Positions 1 to 64,000 of a stretch of DNA of 64,000 nt are shown here, piece after piece. Location: assembly GCF_002892535.1 (NCBI RefSeq), contig NZ_CP024847.1:1302001-1366000 (forward strand). The letters run 5' to 3'. This stretch comes from Aquella oligotrophica. GTDB taxonomy: Bacteria; Pseudomonadota; Gammaproteobacteria; Burkholderiales; UBA11063. The notes beneath the pieces are model-generated. The model worked only from the letters and a program-made list of their open reading frames with translations. It had not been told where the DNA came from and searched no databases. The translations under genes were made by a program, and so were the position numbers. Positions within the stretch are counted from its first letter, which is position 1. Every line of letters starts with the position of its first letter.

Positions 1-776
1 GTAGAGTATGGTGGGATTGGTTTTGATTTTAAATGGAATATGGGGTGGATGAATGATACTTTACGTTACGTAAATCTTGATCCGATTTATCGTAAATATC
101 ATCATCATCAGATAAATTTTTCAATGTTATACCATTACTCCGAAAAATTTGTTCTCGCTATTTCTCATGATGAGGTTGTCCATGGTAAGGGGGCTCTGAT
201 TGATAAAATGTGGGGGACTTGTGGAATAAATACGCAGGACTTCGCCTTTATGCTTCATATATGATGGGACACCCGGGTAAGAAACTACTATTTATGGGCT
301 GTGAATTTGGTCAATTCGTAGAGTGGCGTGAAAATGAATCACTTCAGTGGCACGTTTTAAATGAATTTCCTGTACATCAGCAAACACAAAGCTTTTTTAA
401 AGCACTTAATAAACTATATCTGGAACACTCTTCGCTCTGGGAGTGCGATCATGATCATAATGGATTCCAGTGGATTGATGCCGATAATAATCAGCAAAGT
501 ATCTTATCATTTATTCGGTACAATCATGATCATTCTGAGGTTTTGCTGTTTGTAATTAATTTTACACCAATGACTTATTTTGATTATAGTCTTGGAGTGC
601 CTAAGGCTGGTAAGTACAAAGAGATATTCAATTCCGACTTAATAGAATTCGGTGGTTCCGGACAAAATATTGAGGAAGAATTATTTACTGTACCTGAGGC
701 ATCTCATTCTTTCAATCAACGACTTACTATAAAAATTCCGCCAATGGCAGCCGCGGTATTCAAGTTTTTAGATTAA
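1..776 (+). pseudogene. glgB: 1,4-alpha-glucan branching enzyme, C-terminal part, frameshifted
   Basis: GlgB makes alpha-1,6 branches in glycogen. The gene enters from outside the window, so its start is missing. The first frame carries the family motif [12 protein letters not shown] and the catalytic-region motif [10 protein letters not shown]-like [12 protein letters not shown]. The reading frame then changes: the next frame continues with [25 protein letters not shown] and the C-terminal beta domain. The break is at a TGGGGG run (212-216). Adding one G restores a continuous protein with KMWGDLW at the junction. It is either a sequencing or assembly error or a recent inactivation. pulA follows 26 bases downstream, which suggests a glycogen-metabolism operon. 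The family call is secure; whether the gene is intact is not. Confidence 0.9.
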
Positions 777-802
777 TTTTGATAAGGCATTGGTTATAGT
801 TT

Positions 803-3800
803 ATGTGGGGACAAGATAAGTTTGGTAACTTTAGGCAAATAAATGGATTACAGTCGATAAAACCAAGCCCGGAATCTAATAGCATCAGATTTAAATTGCG
901 GTTTAAAGGGTTTTTATATGGTTATGTAGTTGGTGATTTCAATAACTGGCAAAAGCATGAGGATTATCGGTTAAATTGGAAGCCAGATTACAATGATGGT
1001 GTTCTTAGGATGATAAAAGATGTGTCATTCAGGGAAAAACTATCTTCAGGGCGGCATGAATATACTTATATTTTAATTGACAGTGAGGGTAATGAGGTTA
1101 AGTTATCCCTGTCAGATCAATCGTTTGAGCCTTTCTACTTTACTTGGTTTGCCATTAATTATGCTACTGAAATAAAATCATCTGAGGATGTAGTAACTGT
1201 TGGTTTTCCCCTTGATCTTGTAGCGATACAAAATTCTTCACATAATCGCAAGGAAGTTGTGGATGTAAAGTGGGCAGTGTTTCCCAAGACAAATGATATA
1301 ACAATTAGTGAAAATGGACAACTACTTATTTTAGATAATCCAGATGAGCTTGAAGAAATAAAAATAAAATGTTATGACCAACATAATAATACTGTAGCGG
1401 AGAGGATTTTTAAGGTTATAACTCAAGCACGTGAAACTAGCAGGGTTCACTTTATCAAAATGGATAACATCTATAGTGGTAATAATTTTTGTTGGGACAT
1501 CTGGGCATTTGATGAGGATAAACCTTCGAAAGTTGTAAACTTTGCTGGGCATAGTGATTTTGGCATAGTGGCTGATTGCGATATGGCTAATATAATTGTT
1601 CGTAAAAAGGTCTGGGGGAGGGGTGGTGTAATGAATGGTCTGAACAAACGCCTTCTTTTAATTTAAAAAAGCCTTCGCGGAATTTCTATGTTATTTATGG
1701 TGATGATAAGATTTATACATCACTTAAAGATGTTGTTACTTATACTAATCCTAAGATTGAATATGCTGTCATGGATGATAGTGACAAAATTACGGCATAT
1801 CTTTCCCATGAGCCATTAATTGGAACGCAATTTGAACTATTTATTGATAGCATTAAGCAAGATGGGGTGATTGCTATCATAAAATATGAGCGTAAGCAGG
1901 TAATTTTTACTAACCTTCCTTCTTCAGTAAATTCTCAGCAGTTAATTGAAATTCGGGCAACTAATACATTTCTTCCTACTAGAGTTATTTTGCGTGATTA
2001 CTTAAATCGCTATTCTTACTCAGGAAATGATATGGGGGTTAGATTTTTCTCACATAATATTTCTTTTAAACTCTGGGCGCCAACAGCGATAAGAGTGGAA
2101 TTGCTATTATTCAAAAATTGGGACAGCCCTACAGGAGAGTTTAGCCATAAGTTTAATCTTGAGTATGATGTGAGAAGTGGGGTTCATTCAACGATAATTG
2201 AACGTAAACTGGAACATTTTTTTTATTTGTATAAGCTTCATTTTCACGACATTGATCAGAATGGTAAGCAAAGTACTAGAATTACCTTTGCAGTTGATCC
2301 GTATGCAACGGCTATAGGCTTAAATGGCAATAAGGGGTATTTGATTGATATAAATGCTAGGGCAACTATGACTAGTGGTTGGCTTAGTGACTGTCGTCCT
2401 TATCTTGCACAAAAAGAAGATAGCATCATTTATGAGCTTCATATTCGCGATTTTACGATTATGCCTGAGAGTGGAGTAAAAGAAGAATATCGTGGTAAAT
2501 TTATGGGGATGTCCCAGTCTGGAACTCATATTTCATCAGGTAATGGCAATGTTGCAACAGGTGTGGATAGTTTGGTTGAATTAGGGGTAACCCATGTTCA
2601 TTTATTGCCTTTTTTTGATTTTGCAACTGTTGATGAAAGTCGGTTAACCGACCCTGATAATCGAAACTGGGGATATGACCCCAAAAATTTTAATGCTCCA
2701 GATGGCAGTTACTCTGTTGATCCCTATGACCCAAGCCTCAGAATCAAAGAAGTTCGAAGTATGATTCATAGTCTTCACCAAAAAGGAATTAGAGTTATTA
2801 TGGATATGGTTTATAACCATATGTATGATACCAAAAATATGGATAATATTGTTCCTGGGTATTATTTTCGGACAGATTCATTAGGGAAATTTACTAATGG
2901 TTCGGGCTGTGGTAATGAGCTTGCTACCGAGCGACCTATGGTCAGTAAATTTGTTGTTGATTCGGTGTTACATTGGGTAAAGAACTATAATATTGATGGT
3001 GTTCGTTTTGATTTAATGGAATTAATCGATTTTGATACCATCCAAAAAATTGTTAAAGTTTTACATGATATCGATCCGACCATCCTTGTCTATGGTGAAC
3101 CTTGGAAAGGAGGTGATTCTCCTTTGTCAAATGGGACTTATCGAGGACGCCAGCGAAATAGGGATTTTGCAATATTTAATGATATTTTTCGTAATGCAAT
3201 TAGAGGGAGTAATGATCCGGGGATTGGTTATGTTAATGGAGACCCACATAGTGCCGATAAAACTTGGGCAGTGGTTGAAGGATTAAAAGGCTCGATTTAT
3301 AGCTTGACTTTTAAACCATCTGAAAGTATAAATTATGTAGATGCACATGACAATTACACTCTTTGGGATCATATAGAAAAAAGTCAGAACCACAATTTAG
3401 TAAATGGTAAATATCGCTTAGGTTTGCCACAAAATATTTTTGAAAGTAGCCTTGTTCGCCAGAATCTTTTGGCGATGGCTATTATACTGACAGCACAGGG
3501 AATACCGTTTATTCATGGTGGTGCAGAGATTTTAAGGACAAAAAATGGTGATCATAATAGTTACCAAAGTGGTGATATAGTTAATGCCTTTTACTGGCAG
3601 GATAAGGTCAGATTCAAGTCAGTATTTGACTATATCCGGGGGCTTATAAAATTGCGTAAGGAACACCCGGCATTCCGAATAACTGATAGGCGATCAATCG
3701 AAGATCATGTAAATGTGTTTATTGCAAAAAATGATCGTTCTGGTGTTATTGTCAGTCATTTTAAGGATCATGTTAATAATGACTCATGGAAAGATATAGT

Positions 3801-3999
3801 GGTAATTTATAATGCTTCAGCAATTGATAATTATCCGGTAAATGATTTATTGCCTCCTTTAGGAAATCATCAGCTATGGCATATGGTTGTAAATCATGAG
3901 GAAGCAGGAACTACCTCTATTGGTAGCTATTTACCATCCGAAGTTCCTTTGATGAAGTCATACTCTATTATGGTTTTACATAGTTATAGCCGTGAATAG
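803..3999 (+). pseudogene. pulA: type I pullulanase (alpha-1,6 debranching enzyme), frameshifted
   Basis: Type I pullulanases cleave alpha-1,6 bonds in pullulan and branched glucans. The N-terminus (from 803) has an AMPK-CBM/CBM48-like segment with GDFNNWQ. This is followed by a Big-like domain, a PUD-like domain, a second CBM48-like segment and a GH13 catalytic domain. The type I signature appears as NWGYDPKNF. The nucleophile lies in DGVRFDLME, the acid in VYGEPWKGG and the third acid in VDAHDNYT. No secretion signal is evident, so it probably acts on glycogen inside the cell. The frame breaks at TGGGGG (1614-1618). One extra G joins VWGEGWCNEW and gives a protein of about 1065 residues. 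The downstream part from 1771 keeps the whole catalytic domain. It follows glgB closely. Confidence 0.9.
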
Positions 4000-4063
4000 C
4001 CATGTGATGCGATTGGTATCTCAGTATTATTCACATAATGGTATTTTAATTAGGAGATTAATC

Positions 4064-5059
4064 ATGCTAGATAAAAGATTATTACTTATTTTGTCTATCT
4101 GTCAAGGCTTAGTTGTTGCCTGCTCATCTGGTACAGGTGGCTCCAATTCAGTTTTAAATCAGGATGTTGTTTTTGTGCCCACTTTAAATTATGAACCGGG
4201 TAATAAAACCGCAGTTCAAGCAAGTATCGGTGGGGGTCCTGAGATTATTGCCGAAATTGATACTGGTTCTGAATTAACCGTCATCAATGAAAGTTACGTT
4301 GGTAATAATATTCAGAAGACTAGTCAGATTATTCCTGTAACATATGGAGCTGGAACTAATCAGGTCTCTGGTTATCTTGCCTATGGGACTATTCAATTTA
4401 CTACTACATCAGGTACTGTACTTTCTACTTCTGCTAATGCGCCCATCGTTGTTGTGACTGAAGGGAGTGTTAATCAAGGCGGTGGGAATAATGCTGTTCT
4501 TGGAATGCGTATGGATAATCAGGTTAGTTCAAGATTATTTTTGCCATATCCATATAATCAAATGATGGTATTAAATAGATCTGAGAGTTATGTCACATTT
4601 GGTTTGCTAAATAATACTCAACTTGGGAAATTTGCTACAATAAGCCAAAAGCAGATACCATGCTATAATTACAATGTTCCTGCTACTGAGTCAAATATTT
4701 GTTGGGGGACTTCTGAGAGCTCTGTAACATATACTTATTCTGAAAGTTCTGGTTTTGGCAGTAGTAATTATTCAACTGTATTTGACAGTGGTGAAGCAAT
4801 AGGTAATTTTTATCTTGAATCTGTACCTTATTGGATGGTGCTTACTGGGAATGGTATCATAACTAACCAGCTAACAGCTACAATTAATACTTCTAGTGGG
4901 GTATTGCCATTACCACTTACCCAACCAATGAAATATACCCAACCAGTCAGGTCTGGTAATGTGGTTAATCCAGGAAATCAGTTATTTAATACCTACCAAG
5001 TGTTATTTGATCAGGTAAGTGGGATAATGGGTTTTGCTCCCTATACTGAAAGCTGGTAA
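4064..5059 (+). CDS. lipoprotein with pepsin-like aspartic protease motifs
   Basis: A predicted lipoprotein of about 331 residues. The start at 4064 is chosen because AGGAG lies just upstream and the next residues form a signal peptide ending in a VVAC lipobox followed by a Ser/Gly linker. The mature part has two aspartic-protease-like active-site motifs: AEIDTGSELTV near the N-terminus and TVFDSGEAIG in the second half. Each is preceded by hydrophobic residues as in bilobal pepsin-type enzymes. This suggests a membrane-anchored periplasmic or surface protease, but overall similarity to pepsins is not strong and activity is inferred. It is 64 bases downstream of pulA and ends at a bidirectional terminator. 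It could instead be a non-catalytic beta-barrel lipoprotein. Confidence 0.6.
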   Translation: MLDKRLLLILSICQGLVVACSSGTGGSNSVLNQDVVFVPTLNYEPGNKTAVQASIGGGPEIIAEIDTGSELTVINESYVGNNIQKTSQIIPVTYGAGTNQVSGYLAYGTIQFTTTSGTVLSTSANAPIVVVTEGSVNQGGGNNAVLGMRMDNQVSSRLFLPYPYNQMMVLNRSESYVTFGLLNNTQLGKFATISQKQIPCYNYNVPATESNICWGTSESSVTYTYSESSGFGSSNYSTVFDSGEAIGNFYLESVPYWMVLTGNGIITNQLTATINTSSGVLPLPLTQPMKYTQPVRSGNVVNPGNQLFNTYQVLFDQVSGIMGFAPYTESW

Positions 5060-5085
5060 ACAAATATCAATAAGCAGTATAGTAG

Positions 5086-5117
5086 AAAAAAGGTAGTTCT
5101 CATTAACTACCTTTTTT
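5086..5117. terminator. bidirectional rho-independent terminator
   Basis: A perfect 7-bp stem, GGTAGTT paired with AACTACC with a 6-base loop, is flanked by AAAAAA on the left and TTTTTT on the right. It can therefore end transcripts from both sides. It lies between the convergent protease-like lipoprotein and the OppA-type gene. Confidence 0.9.
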
Positions 5118-5135
5118 ACCTAAAAATAGGTCTCA

Positions 5136-6758
5136 CTATTTAGCTAAATCCAGATTAAACCATTTTGTTTGTACATTGTCTAGGTAATTGCTATCGATAT
5201 CATAACCTTTTACACGTTTATTTACTAAGCGTTGATGTGTTGGTTCGTATAGTGGGATTATTGCATATTCATTCATTGCCAGTTGGAGCGCCTGCTTATA
5301 AAGCTGTTGCTGCTGTGCTGGATTTGAAGTTGCTTCAGCTTTTGCAATAAGTGTGTCATAATTTTTATTACAGTAGTGGGAGCGGTTATTACCATTATTA
5401 CAGATAAAAAGCGGAGTATAAGTAGTTACTGAGTTATAATCAGCTCCCCAGCGTCCCTGAGCGACTTCGTAATTTCCATTTTTAAGTTCAGGAAAAAGAA
5501 CTTTCATTTCTTCATTTACCAATTTAACTTTTACCCCCAATGTTTCTTGCCACATTGACATCACCGAAATCATAACTTTCTTATATAAATCGTTAGTCTG
5601 ATATTTGATGGTGAGAGTTAATGGGTTGTTTGGTCCATAGCCAGCTTCTTTATATAGTTCCTTTGCCATCTGAACTTGCTTGTCATGAGGCAATTTACTC
5701 CAGCTATAATTTAAATCAGCATATTTGCCATTTTCTATAGTTGGTGTTACGGTTGAGTAAAGCGGGGTTTGTCCAGCACCAAGTACTTTCTGTGTCAAAT
5801 CTTCCCTATTTATTGCCATCGCTAGAGCCTGACGAAGTTTGAGGTTGTTGGCAAATTTTGGCAATTGGAAATTCAAGTTAAGATAATCCATCCTTTCCCA
5901 TTTGAAGGTATGCAATTCATTAGGAAACTGTTTTTGTAATTGTTTATATTGATCAATTGGAACATTTTGCCAAGTTGTATCCAATGCTCCAGTTTTAAAA
6001 TTAGATAAAGAAGCATTAGTATCAGTGAACGGGAAATATTTTACGTTCTTGATTTTGACTGAGCTTTCTTCATAAAAATTTGGATTTTTAGTAGCTAATA
6101 TATAGCCGTTAACAACGTGTTCCTTTAGTATATATGCTCCGGAGGTTACCATGTGCTCTGGTTTTGTCCAGTTTTGACCATATTTTTCAATAATCTTGCG
6201 TGGAACGACAAACACATTAGGCGTCGTAATATATGATAAAAAAGCATTGGTTGGATGTTCAAGGTGGACAACAAAAGTTTCTGGGTCTAGTGCAATAACG
6301 CCCAATCTTTCTGGTTTTTCCTTGCCATCAATAATTTTCTGACCATTTAATACATCCTTTAATAAAAATGCATATGATGAGCCAGTTTTAGGGTCAATAA
6401 GTCGCCGCCATGAAAAAACAAAGTCATCTGCGGTAATTGGTGAGCCATCAGAAAATTTCAGATTATCACGCAGGTGAAACGTATAAATTTTTCCATCCGA
6501 GCTTATTTCCCAACTTTTAGCCATCCCGGGAATTGGACGATTTGCCTGATCAAAATCAACCAGTCCAGCAAATAAGTCATTAATAACCCTGTAGGTATTT
6601 CCATCCTCAGCCAGAGCTGGATCAAAGGTAGGTAATTCTGTACCCACATCGACCCTTAGAGTGTTTTCAGTGGAAGTTGAGCCATCTTTTTTGGTACAGC
6701 TACCAAGAATCAGAAGACTAGTGAAACATAGGGTATGTATTAATTTATTGATTTTCAT
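5136..6758 (-). CDS. periplasmic oligopeptide-binding lipoprotein (OppA family)
   Basis: Substrate-binding protein of an ABC-type peptide importer (SBP family 5). The ATG at 6758 opens a signal peptide with the lipobox ILGSC, followed by a Lys/Asp/Gly-rich linker. Family features include VGTELPTFDPALAEDG near the N-terminus, the segment LRDNLKFSDGSPITADDFVFSWRR (cited here only by its ends, LRDN and SWRR) and the C-terminal NKNYDTLIAKAEA and IPLYEPTHQRLVNKRVKGY. Length, about 540 residues, is normal for OppA/MppA. No permease or ATPase genes are adjacent, so it is an orphan binding protein that may serve a transporter elsewhere or take up murein peptides. A TTG six codons upstream is in frame, but the ATG precedes the hydrophobic core better. 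Confidence 0.9.
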   Translation of the reverse strand: MKINKLIHTLCFTSLLILGSCTKKDGSTSTENTLRVDVGTELPTFDPALAEDGNTYRVINDLFAGLVDFDQANRPIPGMAKSWEISSDGKIYTFHLRDNLKFSDGSPITADDFVFSWRRLIDPKTGSSYAFLLKDVLNGQKIIDGKEKPERLGVIALDPETFVVHLEHPTNAFLSYITTPNVFVVPRKIIEKYGQNWTKPEHMVTSGAYILKEHVVNGYILATKNPNFYEESSVKIKNVKYFPFTDTNASLSNFKTGALDTTWQNVPIDQYKQLQKQFPNELHTFKWERMDYLNLNFQLPKFANNLKLRQALAMAINREDLTQKVLGAGQTPLYSTVTPTIENGKYADLNYSWSKLPHDKQVQMAKELYKEAGYGPNNPLTLTIKYQTNDLYKKVMISVMSMWQETLGVKVKLVNEEMKVLFPELKNGNYEVAQGRWGADYNSVTTYTPLFICNNGNNRSHYCNKNYDTLIAKAEATSNPAQQQQLYKQALQLAMNEYAIIPLYEPTHQRLVNKRVKGYDIDSNYLDNVQTKWFNLDLAK

Positions 6759-6973
6759 AATGTATTTATATTCCAAATTGGACTGATTTTATTGTACTAA
6801 GCAGGATTTTAGCTTATTTTGGAGTTAATTTGTGATTGTATCATATACTTAACCAGATTAAAGCTTTTAGGGCATTGATTTTGCTTCTTACTTAATATGG
6901 TTTAGGCCATCTTATTTATAATACTTATCAAACGCTATTTAATCTGATTAAGATTTTGTAAGTTAATCAATGG

Positions 6974-8437
6974 TTAAACTAGCGACATACAGACATACTT
7001 GGTTTGCAGGTATTCTTCAATTCCCTGATGTCCACCTTCACGTCCGAGCCCAGACATTTTTACGCCACCAAAGGGAACATTTTCAGCAGAAATGATTCCG
7101 GTATTAACCCCAATCATCCCATATTGCAATGCTTCTGCCACATGATATATCCGTTTGATATTTTGACTAAAGAAGTAACTGGCTAAGCCATAAGGAGTAC
7201 TATTAGCAAGCTTGATAACTTCATCATCGCTATCAAAACCATAGACAGCAAGGATTGGTGCAAAAATCTCTTCTTTAAAGAGGCGTAAATTTGTAGTTTC
7301 ACAATTAATTAGTGTCGGCTGAAAAAAAAGCTCACCCAAATTTATATCTATATTGCCACCCGTAATCAACTGAGCATTGTTTGTAAGGGCATCTTCTACC
7401 AGACTTTTTGCGTGTATCACTGCTTTATTGTCGATAAGTGGACCTAGCTGAGTAGTGGCATCAAATCCATTACCTAATTTTAGTTTAGCAATCTCGATAC
7501 CTAGTTTTTCAATTACTGTATCTCTGATTGAATTATGAATGAAAATTCGGTTTGAGCAGACACAGGTTTGACCACTATTTCTAAATTTACTTTTTATGAT
7601 GCCATCAACTGCAATATCAATATCTGCATCTTCAAAAACAATTAATGGCGCATTGCCACCTAACTCCAGTGACATTTTTTTCATCGTGTTGGCGCAATTC
7701 TGATAAAGCCAAATACCAACCTCGGTCGAGCCAGTAAAAGTTAACTTACGGATAGCTGGATTTGAACAGAAAAATTCACCAATTTGCCCACTGTGTCCGT
7801 GAATAACATTTAATAGTCCAGCGGGTATGCCTGCTTTTAATCCAAGATAGGCGAGGGCATTTGCAGATAACGGAGTTTGGCTAGCTGGTTTGGCAATCAT
7901 GGCACATCCAGCTGCAACTGCTGGTGCTACTTTTCTGGCAAGCATTGCATTTGGGAAATTCCATGGAGTTATTGCGGCACAAACTCCTACTGGCTCGTAT
8001 TCTACCAGTATTTTTTGATTAGGCTGATTTGCTGGGATAGTTTCACCATAAATACGTTTTGCTTCTTCGGCATACCACTCAAAATAACTAGCTCCATAGA
8101 GAATTTCGCCTTTAGCTTCAGTTAATGGCTTTCCCTGTTCAAAAGTCAAAATTTTGGCTAAGTCATCAGCATTGGCAATGATTAACTCATACCATGTCTT
8201 GATGATTTTGCTCCGCTCTTTGGCTGTATATTTTTGCCATTCTTTCATGGCTAGTTGAGCTGAGTCAATTGCAAATAACAAATCCTCTTCAGTTGCTATA
8301 CTGATTTTGCAAATTTCTTCATTGGTTGCCGGATTAAATACCGGGAATAAATCACGGTTTGTGTTGATCCATTTACCATCGATTAATAATCCTGTTTGAA
8401 TAAGTTCAGGATTAAATAGAGTTATTTCTAGAGCCAT
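6974..8437 (-). CDS. gabD: succinate-semialdehyde dehydrogenase, NAD(P)+ dependent
   Basis: An aldehyde dehydrogenase superfamily protein of 487 residues, the usual length of GabD. It oxidises succinate semialdehyde to succinate in the GABA shunt. Motifs include [16 protein letters not shown] for cofactor binding, FTGSTEVG, the catalytic Glu in LELGGNAP and the catalytic Cys in [11 protein letters not shown]. The C-terminus [15 protein letters not shown] is typical of GabD/SSADH. The start at 8437 has a GGAG about ten bases upstream. It stands alone, with no GABA transaminase or transporter beside it, so the exact aldehyde substrate is inferred from family resemblance. Confidence 0.88.
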
Positions 8438-8577
8438 TTAATTTATACTCCATGTTTTAGATTTATCTGATATTCTAATAGTATTGTACTCCACTAAATT
8501 GGACTAACAATAGTTTTTATGATATTGCATAATTCAGGCTGGCAGAGATTTTTATAATCTTGCTTGCCACTATTCCC

Positions 8578-8609
8578 GGTGTGTTAATTTATGTATAACA
8601 CACCTTTTT
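8578..8609 (+). terminator. hairpin followed by T-run in a short intergenic transcript or leader
   Basis: A perfect 9-bp stem, GGTGTGTTA paired with TAACACACC with a 9-base loop, is followed directly by TTTTT. It is oriented as a plus-strand terminator, yet no plus-strand gene lies upstream; the gabD start region is on the other strand. It sits 14 bases before a small ORF at 8623. It could end a small RNA or act as a leader attenuator of that ORF. Confidence 0.6.
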
Positions 8610-8622
8610 AACAGGATTAATC

Positions 8623-8682
8623 ATGACAGAAATTCTTAATGTCTTATTATGTTTTGCTATTGGTTTGATGTTTTTTGGTTGA
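8623..8682 (+). CDS. possible 19-residue hydrophobic small protein
   Basis: A short ORF starting with ATG at 8623 behind an AGGA about seven bases upstream. The peptide, MTEILNVLLCFAIGLMFFG, is a single hydrophobic segment of the length and character of bacterial small membrane proteins. It directly follows a terminator-like hairpin and ends 12 bases before the convergent radical SAM gene. There is no homology that I recognise. It may equally be a chance ORF, so only the ribosome site, composition and placement support it. Confidence 0.35.
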   Translation: MTEILNVLLCFAIGLMFFG

Positions 8683-8693
8683 ACAAAATTCAT

Positions 8694-9542
8694 CTATTGA
8701 TAGTATTTGACCTTGATACCAAAACTTTCGATTCGATTTGCCATTTCAGCAAGAAAATCCAGACTAACCTGACTTATATTATCTCCTTCTGGAAGTGCTG
8801 GATTGCGGGCTGTTGAATAAATTAAAACGCCTTTAATCATCCGGTGAATATTATGAATCAGTTCAATAAAATTATCTACTTCTTCTTTTGCGGGATCAAT
8901 ATTTGCTGTTTTGAACCAACAGCTTTGTATCCACGTAGGACATATAGCTGAGGCTATTTTTAGCCGTTCCAGAATACCATCCAGATGTAAATTCACTTGG
9001 TTAACTTCCGCGATTCCATTGGTACTAACTCTGTCAATTTTAAACCATAATTCACCGTTATTTTCGGCAATGATTTTTAACCCTTCCTGGGTCGCAGTTA
9101 AATGCATTTCGCTACCATTACTAATTAGAATTGTTTTTACATCTGATCCGATTTGGTATTTTTTACGAAGTTTAGCAATAATTTGTGTAACTGCCATAAA
9201 ATCTTTGGATAATGTTGATTCGCCATTTCCCGATAGACAAATATCATTAAATCGTTGTAATCCAGCTGGTGCATGAGTAATTATAAAATCACCATGAATG
9301 ATCCACTCGAGCATCACATCTAGCTCATGTTCAAGTTTGTCAAGATCAATACTATCTGGTTTACCACGCACTAAACCCTCAACTTGACAGTAAACACAAC
9401 GCCAATTACAAGCATTATTTATGTTTAGGTTAATCCCAAGTGATACACCTTGAGCTCGCCGTGAAACAACTGGGTAAACATAGACACATTCTTTAAAATG
9501 TCGTGAATGGTCGCTAAAAGTCAATAGATTAATTTTGGTCAT
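8694..9542 (-). CDS. radical SAM protein
   Basis: A protein of 282 residues with the radical SAM iron-sulfur motif CNWRCVYC (CxxxCxxC) at about residues 46-53. It is followed by a glycine-containing GNGESTLS segment, the usual second motif that contacts SAM. The substrate is not evident, and no ThiC, NifB or tRNA-modifying signature is clear. It resembles stand-alone radical SAM proteins annotated only by the superfamily. The gene lies about 85 bases downstream of a putative sRNA and its terminator on the same strand, so it may receive read-through from the LuxR-box promoter at 9735-9780. Confidence 0.8.
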   Translation of the reverse strand: MTKINLLTFSDHSRHFKECVYVYPVVSRRAQGVSLGINLNINNACNWRCVYCQVEGLVRGKPDSIDLDKLEHELDVMLEWIIHGDFIITHAPAGLQRFNDICLSGNGESTLSKDFMAVTQIIAKLRKKYQIGSDVKTILISNGSEMHLTATQEGLKIIAENNGELWFKIDRVSTNGIAEVNQVNLHLDGILERLKIASAICPTWIQSCWFKTANIDPAKEEVDNFIELIHNIHRMIKGVLIYSTARNPALPEGDNISQVSLDFLAEMANRIESFGIKVKYYQ

Positions 9543-9627
9543 GATTATTTCTTTAAAATCGAACTACTAAATTTTAATTTCAGATGTGATTTTACTAGAT
9601 AGAAGAGTCTAGAGGGTAGCAATATAT

Positions 9628-9728
9628 AAAAAAGCCGCACCAAGAGGGATAATGGTGCGGACTAGAGGAAAAACTACTGCGTTAAAGAAGAAATAGTGGC
9701 TGCTATCTTTTTTATCCACAATAGTCAG
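9628..9728 (-). ncRNA. putative C/U-rich small regulatory RNA
   Basis: A predicted transcript of about 100 nt on the minus strand. It starts seven bases after the -10 box TAGAAT (9740-9735) and ends at a strong terminator. The terminator stem is CCGCACC paired with GGTGCGG (9635-9660), followed by CTTTTTT. No ORF of useful length lies in it. Three pyrimidine-rich tracts, TTTCTTCTTT, TTTTTCCTCT and the hairpin loop ATTATCCCTCTT, could pair with Shine-Dalgarno sequences. This resembles C/U-rich trans-acting sRNAs. A LuxR-type box lies upstream at 9766-9780. The promoter, terminator and lack of ORF are seen; the sRNA function is inferred. It might instead be a leader of the radical SAM gene. Confidence 0.55.
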
Positions 9729-9734
9729 ATGTGG

Positions 9735-9809
9735 ATTCTATCATTAAAAATAATAAGTAAAATAGTGTGTTTTTGTTCAGTTGACAGTGGCGAATATAGT
9801 TGTTATACT
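9735..9809. promoter_or_regulatory. divergent promoter pair sharing one LuxR-type box
   Basis: The box GTGTGTTTTTGTTCAG (9765-9780, plus strand) reads CTGAACAAAAACACA on the minus strand. It lies 25 bases from the minus-strand -10 TAGAAT (9740-9735). On the plus strand it abuts TTGACA (9781-9786), which is followed after exactly 17 bases by TATACT (9804-9809). That is a near-consensus sigma-70 promoter for the alpha-oxoamine synthase. One bound regulator would be centred about 44 bases upstream of both predicted transcript starts. The same box architecture recurs at six other promoters in the window. Confidence 0.7.
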
Positions 9810-9837
9810 TCTTGAAAATTTAATAAGTAGTTTCCTT

Positions 9838-11067
9838 ATGGAGGAACAAAAAATTAAAGAAGTTACATGGCAGCAAACTAAAATTCGTAATGCTGAAGAA
9901 TATCAGAATAAAATTTTTGATTCATTGAATAATCAAAGCTATGTCAGCAAAAAAGATAAACGAATTACTTTAACTAATGGAGATGAATATACTGAATTTA
10001 TCTCATGTAGTTACTTGGGGTTAGATCAAGATGTACGGATCCTTACTGCTGCATCGAGGAATCTTGAGCGAGCCGGCTTCTCTTTTTCTTCAGCAAGGAC
10101 ACGAATGAAGTATTCTGGACTTGATGAGTTAGAAAATCTTTTAAACCAGGTTTTTATGGCAAGCACAGTGTGTTTTTCAACTGTACATCTTGTTCATCTT
10201 GGGCTGATTCCATTATTAGGCTCTGGCGAAATACCTGGTTTTAAAATTAGGTCAGCCCCCCATTTTATTCTAGATAAGTATGTCCATGCATCAATTCAGA
10301 TTAATCGTGGCTTGATGACGCAATTTGGCAATGTTTCGCTAGTAGATTTTAATGAAGTTGATAGCTTGCTAAAAATTATTAAGAGTACTAGTAGTGAAGG
10401 AAATACACCGATTTTAATTTGTGATAGTGTTGGTTCTATGGGCAGTACCGCTAATATTAAGCTGCTGGTAGAGCTTATAAAACAATATGATGGCTATTTA
10501 TATCTTGATGATGCACATGGGATGTCAACATTTGGAACACATGGTAATGGTTATGCAATGATGGTTCTTGAAGATGTTCTTGATGACCGTATAATTTTAA
10601 CTACTTCACTGTCAAAAGCATTTGGTACTTACGGCGGGTTAGCCATAGTTAAAAATCCCAAGGCGGCTGAATTTATTAAAAAATTCTGTAGTACTTATAT
10701 TTTTTCAGGCTCACTGGCAACACCATTAATTGAAGCATCAATTGTTTCTGCCAAGATACATTTAAGTGAAGAAATCTATCAGCTTCAGGATGCAGTATCA
10801 GATAATTTATTATTATTTGATACGATTATAAGTCCTAACATTCGAATTATTAACCGGAATTCAGCAGTTAGTATTCGTGGATGGTATATCGGTGGTGAAT
10901 TTGAGGCAATAACGGCAGGAGAATATCTTAAAGAACATGGAATTTTGGCTACTGTTGCAACTTATCCTTCTACACCGAAACATCAAAGTTTAATAAGATT
11001 TGGCATTTGTAGTAATCATACCGAGGCGGAGATAATAAAGTTATGTACACTCATAAATCTGAAATAA
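9838..11067 (+). CDS. alpha-oxoamine synthase family PLP enzyme (candidate signal synthase)
   Basis: A fold-type I PLP enzyme of about 410 residues in the alpha-oxoamine synthase family (BioF, Kbl, HemA, CqsA). These join an amino acid and an acyl-CoA with loss of CO2. Seen: FISCSYLGLD near the N-terminus, the PLP aspartate in LYLDDAHGMSTFG, and the Schiff-base lysine in TTSLSKAFGTYGG. ATG 9838 is preferred to upstream in-frame TTG 9781, because the latter is the -35 box of a good promoter. No bio or threonine genes adjoin. The 3' end overlaps a PAS-LuxR regulator gene by 25 bases, and a LuxR-type box lies upstream. By analogy with Vibrio CqsA it may make an alpha-aminoketone signal. Product unproven. 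Confidence 0.75.
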   Translation: MEEQKIKEVTWQQTKIRNAEEYQNKIFDSLNNQSYVSKKDKRITLTNGDEYTEFISCSYLGLDQDVRILTAASRNLERAGFSFSSARTRMKYSGLDELENLLNQVFMASTVCFSTVHLVHLGLIPLLGSGEIPGFKIRSAPHFILDKYVHASIQINRGLMTQFGNVSLVDFNEVDSLLKIIKSTSSEGNTPILICDSVGSMGSTANIKLLVELIKQYDGYLYLDDAHGMSTFGTHGNGYAMMVLEDVLDDRIILTTSLSKAFGTYGGLAIVKNPKAAEFIKKFCSTYIFSGSLATPLIEASIVSAKIHLSEEIYQLQDAVSDNLLLFDTIISPNIRIINRNSAVSIRGWYIGGEFEAITAGEYLKEHGILATVATYPSTPKHQSLIRFGICSNHTEAEIIKLCTLINLK

Positions 11068-11726
11068 TAAATCATTATATCTATGTAGTTGAACACTTTT
11101 TAGGGAGTATGTATCTGAAAGATACTAATTCTAAATATATGGCAGTAAGTAATAAACTTGCTCTTGAATGTGGCTTCTCAGATCCGATTCAAATGATAGG
11201 TAAGTCAGATTATGATTTGGGGTGGGATGAATTGGCGGAGCAATTTAGAGAAAATGACTTATTTATTATCCAAAGCCAACAAAAACATGTTTCAAAATAT
11301 CTAATGCCACAACTTAATGAAGCTGGTACTTATATGATGATTAAGACTGAGAAAAGTCCAATTTTGGATGAAAAGAATAAAGTAATAGCAATATTGGGTG
11401 TATCTATGGATATTTCTCCAGATATCAGTACAATATTTGAAAATTTTGGCGATAAATTATATACTAAAGATGTAAATTTGGGATTAACTGAGCTTGAAAG
11501 TAAAATTTTTCTGCTACTGACTTTAGGAAAACCCTTGAAAGATATCGGAGAATATCTATCCAGGCAGGGGATAGTAATTGACATTGAAGCCTTAATGTAT
11601 TTAAAGCGACAAATATTCCGTAAATTAAATATTAATTCTTTAGCTGGATTAATTCAGTTTTATACAGATATGGGTGTAGATAATTTATCAAATACAATAA
11701 TTAGAAAGTTGATTGGATCATACTAA
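11043..11726 (+). CDS. PAS domain, LuxR-like HTH transcriptional regulator
   Basis: A 227-residue protein with an N-terminal PAS-like sensory domain, about residues 10-130. It contains SMYLKDTNSKYMAVSNKLA and a GKSDYDLGW turn. The C-terminal helix-turn-helix of LuxR type begins at LTELESKIFLLLTLGK and ends with KLNINSLAGLIQFY. There is no phospho-acceptor receiver domain, so it is a one-component sensor. It overlaps the alpha-oxoamine synthase gene by 25 bases, with GGAG inside that gene as ribosome site, so the two are co-transcribed and probably coupled. This suggests that it senses a product of the enzyme, as VqmA senses DPO in Vibrio. The ligand is unknown. Confidence 0.75.
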   Translation: MYTHKSEIINHYIYVVEHFLGSMYLKDTNSKYMAVSNKLALECGFSDPIQMIGKSDYDLGWDELAEQFRENDLFIIQSQQKHVSKYLMPQLNEAGTYMMIKTEKSPILDEKNKVIAILGVSMDISPDISTIFENFGDKLYTKDVNLGLTELESKIFLLLTLGKPLKDIGEYLSRQGIVIDIEALMYLKRQIFRKLNINSLAGLIQFYTDMGVDNLSNTIIRKLIGSY

Positions 11727-11746
11727 AGTATGGACTTGATAATTTT

Positions 11747-11777
11747 TGTGCAATGTGTGATTTATGGACATTGCACA
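11747..11777. terminator. hairpin between convergent genes
   Basis: A perfect 10-bp stem, TGTGCAATGT paired with ACATTGCACA with an 11-base loop, is preceded by TTTT and followed by AAATAAAA. It lies between the ends of the PAS-LuxR gene (+) and the DUF1566 lipoprotein gene (-). It is probably a two-way terminator, though the T-runs are short. Confidence 0.6.
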
Positions 11778-11791
11778 CAAATAAAATTTAG

Positions 11792-14383
11792 CTACTGCCC
11801 GCCACGTACAGCTAAAACATTCCAATTACTACTACTAGGTATGCTAAACTGTCTGGGCGACCCAGTACCTAACCCTACCGCATAAGCACCTGAACTACCT
11901 GTCGTAGATGTCCAAGAACCATTGCTTGCTGGAGTAGTACCGCTGTTTCCGCTTCCAGTAAATCCCTGTGTTGCAAGCCATAAAGAAGTATTGGATCCGG
12001 CTGCACCATAATTTAGCAAGCTAAATACTTCATTAATATTTGGCAAGCGCCAATCAGTATAACCACATAGCTGATACCCGGTAGCATTGCTATTAGTATT
12101 CATTTGGATTATTTTATACTGGGCAGAACCAGCAAGCGCACTGCTATCCCACGTGCCAGTACCTAATATATTAAAATTTTTTGGCCACATCAATCCGCTA
12201 AGATTATCAATCATACAATTACCACTGACATCTACCATGAATCTTGTAGTCGGCCATTCTTTACCGATGCCAGCCATTAAGCTGTCTCCAGGCATATCTT
12301 TAGCTACCTTGGTGACATTACCACGCACTAGCCAAGCATTATTCGTGCCAGTTCTAGGCACTCCTGGAGTATATGTGCTGCTGTGTAGAAAAACAAGCCA
12401 AGCTAAGTTATTATTAACTGAATTAACAGCAGTGGCTGACCAATAACCAGTACCGTTTGGAGCGCCACTATCATTGCCAGTAAATCCTTGGGTTGCAAGC
12501 CATGCAGCGGTGTCATTGTCTGCTGCTGAGTAATTAAATAGGCTTAATAATTCTTTTTCAGTGGGTAATCTCCAGTCCGTATAACCACACTTCCCACCTC
12601 CTGCGTTAAAATTTATTGCTGCTGCTTGCGCACTACCAACTGCTGCGGTATCACTCCATGTGCAGGCTCTATTGGGGCAAACTTCATTGGCATTAGTTAG
12701 CCATTCAACACCAGTCAGATTATCTTTTTTGGAGTCGGTGCAGGTGCCACCACCATTTTGGCTACCGTCAACAAAGCGTGGATTAACTGAACCACCACTA
12801 CCGTAGGTAATTCCAGTCCCAGCTGTTATTGTATCACCTGGCATTACTGCCTGAAGGTACACATACGGTGTAGTTATACTATAATCTATCTGATTATTAT
12901 TTACTCCGTATATCGTATCAATATTGCTTGCTACCAGACTGATACTAGTATCTGAAGGTATGAATGGATCATGGTCAATCAAGCCAACTGTGCTATTCTC
13001 AAATCCAGTGTACCATGGAATTACTGTGAAATTACAGCTAGTCGTGAGCCCACCAACGGTTAGTGTACATGGACTTGGATCCGATATTACTGTTCCAGTT
13101 ACTGAGTTTGCCAGTGTAGCGGTTACCGTTGAGATAGCTCCTATTGCAGTACCGCTTATTTGGGCAGTAAATGTAATTGGAACTGTCCCCATTACATTTG
13201 CTGGAGTATTTCCATTTATATTACTAATTGTAACTCCATAACTTGGCGTTGGTACAGGTGTCGGAGATGGAGCTGGCGTTGGGGATGGTCCGGTTGGGTT
13301 AATATTTTGATCCACTACACCGGAAGTGCTTGTCTGGTTTTGTCCATTGTCATATGTTACAGTTATCTTCCCAGTAGTTGGTGGGACGGTTTTATTTTTA
13401 AGTTTGAATGTTGCGATAGTCGTCTTTTTAGCGGCTAAAGCAGACGGAGTAAATAGGATTTCAAAATTATCATTACTTGATGCTATTTGCTCAAGTTGTA
13501 GCGAAGTATCACCGATGTTAACTATGGTTATGATCTGATCTGGGTTACTTTCTGTTAAATAAATCGCTGTTGGTAATAATTCAGCTATACCGAGATTTTC
13601 TTTTGTAGCTAGTGTTGTACTTGTTGTGGCTGTTGACTCTATAGTTGTATTACCATTAATAAATTGCTGAGTTTGTACTCTGATTGCCTGAGTGATATTA
13701 CTGACCAATGGCACTGGAAGTAATATATTAAAAGTAGAACCTTGTTTATTGCTAATGTCACCGATTAATATTTGATTGGGTAGTTCTACACCATTCTCAT
13801 TTACGAGAACTATTTTGTTAAAGTTACCCGCATTGGCTGATGCTACTAATCCACTAACCAATATATATGGCGTACCCGTAATTACTGTCTGATAGTAGCT
13901 TAAGGTTATTCCATCTGCTCCATTCAGGCTATTATACGCTGCTTGCTCCACTCCTATGGTTGGAGAAAGAATATTAGATTCACTTATTTTATTTATCAGG
14001 CTGTCATTATTAATGATATTAAACCTTAGGCTTCCTGCCATTGCTTCATCTGAAATGGTTAGCTTTATATTACATTGGCTATGAGCGGCGACCGAAGCAC
14101 AATTTTTTGCACTGGTGCTTTCTATACTAGCGCCATTCCCACCACCAATTAAATTACCTAAAGAGTACTCCAGCTGGTTGTGGTTTACTGTAGTTGAGTT
14201 ATTAATTACTACATAAGCTGAGCCTATCTCACCTGGCTTACTATAGATTGTTTTGGGAGCAATTACCGCTAACGAATTAATATTTCCATCATTGGAGCTA
14301 CTACCGATATTAGTGTTGCATGCAGCTAAAATAACGGTGCCCAGTAACGAGATACTCATATCTTTTATAAAATATTTTTTCAT
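11792..14383 (-). CDS. large lipoprotein with two DUF1566 (Lcl C-terminal) domains
   Basis: An 863-residue predicted lipoprotein with a signal peptide ending in LAAC and an Asn/Ser linker. The first half has beta-rich domains with regularly placed Cys. A short proline-rich spacer, PSPTPAPSPTPVPTPS, precedes an Ig-like part (GVTISNINGN). The C-terminal third holds two copies of the DUF1566/Lcl domain. Each has a Trp-rich CGYTDWRLPTEKELLSLFNY type core followed by a WLATQGFTG segment. Such domains occur in adhesins and secreted proteins of aquatic bacteria and Legionella. Transcription probably starts near 14463 from a LuxR-box promoter (14470-14515), giving an 80-base leader. It is likely surface-exposed; its ligand is unknown. 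Confidence 0.75.
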   Translation of the reverse strand: MKKYFIKDMSISLLGTVILAACNTNIGSSSNDGNINSLAVIAPKTIYSKPGEIGSAYVVINNSTTVNHNQLEYSLGNLIGGGNGASIESTSAKNCASVAAHSQCNIKLTISDEAMAGSLRFNIINNDSLINKISESNILSPTIGVEQAAYNSLNGADGITLSYYQTVITGTPYILVSGLVASANAGNFNKIVLVNENGVELPNQILIGDISNKQGSTFNILLPVPLVSNITQAIRVQTQQFINGNTTIESTATTSTTLATKENLGIAELLPTAIYLTESNPDQIITIVNIGDTSLQLEQIASSNDNFEILFTPSALAAKKTTIATFKLKNKTVPPTTGKITVTYDNGQNQTSTSGVVDQNINPTGPSPTPAPSPTPVPTPSYGVTISNINGNTPANVMGTVPITFTAQISGTAIGAISTVTATLANSVTGTVISDPSPCTLTVGGLTTSCNFTVIPWYTGFENSTVGLIDHDPFIPSDTSISLVASNIDTIYGVNNNQIDYSITTPYVYLQAVMPGDTITAGTGITYGSGGSVNPRFVDGSQNGGGTCTDSKKDNLTGVEWLTNANEVCPNRACTWSDTAAVGSAQAAAINFNAGGGKCGYTDWRLPTEKELLSLFNYSAADNDTAAWLATQGFTGNDSGAPNGTGYWSATAVNSVNNNLAWLVFLHSSTYTPGVPRTGTNNAWLVRGNVTKVAKDMPGDSLMAGIGKEWPTTRFMVDVSGNCMIDNLSGLMWPKNFNILGTGTWDSSALAGSAQYKIIQMNTNSNATGYQLCGYTDWRLPNINEVFSLLNYGAAGSNTSLWLATQGFTGSGNSGTTPASNGSWTSTTGSSGAYAVGLGTGSPRQFSIPSSSNWNVLAVRGGQ

Positions 14384-14469
14384 TATTGATTACCTAACAT
14401 CACCTTGCTTGATTATAAAAATTGTAACAATTACAGCAAAAAAAGTAAAGGTATATTTTTGCTCACGTA

Positions 14470-14515
14470 ATTATATTGATAGCTTTTATGCCATGTTAAG
14501 TGTGTTTTTGTGCAC
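14470..14515 (-). promoter_or_regulatory. LuxR-box promoter of the DUF1566 lipoprotein gene
   Basis: On the minus strand, GTGCACAAAAACACA (14515-14501) is followed after exactly 25 bases by TATAAT (14475-14470). With one more base the box is the perfect dyad GTG-N10-CAC. Spacing matches the other boxes of the set, and the gene start lies about 80 bases downstream. Confidence 0.65.
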
Positions 14516-14569
14516 CCTTGATGATGCTTGGATCTACTTATTTGGTAGAGTTAAACCAATATTCATACC

Positions 14570-14614
14570 CTGAATAAAAATCTACTTTCTAAAAAAAAGC
14601 CTAATAATTATAAT
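14570..14614 (+). promoter_or_regulatory. LuxR-box promoter of a PAS-LuxR regulator gene
   Basis: CTGAATAAAAATCTA (14570-14584) is a variant of the shared box. After 24 bases comes TATAAT (14609-14614), and the PAS-LuxR gene starts at 14672. Two boxes, this one and that at 14501-14515, thus sit in one divergent intergenic region. The regulator may control itself. Confidence 0.55.
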
Positions 14615-14671
14615 TCGACTCACGCCTGATATCAGGTGTCATTGGTTTTCTATTTTTGTTAAAAGTGAGAT

Positions 14672-15493
14672 ATGAATAATTATAACCTTGTTTTACCAGA
14701 GGAGTACTCTTCTGCCCACCTTGACTTTATTGAATCCGTATCGCAATCAATGCAACTACTTTCTTCCCAGCTACACCTGATTTTTAGTGCCAAGGATATT
14801 CAGTCTAGGCATATTATTTCGACAGATACCTATGCTCACATAGTTGGGGTTAATTCTGTGAGTGAGGTAATTGGCAAACTGGATGCTGAATTCCCGAGCT
14901 ATATTAATAGTCGACTTCCAAATGAATTTGTAGCTCAGGATCAAATTTTGCTTAAGTCGATGGATGTCAATAAAACGATTGAAACAATAAACACTACCCA
15001 TTATGGTGATGGACTAAAAAGTAGGCGGTGCAAAAAAAGTTTATTGCATCATAAAGAGACAAACTCTATTTTAGGTATTGTTCTTACCCTACAGGAAATT
15101 GATCTGCTTGATGCCTTAAACATTCTGCCGCAATATTCTTTTAATTCTGGAATCTGGGGAATTTGTCAGACAAATAATAGTTTGGCTACTTCGTTGATTG
15201 ATAATAAATTGGAGCTACTAAATGAATACGAACGCGAAATTTGCTTTCTAATTATTCATCAATGGACGCCTAATCAGATTGCGGTATTTATGAATACATT
15301 TAGACCAGTAGATAAACCACGTACTGCTGATACGATTATAAAAAAGAGGAACTATATTTGCCAGAAGCTTGGGTTAAGGTTAAATAGTAGCTATGCCTTA
15401 TCAGAGTATTTAATGGCTACAAATCTGAGATTCCAGATTCCAGAATCATTTTATTCTAAAAATATTGGATCTAGAGCTTTCAGATTCAGTTAG
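14672..15493 (+). CDS. PAS-like, LuxR-like HTH transcriptional regulator
   Basis: A 273-residue relative of the regulators at 11043 and 22927. The N-terminal half resembles a PAS sensory domain (HLIFSAKDIQSRHIISTDTY and a GKLDAEF turn). The C-terminal half is a LuxR-type HTH: LNEYEREICFLIIHQWTPNQ followed by an insertion and ADTIIKKRNYICQKLGL. The insertion before the recognition helix is unusual, since standard LuxR domains have none. The gene has its own copy of the LuxR-type box with TATAAT 24 bases away. It is divergent from the DUF1566 lipoprotein and precedes another lipoprotein. The assignment rests on fold pattern and paralogy, not strong identity. Confidence 0.65.
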   Translation: MNNYNLVLPEEYSSAHLDFIESVSQSMQLLSSQLHLIFSAKDIQSRHIISTDTYAHIVGVNSVSEVIGKLDAEFPSYINSRLPNEFVAQDQILLKSMDVNKTIETINTTHYGDGLKSRRCKKSLLHHKETNSILGIVLTLQEIDLLDALNILPQYSFNSGIWGICQTNNSLATSLIDNKLELLNEYEREICFLIIHQWTPNQIAVFMNTFRPVDKPRTADTIIKKRNYICQKLGLRLNSSYALSEYLMATNLRFQIPESFYSKNIGSRAFRFS

Positions 15494-15625
15494 GTATAGA
15501 TTGCTGCCAGGGTATAGTCCAAAAATTAGGACTTGTTTGAAAATTTATAAATTGTCATAATTCTTCTCGCTAGCAATAAATTTAATCTTGTTAATATTTT
15601 TGTATAATTTAGGAAGGTTCTAATA

Positions 15626-17779
15626 ATGAAAAGGAAACATCTTTTACTAGTCTTAATGGGGCTATCTACTTTTTTAACTGCTTGTAATTCCGGAGGCGGA
15701 ACAAATTCAACAGCTACTAGTTTAGACACTAAAGCTGTTACTCCAGTGGCTGAAAGTAGTCCACCTACTTCAGGTACGCAAACATCTGCCCTTAAAGTAG
15801 CACCTATAAATGCTAATGTTATCTATTTAAGTGCTGCAGATGATCTTCATAAAACTGGACTGAAAGGTGGGGCTAGTAGTATGACTGGCTTACACTCAAA
15901 TCTTTCAACTAAAATGCTGTCTAGTGAATCCTCTATCCAAAATACAGTAGGCTGGGTTTCTTCGACAAACTCACTAGCACCACAATCTTGTTGGAATTAT
16001 ACTTTTTACCTCTCCACTAGCAGTTCGCAGGCTAGTGGCTCGGCTTCGTTATCAGCAAGTCAGTTGCTTACTCAATCTGGACTAACCTATTCGACAAAAG
16101 AAGCGGTAAGTGTTATTGATAGCCTAGGTGATAGTGCTTCTGCTTCATATAGTATGTCGAGTTTATTTGGTAAAGAGAATCAAGGTTTGACTCTTGGTGT
16201 TGACTCCTCTTTGTATGTAATGGGAAATGTACAGGTAACTGGGCTTAATTCTATTGGGCAAAACCTGCTACAAAATCAGCCAAATCAGTTCTATACCCAG
16301 TGTGGAGATAAGGTAGTACAATCCTTGCCCTTGACGCTTGGTATTAAATATATGCAAACATATAGTTTTGAATCAGAAGGATATAATGTAGCAACTAGTG
16401 CCATGCTAAGTACACATCAATCAAGTGGTTCTGCTTTTGAACAAACTGCTGTTGATTTAAGTACTTCATTGTATTTCTCGATGGGGCAAACTTGGATGGC
16501 TGGAAGTATAACCAATAATACTATTGTAAATGGAAATCTGATTGAGGCTGATGTATTAACCAATGCTGCACCTTATTTATCTTCATGTATTGAGAGTGTC
16601 GGTAATACTGCATTAGCTAGTTGTTCAACTGGAGTTTCAATGCTTGCCCAAGCTGCCCAGCAATCATATAATGCAGCAGTAGGTGCAGTAAATGAGAATA
16701 ATTGGCAGGCATGGTTTAATTTAGATTATGGACGTTTTGCCAATAAAGCAACTTTTATTTCTACTGATAATGAATTAAAGATTATTGCACCCAATGCCGC
16801 AAATATCCTAAATTATTCAAAGTTTGGTACTTATCAAAATGCCATTATCAGAAATGTAAATGTTCTACGCGATTTAGCTACTGCAAATGATTATTTTCAT
16901 ATCATTGGTAGTGGATTAAGTCATTTACCACAAGATTTTATTGCTGGTTTGACTCCATATGCCGCTAATCCAGGCTTATTATCACAGAATTATAGTGGTG
17001 CGGTGGTTGCTCCTTTAAATGCTTTATCAGATAAAGTAAATAAGTGTATAAACGCAACTAATGACGCAGACATTGATACTCAGTGTTCACAGCTGGATGA
17101 GCATGAAACAGTTACTCATATTTTTGATGCATATTATAATTTGACAACGCCAATTACCAATCTTAAATCAGCTCTTAACCTAACATTACGAGCATTTGTA
17201 TATAAAGATATAGTAAAAACCACCTCAAAATATGTTCCTAGTGAAATTGGTTCTTTTATTGTTTATTTGCCAGCAAATATTGATGCAAATAATAACCTCT
17301 CACCTTATACGCTAGTCACGATTCCACGTACCTTGGGAACAGGTACAAACCCAGTTTATGCTGCCGCTTATCAACTTAGATCACCTAATCCAAATCAGAT
17401 ATTTTGGGATGATTTAAGCTCCATGACTGATGATAGAAATAGTGCTGCATTATACAGTCAGGCTAGTTCGGGTGCTCTTGGAGAGTTATATGGGTACAAT
17501 GAAACATTGATTCCTACGCAATGGCGTTGGTTATCTGCTATTTCAGATAGTGTAACTGCTGCTGGTGTAGGTACTCAAAATTGTAGTCCTTTTGGTGTAG
17601 CTAGTAGTGGTTGCATGTATACTGTAAATACCTATTTTGACCCAGCAGTACTTGCCAATAATACACCATTAACTTTAATCCAGCAAAAAATAACTGATAC
17701 TTATGATCCGGCACTAGAAGCGTCTGGAAACTTAATTTATAGTAGTAATGAATTTGCCACATTATATCCGTGGGAATAA
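15626..17779 (+). CDS. large lipoprotein of unknown function
   Basis: A 717-residue predicted lipoprotein. The start has AGGAAGG upstream, and the signal peptide ends in the lipobox LTAC followed by NSGGG. Residues about 70-330 are Ser/Thr-rich with a YTQCGDKVVQSLPL segment. The remainder is rich in Asn and aromatic residues, with two paired-Cys segments (SCIESVGNTALASC and CINATNDADIDTQC). No domain is firmly recognised. The CGDK/SLPL part faintly recalls bacterial pore-forming or MACPF-like proteins, but I cannot support that. A -10-like TATAAT lies at 15603. It follows a PAS-LuxR regulator and precedes another small secreted-protein gene. Confidence 0.6.
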   Translation: MKRKHLLLVLMGLSTFLTACNSGGGTNSTATSLDTKAVTPVAESSPPTSGTQTSALKVAPINANVIYLSAADDLHKTGLKGGASSMTGLHSNLSTKMLSSESSIQNTVGWVSSTNSLAPQSCWNYTFYLSTSSSQASGSASLSASQLLTQSGLTYSTKEAVSVIDSLGDSASASYSMSSLFGKENQGLTLGVDSSLYVMGNVQVTGLNSIGQNLLQNQPNQFYTQCGDKVVQSLPLTLGIKYMQTYSFESEGYNVATSAMLSTHQSSGSAFEQTAVDLSTSLYFSMGQTWMAGSITNNTIVNGNLIEADVLTNAAPYLSSCIESVGNTALASCSTGVSMLAQAAQQSYNAAVGAVNENNWQAWFNLDYGRFANKATFISTDNELKIIAPNAANILNYSKFGTYQNAIIRNVNVLRDLATANDYFHIIGSGLSHLPQDFIAGLTPYAANPGLLSQNYSGAVVAPLNALSDKVNKCINATNDADIDTQCSQLDEHETVTHIFDAYYNLTTPITNLKSALNLTLRAFVYKDIVKTTSKYVPSEIGSFIVYLPANIDANNNLSPYTLVTIPRTLGTGTNPVYAAAYQLRSPNPNQIFWDDLSSMTDDRNSAALYSQASSGALGELYGYNETLIPTQWRWLSAISDSVTAAGVGTQNCSPFGVASSGCMYTVNTYFDPAVLANNTPLTLIQQKITDTYDPALEASGNLIYSSNEFATLYPWE

Positions 17780-17862
17780 ATTTCATTCCGTATATTTGAT
17801 TAGTAGTTTAGACAGTCGAATTGAAGTATTTAGTTTAAATAAATTTTATTTTAGGAATTAAT

Positions 17863-18323
17863 ATGAAAAGGTTATTATTAGCTTTTGTTACCGTTTTTGC
17901 TTGTATAAATGTTTATGCATGGGGATCAGATGTAACTTATAAAGATATGCCAAATTCAATGAGTATAGTGAACCCATTTCCTCCGGAAGCGATAGTAGTT
18001 AATCCTTCAGGTCCATCTCAGGATCCGAATAGCTATAATAAATTTACTCCAACTGGACGTAACAATACCGGGATCTTGCAAATGGTTGGTATGATGTTTA
18101 TCTATTTAGGTCACCACACACATTAAGTAAAGTATGTACGTATCAAGTTAATGACTGGAATTCTGGCGCAGCAGGCAGTCAGACTCATCATTATTGTATT
18201 CACGCTTCTGGAGCATGCCAGATCTGGGCTCCTAATACAGCCGGAAGTTTTCAATTATTTCTTCGCGATTTTGCCGGGCAGAATATTCAATCATCTGCAG
18301 GAAACTGTAGTGGAGGGCACTAA
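17863..18323 (+). pseudogene. small secreted protein of unknown function, frameshifted
   Basis: A gene split by a one-base deletion at about 18063-18065. The first part encodes a signal peptide (MKRLLLAFVTVFACINVYAW) and a Pro/Asn-rich segment ending at NKFTPTGRN. The next frame continues with YRDLANGWYDVYLFRSP and four spaced Cys, and ends at TAA 18321-18323. Adding one A in AACAATACC joins the two as NKYRDLANGW and gives about 154 residues. The intact frame is only 87 residues. The mature protein would be a small periplasmic or secreted protein with two likely disulfides. A terminator follows. It could be an assembly error as easily as a dead gene. Confidence 0.6.
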
Positions 18324-18345
18324 TAATAGGTTATTTAGAAATAAA

Positions 18346-18377
18346 GAGCCACGCGATTATCTTGTGGCTTTTTCTTT
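18346..18377 (+). terminator. rho-independent terminator
   Basis: AGCCAC pairs with GTGGCT across an 11-base loop, followed by TTTTTCTTTT. It lies 23 bases after the small secreted-protein gene and closes that transcript. Confidence 0.75.
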
Positions 18378-18567
18378 TAAAAATTTCTCAAGCTGATTGA
18401 GGTGTGTTTTTATGTAGGGTAAACAAAAGGCGAGATTTAGAGGTAGCATACAGAAGTTAAAATGTGAAACTTTAGGCTTAGCTAATGATACCAAGCTGAT
18501 TATTATGGTTTTATTTAAGACTAAGTACAATAAATCTTTATATATTTAATGAGGCTCTGTTTGTTGA

Positions 18568-20835
18568 ATGAAAAGAAAATTATTAATTCCTTTTTTAGTT
18601 GGATTATTATCATTTTTTGTTGTTAGTTGTAGCGGAACAACGACATCTACTGCCACATGTGAGTCATGTATGGTAAATCAAGCTACAGTTAGTTTAGATA
18701 GTTCTAGTGGCGGTGTAAGTAATGGAGAAACAGATGTCTCACTAACGCCTTTAGTCGTATTGAAGTATTCGCAGCCAATGAATCCACAAACAGTATCTTC
18801 TAATACTGTGTGGTTATCAACTTCTGCTTCATTTGAAAGCATGGATCATCAGGGAGACATAGCGATAAGTGACATTATTGCAAATACAGGCTATACAGAG
18901 TTTTCTTTCAGCACTGAATCTGCGTTACTACCCAATACCACTTATTATATAACCGTTACCGATGATAATAAAACAGTAAATGGTTTTTCGGTTAGTGGAC
19001 AGTTTAGTTTTACCACTGGTGATTTTACTAAACCGACTGTCGGACTTATCGCGCCAACAAATGGTAGCAATGTAGTTGGATTAAATCCAAATATACAATT
19101 AAGGTTTAGTGAGTCGGTAGAGAATGTGAATCATCAAACTATTCTTATACATAAAGATAGTTTAGATGGTACTGTCATACCCATTAGCACAATAATTGCA
19201 GGGGAAAATAACACTTATATCTTTAGCATGACAGATTCTTTAGCTCCTGATTCTACTTACTATATAGTTTTAACTGATCAAATTACCGATTTGGCTGGAA
19301 ATCATTTAAAAGAAACCAGTTTTTATTTCACTACTCTGCAAGCAGATAGCGGCACAAAACCTGAAGTGAGTTTGCTTAGTCCAAGTAACAATGCCACTGA
19401 AGTTACTACCACTCCTAACATTGAAATAAAGTTTAGTGAGGCTATAGTTAATGTAGATTCTAGTACGGTAACTCTTCATTCTGGTAGCATTGATGGTCCG
19501 CTAGTGCAAATTGGATCAATTGTTGCTGGTGCTGATAACACCTATCTTTTTAATCCCCAAGCTACATTACTTGACAATACGACCTATTACATAGTCTTAA
19601 GTAATGGAATAACCAATTCTAAAGGAAACTCACTAAATCCGACTAGTTTTGTATTTACAACAGGCGATTATACTGCTCCTGATGTTACTATACTTGAACC
19701 TTTAGATAATGCAACTGATGTTGAATTAGCCCCTACAATTAAAATTAAATTTAGCGAAGCGGTACAAAACATTAATTCTTCAACAATTACATTACGGCGT
19801 GGTAGTCCTGATGAAGATATCGTAGCCATCAGTCAGATTACAGATGAGGGGAATAATACCTATAGTTTTACACCAACCACCCCATTGTCTCCGAATATTA
19901 ATTATTATGTAGTGCTAAATAATCAAATTACGGATAATTTTGGTAATAATCTACCTCCTACTAATTTTCGCTTTACAACTATAAATATTTTAGGTGCTGC
20001 GTATATTGTTAGTCGTGATAATAATGAAATTACCCTTTGTGATATTTATCCTGATAATAGCCTCAATAATTGCCATGCTACAGCCGCTATTAATAGTCCA
20101 AGTAGTCAAGCTTTCTTTAATGCAGATAAATCTGCTGTATATATTCTGGCAGCAGGAGGGAATCCAGAACTGGATCGTTGTGATATTAATGCAGACAAGA
20201 GCTTAGGTAATTGTAACAGTATTGGAAGTGTACCTGCTGGAACCAGCATTATGACAGTGAATTCCACTGCAACGATGGTATATTTAGGCAGTGTTTCACC
20301 TAGTTCAGTTATTTACGCCTGCCCGATAGTTAATAATTTATTAGGTATGTGTAATTCGGTATCGGCTGCTAACTTTATTTTCCCATTAGCTATTACTCTT
20401 GATAATACGGCAACAACTGCCTACGTTTCAACATGGGGTAGTGGCTTTGGGGATGGGAAAGTTCAGGCATGTCCAGTGCAGGGAGATGGTTCATTTGGAG
20501 TCTGTATTGCAGCAGTCAGTGCTACAGAGCCAAGTAGTGTAGTTTTTAATTCCGCAGGTGATCGAGCATATATTGGACAGTATGCTGGTAGTAATTTGAA
20601 TATGTGCCAGGTTTCTGGAGATAGTACTTTTAATAGTTGCAATACTATTGGTAGTGGTTTTATGTCTGCTACAAGTCTAGCCTTTACAATGGGAGACGGA
20701 ATAGCATATGTAACTGATCGTAGTGCTAATAGAGTATCCATGTGTGAGGTTGAAATTGATGGCACTTTCAGTAATTGTACTTATACGGTGACTGGAATTA
20801 CTCAGCCATTTTGGATTACACTTAATTATTATTAA
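18568..20835 (+). CDS. lipoprotein with repeated Big_5/SbsA-type Ig-like domains and a beta-propeller-like end
   Basis: A 755-residue predicted lipoprotein whose signal peptide ends in FVVSC. Residues about 40-470 contain four Ig-like repeats of about 105 residues (Big_5 or SbsA type). Each has a core such as NPNIQLRFSESVENV followed by TYYIVLTDQITD and a closing FTT. The C-terminal 280 residues change to six propeller-like blades carrying paired Cys, as in VQACPVQGDGSFGVC and LNMCQVSGDSTFNSC. These resemble lactonase or YncE-like seven-bladed repeats. It is likely a surface-anchored adhesin or binding protein. The same Cys-paired blades appear at the end of the lipoprotein at 30229-35132. 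Confidence 0.7.
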   Translation: MKRKLLIPFLVGLLSFFVVSCSGTTTSTATCESCMVNQATVSLDSSSGGVSNGETDVSLTPLVVLKYSQPMNPQTVSSNTVWLSTSASFESMDHQGDIAISDIIANTGYTEFSFSTESALLPNTTYYITVTDDNKTVNGFSVSGQFSFTTGDFTKPTVGLIAPTNGSNVVGLNPNIQLRFSESVENVNHQTILIHKDSLDGTVIPISTIIAGENNTYIFSMTDSLAPDSTYYIVLTDQITDLAGNHLKETSFYFTTLQADSGTKPEVSLLSPSNNATEVTTTPNIEIKFSEAIVNVDSSTVTLHSGSIDGPLVQIGSIVAGADNTYLFNPQATLLDNTTYYIVLSNGITNSKGNSLNPTSFVFTTGDYTAPDVTILEPLDNATDVELAPTIKIKFSEAVQNINSSTITLRRGSPDEDIVAISQITDEGNNTYSFTPTTPLSPNINYYVVLNNQITDNFGNNLPPTNFRFTTINILGAAYIVSRDNNEITLCDIYPDNSLNNCHATAAINSPSSQAFFNADKSAVYILAAGGNPELDRCDINADKSLGNCNSIGSVPAGTSIMTVNSTATMVYLGSVSPSSVIYACPIVNNLLGMCNSVSAANFIFPLAITLDNTATTAYVSTWGSGFGDGKVQACPVQGDGSFGVCIAAVSATEPSSVVFNSAGDRAYIGQYAGSNLNMCQVSGDSTFNSCNTIGSGFMSATSLAFTMGDGIAYVTDRSANRVSMCEVEIDGTFSNCTYTVTGITQPFWITLNYY

Positions 20836-20856
20836 TTTTAAATTTTGGAGGATCTA

Positions 20857-21474
20857 ATGAGTAAATTAATTATTCGTCAATTAATTGCTGAATTTACAGG
20901 CACTTTTATTTTGGCTAGTGTTATATTAAATTCAATGAGTGGACCCGCATTTCCTATCGCAACTCCTGTCATTGCTGGGCTAACACTTACACTTCTAGTT
21001 TATCTTTTGGGTGGTATTTCTGGGTGTCAGATTAATCCAGCTATAACGTTTGGTTTGATGGTAACTAGGAAAACACCATTTAAAACTGCCAGTTGCTACA
21101 TTTTGGTACAAGTAGCAGCAGGAGTTACAGCATTTTTGTTTGTAAGTGCTTATGGAAGCGATGGATTGCAAAATATTAACCTAGATTATACCTTGTCTTC
21201 TTCTATTGGTGAAATCGTTGGCATGGCTTTTTTTGGATTTGGGGTTGCTTCAGTTTTAAATTCAGGTATTAGTCGAGAATTAAGTGGCATTAGTGTTGGA
21301 ATGTCTTTATTTATTGGAATAATAATTGCACATCATTATTCTATGGGAGTACTAAATCCTGCAGTTGCTATAGCTGGACACATATGGAGTATCTTCTATT
21401 TGTTATTCCCATTGATTGGGTCAACAATAGGAATGCTAGTGAGTAATACTATTTTTCAGTTAGAGAGAGAATAG
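20857..21474 (+). CDS. MIP family channel (aquaporin-like)
   Basis: A small integral membrane protein of 205 residues with six hydrophobic helices and two half-helix loops. The two signature loops are INPAITFGL and LNPAVAIAG, and the N-terminal helix starts AEFTGTF, typical of aquaporin Z relatives. ATG 20857 is chosen because GGAGG stands six bases upstream; an in-frame TTG at 20845 overlaps that ribosome site. In most aquaporins and glyceroporins an Arg follows the second NPA and lines the selectivity filter. Here the residue is Val. The channel may therefore pass something other than water or glycerol. It lies 21 bases after the Ig-repeat lipoprotein, possibly co-transcribed. Confidence 0.85.
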   Translation: MSKLIIRQLIAEFTGTFILASVILNSMSGPAFPIATPVIAGLTLTLLVYLLGGISGCQINPAITFGLMVTRKTPFKTASCYILVQVAAGVTAFLFVSAYGSDGLQNINLDYTLSSSIGEIVGMAFFGFGVASVLNSGISRELSGISVGMSLFIGIIIAHHYSMGVLNPAVAIAGHIWSIFYLLFPLIGSTIGMLVSNTIFQLERE

Positions 21475-21605
21475 TTGATAATAATGGCAAAATTTAATTG
21501 TCAGAATAGCTGATTTGATGTACCAACTATTAAAGGTCTATTTTTTGTTTAGGAATAGTGTTTGAATCTACAAAATCATAATTTGTTTAAAAGGAATTTA
21601 TACGT

Positions 21606-22721
21606 ATGAATAGAAAACATATTACAAAATTGAAAGTGGCTGGGATAATGTTAGCGCTAGCTCCTATGCTAGCTACAGCTGGAGGATATAGCTGGTATCG
21701 GAATATTTACAATACTAGTGATACTTCTTTTGGTTTATGGGTGGAGAATAGTTATCAGGGGAATTACTACGTTACCTGTAACGGTATTACTTATAAAAAC
21801 CCCTCTATGCTAACAATAGCTCCAGGGCAAACTTGTAAGACAAAATCCACTACAACAGATACAAGACACTCAACTTATATTGCCTTTATTGGGCGGCAAG
21901 ATACAGTATGGCATAAATACAATTTGAAAGGTACCTTTGCTGGTAGTGACCCTACTGCATATGGGTTTAATTGTCAATATGATCTGTACACAAAGACAAA
22001 ACCTGTTATTGATGCCGGAGGCATGGCATTAAATGGATACCCGAAGGGTACCCAACCGATTGGTAGTTCTTCCGATTACAACTGCGATGGTTTAAAACTC
22101 TTTAGTGGTGCTACTCACGTAGGTTATGCTGGTGGTGATATTTGGTTTCATAGCAATGAACCGCTTATAGGAGGTGAACTTATATGGCCTATAGAAGCTA
22201 GTAAAGCTGCTATTGTTTACAACTATGCACCTTATAAAATTTCAATTGATGGTTTTGTAAGTAAGGGAGGTATTAAGCTCACATATAGTAATTCTTCCGC
22301 CATATTTGAAAGTGAAGAAATTGAGATTATTCCTGATGGTAGCAGTATTGAGTTAAATCATGATTCAAAGGAATTTCAGATTGATCCAGCAAAGCTAGAT
22401 ATAAAAGGCAATTTAATACCTGGGGTGGTAAGTGTTGACTATAAGAAAGATAATATAGATAATACACTTCTTGGGGGGTATCACGTTTATAATGAAGAAA
22501 CACATAAACTAATAGATCTTGATGTAAAAAATTTCTCAATATATGATATTTCAACAGGAGGAGGGAAATTTGATTACTGGATTCATTCTCCAGATGGGGT
22601 GGCACATAAAATGAGGGTTTTACTGAATGTTGCACCTTATGAAAAAGGCAGCATTGCAGACGCTCCTGGCAGTATAGTAGTTTGTCCTGTCGGCTATGAA
22701 GGTATTGAAGCATGTAAATAA
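21606..22721 (+). CDS. secreted protein, paralogue of the one at 28737
   Basis: A 371-residue exported protein with AAAAGGA upstream and a Sec signal peptide ending at MLATAGG. The mature start SWYRNIYNTSDTSFGLWVEN and the C-terminal segment IPGVVSVDY ... GGKFDY ... MRVLLNVAPY ... VVCPVGYEGIEAC match the protein at 28737 position by position. The two are clearly paralogues. No known domain is recognised. Cys pairs at both ends suggest disulfides. It contains an intact G6 run (22472-22477), which matters for judging frameshifts elsewhere. It has no clear LuxR box of its own. A hairpin follows the stop. Confidence 0.65.
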   Translation: MNRKHITKLKVAGIMLALAPMLATAGGYSWYRNIYNTSDTSFGLWVENSYQGNYYVTCNGITYKNPSMLTIAPGQTCKTKSTTTDTRHSTYIAFIGRQDTVWHKYNLKGTFAGSDPTAYGFNCQYDLYTKTKPVIDAGGMALNGYPKGTQPIGSSSDYNCDGLKLFSGATHVGYAGGDIWFHSNEPLIGGELIWPIEASKAAIVYNYAPYKISIDGFVSKGGIKLTYSNSSAIFESEEIEIIPDGSSIELNHDSKEFQIDPAKLDIKGNLIPGVVSVDYKKDNIDNTLLGGYHVYNEETHKLIDLDVKNFSIYDISTGGGKFDYWIHSPDGVAHKMRVLLNVAPYEKGSIADAPGSIVVCPVGYEGIEACK

Positions 22722-22735
22722 GCATTGTTAAGATA

Positions 22736-22774
22736 ATTGGAATTTGGACGATTTAACAACTATCAAATTCCAAT
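22736..22774 (+). terminator. hairpin after secreted-protein gene
   Basis: A perfect 11-bp stem, ATTGGAATTTG paired with CAAATTCCAAT with a 17-base loop, begins 14 bases after the stop codon. It lacks a long T-run, so termination is likely but not certain. Confidence 0.5.
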
Positions 22775-22926
22775 AAACTATTATGCATATTGTTCCATTG
22801 CTGGACTTGGCACATACATGGCAGTATTTTATTTATACTTTATATAGGTATGATACAATAAATACTGTCTAGGTTTTCTTTGCCAAATTTATTGGTACGG
22901 AATCCTATTTTATAAAAAGTGCCATT

Positions 22927-23685
22927 ATGAAACTGAGTAGTGATCAAGAGTTTTTAAATAATCTAATCAAATACGTAGATGTTCTTGTTAATACTTTTAA
23001 TGACAATAATCTTGTTGCAATTAAAGATATGAATTTAAATTACGTATATGTTTCTGAGAGATTTGCTAAAGATGTATTTGGTTCAAATCCAGACAGCATT
23101 ATTGACAAATCAGATTTGGATTTAAAGTTTCCTCAATTAGAAGCTTTTTGTAAAGCTTCACATGATGAAGATCTTCGGGTTTTATCAAGCCCTGATCAGG
23201 TTACTTTTTTAAAAATTTATGCTTTTTCAAGCGGGCTTAAACCTGTTATTTTCAATAAAGCACCATTAATTAATAAGGATACCGGTGCAAGTGTTGGTCT
23301 CGCAATTCGTGCATTCCATTTGAAAGCAATGAATTTAACTCAGAAAATTATTCATGCCTTTCATATTCGTTTGGGAGTACCCAGACATAAAGTTAAATTA
23401 ACTCCTCCACCTCGTTTATCCCCACGGGAACAACAAGTCACATTTTTGTTTTTAGCTAATTTTGCTAGTGCTGACATTGCAAATATTATTAATCAAATTG
23501 AGGGAAAAAATATTTCCAAAAGCTATATTGATAAGGTCTTTGCAGAGCAACTGTATGTAAAATTCAATGTTAATGACCGTAAAAGCCTCTATGATAAAAT
23601 GGTTGCATATGGTTTTAGCGATTCACCACCACCAAGATTACTAAGCAACTGTTCGATTGAAATTACTAATCTAATGGATATCTAA
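22927..23685 (+). CDS. PAS domain, LuxR-type HTH transcriptional regulator
   Basis: A 252-residue one-component regulator. The PAS domain spans about residues 15-135 (LVAIKDMNLNYVYVSERFA, then a DKSDLDLKF turn). The C-terminal LuxR HTH is the clearest of the three paralogues: LSPREQQVTFLFLANFASAD, a recognition helix around ISKSYIDKVFAEQ, and LYVKFNVNDR. Size and layout match Vibrio VqmA-type proteins. It lies directly upstream of the efflux operon, whose promoter has the shared LuxR-type box at 23775, so it is a candidate regulator of that pump. Its own upstream region has a sigma-54-like GG-N10-GC pair but no LuxR box. Confidence 0.75.
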   Translation: MKLSSDQEFLNNLIKYVDVLVNTFNDNNLVAIKDMNLNYVYVSERFAKDVFGSNPDSIIDKSDLDLKFPQLEAFCKASHDEDLRVLSSPDQVTFLKIYAFSSGLKPVIFNKAPLINKDTGASVGLAIRAFHLKAMNLTQKIIHAFHIRLGVPRHKVKLTPPPRLSPREQQVTFLFLANFASADIANIINQIEGKNISKSYIDKVFAEQLYVKFNVNDRKSLYDKMVAYGFSDSPPPRLLSNCSIEITNLMDI

Positions 23686-23774
23686 TTACATAATAGTTTT
23701 GTCCCTTATTCATATATCACACGATTAACTGAGTGTAATTTATATTATTAGTTAGTTCTAAGATTAAGACATGC

Positions 23775-23820
23775 CTGAACAAATACACACTGCTTAATTT
23801 TATCATTGCTGACATATAAT
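23775..23820 (+). promoter_or_regulatory. LuxR-box promoter of the efflux operon
   Basis: CTGAACAAATACACA (23775-23789) is followed after exactly 25 bases by TATAAT (23815-23820). The -35 position is poor, as expected for an activator-dependent promoter. Transcription would start near 23827, about 135 bases before the EmrB-like gene. Confidence 0.65.
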
Positions 23821-23961
23821 CTCCACCTGTAAAGTTTCCAAACTATCTCAGAATGCAATTGCTGAAGTCATTATTCATATAATATTTTTCTTCTTAGTTT
23901 TATTATTGATATTACTTATCAATTGCAAAGCACTGCTATTAAATGTAAGGGGGATGATCAT

Positions 23962-25425
23962 ATGAAGAAGATAAATAAAAAACTACTAGTTGCCTGTGCA
24001 CTAAATTTATTATCTTTATCTGAATTAATAGATTTAACAATCATTGGCATAGCTATCCCTCACATAATGGGAAGTTTAAATGCTGATTTACAAGATGTAT
24101 CATTAACCATGACAAACTATATGGTAGCTATAGCTATGGTTATTCCGCTGAGTGGAAGCGTGATAAATAAATTTGGAATTAAAAAAACAGCGTTAATTTC
24201 TACTTTCATATTTGGTTTTGCTTCTCTAGGGTGTGGTCTTTCGACTAATATGACTGGACTAGTCATAGCCCGTTTTATTCAAGGGCTTGGTGGTGCCTTC
24301 TTGCCTACTCTGGCGCAAGCTTATTCAGCCAGTAACTTTAGTGGAAAGTTGCGTGTGAGAATGCTTAATATTCATGCCTTATTTCTGATACTTGGTCCTA
24401 TCATTGGTCCCTCGCTTGGGGGCTTTTTGGTAGAGTCTCTTACATGGCGATGGATTTTCTTTATTAATATTCCGATTTGTATCATTTCAGGAATATTAAT
24501 AATTATTTTTGCTACTAAAGATAGTGTAATACAAACTAGGATAGATTTTCCAAGTTTTGTATTCCTAGCTATTGCCGTAGGGTTATTTGAGTTTTTGCTG
24601 GATAAAGGAAATAGGTATGGGTGGTTTGAATCTAATCTATTAATTTCAGTTTTTGTCGGATCAGTTTTGGCATTAATATTTTTTAGTTGGCGTGCATTAC
24701 TTGGTAAATCAATAATTAATTTCAGGATTTTTCGTTATTATAACTATACATTATCTTGTGTAGCTATATTTATTTATATGATAGTAATGATTGGATCATT
24801 CGTGTATTTCCCCGCCTTACTACAATTAGGATATGATTGCTCAGCTTCAGAAACCGGAAAAATAATTGCGATTAGGGGTATCTCAGCACTTTTGGGTGCT
24901 TTAGTTTTTTTTCGATTAAATAAAATATTTGGACTTAAAGTAATAATGTTACTGGGGGTAGCCTTTCTTAGCATATCAACATATTTACTAACTAGAATTT
25001 CACCAAATTATAATTTGAATTATTTTTTGCTTATTTTAATAATACAAGGGATAGGAGTTGCGGGAGTATTCATTAATATTTTTGAAATAGCGTATTTTGG
25101 GTTATCTAAAGTAGATAATAATGATGCGGCTGGAATACATAATTTCTTTCGAAATTTAGGGAACTCAATTGGTACATCGCTTACCGCCAGCATACTAACA
25201 CATCAGCAACAGCTCTATTGGCATAATATGGCAATTAATGCAAATCTTTCTGTAAAAACTTTTCAAAATATCAGCCCAAATGAGGATATGAATATTTTAT
25301 TGATCATACAGCAAATTAAAAGGCAATCTTATTTGCTCGCAAATATAAATTTTTTCGTTTTAACCTTATTTGGAACAGTAATTTTAATCTGTATTTCCTT
25401 CTTTTTTATTGAGGCACGAAAGTAA
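23962..25425 (+). CDS. DHA2-type MFS drug:H+ antiporter (EmrB-like)
   Basis: An inner-membrane transporter of 487 residues with about 14 hydrophobic segments, typical of the DHA2 family. Motifs include SLTMTNYMVAIAMVIPLSG in helix two and the family motif in ARFIQGLGGAFLPTLAQAY, with LGPIIGPSLGGFLVE (motif C-like). ATG 23962 is chosen because AAGGGGG lies upstream; an in-frame start at 23923 would add 13 hydrophilic residues. It forms an operon with a membrane-fusion protein six bases downstream and an outer-membrane factor after that. This makes a complete tripartite pump. The LuxR-box promoter and neighbouring PAS-LuxR gene suggest signal-dependent expression. The substrate is unknown. Confidence 0.85.
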   Translation: MKKINKKLLVACALNLLSLSELIDLTIIGIAIPHIMGSLNADLQDVSLTMTNYMVAIAMVIPLSGSVINKFGIKKTALISTFIFGFASLGCGLSTNMTGLVIARFIQGLGGAFLPTLAQAYSASNFSGKLRVRMLNIHALFLILGPIIGPSLGGFLVESLTWRWIFFINIPICIISGILIIIFATKDSVIQTRIDFPSFVFLAIAVGLFEFLLDKGNRYGWFESNLLISVFVGSVLALIFFSWRALLGKSIINFRIFRYYNYTLSCVAIFIYMIVMIGSFVYFPALLQLGYDCSASETGKIIAIRGISALLGALVFFRLNKIFGLKVIMLLGVAFLSISTYLLTRISPNYNLNYFLLILIIQGIGVAGVFINIFEIAYFGLSKVDNNDAAGIHNFFRNLGNSIGTSLTASILTHQQQLYWHNMAINANLSVKTFQNISPNEDMNILLIIQQIKRQSYLLANINFFVLTLFGTVILICISFFFIEARK

Positions 25426-25431
25426 AGTATT

Positions 25432-26415
25432 ATGATTTTCCGAAATAGAATTAAGTATTTTGTATTAGGTGGAGCCTTATGTTTGATCGTCACTTATAGT
25501 TTAGCTGTGTTTTTCCATTATAAAAGATTATATCCGTCAACAAATAATGCATATGTAAATGCGGGAATAGTTAATGTGACTTCTGAAGTAAATGGCTATA
25601 TAGAAAGCTTAGTAGTTTCTGATGGGGTTAAGGTAAGTGAGGGTGATTTATTATTTACTATCAGACCAGATAAGCTTAATTACTATTTAGAGGAAGCAAA
25701 TAATAATTATTTAGGGCAAATCTCTCAAGTGAAAAAAATAGATAGTCAAATATTTGCTCAAAAGGCCCAAATTATCAAAGATAGGGCTACTTATAAATTT
25801 ACTTTGGATAAAGTAAAACGATATAAACTTCTTTTTGATAATGAAACTATCTCCGAACAAAGTTATCAAAACTCGATTGTGGAAAATGAGGGAGCTAGAA
25901 CTCAATTAGATATCGATAATCGACTGCTGCAACAATATATTGATGAAAAAAACTCTGCTATTCAAAAGCAAAAAGCACTTTATTCTCAAGTGAAAATTAA
26001 CAACTCTACTTTAAATCAGTCTAAATATACTGCGCCAGTAAATGGCTATATTGTAGATTTAGGTACTTTAAATAGTGGCGAATATGTAACCACAGGTAAG
26101 CCATTATTTAGCATCGTTAATGATAATAACTGGTGGGTAGATGCTAACTTCAAAGAAGATCAATTAAATTCAATAAGAATTGGTCAAAAAGCTGAAATTG
26201 AGCTTGATATGTATAAACATATATATAGTGGACAGGTAGTTAGTATTAGTTATGCCAGTGGTAGTACCTTTGCTATATTACCAACGCAAAATGCAACGGG
26301 AAATTGGATAAAAGTACCTCAGCGATTTACAGTAAAAATAAAATTAAATAATGATTTAAACTTTCCTTTAAGAGTAGGAGCAAGTAGTAAAGTCACAGTT
26401 TTACCCGAGAAATAA
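25432..26415 (+). CDS. membrane fusion protein of efflux pump (EmrA/HlyD family)
   Basis: A 327-residue periplasmic adaptor with an N-terminal transmembrane anchor (YFVLGGALCLIVTYSLAVFF). A biotinyl-lipoyl-like barrel half follows (VTSEVNGYIESLVVSDGVKV), then a long alpha-helical hairpin at about residues 85-195 rich in Gln/Lys/Ile. The second barrel half is YTAPVNGYIVDLGTLNSGEY. It links the EmrB-like transporter to the outer-membrane channel. It starts six bases after the transporter gene and ends one base before the outer-membrane factor gene, so the three are one operon. Confidence 0.85.
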   Translation: MIFRNRIKYFVLGGALCLIVTYSLAVFFHYKRLYPSTNNAYVNAGIVNVTSEVNGYIESLVVSDGVKVSEGDLLFTIRPDKLNYYLEEANNNYLGQISQVKKIDSQIFAQKAQIIKDRATYKFTLDKVKRYKLLFDNETISEQSYQNSIVENEGARTQLDIDNRLLQQYIDEKNSAIQKQKALYSQVKINNSTLNQSKYTAPVNGYIVDLGTLNSGEYVTTGKPLFSIVNDNNWWVDANFKEDQLNSIRIGQKAEIELDMYKHIYSGQVVSISYASGSTFAILPTQNATGNWIKVPQRFTVKIKLNNDLNFPLRVGASSKVTVLPEK

Positions 26416-26416
26416 G

Positions 26417-27892
26417 ATGAACTCTTTAAAAATTTTAATAATTTCTACTACAACAATGTTTGTAATTGTTGGTTGTAGCTTCTTTACGCCTAATTATAAT
26501 AAACCTCATATTGAGGCTCCTCAATCTTGGAGAAGTAATGAAAGCGCAGCACAAACATTAAATGAAAGTAATTTTTCTAAAGTAATGTGGTGGCATAAAT
26601 TTAATGATGCAGCTTTAGATAATTTGATTAATCAAGCTTTAGATAATAATAGTTCAATTCAGATTGCGATTGGTAATATTTTAGCTGCTCAGGGAGTATT
26701 AAAAAAAATAAAGTTAAACTGGGTTCCAGCAATCTATTTGGGTGGGGCAGGTGGGGTCGGGCAGACTTTTAATTCTGATACTAGATCAAATAATCCTATA
26801 GTTAGTTCCTCTGTCCCGAGTAGCGCAAATTTTTATTATTATGATGCGGGACTTGTACCTGCTTATTCGATAAATATATTCAAACAGTTTAGAGAAACTG
26901 ATATTGCTAAAGCAAACTTATCTGCAGCTAAATATGCTAAGGATGCGGCTCAATTATCTGTAATAAGTCAAGTAGTAGGGAGCTACTTTACTATTATTGC
27001 GCTTAAGAAAGAATTAGATATTCAGGAGCAAATTATTAGTGATATTAAAGAATTAATTAGGTTAAATAAATTACAACATACGAATGGGATTATATCGGGT
27101 TCACAATTGGAGTCATCTACACAACAACTTGAACGCGCAGAACTACAAATAGCCGATATTAATAACAATATTGTACTAGCAGAAAATGCTTTACAACTTT
27201 TATTAAACAAGAATCCAAACAAACTGGATTTAGGCAAGGATTTTGATAATATATCATTAAATAATTTGATATTTCCCAATTTACCTTCTACCGTATTGCT
27301 TCAACGACCAGATATTTTGCAAGCAGAAGAGAATCTCAAGGCTGCTAATGCTGATATTGGAGTAGCCCAGGCAAATTTTTTCCCTCATATATATTTAACT
27401 ACGCCTGTTGGTACTCTTAATAGCAATACGGGGCAACTACTAAACCCAACAGGTGATTTCTGGGTTCTACAGGCTGAAGCTTTAATGCCTATATTTAATC
27501 TGGGAATATCTGGTTTAATTGCTCAAAAAAAAGGGCAGTATTATATAGCTTATTATAATTATGTTCAGACGGTGCGGCAATCATTTATTGATGCTGATAA
27601 TAGTATTTCAACATATTCTAAATCACAAGTTAATTTTAATTTGACAAGTAAATTATTAATATCGTCAGAAATGGATTACTTGAATAATTATAGAAATTAT
27701 AAGGCAGGCTATATGAGTAAGCTTGATACCTTGCCTACGAAAATTACTCTTGATAATTCCAAAATACAACTGATAAAAACCAAATTACAGCAATTGCAAG
27801 CTTTAATAACACTATATCAAACTTTTGGTGGTGGATATAATTATAGGGAAAATAATTCACCTAAGAAATTTAATGATGAACACGATATTTAG
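26417..27892 (+). CDS. outer membrane efflux lipoprotein (NodT/OprM family)
   Basis: The outer-membrane channel of the tripartite pump, 491 residues. The signal peptide ends in the lipobox VIVGC, followed by SFFTPNYNKPHIEAPQSWR, typical of NodT-type proteins. Family features include MWWHKFNDAALDNLINQAL, RPDILQAEENLKAANADIGVA and AQANFFPHIYLT. The helical repeats form two structurally similar halves. It is co-transcribed with the MFS and fusion-protein genes. Confidence 0.88.
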   Translation: MNSLKILIISTTTMFVIVGCSFFTPNYNKPHIEAPQSWRSNESAAQTLNESNFSKVMWWHKFNDAALDNLINQALDNNSSIQIAIGNILAAQGVLKKIKLNWVPAIYLGGAGGVGQTFNSDTRSNNPIVSSSVPSSANFYYYDAGLVPAYSINIFKQFRETDIAKANLSAAKYAKDAAQLSVISQVVGSYFTIIALKKELDIQEQIISDIKELIRLNKLQHTNGIISGSQLESSTQQLERAELQIADINNNIVLAENALQLLLNKNPNKLDLGKDFDNISLNNLIFPNLPSTVLLQRPDILQAEENLKAANADIGVAQANFFPHIYLTTPVGTLNSNTGQLLNPTGDFWVLQAEALMPIFNLGISGLIAQKKGQYYIAYYNYVQTVRQSFIDADNSISTYSKSQVNFNLTSKLLISSEMDYLNNYRNYKAGYMSKLDTLPTKITLDNSKIQLIKTKLQQLQALITLYQTFGGGYNYRENNSPKKFNDEHDI

Positions 27893-27992
27893 GTATTTGT
27901 TAGGCGTATTTTTTGAGGTGTTTTATTAATTAAATCAGCTTGATATTATCAGATCATGGTAATTCATTTGTCTATAAATTAAATCATTTACA

Positions 27993-28038
27993 CTGAACAA
28001 AAACCCAGCTTTAAAAAAGGGAATACTCCGATTATAAT
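27993..28038 (+). promoter_or_regulatory. LuxR-box promoter of secreted-protein operon
   Basis: CTGAACAAAAACCCA (27993-28007) lies exactly 25 bases before TATAAT (28033-28038). With the next base the box is the perfect dyad CTG-N10-CAG. The transcript would start near 28045, about 130 bases before the gene, close to a small hairpin (CAACCTT paired with AAGGTTG at 28041-28060). Confidence 0.7.
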
Positions 28039-28175
28039 CACAACCTTTGTGTGAAGGTTGTTATCTAGTTGAATGTGCTGTAGAACATCGAAATTCTATA
28101 TGGTTAAATTAGAGAACACCCGCTTAGACAAAAGAATTAAGCAATAATTTTTCAATTAAATAAAGGAAATAATGA

Positions 28176-28670
28176 ATGAAAAATTTTTACTCTAAGACAC
28201 TACTTATATTGAGTAGTTACTTATTTATCTCCCATGCTCAGGCAATCTCAGGACCTATACGGCATATCTACAATGCTCTGGATGTTCCAATTACTTACAA
28301 GATTACTGTACATGAAGGTACATCAGCTACAATAAGTTGCCCAAATGCAAGTAATTTTATTCCGGCACACACTATCTGCTCACTAACAGCAGAAGGTGTT
28401 AAGGATAGGGAATTCTTCTATTTTGATGCAAATGTGCAATTTACTTGGGGATCAAATATAAGTGGGACATATCGGCTTGATGGATATTCGTCTGGTGGTG
28501 CACAGCTGGAATGGAAAAATGGTGGAACTAGCTTAGGTAGTTGTGGACCAATAATATTTAATCATTATCCCTCCACTCCAAATTATGATAAGCAGCCCTT
28601 TAAGATTGGGGCAACTAAAGGTGACATTATATTCTGGGAAAATAATGTTCAACCAAGATGTAGTATTTAA
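28176..28670 (+). CDS. small secreted protein, distant relative of its neighbour
   Basis: A 164-residue exported protein with AAAGGA before the start and a Sec signal peptide ending at SHAQA. The mature N-terminus (PIRHIYNALDVPITYKITV, then ISC and a second Cys in HTICSL) follows the same pattern as the N-terminal parts of the proteins at 28737 and 21606. It looks like a short member of that family that lacks their C-terminal domain. It has four Cys in the mature part. It is the first gene of a two-gene transcript that starts at a LuxR-box promoter and ends at the terminator at 29895. Confidence 0.6.
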   Translation: MKNFYSKTLLILSSYLFISHAQAISGPIRHIYNALDVPITYKITVHEGTSATISCPNASNFIPAHTICSLTAEGVKDREFFYFDANVQFTWGSNISGTYRLDGYSSGGAQLEWKNGGTSLGSCGPIIFNHYPSTPNYDKQPFKIGATKGDIIFWENNVQPRCSI

Positions 28671-28736
28671 AATGGTCTATATATAATTCATCATATATAA
28701 AAATATAAAATATTTCAAAATTACAAAGGAAAATTA

Positions 28737-29846
28737 ATGAAAATTTCTTGTTACATGTCGTTATTATTGTGTATTGGTATATACCCTAATATTGCTAATG
28801 CAGTGGGAACGAGTTGGGAACGAAGTATTGATAATGTATCTTCAACGGATTATCTTGTTTCTGCTTATTATGAAGGTCATGGAAATTTATATGTTAAATG
28901 CTATACTGACTCAGAATTTATAAAGAACCCATATAAAAAAATTATACAAGCTAATACACAGTGTAAAACGAAGATGACAACAGGTGCTGGGTATAATAAT
29001 TCAACTTTAACACTAGAGCAACGAGTGAATCCTAATAATTATCCGCCAAAATCGTTTGTTGTGAGTGGAAATGCGATACTTCCTACTAATGAATATATCC
29101 GCATCCTTGCACGAAACAGCATTGGAGGAAGCGCAGAGAAAATAGAGGATGCTGGCGGCGCATGGTTTAATGTTCAAAATACAGATAAGCCTTCATCAAG
29201 TTACAATGGTGGTCCGTTGCCAGTTAAAGGGGGCAATGGGTATGTAGTTTTAGTTTCTGACGCTCCAATAACTCAAGGTCTTAGTGGACATGGTAATTAT
29301 GGAGTAACCCAGCCAACTACCCGTAATTCAACTATTTATAACTTTGTATCTGAGCCTATTACTCTTGATTTGGGAAGTGTGTCTGGTGGTAAATTTACAT
29401 TAATTCATGGTACACCAGAGATTGAGGCAGGAGACATCTCCGTTAAACCTGAAAGTAGTAATGTCACTCAATTTGTTGGTGCTGAATATAAGGACTTTAC
29501 AATACCAATGGCAATACATGATACTACTCCCGGGAAAAATAGCTGGATACCTGGGGTGGTAAGCATGGAACATTCATATCACCCAGAAAATTATAATACA
29601 CTTCGTGGTACCTACTGGTTCCATGATGCTACGACAAATAAGGTAATTGATCGTCATATAACAAATTTCTCAATAGATACAGACCAAGGTGGTAAGTTTG
29701 ATTTTCCAGTCAAAACCCATGATGGCAAAATCCAAATGGTGCGAGTATTATTAAATACATCTCCATTTGGTGATACTGTTGCTCAAGATGATGGTAGTAT
29801 GGTAATTTGTCCAGTAGGGTTTAAAGAAATTGTTGGATGTGAGTAA
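28737..29846 (+). CDS. secreted protein, paralogue of the one at 21606
   Basis: A 369-residue exported protein with AAAGGA upstream and a signal peptide ending at NIANA. Conserved blocks shared with the 21606 protein are SWERSIDNVSSTDY, CKTKMTT, IPGVVSMEH, GTYWFHDATTNKVID, GGKFDF, MVRVLLNTSPFGD and VICPVGFKEIVGC. The domain is one I do not recognise. The shared C-terminal block is the best conserved and may be the functional part. It is second in the LuxR-box operon that begins at 28176. Confidence 0.65.
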   Translation: MKISCYMSLLLCIGIYPNIANAVGTSWERSIDNVSSTDYLVSAYYEGHGNLYVKCYTDSEFIKNPYKKIIQANTQCKTKMTTGAGYNNSTLTLEQRVNPNNYPPKSFVVSGNAILPTNEYIRILARNSIGGSAEKIEDAGGAWFNVQNTDKPSSSYNGGPLPVKGGNGYVVLVSDAPITQGLSGHGNYGVTQPTTRNSTIYNFVSEPITLDLGSVSGGKFTLIHGTPEIEAGDISVKPESSNVTQFVGAEYKDFTIPMAIHDTTPGKNSWIPGVVSMEHSYHPENYNTLRGTYWFHDATTNKVIDRHITNFSIDTDQGGKFDFPVKTHDGKIQMVRVLLNTSPFGDTVAQDDGSMVICPVGFKEIVGCE

Positions 29847-29894
29847 AATAGTAAGCGTATCTAAAAATTTAAATTAATTGAATGTATTTTATCT

Positions 29895-29926
29895 ACCCTG
29901 GGTATTTAAGTAATCCCGGGGTTTTT
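29895..29926 (+). terminator. rho-independent terminator
   Basis: ACCCTGGG pairs with CCCGGGGT (one G-U pair) across a 12-base loop, followed by TTTTT. It closes the secreted-protein operon 48 bases after its last stop codon. Confidence 0.8.
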
Positions 29927-30102
29927 CTATACCACCTTCTGCTGACATAATGTTATTGTAATTTAACTACTTCCGCAATCAGATCATATTTTTATGATAC
30001 CACCATATAATTAAAATACAGGTTGACTAAGCCAATAGCAAATGCAAATATATGATGAACTTTGTGGTAATGTGATTCTCAATATATATAAATCAGTGCT
30101 CC
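29927..30102. other. intergenic stretch before the lipoprotein promoter
   Basis: The gap from 29847 to 30228 is 382 bases. Apart from the terminator at 29895 and the LuxR-box promoter at 30103, I see no gene, repeat or RNA signature in it. It is AT-rich. Confidence 0.5.
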
Positions 30103-30147
30103 CTGAACAAAAGAAGACTATGCAATTTACAAGGTTATAATTATAAT
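30103..30147 (+). promoter_or_regulatory. LuxR-box promoter of giant lipoprotein gene
   Basis: CTGAACAAAAGAAGA (30103-30117) is followed after 24 bases by TATAAT (30142-30147). The left half of the box is perfect and the right half diverges. The predicted transcript start is near 30154, 75 bases before the GTG start. Confidence 0.55.
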
Positions 30148-30228
30148 ACAATGATATTAGATAATTATTTCATAACCTGAAATGCTAAAAAATTTTATTT
30201 TAATTACATACTAATTGAAAGTTTTTAC

Positions 30229-33200
30229 GTGAAATCAGCAATTAAATTTATTTCTAAACTATGCTTTATAATGGTGTTATTCGTATTAAACTCCTGTGGT
30301 GGTAATACCTCTATTGCTAACAATGCAGGTGGTGATGGTACAATAACTAGTTCTTATATGATAAGAGCAGATCAAATTTCTCCTACTCCTATAGTAAATG
30401 GTAAGCCAACCAAATTCTATATTTATTTTCATAATTACTCTATTACAAAAGTGAATGGTTTAACCTGGAGTCTTGTAACTGATACATCCCAAAACGAAAC
30501 CCTAGCTACTAAAATGACAAGCTGGTTTTCTAGTTTTATGAGTAAGAATACTTCAAATCAGGAAATGAAGAAAAGCATTGCTCCTGTTAGCATAGTTGAT
30601 GCAAGTGCTTGTACTAGTATTGAGTCTGCTTCAGACTGCCGGATTTTGTTATCGGCTAATGAAGTTGGAAGTGGTATACTACAGGGGCGGACAGAGAGTG
30701 GTATAGTAGTTACCAGTGAAATCCCTTCTAGTTACCCATATATTACAACGGATGACAATGGTAATAACAGTCTTGTGTTATCACCTGTATCTACTTCTGT
30801 TGTATTAGACAATGGTTTGGCTGCTTCAAGTTTTTCCGTAATAAATAATTCGAACTCACTAATAGAGGTAACAAATTTATTAAATTCGTTACCAGCAGGA
30901 GTAAGCTGGCAATTGACTAATTGTGAGAATCCGCTACCAAGTAATGGGGTATGTCAGGTTAGAATCAATTACACTAATAATACTCCAGAAATTATAACGA
31001 ATACACAAGTAAATATTAAGTTATCTGGTAATAAAGTAAACCAAGATGGCTCACTTGAAGCATTAGGAAATCAATATTCAAGTGCTACAATAAATGTAAT
31101 GACGGCTAAAGTGGCTAATCTCCAGGCTGGCTATTCAGGTCTGGTTCTGGATGGAGATAATCAAGCCAAAGGAAATAGTACAATAGCTTATATAAAAAAT
31201 TATGGTACAGCCTCAGCCAGTATTGGTAATCTGTCCATAGTAAATTCTCTTTTTACCCTTAGTGATGATAATTGTAGTAATCACTCCCTTAATCCTCAGG
31301 AGATTTGTTCATACAAAATAACTGCAAACGTATCAGGCATTAGTCAAGCGGGTCATATTACAATAACCGTTCCTTATAATAATGGTATATCTTCTTTGCA
31401 AACATCGGCAATTTTAAACTACGATTATAAAAAATCTACGAATTTGCCAGTGGCTGCTGCAGCCATTAGTTTATCAGCAACTAATGCCTTGACACAAAAT
31501 GCACCAAATGGTATTGTTACTGTGAAAAATACGGGGAATGTGCCATTGGCTGGTTTAACTGTTCCAATAATGACTCCACAGAACCCACGAGTTGTAATTA
31601 GTGATCCAAATGGATGTGTGAATAATGATTTATTAGTTGGAGCAAGTTGTAATTTTCTATTAGCCTATACTCCTGTAGCACCAAGCGAAGATACCAGTAT
31701 AATTTTTGGAGGGGTTAGTGCATATTATAATAACCAGTCAGTAAGCTTTGCTACAACTGTAGGTACAAATGTTAGTTCCATATTTGCGGGTCACTTGATT
31801 ATATCTGAAGCAAGATTGACTGATAGTGCAACAACTAAAATGTTAACAGTAACTAATGATGGTAATGCCGATGCAAGTATTAGCAATATTACTATCAGCA
31901 GTGGAAATGTAAACTTATTGGGGGCAGCTGTAATTCATCAATGAATTTAAAGCCAGGAAATAATTGCGATATAATGGTTGGTCTGAGTAATTCAAATACT
32001 GTTGGTAGTGGAAATAGTTTATTGAAGTTAACCTATGATAATCATAACGGTAGCAGTGCAACAGCAGGTAGTAATGTAAATTGGGTAATTGGTTCCGCAA
32101 CACCAAGTTTGATCGTGGCATTTTACCCTAATAATAATTTATCTACGATGATAAATGGAGTTGCAACCACAACAATAACCCTAATTAATAATGGTGGTAT
32201 CGCGCTTAGTGATATTAGATTACCAGCTTTGCCAATAACATTAACATATATCAGTGGTGGTGCTCACCCATGCAGTTTATTTGAACAGCAATTAAATGCT
32301 CAGAATTTAGCTACTGGTCAGAGTTGTACTTTAATTCTTCAATATAGTCCTACTACGGCAACCCCACAAAAATTGACTTCATTAGGGGTATTTACCGCCA
32401 ATGCTGGCAGCTATATTTCAGATGATTATAATATTAATTTAACTGCAATTTCACCACGAATAATATCTTTCGACCAAGCAATACTAAAGCCTAGTTTAAA
32501 CTGGACTAATAGTACAAGTTATAGTGCTTCAGTTAAAGTTAGCAATATGAGTGCTTCAGTAGTTACTTTTGAGCAAGCCGTTTCATCAGATCCGTACTTG
32601 TCGGCAAGTGGCTGTAGTGGTAGTTTAGCTAGTGGTGACAGTTGTAATTTAATCATATCTGGTAATTATCCAATAAAATTAGCTAATTATGAGGATAGTG
32701 GCAGCATTACAGTTAACTATTCAGATGGCATAAATAATCATTCTACAGTATTAAATGTAGATGCAACTCTTGCTATGCAGCCAGTAGTTACCCCTGGGTT
32801 ATTAATTAGTGGAACTTTACCCTCTAGTCTAGTTCCAGCAATTCCAACTGATATTGAAATAACCCTGACCAATGAGACTACGGCAACTAATGGTGGTGAT
32901 ACGACAATCAAAGTTAATCTAGATAATCTTATTGGTGATGGTTTTAATGTGAGTAATGGCGGAGGGGGTACGATATCTGGCCACTTGAATATTAACGGTC
33001 TTTCAAATCCATGTAGTGCAAGTAGTGGTATCATTACGCTGGCATCTGGAGCTAGCTGTAATATTAATATGGAATTAACAGCAAGTGGAACAACTGATAA
33101 CAATACCACTTATCCCCAGTTAACAATTACCCCAAGCTTTACTTATAATGTCTATAGTAATTCTTCAACTATACCTAGTATATCCAGCACAACTAATGCT

Positions 33201-35132
33201 ATTTCACCATTAAGCGGTACGATAATGGTTGAAAATCCTGCTTCTGCATTGGATTTTAGCACCAGTGTGACGACACTTTCGGCTGAGCAAAATACAACTC
33301 CAGATCCAACAGCTGTACTAACTGTAACTAATGTTGGTGATACTGCGTTAACTAGCTTTAGTTTGCCGTCAATCAATGGAATTTTATTTAATGTACCATT
33401 AAGTTGCAATACCTTAGCAGCACATGCTAGCTGTGATATAACAATTAGTTTATCAACTACAGAGGTACTTAGTGGTAATTTTGCTGATAATACAGCTTAT
33501 TTTACCGATAACTATCATGTTACGAATCAACTGGTAGCATTGCCAAATTTTGCTTATAGTGTAACAGCAGCAAATATACCAAATATTCAAGTGACTGTAA
33601 ATACTAGCGGTTGCAGTAGCCGCACTGGTGGAGATGGTTTATTGGGCACAAATTGTTATCTTAATCCGGGAAATGATACCATGATGACAGGAAATGCTGG
33701 TGCTTTACAATTAGTTATAACTTATACTAATACAGCAAGTGCCGTGGCGTATAATTTTTTGGTGGCAGCAAATCCACCAGCAAACTATACAACATTGCAA
33801 AATAACTGTACAAATATAACATTGAGCAAGGATGATAGCTGTACTTTGGTTTATATACTTGCAAATCCCAGTGCATATCCGTCACCAAGTCTAAATGTAA
33901 ATGTAGCGACTCCATTAGATAATGGTTATAGTTATAATTATGGCATACAAAGCCAATTTACAGGATCTGGTGGGGCATCTAAACCATTGTCAAATGATTT
34001 ACAGGTAATTTCTAGTAAGCCTAGTATTAGCTTTAATTTGACATATCAGACCATGCTAACAAACGTAGCTCAGACTGGCAGTGCAGCCATCTCTAACTGG
34101 TTTAGTGCTGCTACTCCACAAGTGTCAATTAATTCTTCAAATTCCAGTGTGGCAACTGCCTCTACTCCTTGTGTAATCAATTTTATAGGGAGTGGTGGTA
34201 ATTGCAACTTTATGATTAATTCAACTGCGACTGAAGGAAACTCTATTCTGAATGCCGCAATCTCGGCGCCAGACAATACCTTGATTAACAGTTCTAATCG
34301 ACCATTATATACTACCAAATTCTATTCATATATCTTTGGCAATAATTCTGCTGGTAATAAATATCTTCTAATGTGTAATTCATCAATTGCTAATTGTAAT
34401 AGTGCCAATGTTAGTTTTAATGAACCTAGACATATAGTAGTTAATAATGGATATTTGTATGTGCTAAATACTATGGGTAATGATATTACAAAATGTACTA
34501 TTAATAATATCAGTGGTGATTTAACTAACTGCTCTAGCAATAATGCTGGACAATTTTCTAATCCACTTGATTTGGCATTTTATAATGGCTATGCATATAT
34601 ATTATCAACTGCAAATAAAGTGTTCCGTTGTAATATTTCTTCTACTACCGGTGATTTAACTGGGTGCTCACAAGAGACTAATGCAACTGGTTTTAGCTCG
34701 GCAAATGCTATTAGTTTTAATGCTATCGGTGGGGTTACTTATGCTTATATAATTACCAGTTCTGATTTCGGGCTAGTCTGCCAGATGAATCCAGCCAATG
34801 GATCAATAGCATCTTGTAATACCAGTAATGTATTAGGAGATGGTATCGCCTTCCAAAGTGGATATGCTTATATTCCATCCTCTGGAAAACTTTGGGTATG
34901 CTCTATTTCAACTGCCAATGGTAGCTTGAATAATTGCGTCAACAACCTAATTTTCAATACTGTTTCATATGGCATAGTATATTATGATAATTATTTTCGC
35001 ATAACATCACCAAATTATACTCTTTATAATGTGCAATATAGTGGTACCACCCTTATTGGTGGTATTTCATCCTCTGTTTATTGGTTTGGAGGATATTTGT
35101 CAGGTATTGCGGTTAGCTTTTATCCACAATAA
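30229..35132 (+). pseudogene. giant repeat lipoprotein, frameshifted
   Basis: With one base restored this encodes about 1635 residues. A GTG start at 30229 opens a signal peptide with lipobox VLNSC, then many beta-sandwich repeats of about 100-120 residues. Each ends in a Cys-containing block such as LNPQEICSYKITANVSG, LASGDSCNLIISG or LASGASCNINMELTASG. These resemble ASPM/SPD-2/Hydin-like or choice-of-anchor repeats. The last 270 residues are propeller-like blades with paired Cys (KVFRCNISSTTGDLTGC, KLWVCSISTANGSLNNC). The frame breaks at TGGGGG (31920-31924); a sixth G gives LLGGSCNSSMNLKPGNNC, which fits the repeat pattern exactly. It is driven by a LuxR-box promoter. It is probably a surface adhesin. 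Confidence 0.7.
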
Positions 35133-35348
35133 CAACCTGCATGAGTGTTTATTTATTGCTTAAAGATACATAAACATAAGCTTTATTTCATGACTTATTA
35201 TTGTCTTGAAATTATGCCAAAAATGCTTTATTTAGCAACGGATGTTACAATATAATGAGAATTTTTCAGAATGCTTTGGTTACTCTGTTATGAGAAAAAA
35301 GGAAGTTAATTCTCTTATGTTTATCATCCTGTTGCATCGCAATATCAC
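35133..35348. other. intergenic stretch before the cellulase promoter
   Basis: The gap from 35133 to 35459 is 327 bases. Before the LuxR-box promoter at 35349 it holds no ORF or hairpin that I can support. A TATAAT-like string at about 35251 has no convincing partner. Confidence 0.4.
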
Positions 35349-35394
35349 CTGAACAAAAACCCACTATTTTAGTTTACTTCAGTAATCGTAGAAT
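35349..35394 (+). promoter_or_regulatory. LuxR-box promoter of GH5 lipoprotein gene
   Basis: CTGAACAAAAACCCA (35349-35363) is identical to the box at 27993. It lies exactly 25 bases before TAGAAT (35389-35394), the same -10 as at the sRNA promoter. The bases after the box (CTATTTTA) also match the sRNA promoter. Transcription would start near 35401, where a small hairpin (TGTAGA paired with TCTACA) sits. Confidence 0.7.
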
Positions 35395-35459
35395 CACTCC
35401 TTGTAGATTTTCTACATGAGATCGTTTTATATAAATTATTTGTAAAGGGAAATATATAG

Positions 35460-38400
35460 ATGACGCATAAATATAAGAAAATATGTTTATTATTAGGGAT
35501 AAGCTCTTTATCTCTAACTGCGTGTCAGAGTGGCTCATCAGCAGGAGGTGCTTCTGGTAGTTCTACATCATCTGATGCGCAACAGGTAGTAAAAAGTTTT
35601 GCCGATGTAGCGCAGTATAGTACACCATCAGCATCATGCATCATAGTTGCTGGGCAACAGTTTAGTGCAAGTTCAGACAATATTGGTGGATTTGTAACTC
35701 TTAAAAATGGATGTGAGGCAAATCAGACTCTTGATCAGACTAAGGTTTATATGTCAAGTAGTAAATCTGATTTAAACCCTAGTCTATTTAATCTCTGGGA
35801 CTTAGAGCAGAGCAGTACTTTAATTGTTCCAATGCCTGGTTGGGAGGAACATTGGGTTTCTGCAAGTATGGCAGCTGCTCAGATAGCAAATGCCAGTAGT
35901 GGGTATAAAGATCTGGAACTAACCCTTAGTACTGCAAACAAGGCTGCTTATTTACTGCCGGGCGGAACTACCCGACTTAACTTTGGTTATAGCCCAAATG
36001 GCGTTAATCCCGGTACTGTTACATTTAGTACCACCAGTACGGCGACTCCAGAAACGCCCGGGACGATTGTCTTGACCTTAAATACTAAGCCATTATCTAC
36101 TATTTGTGTCGCTCCAACATCATGTAGCATTCCGGTTCATTTACTTGGTCAAAATGGTAACTTTGATCAGGTCATCGACGTGATTGATAATAGTAAAGCT
36201 AATAACACTATAAAATATACGATTAAGGATATGAAATCTAGTGATTATCGCTTTGCAGTTAATAGTAAAGATTTACCGCAGAATGAAAGTTATACAGTAG
36301 GCTTTACAGCTAGTGCTCTATTTAATCTGACATCTGGAGCTACAATTAATGAAAGCGCTGCTTTTACCAAAGTTAAAGTTAGTACCGGCAATGTGACTTA
36401 TCAAATTATTAAGCCCTCAACATTTATCAGTCAGTATACTACAACTCAAGTAGATTTGAAGAATAGCATAACATCTTACTCATCTACTCATAACTATACT
36501 TCAGATCAATTTACTAAAGTTGAAAAAGGCACATATACCTTGAGTACTCCTTACGGTCTTGCTGATGCTAAATTAGGTACTTATGCTAATCCAATAAAAA
36601 AAGGCTCAATTAAAGTTACCGCAGCAAATACTACTGACATTGGTTCTGTATCATATGTTGCTAAAGCTTCAAATGCAAATGTCAAGGTTAATGTATCCGG
36701 GTTAGCTAATGGTGAGACTTTAGGTGTTAAACTTACAGATAATCTTGCGGGTGTGAGTTATTTATATAATGACATAACTTTAAATGAGGGGGTCAATACC
36801 CTTAAATTACTTCAGAATGATAACATTGTATTGAATGTTAATACTCCAACTGGATATAAAGCTGTTGCTCCTATTTCTTATAGTGTAGTTAAGAATGGCG
36901 AAATTTCCATTAACCTTGAGAAGATTGAAAGTGAACCTGTAATTATTCCACCGGGTGGTGTGGCATTTAATAATAATAGTAGTTTCTACTTGCATCTGCA
37001 AAATAACGCGCCAAATGCAGGCTGCCCAACAACTGTTAAGCCAGGTGAGCATACTTATGCTATGATTAACAAAGGAAGTGGCTGGGCTAATTCTTGTTAC
37101 TATTTGGTATGTTCTTCTAAAGATTATCAAGATGGACCTGGGTGTCTAGAGAAAACGCCAGAAGGTACAATGAATCAGGGAGGGTACATTGCTTGGATTA
37201 ATCTTAATCCAGAAACTCATGCTTGTGCATTACCTGGATATGATTCAGGAACTAATACCTTTGCTTGTTCTATGGATGCTAGCGGGAACTTTAAAGTGGA
37301 TTTTAAATCAAAAGTTCAAACTTATTCTGCAGGACAAAATGTTAATAAGCCAGTTACTTTACCTACTATTCCTACAAGTTATAAAACTGCTCCAGGTTTG
37401 CAATATCGTGGTATTAATATCTCTGGTTACGAATATAACGGTACAATTGGTGATGCAATGTTCCAGCGTCCAGATCTACCTGAATTCAAATCTTTTGCTG
37501 AAAAAGGTATGAATACGCTTCGGCTGCCAATTCGTTGGGAATACTTAATAGCTGATAATAAGCCCGGATATAATAATCTGATCAGTAGTACAACTCTAGA
37601 TCCAGCCAAATCTCATATTAATGAAATGTATCTAGCCGGATTAAGAGATACAATAAGCAAGTATTTGAATGCAAATGTGAACGTAATCATTGATATGCAC
37701 ACTTACTTACGTTATTGTAAGGCTGGAAATAATGAAGATCTTAGTATTGGGCAAACAAATGAGCCAACAGAACCAGTAGGTAAGACTACTTGTAATATTG
37801 TAACTGCAAAAGAATTTGCAGATACATGGAAAACACTGGCTATAGCATTGCAGGATATTGCTTCACAGCATGGTACTGATAAATCAGGTAAAGCTCAATT
37901 AATGTTTAGTCTAGCTAATGAACCGTTCTCTCAAAAAGATCAATATTTAACTACACAAGAAGTATTTGATATTGAGGTCGCTGGTGCTAAAGAAATTCAA
38001 GTACTTGGTTTGAAAAATCGGATTATCTTTAGTGGTAACTTCTGGGATCCATTACATGGTTGGCCTACTTTTGTACCAACAGATGATGCTGTTAAACCTA
38101 ATGATCAAGCAAATGGTGTAGTATTTACTAAAGCTAATCTTGAAAAAGCTGGTATTAATGTAAAAGATATTGCCATAGAAGTTCATCAATATTTTGATAG
38201 TAATTATAGTGGTAAATATGAACAGTGTAATGTTTATAGCAACTATGAAAATTTTGTTCAGGCATTGGATTTATCTACTATGGGTAAATGGATGAATGAC
38301 AATGAGATGCAGGTTATGCTATCTGAATTTGGTGCAGCTGATAACCCAACTTGTCAAACTGACTTAGAGTATATGTTCCGTTACCTTGAAGAACATGCTT

Positions 38401-38627
38401 TGGGGCAGCCAGGTCAAGAAAAAGGTGGCTTTACTGGATGGCAGTTATGGCGTGCTAACCGCCACAATAATGGTGGTTATGGAGCATTTAGTTATCTAGA
38501 TAAAGAAGATTATACTGTTTATGGTGGAAATGGCAGTAAGCCTGCTATACCAGATGGTACAGGTATTCTTCGTGGACCTGCAAATGGTCTAATGGATAGC
38601 TTATATTTCCATCACTTAACTCACTAG
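35460..38627 (+). CDS. glycoside hydrolase family 5 (cellulase-like) lipoprotein
   Basis: A 1055-residue predicted lipoprotein with AAAGGG upstream and lipobox LTAC. The N-terminal 500 residues are beta-rich and probably act as anchor, spacer or carbohydrate-binding modules. The C-terminal 400 residues form a GH5 catalytic barrel: YRGINISGYEY, NTLRLPIRWEYL, VIIDMHTYLRY, the acid/base Glu in MFSLANEPFSQ, IEVHQYFDS, the nucleophile Glu in VMLSEFGAAD, and GFTGWQLWRANR. It likely hydrolyses a beta-glucan or cellulose at the cell surface. A Cys-bearing segment between the halves (about 500-600) is extra to standard GH5. The gene is single, running from a LuxR-box promoter to the terminator at 38649. 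Confidence 0.82.
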   Translation: MTHKYKKICLLLGISSLSLTACQSGSSAGGASGSSTSSDAQQVVKSFADVAQYSTPSASCIIVAGQQFSASSDNIGGFVTLKNGCEANQTLDQTKVYMSSSKSDLNPSLFNLWDLEQSSTLIVPMPGWEEHWVSASMAAAQIANASSGYKDLELTLSTANKAAYLLPGGTTRLNFGYSPNGVNPGTVTFSTTSTATPETPGTIVLTLNTKPLSTICVAPTSCSIPVHLLGQNGNFDQVIDVIDNSKANNTIKYTIKDMKSSDYRFAVNSKDLPQNESYTVGFTASALFNLTSGATINESAAFTKVKVSTGNVTYQIIKPSTFISQYTTTQVDLKNSITSYSSTHNYTSDQFTKVEKGTYTLSTPYGLADAKLGTYANPIKKGSIKVTAANTTDIGSVSYVAKASNANVKVNVSGLANGETLGVKLTDNLAGVSYLYNDITLNEGVNTLKLLQNDNIVLNVNTPTGYKAVAPISYSVVKNGEISINLEKIESEPVIIPPGGVAFNNNSSFYLHLQNNAPNAGCPTTVKPGEHTYAMINKGSGWANSCYYLVCSSKDYQDGPGCLEKTPEGTMNQGGYIAWINLNPETHACALPGYDSGTNTFACSMDASGNFKVDFKSKVQTYSAGQNVNKPVTLPTIPTSYKTAPGLQYRGINISGYEYNGTIGDAMFQRPDLPEFKSFAEKGMNTLRLPIRWEYLIADNKPGYNNLISSTTLDPAKSHINEMYLAGLRDTISKYLNANVNVIIDMHTYLRYCKAGNNEDLSIGQTNEPTEPVGKTTCNIVTAKEFADTWKTLAIALQDIASQHGTDKSGKAQLMFSLANEPFSQKDQYLTTQEVFDIEVAGAKEIQVLGLKNRIIFSGNFWDPLHGWPTFVPTDDAVKPNDQANGVVFTKANLEKAGINVKDIAIEVHQYFDSNYSGKYEQCNVYSNYENFVQALDLSTMGKWMNDNEMQVMLSEFGAADNPTCQTDLEYMFRYLEEHALGQPGQEKGGFTGWQLWRANRHNNGGYGAFSYLDKEDYTVYGGNGSKPAIPDGTGILRGPANGLMDSLYFHHLTH

Positions 38628-38648
38628 AGTAGTTGTAGGTCATTTAGA

Positions 38649-38684
38649 TAACAAATCCACAGAGTATTGTGGATTTGTTATTTT
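38649..38684 (+). terminator. rho-independent terminator of the GH5 gene
   Basis: A perfect 13-bp stem, TAACAAATCCACA paired with TGTGGATTTGTTA with a 6-base loop, is followed by TTTT. It begins 21 bases after the stop codon. Confidence 0.85.
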
Positions 38685-38818
38685 AATAATTGGGAGTTTA
38701 ATAGCCATTTCATTATGATATTTTCATGGTATAAAAATAATGCTTATGAGTTACCTAACCTAGTGTTTAGATAGAATTCTTCAACTCTAAAAGTCAGATT
38801 TAGCATCTAAAGGAATTA

Positions 38819-39550
38819 TTATGAAGAAAAAGTAAGCTCTGAAATCCATGTTTGAACTTTATTAGTCTCTTCTTCTGCAAGTAGGTATTGATTTAATGAG
38901 GTACTCGCATTATGAAAGCGATAGTGTAATATTACTTCTGGTAGATTATTTGCTAAGATATTTTGTCCAAAAATAAGTCTTGCAAATAGATCATAATCAG
39001 CACATACTTTATAATTTGGATCATATCTCAAATTACCCAATGCTGATTTACGGAACATGACGCTTGGGTTTAAAAATGGCACGCCATCAAAAAAGCTTTG
39101 CTTTAATTCTTTGACTGATGAGGAAATCTGGTAATCCAGACGAACGCTAGATTTATCCGGGTAAAATCCTTCCGCTTGTCCGCCAACAAAACCAATACTT
39201 GGATTATTTATTAGAAATCTAATTTGGGTTTCAAATCTCATCGGCATACAAATATCATCGTGATCCATCATGGCGATAAATAAACCCTGTGCATGATCAA
39301 TTCCAATATTTGAGCTAGCGGCGATTTCCAAATTACTTGAGTTAGTTATCCAGTTAATTCGTTTATCATTGTAACTATCGACAATTGATTTTAATCTTGC
39401 TTCATCTTCTGGGCTATCATTGATAACTAGAAATTCAAAATCCGGATATGTTTGAGCAAGGACACTCTCAATTGCTTCGCGTAAATAAGTCTCATCTGTC
39501 TTATAAATTGGCATTACTACGCTAAGTAGCGTATTATTCTTTTGTGTCAT
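38819..39550 (-). CDS. family 2 glycosyltransferase
   Basis: A 243-residue GT-A fold glycosyltransferase without membrane segments. The nucleotide-sugar site begins with LLSVVMPIYKTDETYLREAI and contains the metal-binding acidic motif in AMMDHDDICMP. NPSVMFRKSAL and the following FARLIFG segment are typical of the family. The acceptor and sugar cannot be told. It probably adds a sugar to lipopolysaccharide, capsule or a surface glycan. It stands alone, 62 bases from the next gene on the same strand. Confidence 0.85.
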   Translation of the reverse strand: MTQKNNTLLSVVMPIYKTDETYLREAIESVLAQTYPDFEFLVINDSPEDEARLKSIVDSYNDKRINWITNSSNLEIAASSNIGIDHAQGLFIAMMDHDDICMPMRFETQIRFLINNPSIGFVGGQAEGFYPDKSSVRLDYQISSSVKELKQSFFDGVPFLNPSVMFRKSALGNLRYDPNYKVCADYDLFARLIFGQNILANNLPEVILHYRFHNASTSLNQYLLAEEETNKVQTWISELTFSS

Positions 39551-39612
39551 AATTTGGATGATTTCAATTTCTAGCTGGCAGCATATAGCAACTTAATTTT
39601 ATTATTTTTACG

Positions 39613-40275
39613 CTAATGGTTTCTTTGCTTATATCTACGGACAATTACAATTATCAATGAAATCAGGGCTATCCCTGCACAAATATAGAACATAATAACA
39701 AAATTCCTCATCTGCGGCTGTTGCTGGGCTTGAGCTACACATAGATTAATTTGTTGTTCGAGATTGCTTTCATTTTGTTGAGCCATGTGAGTATAAGTAT
39801 TACTCTCATATGCGGATAATCCTTGGCAGGCAACATCATAATAAGTAACAAGGCTATTTTTCTGAACGAAGATCCCACTTTCATTTAGTACTGATATAGA
39901 AGGAACTGTAAAAGGACCATAACTTGCACCTTGACATAGATTAAGGCTAGAAATAAAGTCGTTACTAAGAGCTACACTATTTGGGAATTTATTGCTGGTT
40001 CCTCTATAAGTCTGGCTACATTTTATAATCGCTGATTCAGATGGTTTGAAAGATGTAACAAGATCTGCGGCTTGACAACGAATTTGAAAACCATATGGGG
40101 TCTGGTTTTTTGTACAAAACTGTTGGTAATTATCCTGACTGGGATCTACTACTTGCTGGCTTACTTTACTTTTACTTTTTCTGTGGTGGCTACTACCGAA
40201 TAGATTGGAAAAAAAGCTGGCATTGGCAATCCCAAACCAGCATAGCAGAATTAAAAATATTGTTTTATTACGCAT
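39613..40275 (-). CDS. exported membrane-anchored protein of unknown function
   Basis: A 220-residue protein with a Sec signal peptide (ending at GIANA) and a C-terminal transmembrane helix (NFVIMFYICAGIALISLIIVIV). The helix is followed by the positive tail RRYKQRNH. The bulk therefore lies in the periplasm and the tail in the cytoplasm. Five Cys occur in the periplasmic part, and a basic stretch (HHRKSKSK) lies near the mature start. No family is recognised. It lies 13 bases downstream of nagB on the same strand and could be co-transcribed with it. Confidence 0.65.
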   Translation of the reverse strand: MRNKTIFLILLCWFGIANASFFSNLFGSSHHRKSKSKVSQQVVDPSQDNYQQFCTKNQTPYGFQIRCQAADLVTSFKPSESAIIKCSQTYRGTSNKFPNSVALSNDFISSLNLCQGASYGPFTVPSISVLNESGIFVQKNSLVTYYDVACQGLSAYESNTYTHMAQQNESNLEQQINLCVAQAQQQPQMRNFVIMFYICAGIALISLIIVIVRRYKQRNH

Positions 40276-40288
40276 AATTCTCTAAATT

Positions 40289-41104
40289 TTATACCAGATA
40301 GTCGCAAGCATTTTCCATTTCTGAATATTCATCTTGCATATTCTCAAAGTATTTTATGGTTTTAAATTTTAACTCATAAGCAGCGTGCTCATCGCAGATA
40401 ATCAATGCTTTTTTGTGGTATTGTAAAGCGGTAATTGGACACATGCTAGATACTGCGCCTTCGATTGCCTGACAAACTGCCTGTGCCTTATTAAACCCTT
40501 TCGCCATTACGATGACTTCTTTTGCCTGCATTACTGTATCAATCCCAATGGTTAAGGCAAGTTTAGGAGTTTTTTCTATATCCCCACCAAAAAATCTTGA
40601 ATTGGCAATGATTGTTGATAGGTTAAGATCTTTACTGCGTGTTTTAGAGGCAAGGGAAGAGCCTGGTTCATTAAACGCCAAATGCCCATCTTCACCAACA
40701 CCTCCTAGCTGGATATGGATTCCACCTACTTTGGCAATTTTTTCTTCATATTTTTCACATTCAGCATCAAGATCTTTAGCATTACCATCTAAAATATTAA
40801 TATTTTTCTTATTAATATCAATATGGCGGAAGAAGTTATGGTGCATATAGTAATGGTATGACTCAGGATGATCTTCAGCAAGTCCTACATACTCATCCAT
40901 GTTAAAAGTAACTACATGTTTAAAGCTAACTTTACCTTCTTTATTTAGGCGGATAAGCTCGTTATACATATCAAGTGGTGTTGACCCAGTAGGTAAACCA
41001 AGGACAAACGGTTTCTCTTTAGAAGGTTTGAAATCATTAATTTTCTTTGCCACATAGTTCGCTGCCCAGATACCAAGATTATGTTTAGAAATTAGTAAAC
41101 GCAT
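40289..41104 (-). CDS. nagB: glucosamine-6-phosphate deaminase
   Basis: NagB converts glucosamine-6-phosphate to fructose-6-phosphate and ammonia, linking amino-sugar use to glycolysis. The protein is 271 residues, as in E. coli. Motifs are [19 protein letters not shown] (phosphate loop), FNMDEYVGL with the catalytic Asp, [18 protein letters not shown] with the ring-opening His, and the C-terminal [15 protein letters not shown]. The start is supported by AAGGAAGG upstream. It follows hrpA by 15 bases. No nagA or transporter gene adjoins. Confidence 0.95.
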
Positions 41105-41119
41105 ATAAATTACCTTCCT

Positions 41120-44100
41120 TTAAGCGGTTAGATGTTCCAGATATAATTGTTCCAGTTCTCCCAAAAGACGTTTGGCAGATACCGGGTATAAAGTTTTCAA
41201 CCCCTCAGCAAACAAGGAAATCCTTAATTCTTCTATTTTATATCTAAAGTCATATAATTCTGATTTTACAACTTTATGCATGGACTCCAATTTATCGACA
41301 TAATTATACCATTTATCATATATTGAACTAATCTCATTAGCATTAATTGTATCTCTTGTTGCTGATTTAGTATATCTATCAATTCGCGTTATAATTGCTT
41401 GCAAATATCGAGGGAAGTTGACTAAATGCTGCCACTTGGTATAATTAAGAAAATTATCATAAAATAGGTCGTCTAGTTGTATTTCTATTTCTTCGGCTAA
41501 GGGATGATTTTCAATTTGCTGTTTTACTTGTTGGTAAAATGCCGCAGTTTTACTTAGAGCATTATTTAACTCTAAAGTAAGCTTAGAAATATTTTGCCGT
41601 GAATTACTAATTAGCTGATTATATACTGCCTCAGTCTTAGGTAATTCATCCGCTAAAGCATCACTAATTGCTTGATTAACGATATAATTTGCAATAGTTT
41701 CCGATAGTTTATCCTTAGTATAAAATGGGCTAAATGTAAGGCTAATTTTCATAAAGTCTGGCAATTTACGACTTTGTAGGTATTTTAGTTGATCTTTTAA
41801 TTGCAATTTAACCAAGTTTATAAATCCGCGCCGGGTACTTAATCGCGCTTGTTCTACCTTACTCACTACACCATAAGTTATTGAACCATCCTTTTCCACA
41901 ATCAGGCTATAATAACCATTAATCTTACCTAATTCTATCTTGTTGCCAAGGTTGGCAAATTCTGGGATAAAGCCAGAAAGATTATTAATCTGTACGCCTG
42001 CTGATTGTTTAACCACTAGCTTATCTAGTACTGGATTAAGTTCTGTTCTAATTAAAGAAAGATCATCGCCGGATTTTATTAGCTTTTTATTGTCAAATAT
42101 TCTGAAATGACAACATAGGTGATGAGGGAAAGCGATCTTTGCCAGATTCTGGTAATCAAGCTCAATTTTCTTGGTCTGGGCATAGTTTATCAGCTGATTA
42201 ATCAGACTATCATTAGTATCACTTCCTGCTAGAAATTCTGTTATGGACTCGTTTAATGGATTAAATGCCAAGCGCACTGTTTTTGGTAGTGACTTTATTA
42301 AAAAACTAACCTTATCACGAATAATCCCCGGCACTAGCCACTCAAATTGTTTATCCTCAATCTGTTCCAGCTGGCTTAAATCAATATTAGCAATTACACC
42401 ATCTTCAGGATTTTCATGATCAAAGATATAGTTTAGTTTTATCTTTTGTCCATTATTTAGCATGTAATCAGGGAATAATTCGAGCTTTTCACCATCTTTA
42501 TTGATGCGGGCAATAAATTCATTTTTATCAAGTCTAAGGCTGTTATCACCATTTGCTGCGATGTAATTATCCAGAGTAACTTGATCGATAATCTCTACTG
42601 GTAATTTTTCTATATAGAAACTAAATAATTCATCATCAATAAGCATAAAATAAGTGCGCAGTTTATCTTCAAGTTTTTCAAGCTCGTTAATAACATTCTG
42701 ATTATGCGTAATAAAGCTATATTTTTTATTAAGCTCTGCAGGAACTAAACCTTCTTTTATGAAAATCTCACGTGATTCACTAGGGTTAATTAGCCCATAG
42801 GAGACTTTAGTGCTATCAATCAATAAACCATATAGCATGCTTGATTTGGTAGCCACTACTTCGCCACGTTTTTTATCCCAGCGCTGGCTTGAATAAGTGT
42901 ATTTGTATAAATGACTAGCGATCCGATTTAGCCATTGTGGTTCAATCTGGGCACAATTTCGCGCATAAAGACGACTGGTTTCAACTAAAGATCCTGCCAC
43001 CATCCATTTCGCAGAATCAGATAATTCACCCGGATGGATATAAAATTTTTTGCTATTGGTACCTAGATAATGATTATCTACAAGATCTTTTTGCCCAATA
43101 TTGGTAATAAAACCATGGAGGATAGCACTATGTAATTCACGATAAGCAGCTTCATTTGCATTTAGTTTATAGCCAAGACCTATCATTATTTCTTTTAGCT
43201 GACGATGTAGTTCATGCCATTCCCGTAAACGAACCAGCGAAATAAACTGTTTATGACATGCTTCCTGTAGTTTGCGATTAGATTTTTTATGCTCCAATTC
43301 GTTGTGGTACCAGCGCCAGATATTTAGAATCTGGATAAAGGCGGAATTTTTATCTGCCCAAAGCTGATGCCTTTCTCGTGCTAACTGTTGGTGCTCAAGG
43401 GGAGTTTCACGTGGATCTTGAATCGCAAGAAACGCAACAATGATGAGTGCTTCATTTAAAGAGGCATAGTCTTCTGCTGCTGCCACAAGGATTCTTGCTA
43501 GCTGTACATCAGTTGGAATTTGGGCTAATTTACGCCCAAGCGGGGTGATTTGATTATTTTCATCAATTGCTTGAACCTGAAATAATGTCCGGTAACCGTC
43601 ATTAAATGCTTTTTGCTCAGGCTGATCGAGAAATTCAAACTCATGGGGATCCCCAATATTTAGTGCTAACATCCTGAGAATTACATTTGCCAGATTACTT
43701 CTTAGTAGTTCTGGTTCGGTAAACTGTTTTCTGAGTTTAAATTCACTCTCGCTAAAAAGGCGGACACATAAACCATGACTAACCCGACCAACTCGTCCTG
43801 CACGCTGATTGCTGGAAGCCTGACTTGCCATTTCGATCTGTAATTGTTCTACCCGATTTCTAATGCTATAGCGTTTGACTTTGGCAAGACCACTATCGAT
43901 GACAAATTTAATTCCGGGAATAGTTAGTGATGTTTCAGCAATATTGGTTGCCAAAATAATCTTGATTCGTCCCGTGTCATTGAATATCTGTGCCTGAGCC
44001 TCATTATTCTGTCTTGCAAATAGTGCTAATAATTCATAATTACGTAATTCTGTCTTACGTAAATAATTAAGACACTCTTTTATCTCTCTCTCACCCGGGA

Positions 44101-44956
44101 GAAATACCAGTCCATGTCCACGCTCAATACTCAAAGCGGCAGAAATAGCCTGATAAATTCCTTGATTGAGACCTTCATTTTCTTCACCTTCGCCAAGGGG
44201 CTGATAGATGATATCTACTGGATAAGTTTTTCCGCTTACATTGATTAATGGGGCATTATTGAAAAATTTAACTAGCTTATCTGTTTCTAATGTTGCTGAG
44301 GTAACAATTATTTTTAGATCTGGGCGTTTAAATACCAATTTCTTTAGATAACCCAAAATAAAATCAATATTTAAGCTTCGTTCATGAACTTCATCAATGA
44401 TAAGTGCAGAATACTGTAGTAATAGTCGATCATTTTGGATTTCTTGCAGTAAAATTCCATCGGTCATTAATTTTATGGCTGTACTTTGGGTGGTGCGATC
44501 ATGAAAACGCATCTTGCATGCAACCAGAGCATTTTCTTGACTGGCTAAGCCTAACTCATAATTTATTCGTGAAGTTAATGATTTAGCAGCGATTCTTCGT
44601 GGCTGAGTATGTCCGATTAATCCATTTATTCCATAACCGAGTTCTAGCAAGATTTTGGGCAATTGAGTGGTTTTTCCCGAGCCAGTCTCACCACAAACTA
44701 TTGTTATCTGGTTCTGGCTAATCGCAGCTTTTATTTCTTCTACTGCTTGACTAACTGGCAACTCATTCGGATAATTTATTTTGATACTGGCAATTGATGC
44801 TTTACGCTTATCAATTGCCTCTAGCTCATGATTTATAATAGCAAGCAGTTTTTCCTGTCTTTGACTATTATGTTCATGCTTTTTTAGCTGGTTTAACCAG
44901 TAATTTTTATATGGTGAATCTGTATTATGTAACTTGTCGATAACTTCTGAATTCAT
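41120..44956 (-). CDS. hrpA: ATP-dependent RNA helicase HrpA
   Basis: A DEAH-box helicase of 1278 residues, close to the 1300 of E. coli HrpA, which acts on RNA and rescues stalled ribosomes. Seen in order: Walker A in CGETGSGKTTQLPK, Walker B/DEAH-type IIDEVHERSLN, motif III TSATLE, RecA2 motifs FLPGEREI and ATNIAETSLTIPGI, and motif VI SNQRAGRVGR. Helicase-associated, OB-like and the long C-terminal DUF3418 regions follow. The DEVH variant instead of DEAH occurs in this family. It lies between a ybaB terminator and nagB. Confidence 0.95.
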   Translation of the reverse strand: MNSEVIDKLHNTDSPYKNYWLNQLKKHEHNSQRQEKLLAIINHELEAIDKRKASIASIKINYPNELPVSQAVEEIKAAISQNQITIVCGETGSGKTTQLPKILLELGYGINGLIGHTQPRRIAAKSLTSRINYELGLASQENALVACKMRFHDRTTQSTAIKLMTDGILLQEIQNDRLLLQYSALIIDEVHERSLNIDFILGYLKKLVFKRPDLKIIVTSATLETDKLVKFFNNAPLINVSGKTYPVDIIYQPLGEGEENEGLNQGIYQAISAALSIERGHGLVFLPGEREIKECLNYLRKTELRNYELLALFARQNNEAQAQIFNDTGRIKIILATNIAETSLTIPGIKFVIDSGLAKVKRYSIRNRVEQLQIEMASQASSNQRAGRVGRVSHGLCVRLFSESEFKLRKQFTEPELLRSNLANVILRMLALNIGDPHEFEFLDQPEQKAFNDGYRTLFQVQAIDENNQITPLGRKLAQIPTDVQLARILVAAAEDYASLNEALIIVAFLAIQDPRETPLEHQQLARERHQLWADKNSAFIQILNIWRWYHNELEHKKSNRKLQEACHKQFISLVRLREWHELHRQLKEIMIGLGYKLNANEAAYRELHSAILHGFITNIGQKDLVDNHYLGTNSKKFYIHPGELSDSAKWMVAGSLVETSRLYARNCAQIEPQWLNRIASHLYKYTYSSQRWDKKRGEVVATKSSMLYGLLIDSTKVSYGLINPSESREIFIKEGLVPAELNKKYSFITHNQNVINELEKLEDKLRTYFMLIDDELFSFYIEKLPVEIIDQVTLDNYIAANGDNSLRLDKNEFIARINKDGEKLELFPDYMLNNGQKIKLNYIFDHENPEDGVIANIDLSQLEQIEDKQFEWLVPGIIRDKVSFLIKSLPKTVRLAFNPLNESITEFLAGSDTNDSLINQLINYAQTKKIELDYQNLAKIAFPHHLCCHFRIFDNKKLIKSGDDLSLIRTELNPVLDKLVVKQSAGVQINNLSGFIPEFANLGNKIELGKINGYYSLIVEKDGSITYGVVSKVEQARLSTRRGFINLVKLQLKDQLKYLQSRKLPDFMKISLTFSPFYTKDKLSETIANYIVNQAISDALADELPKTEAVYNQLISNSRQNISKLTLELNNALSKTAAFYQQVKQQIENHPLAEEIEIQLDDLFYDNFLNYTKWQHLVNFPRYLQAIITRIDRYTKSATRDTINANEISSIYDKWYNYVDKLESMHKVVKSELYDFRYKIEELRISLFAEGLKTLYPVSAKRLLGELEQLYLEHLTA

Positions 44957-44995
44957 TAGTAATATTTGTCTATATTTAAACTATTTGAAGCACTG

Positions 44996-45023
44996 ATTAA
45001 AAATCCCGGGATAATGCCCGGGA
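44996..45023 (-). terminator. rho-independent terminator after ybaB
   Basis: Read on the minus strand, TCCCGGG pairs with CCCGGGA across a 6-base loop and is followed by TTTTT. It lies 12 bases after the ybaB stop and separates the dnaX-ybaB operon from hrpA. Confidence 0.85.
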
Positions 45024-45034
45024 CAAAAACTCTA

Positions 45035-45370
45035 TTAAAATGGAAATTTCATTCCACCTGGTAGTCCGCCAAACGGCATACCTGCTGTAGCTGCTCCCAT
45101 TTTTGACTGGCTTTGTTCTTCGACTTTACGGTTGGCATCATTAACTGCCGCAGCAATCAGATCTTCCAGCATTTCTTTGTCATCCATAACCGCATCATCA
45201 ATAGTTACTTTTTTTATATCATGTTTTCCTGTCATTGTTACTTTAACCATTCCAGCTCCAGATTCTCCTTCAACTTCAAGCTTTGCAACCTCTTCCTGAG
45301 CCTTTTCAAGATTCTTTTGCATTTCCTGAGCTTTTTTCATTAATCCGGCCAGTTGTCCTTTATCAAACAT
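45035..45370 (-). CDS. ybaB: YbaB/EbfC family nucleoid-associated protein
   Basis: A 111-residue DNA-binding protein of the YbaB/EbfC family. It begins with a coiled helix [20 protein letters not shown], then the strand [20 protein letters not shown], and ends with a Gly/Met/Pro-rich tail ([16 protein letters not shown]). These proteins bind DNA as dimers and influence gene expression. As in most proteobacteria it lies right behind dnaX, 21 bases away. recR, often third in this operon, is absent here. Confidence 0.95.
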
Positions 45371-45391
45371 ATTTATTCCTTTTTTAAATAA

Positions 45392-47215
45392 TCAGTCTAG
45401 TGGTTTTATTGAATTAGGGATTATTTTAGCAGAAAAGTTATTAACTAAATCCTGAATTATTGGATCATTATTAATCGCCTCTTCTGCCAATAGCTGTTTT
45501 TCCCGTTTAATATTTTCATTTTGAATAGTTAATGATTCTTTAAGAGTCTCAACAAAATTAAATTCAAGATCATAGTCCTGCTTATAATGTTCTGCTAATA
45601 ACTGTTCAAGTATATCAACACATTCATGATTAACAGCTTCTCTAAATTTATTGTCAACAGAAATGGTAATGGTATGACCACTAAATTTCTCCAATTGGGA
45701 GTTTTTTAGGATCATTCCTATCCTTGTGTGAGTTGGGTATTTATTGTAATCAATGCTACTGGTGAATTTTAGCCAATCTCCATCAAATTCATCTACTGAT
45801 GCTATATTTGTAGGTAATATTTCACTTTGTACATCATTGATAATGATAGGTGATTGCTCAATTATTCTGTCTTCATGATTACTTGTTGTTTGACTTTCCG
45901 TTTCCCATGGGGGAGTATTTTCCGGTATAGGGTTTGCATCTAATGCTGAGGATACTGGCGATACCTCTTCAGGAGCGGATATGGGTAGATTTTCTTCAAG
46001 AGTGATATTATTTTCAATTTCTTTGCTTATTATTTTTTCTGGTAAAGTTGCTTCTTTATCATCAAGAGAATCATGCTTTGTCGAAACATTAACTACCTGA
46101 CTTTTAAAGTTTGCATTACTAACAATGATTTCTTTTTCTGCACTACTACCAATACTAAATGCGAGCATTCTCATTATAGTCATTGTAAAGCATGGATATT
46201 TATTACTTACTTTTTTTAGTTGCTCCATGCCTAGGCTACTAATCTCAAAATATAACTGACAATCCTGAATTGATATTTGCCGCGCCAAATTCAAGAGTTC
46301 TAGCTTAATATCTTCATTGGGAACTAATTGTGCAATTCCAATCTGAAAAAGCATATGATTCAACTGAGCTAGTAAATTCTCAAGATTTGCCCCCTCGAGA
46401 TTAAGATTCTCACAAATTGAGAAAAGAGCTAGGCTATTTTTATTAATTATGGCTTCAAGTATTGCAATTAAGACGCTATTATCGCTAAGACCTAACATTT
46501 GTTGTACCGTAGTCTCAGTGATATTTCCATTTGAAAATGCAATTGCCTGATCGGTAAGTGATAAAGCATCACGCATACTACCATTGGCGGCACTAGCCAA
46601 TATTGTTAGTGCTGGCTTTTGAAAGCTGATTTGTTCTTGTGATAAAACCCAGTCGAGATGATTTTCTATTTCATTGGCAGCAAGATTACGTAATTTCAAT
46701 TGTAAGCAGCGAGAAAGTATCGTTATTGGTACTTTTTGCGGGTCAGTAGTTGCCAAGATAAATATTATGTGTGCAGGTGGCTCTTCAAGGGTTTTTAACA
46801 TTGCATTAAATGCTGATTTTGACAGCATATGCACTTCATCAATTATGTAAATCTTATATTTACCACTGCTTGGTGCATACTGCGCATTTTCAAGTACTTC
46901 ACGGATATTATCTACTCCCGTATTTGAAGCTGCATCAATCTCGATTACATCTACATAGCGCCCACTATCAATTTGCTGGCAATTTTGACAGACACAACAT
47001 GGTTCATTATCTTCTAAATTAAGGCAATTTAAGGCTTTGGCAATAATTCTTGCAATAGTGGTTTTTCCTACTCCACGAGTTCCTGTCAATAGATATGCAT
47101 GATGTAGGCGATTGGTTGCTAGTATATTTTTTAATATCGTTACAGTATTTTGTTGCCCAATCAGGTCAGTAAATCTTTTGGGTCTCCATTTTCGCGCAAG
47201 AACAGTATGTGCCAT
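45392..47215 (-). CDS. dnaX: DNA polymerase III subunits gamma and tau
   Basis: The clamp-loader ATPase, 607 residues. The start at 47215 (MAHTVLARKWRPKRF) is chosen over an in-frame TTG four codons upstream because that TTG overlaps the GGA ribosome site. Motifs are Walker A in LTGTRGVGKTTIAR, the zinc-module cysteines in CLNLEDNEPCCVCQNCQQ, Walker B in YIIDEVHMLS, and sensor motif ILSRCLQLKLR. Domain III follows, and a C-terminal tau part from about 375 is Glu/Asn-rich before a DNA-binding-like end. Whether a gamma form arises by frameshifting cannot be seen. It forms an operon with ybaB. Confidence 0.95.
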   Translation of the reverse strand: MAHTVLARKWRPKRFTDLIGQQNTVTILKNILATNRLHHAYLLTGTRGVGKTTIARIIAKALNCLNLEDNEPCCVCQNCQQIDSGRYVDVIEIDAASNTGVDNIREVLENAQYAPSSGKYKIYIIDEVHMLSKSAFNAMLKTLEEPPAHIIFILATTDPQKVPITILSRCLQLKLRNLAANEIENHLDWVLSQEQISFQKPALTILASAANGSMRDALSLTDQAIAFSNGNITETTVQQMLGLSDNSVLIAILEAIINKNSLALFSICENLNLEGANLENLLAQLNHMLFQIGIAQLVPNEDIKLELLNLARQISIQDCQLYFEISSLGMEQLKKVSNKYPCFTMTIMRMLAFSIGSSAEKEIIVSNANFKSQVVNVSTKHDSLDDKEATLPEKIISKEIENNITLEENLPISAPEEVSPVSSALDANPIPENTPPWETESQTTSNHEDRIIEQSPIIINDVQSEILPTNIASVDEFDGDWLKFTSSIDYNKYPTHTRIGMILKNSQLEKFSGHTITISVDNKFREAVNHECVDILEQLLAEHYKQDYDLEFNFVETLKESLTIQNENIKREKQLLAEEAINNDPIIQDLVNNFSAKIIPNSIKPLD

Positions 47216-47293
47216 TAGTTTTTCCAATTATAAACTAAGTTGATTTTATCATAGCTTATACTAACGTAAATCAAATAATCTCGCTAGTGTCAG

Positions 47294-48445
47294 TTAGCTA
47301 GGTGATCTTAAACTACGCAAACATAATTTAACAATTCTTCTGAAGCTTATCTTCTCGATATAGCTTGATTTACCACTAAAGACATCCATAAAACCATTTA
47401 TTGCCTTTTCTGTTGTTATCATTGGTAAAATTTGATGCATATACCGATTAAGGAAAAATGACATGATTTTGGCACGCCCCAAATCCTTGCCAATATTCAA
47501 GTGAAAATCTTGTGTATATTTTTTAAGAAGGCTTATATTATTAGCGCTTATTACTTCACTAATTCTTTTTGCTGCTAAATACCCTGATTTTATTGCAGGC
47601 CTGATTCCTTCAGCGGTTAGTGGGTCAACACACCCGGCAATCTCACCAATTAGAACTATTCTACCAGATACTAATTTATGTTTTTTCTTATAAAGCTCAA
47701 TCGGATGACCATGCAGATTAGCTTTATCAAATTGTTCAACTCCAAATTTTGCTACATATGTCGATAGTTTTTTGGGAAGAGTTACCTTGCCTTTTTCTTT
47801 CCCCTTGATTAATCCACCAATGCCTAATGAAAGTCCCTCAGCTTTTGGAAAGTTCCAAGCATAACCACTATCGTTATAATCAAAATCGATATATAGCTTT
47901 CCATTAAGGTCTTCATTAGAGTAATGCTCATACTCCATTGCTGCCAGTATCGTATTTTCCGGTGCTATCCCAAGCCTTTTTGCTAGCTTTCCACGCCCAC
48001 CTTCAGCTAGGACAATTACCTTACCGCTAAATTGCTGATTCTCTGCTATAACTAGTGTACTATCATCATTTTGATTAATTATATCCTTAACTTCACAATT
48101 AGCAATAAATTCTACGCCAGTAGATTTGGCTTTTTCAAGTAGATAATTATCAAATACTTCGCGTCGAACCATCCATAATTCATGCTGATTGCTTTCTATT
48201 TCTTTGCCATTAGCAACCATTACAACATTATTACATTTATAATTTATTGCGGATTCTAATGGAAAATCAAGATAATTGGCAACTTCGGGTGACACACCCC
48301 CGCCACAGGGTTTATATCTTGGGAATGTAGCTTTATCAATAAGTAATATCTTAGCATCAGGCTTTAGACGCTTAATATTGTAGGCGCAGCTAGTGCCAGA
48401 TGGTCCAGCACCAACAATAATCACATCGTATAAGGAATTATTCAT
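47294..48445 (-). CDS. geranylgeranyl reductase family FAD oxidoreductase
   Basis: A 383-residue flavoprotein. It has an N-terminal FAD-binding motif (VIIVGAGPSGTSCAYNI), the family mark YKPCGGGVSPEV, and the second nucleotide motif IVLIGEIAGCVDPLTAEGIR. Members reduce isoprenoid double bonds or oxidise related lipids; the substrate here is not known. It overlaps the tcdA stop by 8 bases, so it is translated with tcdA, the exchanger and aroE as one operon. Confidence 0.85.
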   Translation of the reverse strand: MNNSLYDVIIVGAGPSGTSCAYNIKRLKPDAKILLIDKATFPRYKPCGGGVSPEVANYLDFPLESAINYKCNNVVMVANGKEIESNQHELWMVRREVFDNYLLEKAKSTGVEFIANCEVKDIINQNDDSTLVIAENQQFSGKVIVLAEGGRGKLAKRLGIAPENTILAAMEYEHYSNEDLNGKLYIDFDYNDSGYAWNFPKAEGLSLGIGGLIKGKEKGKVTLPKKLSTYVAKFGVEQFDKANLHGHPIELYKKKHKLVSGRIVLIGEIAGCVDPLTAEGIRPAIKSGYLAAKRISEVISANNISLLKKYTQDFHLNIGKDLGRAKIMSFFLNRYMHQILPMITTEKAINGFMDVFSGKSSYIEKISFRRIVKLCLRSLRSPS

Positions 48446-49151
48446 GAGTAATCAAATCCTGAAGTACTTTACCTGAAAGCATTATCCCAAAGAGTGCTGG
48501 CAAGTAGCTGATTGTTCCATTTATTGGTCTCCCGCCTTCTGGATTAGGTTTGGGTTTATTATATGCTTCTTCCTCAGAATATACGACAGTTAGCCCTTTT
48601 TTTATTCCATTTTCCCGTAGCCGCAAACGAATGTTTCTGGCAAGTGCACAAACTTTAGTTTTACTGATATCAGCTAATCTAGCTTTACTTACATCGATTC
48701 TATTCCCAGCTCCCATACTTGAGACTACTGAGATTTTATTTTTTAGACAATAAATCAGCAAGGCTAATTTTGAATTTACCGTATCTATGCAATCTATCAC
48801 GTAGTCCGGTTTATCTGCCAGTAATTCTTCAAGATTATCTTCATTAATAAAAGTCTGTTTTACAATTAGATTTATTTTGGAGTTAATTTCAAGTATTCTT
48901 TTTTCAAATTCAGTAACCTTGGGTTTGCCAACATTATTTAGATTGGTAATTAGTTGGCGATTAATATTAGTAATATCAACTACATCATTATCAATAATTG
49001 TTACTTTACCAATTCCAGCCCGCACTATAGCTTCAACAGCATAACCACCAACCCCACCAACTCCAGCAATAAGAACATGTTTACTAGCTAATTTTGCTAC
49101 ACCTTCTTCACCAAGTAAAATACTAGTTCGGGTAAATTGTTCATTAATCAT
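48438..49151 (-). CDS. tcdA: tRNA threonylcarbamoyladenosine dehydratase
   Basis: An E1-like ATP-dependent enzyme of 237 residues that cyclises t6A to ct6A in tRNA at position 37. The adenylation fold is marked by HVLIAGVGGVGGYAVEAIVR and by IIDNDVVDITNINRQL. CIDTVNSKLALLIYCL and a VSSMGAGNRIDVSKA segment follow. The length is slightly shorter than the E. coli enzyme (268). It overlaps the exchanger gene by 4 bases and the reductase gene by 8. Confidence 0.92.
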   Translation of the reverse strand: MINEQFTRTSILLGEEGVAKLASKHVLIAGVGGVGGYAVEAIVRAGIGKVTIIDNDVVDITNINRQLITNLNNVGKPKVTEFEKRILEINSKINLIVKQTFINEDNLEELLADKPDYVIDCIDTVNSKLALLIYCLKNKISVVSSMGAGNRIDVSKARLADISKTKVCALARNIRLRLRENGIKKGLTVVYSEEEAYNKPKPNPEGGRPINGTISYLPALFGIMLSGKVLQDLITHE

Positions 49152-50176
49152 TTAAACACCATTAGGCTAACTAGAAGGCTTAATAAGTACAGTCCACCAT
49201 TAACAGCAAAGTGTTTAACTTTATAATGAGTATTCTTGCCTGCATGAACAAATAGCCATGCAACAGCAAAAAAAGTAGTAATACAGCTCACAGCTTTTTC
49301 AGGCGGTAGTTTCCAATCTGTCAGAATAATTCCTAAGATCGGTAACAGTAAACCCTGAAATACCATTGCTCCAGTAATATTGGCAAAAGCAAGAGTATCC
49401 TTACCTTTTCTAATCCAAAGAATGCTATTTACTTTTTCTGGCAGCTCTGTTGCCACTGGTATCAGTACTACTGATAGCAAAAACATTGAAATTCCAATGA
49501 TTTTAGCTGTACCCATGATACCTTCAATAAACACATGGGCAAAATAAATAAGCCCGGCAAAACCTAGAGCTGCTTGAAAAATTACACTGAATAAATTATT
49601 TGGCATTTTCACCAATTTTGTCAGATAAAGCTCATCTTCAGCTTCAGTAGCATGACCTTCTTTTACCAGCTCGCTTGAAGCCTTGATCGTTTGTAATACA
49701 TATATAAAGTAGCTTAATGCAAGAACTATTATGACAAGTACATTAATTAATTGATTATTAAAATAATTATGACTAAAAGCTAGCAAAATCGCCAAAAAGT
49801 AACCAAAGGTAAAAAAGCGTAAATCACGGTTGAGTCCGCTTTTTTCAGGACGGATTGCACCACTTAAGCCACGTTTACCAAGCACGGATAATGCCATTAA
49901 TGCTATGGACAGTGTTGATAACATTAGTGGAGGACCCATGATTGCACCAACTCCAATTTCATCGCCTGCGCCACTACTACCTTTAGGTGCCATAAATAGT
50001 GCGATTAGCGGAACAATAGCTTCAGGAAGGGCGGTGCCCACAGCAACAAAAATAGAGCCAGTAACACCTTCAGATATACCAAGTTTTTCACCCAGGTGTT
50101 CTAAAGCATTACAAAAAACCATTGCTGCAACCAGTATAAATATCATGCCAATGAACAGCTGAATAAAACTAAGCAT
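49148..50176 (-). CDS. sodium/calcium exchanger family membrane protein
   Basis: A CaCA-superfamily cation antiporter of 342 residues with about ten hydrophobic segments. The duplicated alpha repeats are marked by VAVGTALPEAIVPLIALFMA and VLIPVATELPEKVNSIL, whose Glu residues bind the cation. GDEIGVGAIMG is the second part of the first repeat. A charged loop near residues 165-190 separates the halves. The ion may be Ca2+/Na+ or Ca2+/H+. It overlaps aroE by 8 bases and tcdA by 4, in one tight operon. Confidence 0.85.
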   Translation of the reverse strand: MLSFIQLFIGMIFILVAAMVFCNALEHLGEKLGISEGVTGSIFVAVGTALPEAIVPLIALFMAPKGSSGAGDEIGVGAIMGPPLMLSTLSIALMALSVLGKRGLSGAIRPEKSGLNRDLRFFTFGYFLAILLAFSHNYFNNQLINVLVIIVLALSYFIYVLQTIKASSELVKEGHATEAEDELYLTKLVKMPNNLFSVIFQAALGFAGLIYFAHVFIEGIMGTAKIIGISMFLLSVVLIPVATELPEKVNSILWIRKGKDTLAFANITGAMVFQGLLLPILGIILTDWKLPPEKAVSCITTFFAVAWLFVHAGKNTHYKVKHFAVNGGLYLLSLLVSLMVFK

Positions 50177-50966
50177 TAATTATTCCTTGTAGTAGTGGAT
50201 ATAAACTATCAATTGATGGCTCGATAGCAAACATTCGCTGAAAACCAAATTTTGCCTGTTGGATAAGCATTCCTAATCCATTTAGTAGAATGATCTCAGG
50301 GTTAATTTTTTCCATCTGTTGCATAAAAATGGTTTTATTAGCAGTATAAATCATGTCATAAGCGCAGGCATTCTGACTAAGGTTTGTTACTTGAGAAAAA
50401 AGCTGGTTGTCCAGTGTGTTTGGCGTCGTATTTATAACTAGGTCATATGTTAGTTCTGGCTGATATTCATCAACTAGTGGTGATTTAGTCATAAACTCTT
50501 CGAGTTTATCCACATTTCGCATTAATAAATCAATCCGCGCCGGATGTTCAAGTTCAAGACTACGCAATACCGAAAAGATTACACTACCACTCCCCAGTAT
50601 CAGTATGTTTTTTGCTTTTAAATTAATATTATTTCTTTTAAGGTCTGCTACTAAACCAAGTCCATCAGTATTATCCGCAAGTAATAAACCATTATCCTGA
50701 ATTAATACATTTGCAGTTTGCGGAATTATTGTATGCTCAAGATGTTTATTCGCCATTGTATAGGCGCGTGCCTTAAATGGAGCTGTTATATTAAGGGCAT
50801 GCCCACCAGACTCAAAGAACTTCTTTACTACGCTTTCAAACTCATCGATCGGAGCACAAATTCTTTGATAATCAAGAGAAATGCCAGTTTCTTTGGCAAA
50901 TTCAGCAAAAATTACTGGTGAAAGACTATGTGCTATAGGATTTCCTACTACAGCTAATTTATACAT
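50169..50966 (-). CDS. aroE: shikimate dehydrogenase
   Basis: AroE reduces 3-dehydroshikimate to shikimate with NADPH in aromatic amino-acid synthesis. The protein has 265 residues. Seen: VVGNPIAHSLSPVIFAEFAK, the catalytic Lys in NITAPFKARAY, the substrate Asp in ADNTDGLGLV and the C-terminal GLGMLIQQAKFGF. The nucleotide loop is LGSGSVIFSVL instead of the usual GAGGA pattern, a small divergence that may alter cofactor binding. It is first of a four-gene overlapping operon (aroE, exchanger, tcdA, reductase). Confidence 0.93.
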   Translation of the reverse strand: MYKLAVVGNPIAHSLSPVIFAEFAKETGISLDYQRICAPIDEFESVVKKFFESGGHALNITAPFKARAYTMANKHLEHTIIPQTANVLIQDNGLLLADNTDGLGLVADLKRNNINLKAKNILILGSGSVIFSVLRSLELEHPARIDLLMRNVDKLEEFMTKSPLVDEYQPELTYDLVINTTPNTLDNQLFSQVTNLSQNACAYDMIYTANKTIFMQQMEKINPEIILLNGLGMLIQQAKFGFQRMFAIEPSIDSLYPLLQGIINA

Positions 50967-51368
50967 TTAAATATTCCAGATAATATACTTTAAGGCAGGA
51001 TTTTACCATTAATAGGTTGATGAAATACATTTAACCTGTCTGACTGCTTTATTTTAATTTTCCATCTTTTATAGGTATTAATGCTGTTAAATCAGGGGTA
51101 GTTAAAGCTCATCGCATATTGTGCAGACCAAACTGATGATATAACAATTGTCTTTATTAATTTAATAACTAGATTAAAAGTCTGTAAGATTATTTTAAAT
51201 ATAGATTATAAAAAGAGTAATTATACTTGCTAATGCTTCCCCATAAATAAAGCCGGGTAAAAATTTGGGCTGTGTTTTTCTCTGTAGATTTTAAGCTAAT
51301 TAGTTGATTATAATTTGGTTTTATAAATCAAATTATATAGTAGTTAAAGCTAATCAAGGAGCTAAATC
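50967..51368. promoter_or_regulatory. divergent intergenic region with an inverted repeat at a likely promoter
   Basis: This 402-base gap separates aroE (-) from a small plus-strand gene. Near its right end is a 9-bp inverted repeat, TATAATTTG (51309-51317) and CAAATTATA (51329-51337), over a TTGATT -35-like string. It may be an operator for the gene at 51369. A weak hairpin with T-run lies near 51252-51280. No other gene is supported. Confidence 0.4.
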
Positions 51369-51593
51369 ATGAATAATGAACGTAAAATATTAAGAAGAGG
51401 TACTCAAGACATTGAGCTTGGCTATTTGGAAGGTTATTTACAATCAGATAGATATCAGAAAATAGCAAACGAGCTTTTATCTATCTTGCCAGTTTATCAG
51501 ACTATTAATGGCGTAACAACTAGACTTAGATCAAAAAAAGGTACAAATGGTCGGAAGAAAGTAATAGCAAGTAGGGTAACCATTATTGGCTAG
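51369..51593 (+). CDS. small basic protein of unknown function
   Basis: A 74-residue protein with an AAGGAG ribosome site upstream (51357-51362). It has no signal peptide and no transmembrane helix. The first half is mixed helix (LGYLEGYLQSDRYQKIANEL) and the end is highly basic (RLRSKKGTNGRKK). I do not recognise a family. The good ribosome site and the inverted repeat in front favour a real gene. It ends 11 bases before the convergent cupin gene. Confidence 0.55.
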   Translation: MNNERKILRRGTQDIELGYLEGYLQSDRYQKIANELLSILPVYQTINGVTTRLRSKKGTNGRKKVIASRVTIIG

Positions 51594-51604
51594 CCCCATA
51601 TTTA

Positions 51605-52048
51605 CTAATTTTCAACAATATGAATTTTGTAGATTTCGGCAAATTTCTGACGTAATTCAGCTGAAGGTGTTTCACCAGGTTGTAGCCTAGCAATATCGCG
51701 TAAAAAACCTTCTGAGGGTCCTCCAGGAGTGTTAATTACTATTAAATGCGCATCAGTTAAAGCCTTAAATGAGCGTTTGACAAAAGCACCAGCCATTACG
51801 ATATCACCTTTTTTAGCAATAATCGTTTCACCCTCGATACGAAATTCAACTTCGCCATTTATTATATAAAAAATCTCGCTATCTATTTCATGATAGTGCA
51901 TTGGCGCAAAGTTACCTTTAGGCAAAATGCTGTCATACACAGACACTTGATTTTCGGTATCTGAACCTGTAAGTAAAAAACGAGTAATTTCACCACCAGC
52001 AAGGTTATAGGTTTCAGCAGTACCATTTTGCACAAATTTATAATTCAA
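51605..52048 (-). CDS. cupin domain protein
   Basis: A 147-residue single-domain beta-barrel. Cupin motif 1 appears as PMHYHEIDSEIFYIINGEVEF with two His and a Glu for metal binding. Motif 2, usually carrying another His, is degenerate (GDIVMAGAFVKRSFKALTDA). It may act as an isomerase, dioxygenase or sugar-binding protein; no partner gene decides this. It lies 21 bases after the DUF924 gene on the same strand. Confidence 0.8.
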   Translation of the reverse strand: MNYKFVQNGTAETYNLAGGEITRFLLTGSDTENQVSVYDSILPKGNFAPMHYHEIDSEIFYIINGEVEFRIEGETIIAKKGDIVMAGAFVKRSFKALTDAHLIVINTPGGPSEGFLRDIARLQPGETPSAELRQKFAEIYKIHIVEN

Positions 52049-52069
52049 TTTAATTGTTCCTAATCAATG

Positions 52070-52609
52070 TTAAAATGATGAACCAGGTTCAAGGAGAAAT
52101 TTTTCTTCCTCAGGAGTTGACACTCTGCCTAAAATCTGATTTCGGTGCGGATAACGCCCAAAACGGTCAATTATTAGTTTATGCTTTAATTCAAAATCGT
52201 AGTTATATTCAAGCCCTGGGCTTGCCGAGTAAAGTTTCACCGCCTCTTCATGGATTAATGCTGATTCACTATGCATATAGGGTAGGTAAAGAAAGGATTG
52301 TTCAATGGTGTTTAACAGCTGATCAAATTTTTTGTTAACTGCAGTTTGTGCCAGTACTAGTGCCATCCCATCATAAAGAAATGACTCTGGTTTATCACGA
52401 TAAATATTACGTGAAAATTGATCTATTACTATTATTTCTGCGAGACTTCCATGTGGCGTTTCTCGCCATTGCCATAATTCTCCTTTTACTGCTTGGTTAT
52501 GTAAATTACCAAAGCGTGTTTTAATCTGGCTATCAAAAGCCTGATCCTTTGCCCACCATTGGCTACTACTTATTTCTTTAAACCAAAAATCAATTACTTG
52601 TTGATACAT
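52070..52609 (-). CDS. DUF924 family protein
   Basis: A 179-residue helical protein of the DUF924 family (tetratricopeptide-like fold, function unknown). Family marks are VIDFWFKEISSSQWW, IIVIDQFSRNIYRD, LPYMHSES and the C-terminal RFGRYPHRNQILGR with TPEEEKFL. The length is normal. It appears co-transcribed with the downstream cupin gene. Confidence 0.88.
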   Translation of the reverse strand: MYQQVIDFWFKEISSSQWWAKDQAFDSQIKTRFGNLHNQAVKGELWQWRETPHGSLAEIIVIDQFSRNIYRDKPESFLYDGMALVLAQTAVNKKFDQLLNTIEQSFLYLPYMHSESALIHEEAVKLYSASPGLEYNYDFELKHKLIIDRFGRYPHRNQILGRVSTPEEEKFLLEPGSSF

Positions 52610-52921
52610 TTTAACCTTCTTTAAAAGAGTTTATATTCGATAGCTATTTTACGCGATATTGACCATCTTTTAGGGTAATATTTACCGATATCAATCCGGC
52701 TGTAATTTTGTGGGGTAATCTATTACCACCATTTGAGTGTATAAAATACTAAATCTCTTTCAAAAGCACTTATTTTGCGGTAGGATAATGCTAAAATTAT
52801 TGACTTTCCGATAGTTTGAATATGAGTGATAGTTAGGCTATATTCTGGATAGGTAAACTGCTATCTGTGATATTGGAAAAAGTTGAGTTTTGAAAGCTAA
52901 ATAGTTTTGGGTTAAAAAGTG
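52610..52921. other. intergenic stretch without recognised elements
   Basis: The 312 bases between DUF924 and the MHS transporter hold a short GGTAATctATTACC palindrome near 52715 and AT-rich sequence that must include both promoters. I see no clear gene, RNA or LuxR-type box. Confidence 0.4.
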
Positions 52922-54175
52922 ATGAGAAGAGCACATAACGTATTTAATGTAGCGGTGGGTAATTTCTTTGAAATGTATGATTTCATGGTATTTGGATTAT
53001 ACGCTAGTTATATTGCCAAATCATTTTTTCCGAATAATAACGTCTATATTTCCCTTCTTTTATCTTTTCTGACTTTTGGTGCTGGATTCCTGATGCGCCC
53101 ACTTGGGGCGATAATATTAGGGGCATACATTGATAGACATGGGCGTAAAAAAGGTTTATTGCTTACCTTGTCATTAATGGCAATAGGTACGATATCGATT
53201 GCGCTTACTCCCGATTATGCAACTATTGGTGTTGCTGCGCCGATTATTATTCTACTAGGTAGGCTGATACAGGGCTTTTCTGCTGGAGCTGAGCTTGGTG
53301 GAGTATCCGTTTATTTGGCTGAAATTGCGGATAAGCATAATAAAGGCTTCTTTGTTAGTTGGCAATCTGCATCACAGCAAATGGCAATTGCGATTGCGGC
53401 ATTATTTGGATATATCCTTAATGAGATTTTTGCTAAGCCATTTATGGAATCATTTGGTTGGCGCATTCCCTTTATATTTGGCTGTTTGATCTTGCCTGTC
53501 CTATTTCTTCAACGAAGTAAGCTTGAGGAAAGTAGAGAGTTTGATACTAGAAAAATTCACCCGTCATTTAAAGCTATCATTACTTCGGCGATTAAAAATT
53601 GTGGTTTCCTAGTTGCATGTTCATTTATGGTGATGTTAACGACGGTATCATTTTATATGATCACCGCATATACCCCAACTTTTGCAAAAATTGAATTAGG
53701 TTTATCTGAGAGTAAGGCGTTTATTTTAACTTTGATAATCGCACTATCTAATTTTATTCTCCTACCTCTCATGGGTGCATTATCTGATAAAATCGGTCGG
53801 GCGAAACAATTACTACTATTTAGTGCATTATTCATCCTTACTGCTTATCCAGTCTTATTATTCGTGACTAAAAGTAATCTATACTCTTCAGTGATTGTGG
53901 GGGAATTGTGGTTCTCAATACTTTATGCAGGCTATAATGGAGCGATGGTAATAGCATTAGTCGAGATTGTACCCAAAGAAATCAGATCAATTTCATTTTC
54001 GCTGGCGTATAGCATCGCAACCGCCATCTATGGTGGCTTTACCCCTGCGATCGCTACTCAGTTGATTCATTTTACACAAAATAAGGCAGCTCCAGCCATA
54101 TGGCTATCTTTTGCTGCTTTTTGTAGCTTGGTTATTATTCTTCGATTGTCAGCTAGAATAAGGAATGCCATTTAA
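52922..54175 (+). CDS. MFS metabolite:H+ symporter (MHS family)
   Basis: An inner-membrane symporter of 417 residues with 12 hydrophobic segments. It starts with the MHS signature FNVAVGNFFEMYDFMVFGLY. It also has FGAGFLMRPLGAIILGAYIDRHGRKK (seen as GAGFLMRPLGAI then YIDRHGRKK) and GRLIQGFSAGAELGGV. Relatives carry citrate, alpha-ketoglutarate, shikimate, proline or betaine; the substrate cannot be told. GTG 52919 is directly before the chosen ATG. Its last 175 bases recur as a degenerate copy at 55036-55212. Confidence 0.87.
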   Translation: MRRAHNVFNVAVGNFFEMYDFMVFGLYASYIAKSFFPNNNVYISLLLSFLTFGAGFLMRPLGAIILGAYIDRHGRKKGLLLTLSLMAIGTISIALTPDYATIGVAAPIIILLGRLIQGFSAGAELGGVSVYLAEIADKHNKGFFVSWQSASQQMAIAIAALFGYILNEIFAKPFMESFGWRIPFIFGCLILPVLFLQRSKLEESREFDTRKIHPSFKAIITSAIKNCGFLVACSFMVMLTTVSFYMITAYTPTFAKIELGLSESKAFILTLIIALSNFILLPLMGALSDKIGRAKQLLLFSALFILTAYPVLLFVTKSNLYSSVIVGELWFSILYAGYNGAMVIALVEIVPKEIRSISFSLAYSIATAIYGGFTPAIATQLIHFTQNKAAPAIWLSFAAFCSLVIILRLSARIRNAI

Positions 54176-54256
54176 GTAATGGTAAAATTTATTGTAGCAA
54201 TGACAATAAAAAACTTACTGTTATAGCTCGTTAACAATTTAAGTAGTGGTAGAATA

Positions 54257-54390
54257 GAGCCATCTTTGGGTAATGGTGAGTTAGGGCGATTTGCTGCTTG
54301 ATTACTACTTTTTATATCTAGGGTGATAGTATCAGTCTTAAATATCAATAGGGTTTATTTTGCCAAAAATTTAGGGCAAATTCATAATAA
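54257..54390 (+). pseudogene. degenerate fragment of a glycogen phosphorylase gene
   Basis: This intergenic stretch aligns base by base with the part of glgP near 60602-60738 that encodes [19 protein letters not shown] and [17 protein letters not shown]. Shared strings include GAGCCATCTTT, TAGGGCG and ATCAGTCTTAAATATCA. It contains stop codons and substitutions, so it is a dead relic of a second glgP copy. It lies just before the DHFR-like gene. Confidence 0.7.
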
Positions 54391-54400
54391 GGAAAGTTAG

Positions 54401-54970
54401 ATGAGAAAAATTATTTCGTTTATGCATATATCACTAGATGGATTTGTTGCTGGATCAAATGGTGAAATGGATTGGATTAATGTTAATGAAGAAATTTTTG
54501 ATCATGTCGGTAAACGGATAAAAGAAGGGGATACAGCGTTATATGGGCGGATAACGTATCAGATGATGGAGAGTTACTGGCCTACTGCTGCTAGTAAGCC
54601 AGATGCCAGCAGACATGATATTGAACATTCAAAGTGGTATAGTACAGTTCATAAAATTGTTTTATCGAAAACAATGAAAGATGAAGGCTTAACGAATACT
54701 ACTATTATTAATGATAATCTTTTGGAAAAGGTTAATGAGTTAAAGCAACAGAATGGTGCAGATATTTTATTATTTGGTAGTCCTCAGGCAACTCATTCAC
54801 TTATTGAAAAGAATCTAATTGATGGTTACTGGTTATTTGTTAATCCGGTCATTCTTGGCAATGGAATTCCGCTATTTAAAAATATTAAAGACAGGATTAG
54901 GCTAAAATTACTGACGACCCGGCAGTTTTCATGTGGTGTAACGGAATTGAGCTATATTCTGGATAAATGA
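54401..54970 (+). CDS. dihydrofolate reductase family protein (RibD C-terminal type)
   Basis: A 189-residue protein of the RibD-C/DHFR-like reductase superfamily. It begins MRKIISFMHISLDGFVAG and has ALYGRITYQMMESYW, ILLFGSPQATHSL and VNPVILGNGIPLF, all typical. Members reduce pyrimidine or other small substrates with NADPH; the real substrate is unknown. It is preceded by GGAAAG and lies between a glgP relic and a relic of the MHS gene end, so it may have arrived with rearranged DNA. Confidence 0.85.
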   Translation: MRKIISFMHISLDGFVAGSNGEMDWINVNEEIFDHVGKRIKEGDTALYGRITYQMMESYWPTAASKPDASRHDIEHSKWYSTVHKIVLSKTMKDEGLTNTTIINDNLLEKVNELKQQNGADILLFGSPQATHSLIEKNLIDGYWLFVNPVILGNGIPLFKNIKDRIRLKLLTTRQFSCGVTELSYILDK

Positions 54971-55035
54971 ATTGGTAACTACGATGTTTAAATAAAGTTG
55001 ATTTTTAATACTAAGTAGTTTCTAGGTTAAAATTA

Positions 55036-55212
55036 ATTTTCACTGGCGTATAGTATCGCAACTGCCATCTATGGTGGTTTACCCCTGCGATCGCTACTCA
55101 ATTGATTCATTTTACACAAAATAAGGCAGCTCCAGCCATATGGCTATCTTTTGCTGCTTTCTGTAGCTTGGTTATTATCATTCGATTGTCAGCTAGAATA
55201 AGGAATACCGCT
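55036..55212 (+). pseudogene. degenerate copy of the 3' end of the MHS transporter gene
   Basis: This stretch repeats 53995-54172, the last part of the transporter gene, with about nine in ten bases identical. One base is lost after TATGGTGG, which shifts the frame, so it is not expressed as the same protein. The two copies flank the glgP relic and the DHFR-like gene. It explains most of the 54971-55365 gap; the remainder looks empty. Confidence 0.85.
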
Positions 55213-55365
55213 TTGTGATTTGTTATAGCTTGTTAATAATTTATTAATTTCTGCATTCATTTAATTCTTTCATATAATATGCCTCCAAGGGCTGGTTATA
55301 AAAGTACAAAATGGAAACAATAGAGTTAAAGTTAAGAGTGAATTAAGATTTTTAGAGGGCATTTA

Positions 55366-55929
55366 TTGTTGAGAATCTTATATAATTGGAAAAAACTAAA
55401 AAAATCAGTCAAAGAGTATAGACAGGCAAAATTTGATAATGAGATTCTTAATTTGCCAAATCATTTTTTTGATGTGTTACTTTTAGCCGAAGATCACCGC
55501 TTTAGGCGCCATATTGGTGTTGATTTCATTGCATTATTAAGGTCTATATATAAGAGTTTAATTGTTCGCGAAAAACAAGGTGGATCAACCATTGCAATGC
55601 AACTTGTAAGAACGATAACTAATGATAGGGAACAGACCGTCTTCAGGAAAGTCAGAGAAATTGTGTTGGCAATAATTTTAACGTCCTATTTGAATAAAGA
55701 TGATATTTTGATTATGTATATGCGAATAGCTTATTTTGGTTGGAATATGGAAGGCTTAGAGTCGGCATGTATTAAATTAAAAATTGATATAAATAATATT
55801 GAAATTTCAGACGCTGTTTTATTAGTTTCAAGATTAAAATATCCAGAGCCTAGATTTGAAAATAAAAATCAATCTTTCAAAATATACAACAGAATAAACT
55901 ACTTATATAAAAGGTTTGTTAATAGATGA
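55366..55929 (+). CDS. short GT51 peptidoglycan transglycosylase
   Basis: A 187-residue protein matching the GT51 glycosyltransferase domain of class A PBPs and MtgA. The catalytic Glu lies in LLLAEDHRFRRHIGVDF and the second motif in GGSTIAMQLVR. A later segment, KVREIVLAIILTSYLNKDDI, corresponds to the REkilEiyLN-like third motif. It lacks the N-terminal transmembrane anchor usual for MtgA and has no signal peptide, which is odd for a lipid II polymerase. The TTG start has AGAGGG upstream. Its stop overlaps the start of the nucleotidyltransferase gene (ATGA), so the two are coupled. Confidence 0.75.
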   Translation: MLRILYNWKKLKKSVKEYRQAKFDNEILNLPNHFFDVLLLAEDHRFRRHIGVDFIALLRSIYKSLIVREKQGGSTIAMQLVRTITNDREQTVFRKVREIVLAIILTSYLNKDDILIMYMRIAYFGWNMEGLESACIKLKIDINNIEISDAVLLVSRLKYPEPRFENKNQSFKIYNRINYLYKRFVNR

Positions 55930-56414
55930 GCCATTTGCTAGATAAATATATTGCACCTTTTCTACAGGAAATTAAGGGCAATACCCTAAGGCGAGTACTA
56001 TATTAGAAATATCCTGCAAGGGTAATATAACAACTAGAAAACAGATTGCACAACAATGGTTATCGGAGGGAATTCCATTTGCATTTAAAGAATGCCCATA
56101 TATTTATGAAGCAATCCGTTGTTATATCTCTGAGAAATTAAAAGTTAATGTTAAAAATATTGGGGTTGTGGGTAGTGCAAGGATTGGGCAATCGTTGAAA
56201 CCAAATCAAGCAGGAAAACCATTTGATATTAATTCTGATTTAGACTTATTTGTGGTTTCTGAAACCTTATTTGAATTGATGGTGTCAGATTTTAATATAT
56301 GGAACAGTAGCTTCTTATCTGGTATGGTAATTCCTCGTAATAATAATGAGAGGATTTTTTGGTCTGACAACTCAGCGAGAATTCCTAAAAACATTCAACG
56401 TGGATTTATTAATT

Positions 56415-57578
56415 GACTGATGTTACGCAGCCATGCTGGATCTTTCAAATTCGGCATGCTGCTTTTTAATTAATTCTAATTCCCTAAAAGCGGCCTTGGC
56501 TGCATTTAGGAATAACTTGCTCTTTAGAGCAAAATGATTTAGTTTAGTGCTGAATTTGTATCTCTCCAGTTTGGTATAAGAAACAATTGCAGCAAATATG
56601 TGTGTACATTGAGTTTTAACAGTTTTTGTCGGTGATTTGGTAATCGAAGTATTCTGTTTAAAACTCTTATGGTATTCCTCGACACTCCATCGTTTTTTAT
56701 AGATGTTAAGGAAGTCATCACTAGTTAAATTCAGATTATTAGTAGCAAGGTATCTGATGCCAGTTGAGTTGTCTTTGTTTGTAAAGACCTGTTTAATTAA
56801 AAGTATCGGTAATTCAACATCTTTTAACCAAATACGTTCTGGCTTGAATGCTTGCAAATCTAATTGACTGATATTTGTCCAGTTAGGTTTATTCCTATCG
56901 CCAAAGGTTGCTAGGCGATTGGATTTTAAATCAAATATAAAGTATTTCTTCCTCTGGTGTATGAACTTCATATTTTCAACGGAAGAATACCAGGAATCAG
57001 CAAGAACATAACTGAACTTGATCTGATTCTTTAGTGACTGTAATATCTGCTTACGCATTAGCTCATTCTTGGTTATTGGGCTTTTGCATACTTCAGATTT
57101 GCTCTTGATCTCACAGTAGCTATCCTTAGCTATGATATCAAAGGCAACAGGTATTTTTAATGGTTGTTCACCATTCTGGCTATAGTAAAAAGTTGTAAGC
57201 AGGTTTATACCTTTTACGCTTTTACCAGTAGCATGGTCATGATGCCAGCATATAACCTCATTCTCATCAGTATGAGGCTTATGTAAAATGGTGTCATCAA
57301 ATATTAGGCAACCGTCAATATGTTCATGTGCTCTAACCAGTGATTTAACAGTGTGCCATAAGGCTTTACTGTCAGATTCATGATTAGCTAACATACGGGT
57401 TACCTGATCATGGGATACTGCTTTATCCAGTATACTGGATAATCCCGTAGCTGTTGCCAGACCGGGTGTTATTTGTAAATAATCTGTGTAAAGGTCAAAA
57501 ATATCCATTAGTGATTCGTCTTAATATTTATTTGACTAAATTTTACACAACTTACTAGACTTACTGCGTAACATCAGT
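56415..57578 (-). mobile_element. insertion sequence (IS701/IS4-like), 1164 bp
   Basis: The ends are inverted repeats of 15 bases: ACTGATGTTACGCAG at 56416-56430 and its complement at 57564-57578. AATT flanks the element on both sides (56411-56414 and 57579-57582). It is a 4-bp target duplication, since removing one copy restores the interrupted reading frame. It encodes a single transposase. The 4-bp duplication fits IS701-type better than classical IS4 elements, which make longer ones. Confidence 0.88.
56423..57508 (-). CDS. DDE transposase
   Basis: A 361-residue transposase. The acidic triad is visible as GCLIFDDTILHKP, VLADSWYSSVENMKF and the YREK-like YKKRWSVEEYHKSFKQN containing the Glu. 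The region from 60 to 300 has the RNase H-like fold of IS4/IS701-type enzymes. It is intact, fills the element and ends 7 bases inside the right-hand inverted repeat. The element may still be mobile. Confidence 0.92.
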   Translation of the reverse strand: MDIFDLYTDYLQITPGLATATGLSSILDKAVSHDQVTRMLANHESDSKALWHTVKSLVRAHEHIDGCLIFDDTILHKPHTDENEVICWHHDHATGKSVKGINLLTTFYYSQNGEQPLKIPVAFDIIAKDSYCEIKSKSEVCKSPITKNELMRKQILQSLKNQIKFSYVLADSWYSSVENMKFIHQRKKYFIFDLKSNRLATFGDRNKPNWTNISQLDLQAFKPERIWLKDVELPILLIKQVFTNKDNSTGIRYLATNNLNLTSDDFLNIYKKRWSVEEYHKSFKQNTSITKSPTKTVKTQCTHIFAAIVSYTKLERYKFSTKLNHFALKSKLFLNAAKAAFRELELIKKQHAEFERSSMAA

Positions 57579-57922
57579 AATTCAGATAAAGTTCCAACTC
57601 TCCACTCGTATAAAAATATATCTCAGATCAATAATACATTATCTCTACTTTCAAATAACCTTAAAAAATATGAACAACTAAAAATTAAACCTCAAAAAAT
57701 ATCAATAAGGTGTTATAAATCGTGGGAGAGCTTTTTTAAGCAGGTTAGTTTGAGCCTAGACGTTAAAGAGTTTAATGTGTATAAAGAGTAAGTTGTTTTT
57801 ATCTTAATATAAAGATAATCCATTGACAGGATATATTTGGGAGAATAGTCTAAGATTCCTTTCTTTGAAAGGTATTAGTTTGATAAAATATCTCCTTTAT
57901 ATTTAGATAAACTTATATTTTG

Positions 57923-58081
57923 AATAACAACAATATTACTACTTGTGGCAAGATTGCCGAGAAGTGCGGTCTTGAATGGGGTGGTAGCTGGAAATCATTT
58001 AGGGATTTGCCACATTGCCAATATACTGAAGGACTGTCAATTGCGGATTTGAAATCTGGCAAAATGATAGCCGATAGATAA
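57923..58081 (+). pseudogene. C-terminal fragment of an M15 L-Ala-D-Glu peptidase (endolysin type)
   Basis: An in-frame fragment without start encodes CGKIAEKCGLEWGGSWKSF, then RDLPHCQYTEGLSIADL. This matches the end of M15 peptidoglycan peptidases, where PHFQ carries a zinc-binding His. The first part of the gene is missing. A more decayed copy of the same DNA lies at 59091-59262. It is probably a relic of phage or host endolysin. The remainder of 57792-57922 has no recognised feature. Confidence 0.65.
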
Positions 58082-58095
58082 ATCAGGAGTCCTAA

Positions 58096-58590
58096 ATGAT
58101 AGATAGCAAATATTGTCAATTAATGGCAAAATATAATCACTGGCAAAACGCAAATATTATCGATATCGTTGCTAAGATGGATGATGAAATATGGCTGCAG
58201 CCAAAAGGGTTATTTTTTGATTCTATTGGTGGGACATTAAACCATTTAATCTATGGTGATACAATTTGGCTTGAGACTTTTACGGGCAAAAAGCGAACCT
58301 ATACTAATCCGCGGCAGATAATTTACCCGGCAAGGGCTGATTGGATTAAGGCGCGGACTAACCTTGATCAGCAGATTAATGACTGGGCGAATCAGGTTTC
58401 TGATGAATGGCTTGACTCCGAATATAGCTTTTTTAGTAATGCTTACCAGAAATACATTACTAAACCAAACTGGCTTTTTGTTACTCATTTTTTCAATCAT
58501 CAAACCCATCATCGCTCGCAAGTGACGACAGCTTTGCAGCAATCAGGCATAAAATATGGTGTAACCGATTTGCCATGGATGCCAGAATAA
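58096..58590 (+). CDS. DinB family protein
   Basis: A 164-residue four-helix-bundle protein of the DinB/YfiT-like superfamily. It starts YCQLMAKYNHWQNANIID. The metal-binding His residues are seen in GGTLNHLIYGDTIWL and FFNHQTHHRSQVTTAL, and it ends with a conserved DLPWMPE-like tail. Members are metal-dependent thiol transferases or of unknown role. AGGAG lies upstream. The gene's last 63 bases and the spacer after it are repeated at 59344-59440. Confidence 0.88.
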   Translation: MIDSKYCQLMAKYNHWQNANIIDIVAKMDDEIWLQPKGLFFDSIGGTLNHLIYGDTIWLETFTGKKRTYTNPRQIIYPARADWIKARTNLDQQINDWANQVSDEWLDSEYSFFSNAYQKYITKPNWLFVTHFFNHQTHHRSQVTTALQQSGIKYGVTDLPWMPE

Positions 58591-58624
58591 TTTTTAAAAG
58601 GTAAACTTAATTTTGAATCAATAT
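58528..58624 (+). repeat. direct repeat, copy A (end of dinB and start of next gene)
   Basis: These 97 bases recur at 59344-59440, exactly 816 bases downstream, with only two or three differences (for example ACCGAT against ACTGAT and AAAAGG against AACAGG). They cover the dinB end, the spacer with ribosome site, and a TTG start with the first codons MNQY. Confidence 0.92.
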
Positions 58625-59038
58625 CGAACTTCAAAGAAGAAAAGCTGGGTAGAAAAGAGGAATTGTAGTAAGCCACCTCATGTAAAAGTTATCGACAAAG
58701 ATTTTGCTGGTATTCCTGCAGGTAGTAAGTTACTAATTTCCTCACCACCAGAAATTGATGAGTTTATCCGTAGCATCCCAAAAGGTAAGCTAATAGAGCC
58801 GTTAGAGATGAGGCAGAAACTTGCCAAACGTCATCATGCAGATGCCACATGCCCTGTATCAACTGGGATTTTCCTCCGAATTGTAGTTGAGGCTGCTTTA
58901 GAAGAATACAAAAGTGGAAAACCTTTAGCAAGCATTACTCCATTTTGGCGCATAATTGGACCAAACTCTACACTATCAAAAAAACTAAGCGTTAGTTATG
59001 ATGAAATTGATTTCATTAAAAGATTAGCCTCTGAATGA
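58613..59038 (+). CDS. MGMT-like (alkylated-DNA-binding) family protein
   Basis: A 141-residue protein that resembles the MGMT-related family with VIPAPIEVDEIMR-type motifs. Seen: LLISSPPEIDEFIRSIPKGK, the helix CPVSTGIFLRIVVEAALEE and ITPFWRIIGPNSTLSKKL. The catalytic PCHR of true alkyltransferases is not present, so it may be a DNA-binding or lesion-sensing relative. It starts with TTG in the direct repeat, so its first five residues (MNQYR) are the same as those of PurU. The ribosome site AAAAGG is part of the repeat. Confidence 0.72.
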   Translation: MNQYRTSKKKSWVEKRNCSKPPHVKVIDKDFAGIPAGSKLLISSPPEIDEFIRSIPKGKLIEPLEMRQKLAKRHHADATCPVSTGIFLRIVVEAALEEYKSGKPLASITPFWRIIGPNSTLSKKLSVSYDEIDFIKRLASE

Positions 59039-59090
59039 ATAAATTTTGAACTAATTGCAGCATTTTCATACAAAAAGCCGCAAATCTTGG

Positions 59091-59262
59091 TGAATAGCCT
59101 AATATTCCTGAGTTTAAAACCTTCTGATTTGATAAAATATTACCTTTGCTTTCAGGTAAAGGTAAGTCATCAATTCTTCTGATATTAAAGATCTTTAGAC
59201 AAGATTCAGCTTAAGATAATATCCGAATTTTTACTACCTGTAGCAAGATTGCCAAAGAAATA
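59091..59262 (+). pseudogene. decayed second copy of the M15 peptidase fragment and its upstream DNA
   Basis: This stretch parallels 57842-57990: both have GAATAG-CTAA-ATTCCT, then TTTGATAAAATAT, then ACTACyTGTrGCAAGATTGCC. It has many changes and no open frame. Together with the repeat at 59344 it shows that a segment containing M15 fragment, dinB and the next start was duplicated, then most of the second dinB was lost. It accounts for most of the 59039-59428 gap. Confidence 0.55.
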
Positions 59263-59343
59263 TGTTCTCAAATCAGTTGATAACTAAGAAATTAATGTTT
59301 GAAATTCGTAAAGAGCATAGTAGATGTGATAAATCATAGAATA

Positions 59344-59440
59344 ACAGCTTTGCAGCAATCAGGCATAAAATATGGTGTAACTGATTTGCCATGGATGCCA
59401 GAATAATTTTTAACAGGTAAACTTAATTTTGAATCAATAC
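59344..59440 (+). repeat. direct repeat, copy B (dinB end fused to purU start)
   Basis: The partner of 58528-58624. It carries a dead 3' end of dinB including TGA-free DLPWMPE codons and stop, the ribosome site AACAGG, and the TTG start and first codons of purU. Confidence 0.92.
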
Positions 59441-60265
59441 CGGATACTAATTCAGGCTCCAGATCGTTCCGGTCTGGTATATAAAGCCGCCAAGATCTTT
59501 TATGAAAATAATCTAAATATAATCAGCAATAATGAATTTGTCGATAACGAGCAAAACCAGTTTTTTATGCGGACAGTCGTTGCTGGTGATATTGATGCTA
59601 AGCGTTTGAATGAGATGCTAGCTGCTGAGATGCCAGAAGAGACCAGCATTACGATTAAACTTACGCGCAAAAAAAACATCGTCCTAATGGCAACCAAAGA
59701 AGCACATGTTTTGGGTGATATCCTGATTCGCTATGCCGAAGGGCAGCTGGATGCTAATATCGTTGGGATTCTTTCTAATTACAATACTCTACGCCCGTTA
59801 TGTAGTCATTTTGAGATCCCGTATTATCATATTTCTGCGGATAATATTACCCGTGAAGAACATGAGGCTAAGGTTTTAAGTACTCTTGCCATGTTTGATT
59901 CGATTGATTATATCGTTCTTGCCAAATACATGCGGATTTTGACCCCAGAATTTACCAAACAATATCCGAATAAAATGATTAATATTCATCATTCGTTTTT
60001 ACCTGCATTTATCGGGGCTAACCCTTATAAGCAAGCACATCAGCGTGGTGTAAAAATTATCGGAGCTACAGCGCATTTTGTCAATGAAAATCTTGATGAA
60101 GGTCCGATTATTGAACAGGATGTGATACATGTTGATCATGCCTACGAATGGCAAGATATGCAGCAGGCGGGTCGCGATGTTGAAAAAGTAGTTTTGGCAC
60201 GCGCATTAAAATTAGCTTTGGAAGACCGGATTTTTGTCAATGGCAACAAAACTGTAATCTTCTAA
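59429..60265 (+). CDS. purU: formyltetrahydrofolate deformylase
   Basis: PurU hydrolyses 10-formyl-tetrahydrofolate to formate and THF, balancing one-carbon pools and feeding formate to PurT. The 278-residue protein has an N-terminal ACT-like domain (RILIQAPDRSGLVYKAAKIF). Its formyltransferase domain has SNYNTLRPLCSHFEIPYYHI, LAKYMRILTPEF, and the catalytic triad region NIHHSFLPAFIGANPY with ATAHFVNENLDEGPIIEQD. It starts with TTG inside a direct repeat, preceded by AACAGG. glgP follows 49 bases away. Confidence 0.94.
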   Translation: MNQYRILIQAPDRSGLVYKAAKIFYENNLNIISNNEFVDNEQNQFFMRTVVAGDIDAKRLNEMLAAEMPEETSITIKLTRKKNIVLMATKEAHVLGDILIRYAEGQLDANIVGILSNYNTLRPLCSHFEIPYYHISADNITREEHEAKVLSTLAMFDSIDYIVLAKYMRILTPEFTKQYPNKMINIHHSFLPAFIGANPYKQAHQRGVKIIGATAHFVNENLDEGPIIEQDVIHVDHAYEWQDMQQAGRDVEKVVLARALKLALEDRIFVNGNKTVIF

Positions 60266-60314
60266 GAAAAATATTAACTAATAAAAATAAAATTATAAAG
60301 AGAAAAGAGCAACT

Positions 60315-62582
60315 ATGGATATAAAAGCACAGGTTAAGACAGCATTAGAAACTATTTTAAAATGCCCGGTAAGTCAGGCAACTAATGAACAGATCTATCA
60401 TGCATTACTGACACATATCCGCAATCAGATTGCTGGACGTAAGCAAGAAGTTGCTAATCGTAAAGTTTATTATATTTCGAGCGAATTTCTGATTGGTAAA
60501 TTATTATCGAATAACTTGATTAACCTTTCTCTATATGATCATACCCGTGATATGCTGGCAGAAAACGGTAAAAATCTTACTGAAATTGAAAACCTTGAGC
60601 CAGAGCCATCTTTAGGTAACGGTGGGCTAGGGCGTCTGGCTGCTTGTTTTCTTGATTCGATTGCTACGCTTGATATTCCGGGTGATGGCATCAGTCTTAA
60701 ATATCAGTACGGCTTATTTCGTCAGAAATTTAAGGCAAACTCACAGTTTGAAGAGCCAAATCCTTGGCTTGAAGGTTTTGATTGGTTACGTAAAACAGAT
60801 ACTACTTATACAGTTGAATTTGGCGGCTTTAGTGTAAATTCACGCCTATATGAAATCGATGTAATCGGCTACCATAATAACCGGGTAAATAAGCTATGTT
60901 TATTCGATGTCGAAACTCTTGATCCATCAATCGTAAAAGATGGGATTAACTTTGATAAAAATGAGATCGCAAAAAATCTAACCTTATTTTTATATCCAGA
61001 TGATAGTGATGAGGCCGGACATTTGCTCCGGATTTACCAGCAGTATTTTATGGTGGCAAATGGGGTTAATTATATCCTTGATGAAATCAAGAATAATGGA
61101 ATTGCACTTAGTGAATTACATAAACATGCAATTATCCAGATTAATGATACTCATCCAACGCTAGTTATTCCTGAATTAATCCGTCAGCTAGTAGCTAGAG
61201 GTATGAAGCTTGATGATGCAATCGAGATCGTAAAAAATACTACCGCATATACTAATCATACAATTCTGGCTGAAGCTTTGGAAAAATGGCCACTACATTA
61301 TCTAGAAAAAGTAGTGCCACATCTGATTGATATTATTAAGTATCTGGATAAACAGGTGCGTGATAAATATAATGACCTTTCAGTAGCGGTTATCGATGAT
61401 AGCGGTCGTGTGCATATGGCGCATATTGCGATTCATTATGGCTTTAGCGTTAATGGAGTTGCTGCGCTACATACCGAGATTCTAAAAAATAGTGAATTAA
61501 ATCATTTCTATAAAATCTATCCAGAAAAATTTAATAATAAAACTAATGGAATCACTTTCCGTCGCTGGCTACAAGAAACCAATCCGGAACTTACCGATTA
61601 TATCAGTGAATTAATCACACGTAAATTCAAGGATGATGCAACCGAATTAGAGAAGTTATTGCCATTTAAAGATGATGCTAAGGTATTAGATACATTGGCT
61701 ACAATCAAGCATACTAAGAAAAAACAGTTTGCTGAATTTATCAAAGGCTGGCAGGGCATTGAGGTTAATCCTGATTCTATCTTTGATGTGCAGATCAAAC
61801 GGATTCATGAATATAAACGTCAGCAAATGAATATGCTTTATATTATTCATAAATATCTTGAAGTGAAAGCAGGTAAACTACCTACTCGTCCGATTACTTT
61901 TGTTTTTGGCGGTAAGGCAGCACCAGCATATATCATTGCTAAACATGTGATTCATACTATCTTATGCTTGCAGGAAATTATCAATAATGATCCAGAAGCA
62001 AATAAATATTTGCAAGTAGTTTATGTTGAAAACTATAATGTTAGTGTCGCTGAACGTTTGATTCCTGCAGCTGATATTTCTGAACAAATTTCACTGGCTT
62101 CTAAAGAAGCTAGCGGTACTGGTAATATGAAATTCATGCTAAATGGTGCGGTTACTCTTGGTACTATGGATGGTGCAAATGTAGAAATTGCTGAACTGGT
62201 AGGTAAAGATAATATCTATACTTTTGGTAAGGATAGTGATACGATTATTGAGCTATACCGTACTAGTGGTTATCACTCGCGTTCATACTATGAAAATAGC
62301 CAAATTATCAAAGCCGCAGTTGATTTTATTATTTCTCCAGCTATGCTTAAAGCAGGGAATGAAGAAAAACTTAACCGACTTCACGCTGAATTATTAAATA
62401 AAGACTGGTTTATGACTCTGATTGATCTTGAAGAATATATCCAGGTTAAAGATCAGGTATTATCTGATTATGAAAATCAATCAGCTTGGCAGCGTAAATG
62501 TTTGATTAATATCGCTAAAGCAGGCTTCTTTAGTTCTGATCGGACTATTGGTGAATATAACCGGGATATCTGGAAAATCTAA
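60315..62582 (+). CDS. glgP: glycogen/maltodextrin phosphorylase
   Basis: A PLP-dependent phosphorylase of 755 residues that releases glucose-1-phosphate from alpha-1,4-glucans. Seen: [57 protein letters not shown], the binding motif [12 protein letters not shown] and the PLP lysine in [15 protein letters not shown]. It is about 50-60 residues shorter than E. coli GlgP, mainly at the ends. It abuts malQ (TAA then ATG) and follows purU, so phosphorylase and amylomaltase are one operon. A dead fragment of a second copy lies at 54257. Confidence 0.95.
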
Positions 62583-64000
62583 ATGAAGCGGATAGGAATA
62601 CTGCTTGGTATAGCTAGCTTGCCTTCGAGGTTTGGTATTGGTGACTTCGGTCCCAATGCCTACAAATTTGCCAATTGGCTGATTAAAGAGAAATATAACC
62701 TCTGGCAAGTATTACCGCTAAATCCGCTTGGTTTTGGTAATTCCCCCTATCAGCCGTATTCCTCTTTTGCTGGTGATGAGCTATATATCAGTCCGGAACA
62801 GTTAGTAAAAGATGGTTTACTTGCTGAATCTGATTTGACTGATTATCAGCCGTATTCTTCGACGATTGATTATATCGGGGTACGTAAGCATAAAGCTCAG
62901 TTTTTGGCGAAAGCATATGCGAATTTCACGGCAAGTGCTATACTAAAAGCCGAGTATGATAAATTTATCAAGACTCATAACTGGGCTTACAATTATGCAG
63001 TATTCTTGACTTTTAAAAAGCTCAATGATTTTAAGCCATGGAATTTATGGCAACAAGAACATAAAGACTGGATAAAAAATCCTACTATTAGTCTTACTCA
63101 ATATCAGTCAGAAATTGATTATGAGTTATTTATTCAATTCATCTTTTATCAGCAGTGGCAAGCGTTAAAAGCATACGCTAATTCGCTTGGTATCGAGATA
63201 ATGGGTGATATTCCGATTTATCTTGGCTTTGATTCCCTTGATGTTTGGCAAAATCAAGACTTATTCTTACTTGATGAAAATCAAAATCCTACCTATATAG
63301 CTGGCGTGCCACCTGATTATTTTTCTAAAACCGGGCAGCGTTGGGGTAACCCGATTTATAATTGGGAAAAGCTAGAGAAAACCAATTTTAAATTTTGGAT
63401 TGAGCGCTTACAGGGTAATATGCAAATGTTTGATATTATCCGAATTGATCATTTTCGTGCATTTGATACCTATTGGAAAATACCTGCTAGCTGTCCTACT
63501 GCTATCGAGGGTGAATGGGTAGAAGCGCCGGGCTATGCCTTATTTGATACTATTTACCGTGAATTACCTGATATCAATATCGTGGTTGAAGATTTGGGTG
63601 ATTTACGCCCAGAAGTATTGGAACTTAGAGATCATTATAAATTGCCGGGGATGCAAGTATTCCAGTTTGTCTTTAATGCGCTTGGGGACAATAGCCGTTT
63701 TGAAACATTGCAAAATTGCGTTGTCTATAGTGGAACGCATGATAATAGTACTTTGCTTGGTTGGTATCGAAGTCTAAAAAAATGGCAGCGTAAGCAGGTG
63801 AAACGTTATTTCCGTGCAAATGAAAAAAATCTGATCCGTAAGATCTTAGCTTATATCGCTAAATGTCAGGCAAAATATATTGTTTTTGCTATGCAGGATA
63901 TTCTTGAACTAGATGACAATGCCCGAATTAATTATCCGGGCAAGATCGGTTCTCCCAACTGGGAGTGGAAATTAAGTAGCTCCGCATTTATGTCAATAAA
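62583..64000 (+). CDS. malQ: 4-alpha-glucanotransferase (amylomaltase), 3' end outside window
   Basis: MalQ transfers alpha-1,4-glucan chains and makes longer dextrins for GlgP. The reading frame from ATG 62583, directly after the glgP stop, is open to the window end, giving about 472 residues of the usual 490-500. Motifs are IASLPSRFGIGDFGPNAYKF, SPYQPYSSFAGDELYI, GDIPIYLGFDSLDVW, the nucleophile in DIIRIDHFRAFDTYW, the acid in IVVEDLGDLRPE and YSGTHDNSTLLGW. No frameshift is seen in this part. It forms an operon with glgP. Confidence 0.94.
   Translation, partial: MKRIGILLGIASLPSRFGIGDFGPNAYKFANWLIKEKYNLWQVLPLNPLGFGNSPYQPYSSFAGDELYISPEQLVKDGLLAESDLTDYQPYSSTIDYIGVRKHKAQFLAKAYANFTASAILKAEYDKFIKTHNWAYNYAVFLTFKKLNDFKPWNLWQQEHKDWIKNPTISLTQYQSEIDYELFIQFIFYQQWQALKAYANSLGIEIMGDIPIYLGFDSLDVWQNQDLFLLDENQNPTYIAGVPPDYFSKTGQRWGNPIYNWEKLEKTNFKFWIERLQGNMQMFDIIRIDHFRAFDTYWKIPASCPTAIEGEWVEAPGYALFDTIYRELPDINIVVEDLGDLRPEVLELRDHYKLPGMQVFQFVFNALGDNSRFETLQNCVVYSGTHDNSTLLGWYRSLKKWQRKQVKRYFRANEKNLIRKILAYIAKCQAKYIVFAMQDILELDDNARINYPGKIGSPNWEWKLSSSAFMSI

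Follow-up and report, generated by a model that had tools for sequence, protein, structure and literature searches.

Pyr of Klebsiella oxytoca couples phenylalanine or tyrosine to succinyl-CoA, and the resulting aminoketones give rise to pyrazine autoinducers; Pyr and its homologues yield the PALA and TALA aminoketones as well as pyrazines, and homologues from three other bacteria are also active, one of them less broadly (PMC11480411). The same paper terms the products 5-aminolevulinic acid analogues, reports that addition of pyrazine alters the K. oxytoca transcriptome, gives the order of the pyr operon as transporter, synthase and tyrosine permease, and in its accessible text names no bacterial receptor for the Pyr pyrazines (PMC11480411). 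Production of pyrazine and pyrazinone autoinducers is widespread. VqmA is a cytoplasmic receptor found in vibrios and phage VP882 (PMC8284805, PMC12802170, PMC7790227), and is said in the accessible text of two of these reports to be the sole DPO receptor known (PMC12802170, PMC7790227). The sensors CqsS and LqsS are membrane histidine kinases (PMC3376566).

Here we describe an alpha-oxoamine synthase gene that overlaps a gene for a PAS plus LuxR-like helix-turn-helix (HTH) regulator in Aquella oligotrophica P08T. This tap-water bacterium has a genome of 2,820,660 bases in a single contig. The words "quorum", "LuxR" and "autoinducer" are absent from the paper on the strain (PMC6612550).

The overlapping genes and their surroundings

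The whole stretch of DNA analysed, referred to as the window, is 64 kb long, and positions are counted from its first base. The features considered are the following, where G016 denotes the genome of a congener.

9622..9762, minus strand: possible divergent RNA, or else a leader belonging to the radical SAM gene, with a terminator-like hairpin at its end (fold z-score)
9781..9809, plus strand: TTGACA-N17-TATACT promoter, its second hexamer preceded by TG (11/12 consensus matches)
9838..11067, plus strand: alpha-oxoamine synthase P0001, 409 aa, PRK07505 family, Pyr-like subgroup (NF005697 score and trees)
11043..11067, plus strand: overlap of the synthase and regulator genes, 25 bases (ORF coordinates; 28 bases in G016)
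11043..11726, plus strand: PAS plus LuxR-like HTH regulator P0002, 227 aa, of VqmA-like build (near-cut-off PAS_4 and GerE matches, PHROG match, profile with the G016 counterpart)
14672..15493, plus strand: second regulator-like gene P0003, 273 aa, possibly related (PAS region matched by the VqmA PAS stretch, 20.4 bits)

A preliminary description of this locus had reported the 25-base overlap, a near-perfect promoter ahead of it and the lack of biotin, heme or threonine pathway neighbours, all of which were borne out: no biotin, threonine or heme genes adjoin the pair, which is flanked upstream by a divergent radical SAM gene and downstream by a convergent gene with an Lcl_C domain. Nor was a transporter gene seen beside the pair, by eye, within the 64-kb window. 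Promoters with at least 11 matches number seven in the 64 kb on both strands, and none has 12 (script, spacers of 16-18); promoter-like sites overall show no excess around the pair (10 observed, 11.3 expected). The LuxR-type box that was thought to adjoin the promoter was not recovered: none of the positions 9501-9900 begins a CTG-N10-CAG site, and the best dyad upstream of the pair (7 of 8 pairs) is equalled in 67% of 300 resampled sequences. A 428-aa version of the synthase would start at TTG 9781, which falls inside the -35 box, so the enzyme is taken to be 409 aa long from ATG 9838, or shorter; an alternative start is possible at ATT 9853, which is preceded by GGAGG (by eye).

On the other strand, the sequence at 9622-9762, a stretch chosen by eye, has a fold z-score of -4.71, and none of 200 shuffles folds as well. 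A terminator scan listed nothing there, the hairpin loop of 10 exceeding the limit of the scan, and the stretch has no Rfam match; no clear match to this upstream RNA was found elsewhere in 26 genomes, a set that took in 15 of the 22 congeners and did not include G016. P0003, which lies nearby and has no Pfam or NCBIfam match, is possibly related.

An orthologue of P0001 was found in one of the 22 congeners searched, several of whose genomes are incomplete: G016 gave a match of 52% and 421.8 bits, and the next match in another genome scored 134.9. The G016 synthase gene shares 28 bases with a PAS-LuxR gene, so the one searched congener that has the enzyme also retains the overlapping arrangement. 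The linkage of synthase and candidate receptor genes, whose loss in relatives would have counted against the preliminary description, thus extends to two species in all, with overlaps of 25 and 28 bases. The genes around the pair differ between the two, with the overlap retained; the G016 synthase lies downstream of an O-methyltransferase gene, and two further genes are found near the pair, one of them divergent and PAS-LuxR-like, the other transporter-like. Searches with a five-sequence profile recovered 2 of 399 genomes of the order at E 1e-70 (A. oligotrophica and G016), 2 of 369 genomes of the class (A. oligotrophica and the more distant G155) and 7 of 398 genomes of the phylum at E 1e-50, A. 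oligotrophica included. A first short-peptide-pattern scan of a collection of 84,980 species returned no match, and a later one yielded the G016 contig and a distant match in Clostridia. Literature searches met no overlapping pair of a synthase and a PAS-LuxR gene, which does not by itself prove absence.

GerE matches the A. oligotrophica genome in 50 places at E up to 1, and 21 of these exceed the cut-off. The ORFs that hold them are mostly about 225-315 aa long; P0002 and P0003 add to this set. Among the 30 best GerE matches of these 50 places (loci L070-L099), a co-directional overlap with the upstream ORF was seen at one of 30 loci, as judged from script-called ORFs and with one locus lacking an upstream ORF; this sample is poor in regulators whose HTH is weak, P0002 and P0003 lying outside the 50 places. 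Since PAS-LuxR-like genes are so many in the genome, chance adjacency of a synthase and a regulator is not negligible. The pair is real and rare, and probably works as a unit.

The synthase, its family and its mobile relatives

P0001 belongs to the family NF005697/PRK07505, which is also its best family (378.7 bits, cut-off 342), as does the G016 enzyme (401.1 bits). The preliminary description had called the enzyme CqsA-type, an assignment that has to be abandoned: the score against the CqsA/LqsA family NF005526 is 73.3 bits, far below the cut-off of 428, and a topology that forces six proteins of the CqsA/LqsA family into one clade with both Aquella enzymes was rejected (p-AU 1.59e-05). The trees and family models agree in placing the enzyme outside BioF and Kbl, a check that the description had proposed. 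P0001 scores 139.5 bits against BioF (TIGR00858, cut-off 426), from which its position in the tree is also separate, and 113 and 90.9 bits against the Kbl models NF005394 and TIGR01822 (cut-offs 460 and 493). Elsewhere the A. oligotrophica genome encodes Kbl, with 664.9 bits over a cut-off of 460, and a BioF-like protein that, at 311 bits, stays below the cut-off of 426; these genes adjoin ORFs resembling, by eye, Tdh and BioB.

In a tree of 38 proteins, from which G021 and G057 were omitted, P0001 is sister to the G016 enzyme (support 100/97), and this Aquella pair next joins plasmid enzymes of Enterobacter, E. coli and Klebsiella (100/96). A tree of 37 proteins, which was also made without a PatB-like protein, G152, a CqsA-like row, the BioF-like protein of A. 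oligotrophica itself and G036 and had four rows added, joined an enzyme from a phage contig to this group of six (100/99), the rest of PRK07505 consisting of enzymes from rhizobia and from clusters that contain MaoC-like genes. P0001 is 38.6% and 38.9% identical to two Klebsiella plasmid enzymes, 38.9% to that of E. coli, 40.5% to that of Enterobacter and 43.6% to the phage-contig enzyme; with identities of 38.6-40.5% to the enterobacterial enzymes, its substrate may differ from theirs. Residues H150, D224, H227, K260 and R387 of P0001, which we take from the superfamily to be the catalytic positions, are invariant in five members of the subgroup. The closest solved structure by sequence is Alb29 (PDB 8XHA and others, E 1.1e-35), with CAI-1 synthase structures further down at about E 3e-9. 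The predicted structure of P0001 (mean pLDDT 60.1) matches alpha-oxoamine synthases, Alb29 first, with TM-scores of about 0.4.

Other synthases were seen in other settings. Rhizobial synthases of the PRK07505 type (L100, L101, L104 and L105) lie directly 3' of an annotated response regulator gene in four of five annotated regions, and the two of these regulators that were scanned have an OmpR-type C-terminal domain. In L054, L055 and L057-L060 the synthases sit in biosynthetic-looking clusters with MaoC-like genes, most of which also contain CitE-like or ornithine-cyclodeaminase-like genes (all by eye); in L054 a PAS-LuxR gene is found near the synthase on the opposite strand. L056 encodes at 7051-9504 a protein of 817 aa that begins with an alpha-oxoamine synthase half (NF005697, 284 bits, below cut-off) and continues with a half that is, by eye, acyltransferase-like, with ACP-like and acyl-AMP-ligase-like genes nearby.

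A transporter, the synthase and a tyrosine permease are encoded consecutively on a K. oxytoca plasmid, as are a transporter, the synthase and an aromatic amino acid transporter on K. variicola pKP187. This gene order corresponds to the published pyr operon, and from operon content alone we infer that these Klebsiella plasmid synthases are Pyr. In E. coli, a transporter-synthase pair covering most of the query occurs in 9 of 5426 genomes, and three further genomes match over 57% only, in a region annotated as transporter; all 12 matches are on plasmids. On the E. coli plasmids (L066, 833-3171) the transporter and the P0001-like synthase genes overlap by 4 bases. One of the three partial matches is an E. 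coli plasmid of 5654 bases (L138, 3774-4889) that has mobilisation, replication and transporter genes with no synthase, and resembles immunity-only plasmids. The phage relative, encoded at 42-1259 of the IMG/VR contig L135, is a P0001-like synthase at the contig end beside a tail collar fibre gene; major head, head-closure and connector proteins are encoded further along, as for a phage-borne accessory gene. These plasmid and phage settings would fit a compound that is mobile and exported and that may be inhibitory.

The regulator and its likeness to VqmA

The preliminary description had spoken of a PAS-LuxR regulator, which held for the overall make-up of the ORF, a PAS plus a LuxR-like HTH, whereas P0002 alone does not reach the Pfam cut-offs (23.1 for PAS_4, where it scores 21.6, and 23.5 for GerE, where it scores 13.8). 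The G016 regulator is above the cut-off for PAS_4 (39.7) and below it for GerE (18.4). The two are each other's best matches: P0002 finds the synthase-linked regulator in G016 with 73.5 bits (next 60.0), and the G016 regulator finds P0002 in A. oligotrophica with 74 bits (next 41.4). This match is carried by the PAS domain (77 bits) and not by the HTH, and the G016 regulator has paralogues inside G016 that are closer to it than P0002.

A profile of P0002 and the G016 regulator retrieved VqmA structures first from the PDB (E 4.6e-13) and covers both the PAS and the HTH stretches of VqmA; 6UGL, 6KJU and 6IDE matched at about E 5e-13 and 7DWM at 9e-7, of which 6KJU, 6IDE and 7DWM are described as VqmA structures (PMC8284805). 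P0002 alone matches VqmA weakly (E 0.021). Its sole PHROG match, phrog_27555 (E 1.1e-5), also matches the VqmA of phage VP882 (327 bits) and the G016 regulator (E 4.8e-6). The predicted structure of P0002 is poor (mean pLDDT 48.2). VqmA Tyr36 aligns with P0002 Leu39 and VqmA Phe67 with P0002 Phe68; both VqmA residues presumably contact DPO.

When the PAS stretch of V. cholerae VqmA was used as the query against 35 non-VqmA proteins, a set that drew its A. oligotrophica paralogues from the 30 best GerE matches, the G016 regulator came first with 34.8 bits and P0003 second with 20.4. P0002 came fifth of the 35 with 7.5 bits, so that it does not stand nearer to VqmA than unrelated PAS regulators do. 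Other G016 PAS proteins, in a control that drew on 10 fetched G016 regions, scored 34.2 and 28.9 bits, about equal to the synthase partner, which undercuts VqmA likeness as a mark of that partner. A distinct trio of synthase-linked PAS domains, from P0002, G016 and G155, which had stood out among 35 proteins in a PAS comparison with the same 30 paralogues less L090 (497 aa), was likewise dropped after a check of G155, in which other PAS domains match the G016 PAS and the synthase-linked one is absent from the list. P0002 appears VqmA-like in build, a resemblance that stops short of establishing it as a VqmA.

Possible roles of the pair and comparison with known systems

We tentatively favour, with slightly less than even confidence, a Pyr-like aminoketone synthase that is co-expressed with a VqmA-like regulator sensing the synthase's product. 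The two overlapping genes would form one operon, and the enzyme, acting as a Pyr-like alpha-oxoamine synthase, would join an amino acid to an acyl-CoA to give an alpha-aminoketone, which could dimerise to pyrazines. In the cytoplasm, the PAS-HTH regulator would use its VqmA-like PAS domain to bind this product, or a compound derived from it, and would adjust transcription of the operon and of other genes. The product is predicted by homology to an enzyme that was identified as Pyr only by its operon, and within this reading we infer the ligand, the target genes and export as a signal. The preliminary proposal that a synthase is paired with a one-component receptor gains from two features that it had not named, sister enzymes that look Pyr-like and regulators that resemble VqmA, but VqmA likeness is common to other PAS proteins of the genus, and the transporter link on plasmids fits an antimetabolite as well.

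That is the main rival, which we consider somewhat unlikely: the synthase would make a secreted antimetabolite, for example a 5-aminolevulinic acid analogue, and the regulator would control production or tolerance, in a bacteriocin-like role other than signalling. Related synthases accompany a transporter gene on plasmids, the E. coli distribution, with its plasmid-borne pairs and transporter-only matches, resembles that of a toxin with immunity, one relative is on a phage contig, and a transporter gene lies near the pair in G016. The A. oligotrophica pair, however, has no adjoining transporter in the window, and PMC11480411, which supplies the description of Pyr products as 5-aminolevulinic acid analogues, treats them as signals, the word "antibacterial" being absent from its main text as far as accessible. 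Quite unlikely, in our view, is an enzyme of a metabolic or lipid pathway with a regulator that senses an unrelated cue (a cofactor, redox or another metabolite), the link being merely regulatory. PAS domains sense many cues, the many PAS-LuxR-like genes of the genome are mostly single among the 30 loci examined, and other PRK07505 members are found in larger clusters that look biosynthetic by eye; such a role would sit poorly with an overlap kept in G016 despite different neighbours and with a VqmA-like PAS. An alpha-hydroxyketone system of the CqsA/LqsA type with a one-component receptor would draw on the shared superfamily and the match to CAI-1 synthase structures, but is extremely improbable given the low family score and the rejected clade.

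A further-reaching form of the reading in which the Pyr-like synthase and VqmA-like regulator act together, and an unlikely one, is a complete two-gene pyrazine circuit, in which the synthase and a cytoplasmic receptor of its own, VqmA-like but occurring beyond the vibrios, would bring about direct autoinduction free of kinases. This would be the first cognate receptor for a Pyr-type product, and the divergent upstream RNA could be a target, by analogy with vqmR and VqmA. If the favoured reading is true, a synthase and a candidate receptor share one operon, perhaps as a portable signalling module; if the compound is instead a self-regulated antimetabolite, the regulator may report on an aminoketone.

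Several known systems bear comparison with this pair. Alb29 of Streptomyces albogriseolus, for which L-Glu is given as the substrate (PMC10230504, PMC11906848), is nearest to P0001 by sequence and by the fold of a middling model, with only about 25% identity in fold alignments. CqsA and LqsA are synthases of the same superfamily that likewise come with a sensor gene, but they form an enzyme clade distinct from that of P0001. Pyr would belong to the same alpha-oxoamine synthase subgroup as P0001, by way of the sister plasmid enzymes with a pyr-type operon, those of Klebsiella being 38.6-38.9% identical to P0001. VqmA has an N-terminal PAS and a C-terminal HTH, as P0002 appears to have; unlike P0002, it is encoded in an operon without a synthase, and DPO requires Tdh (PMC12802170).
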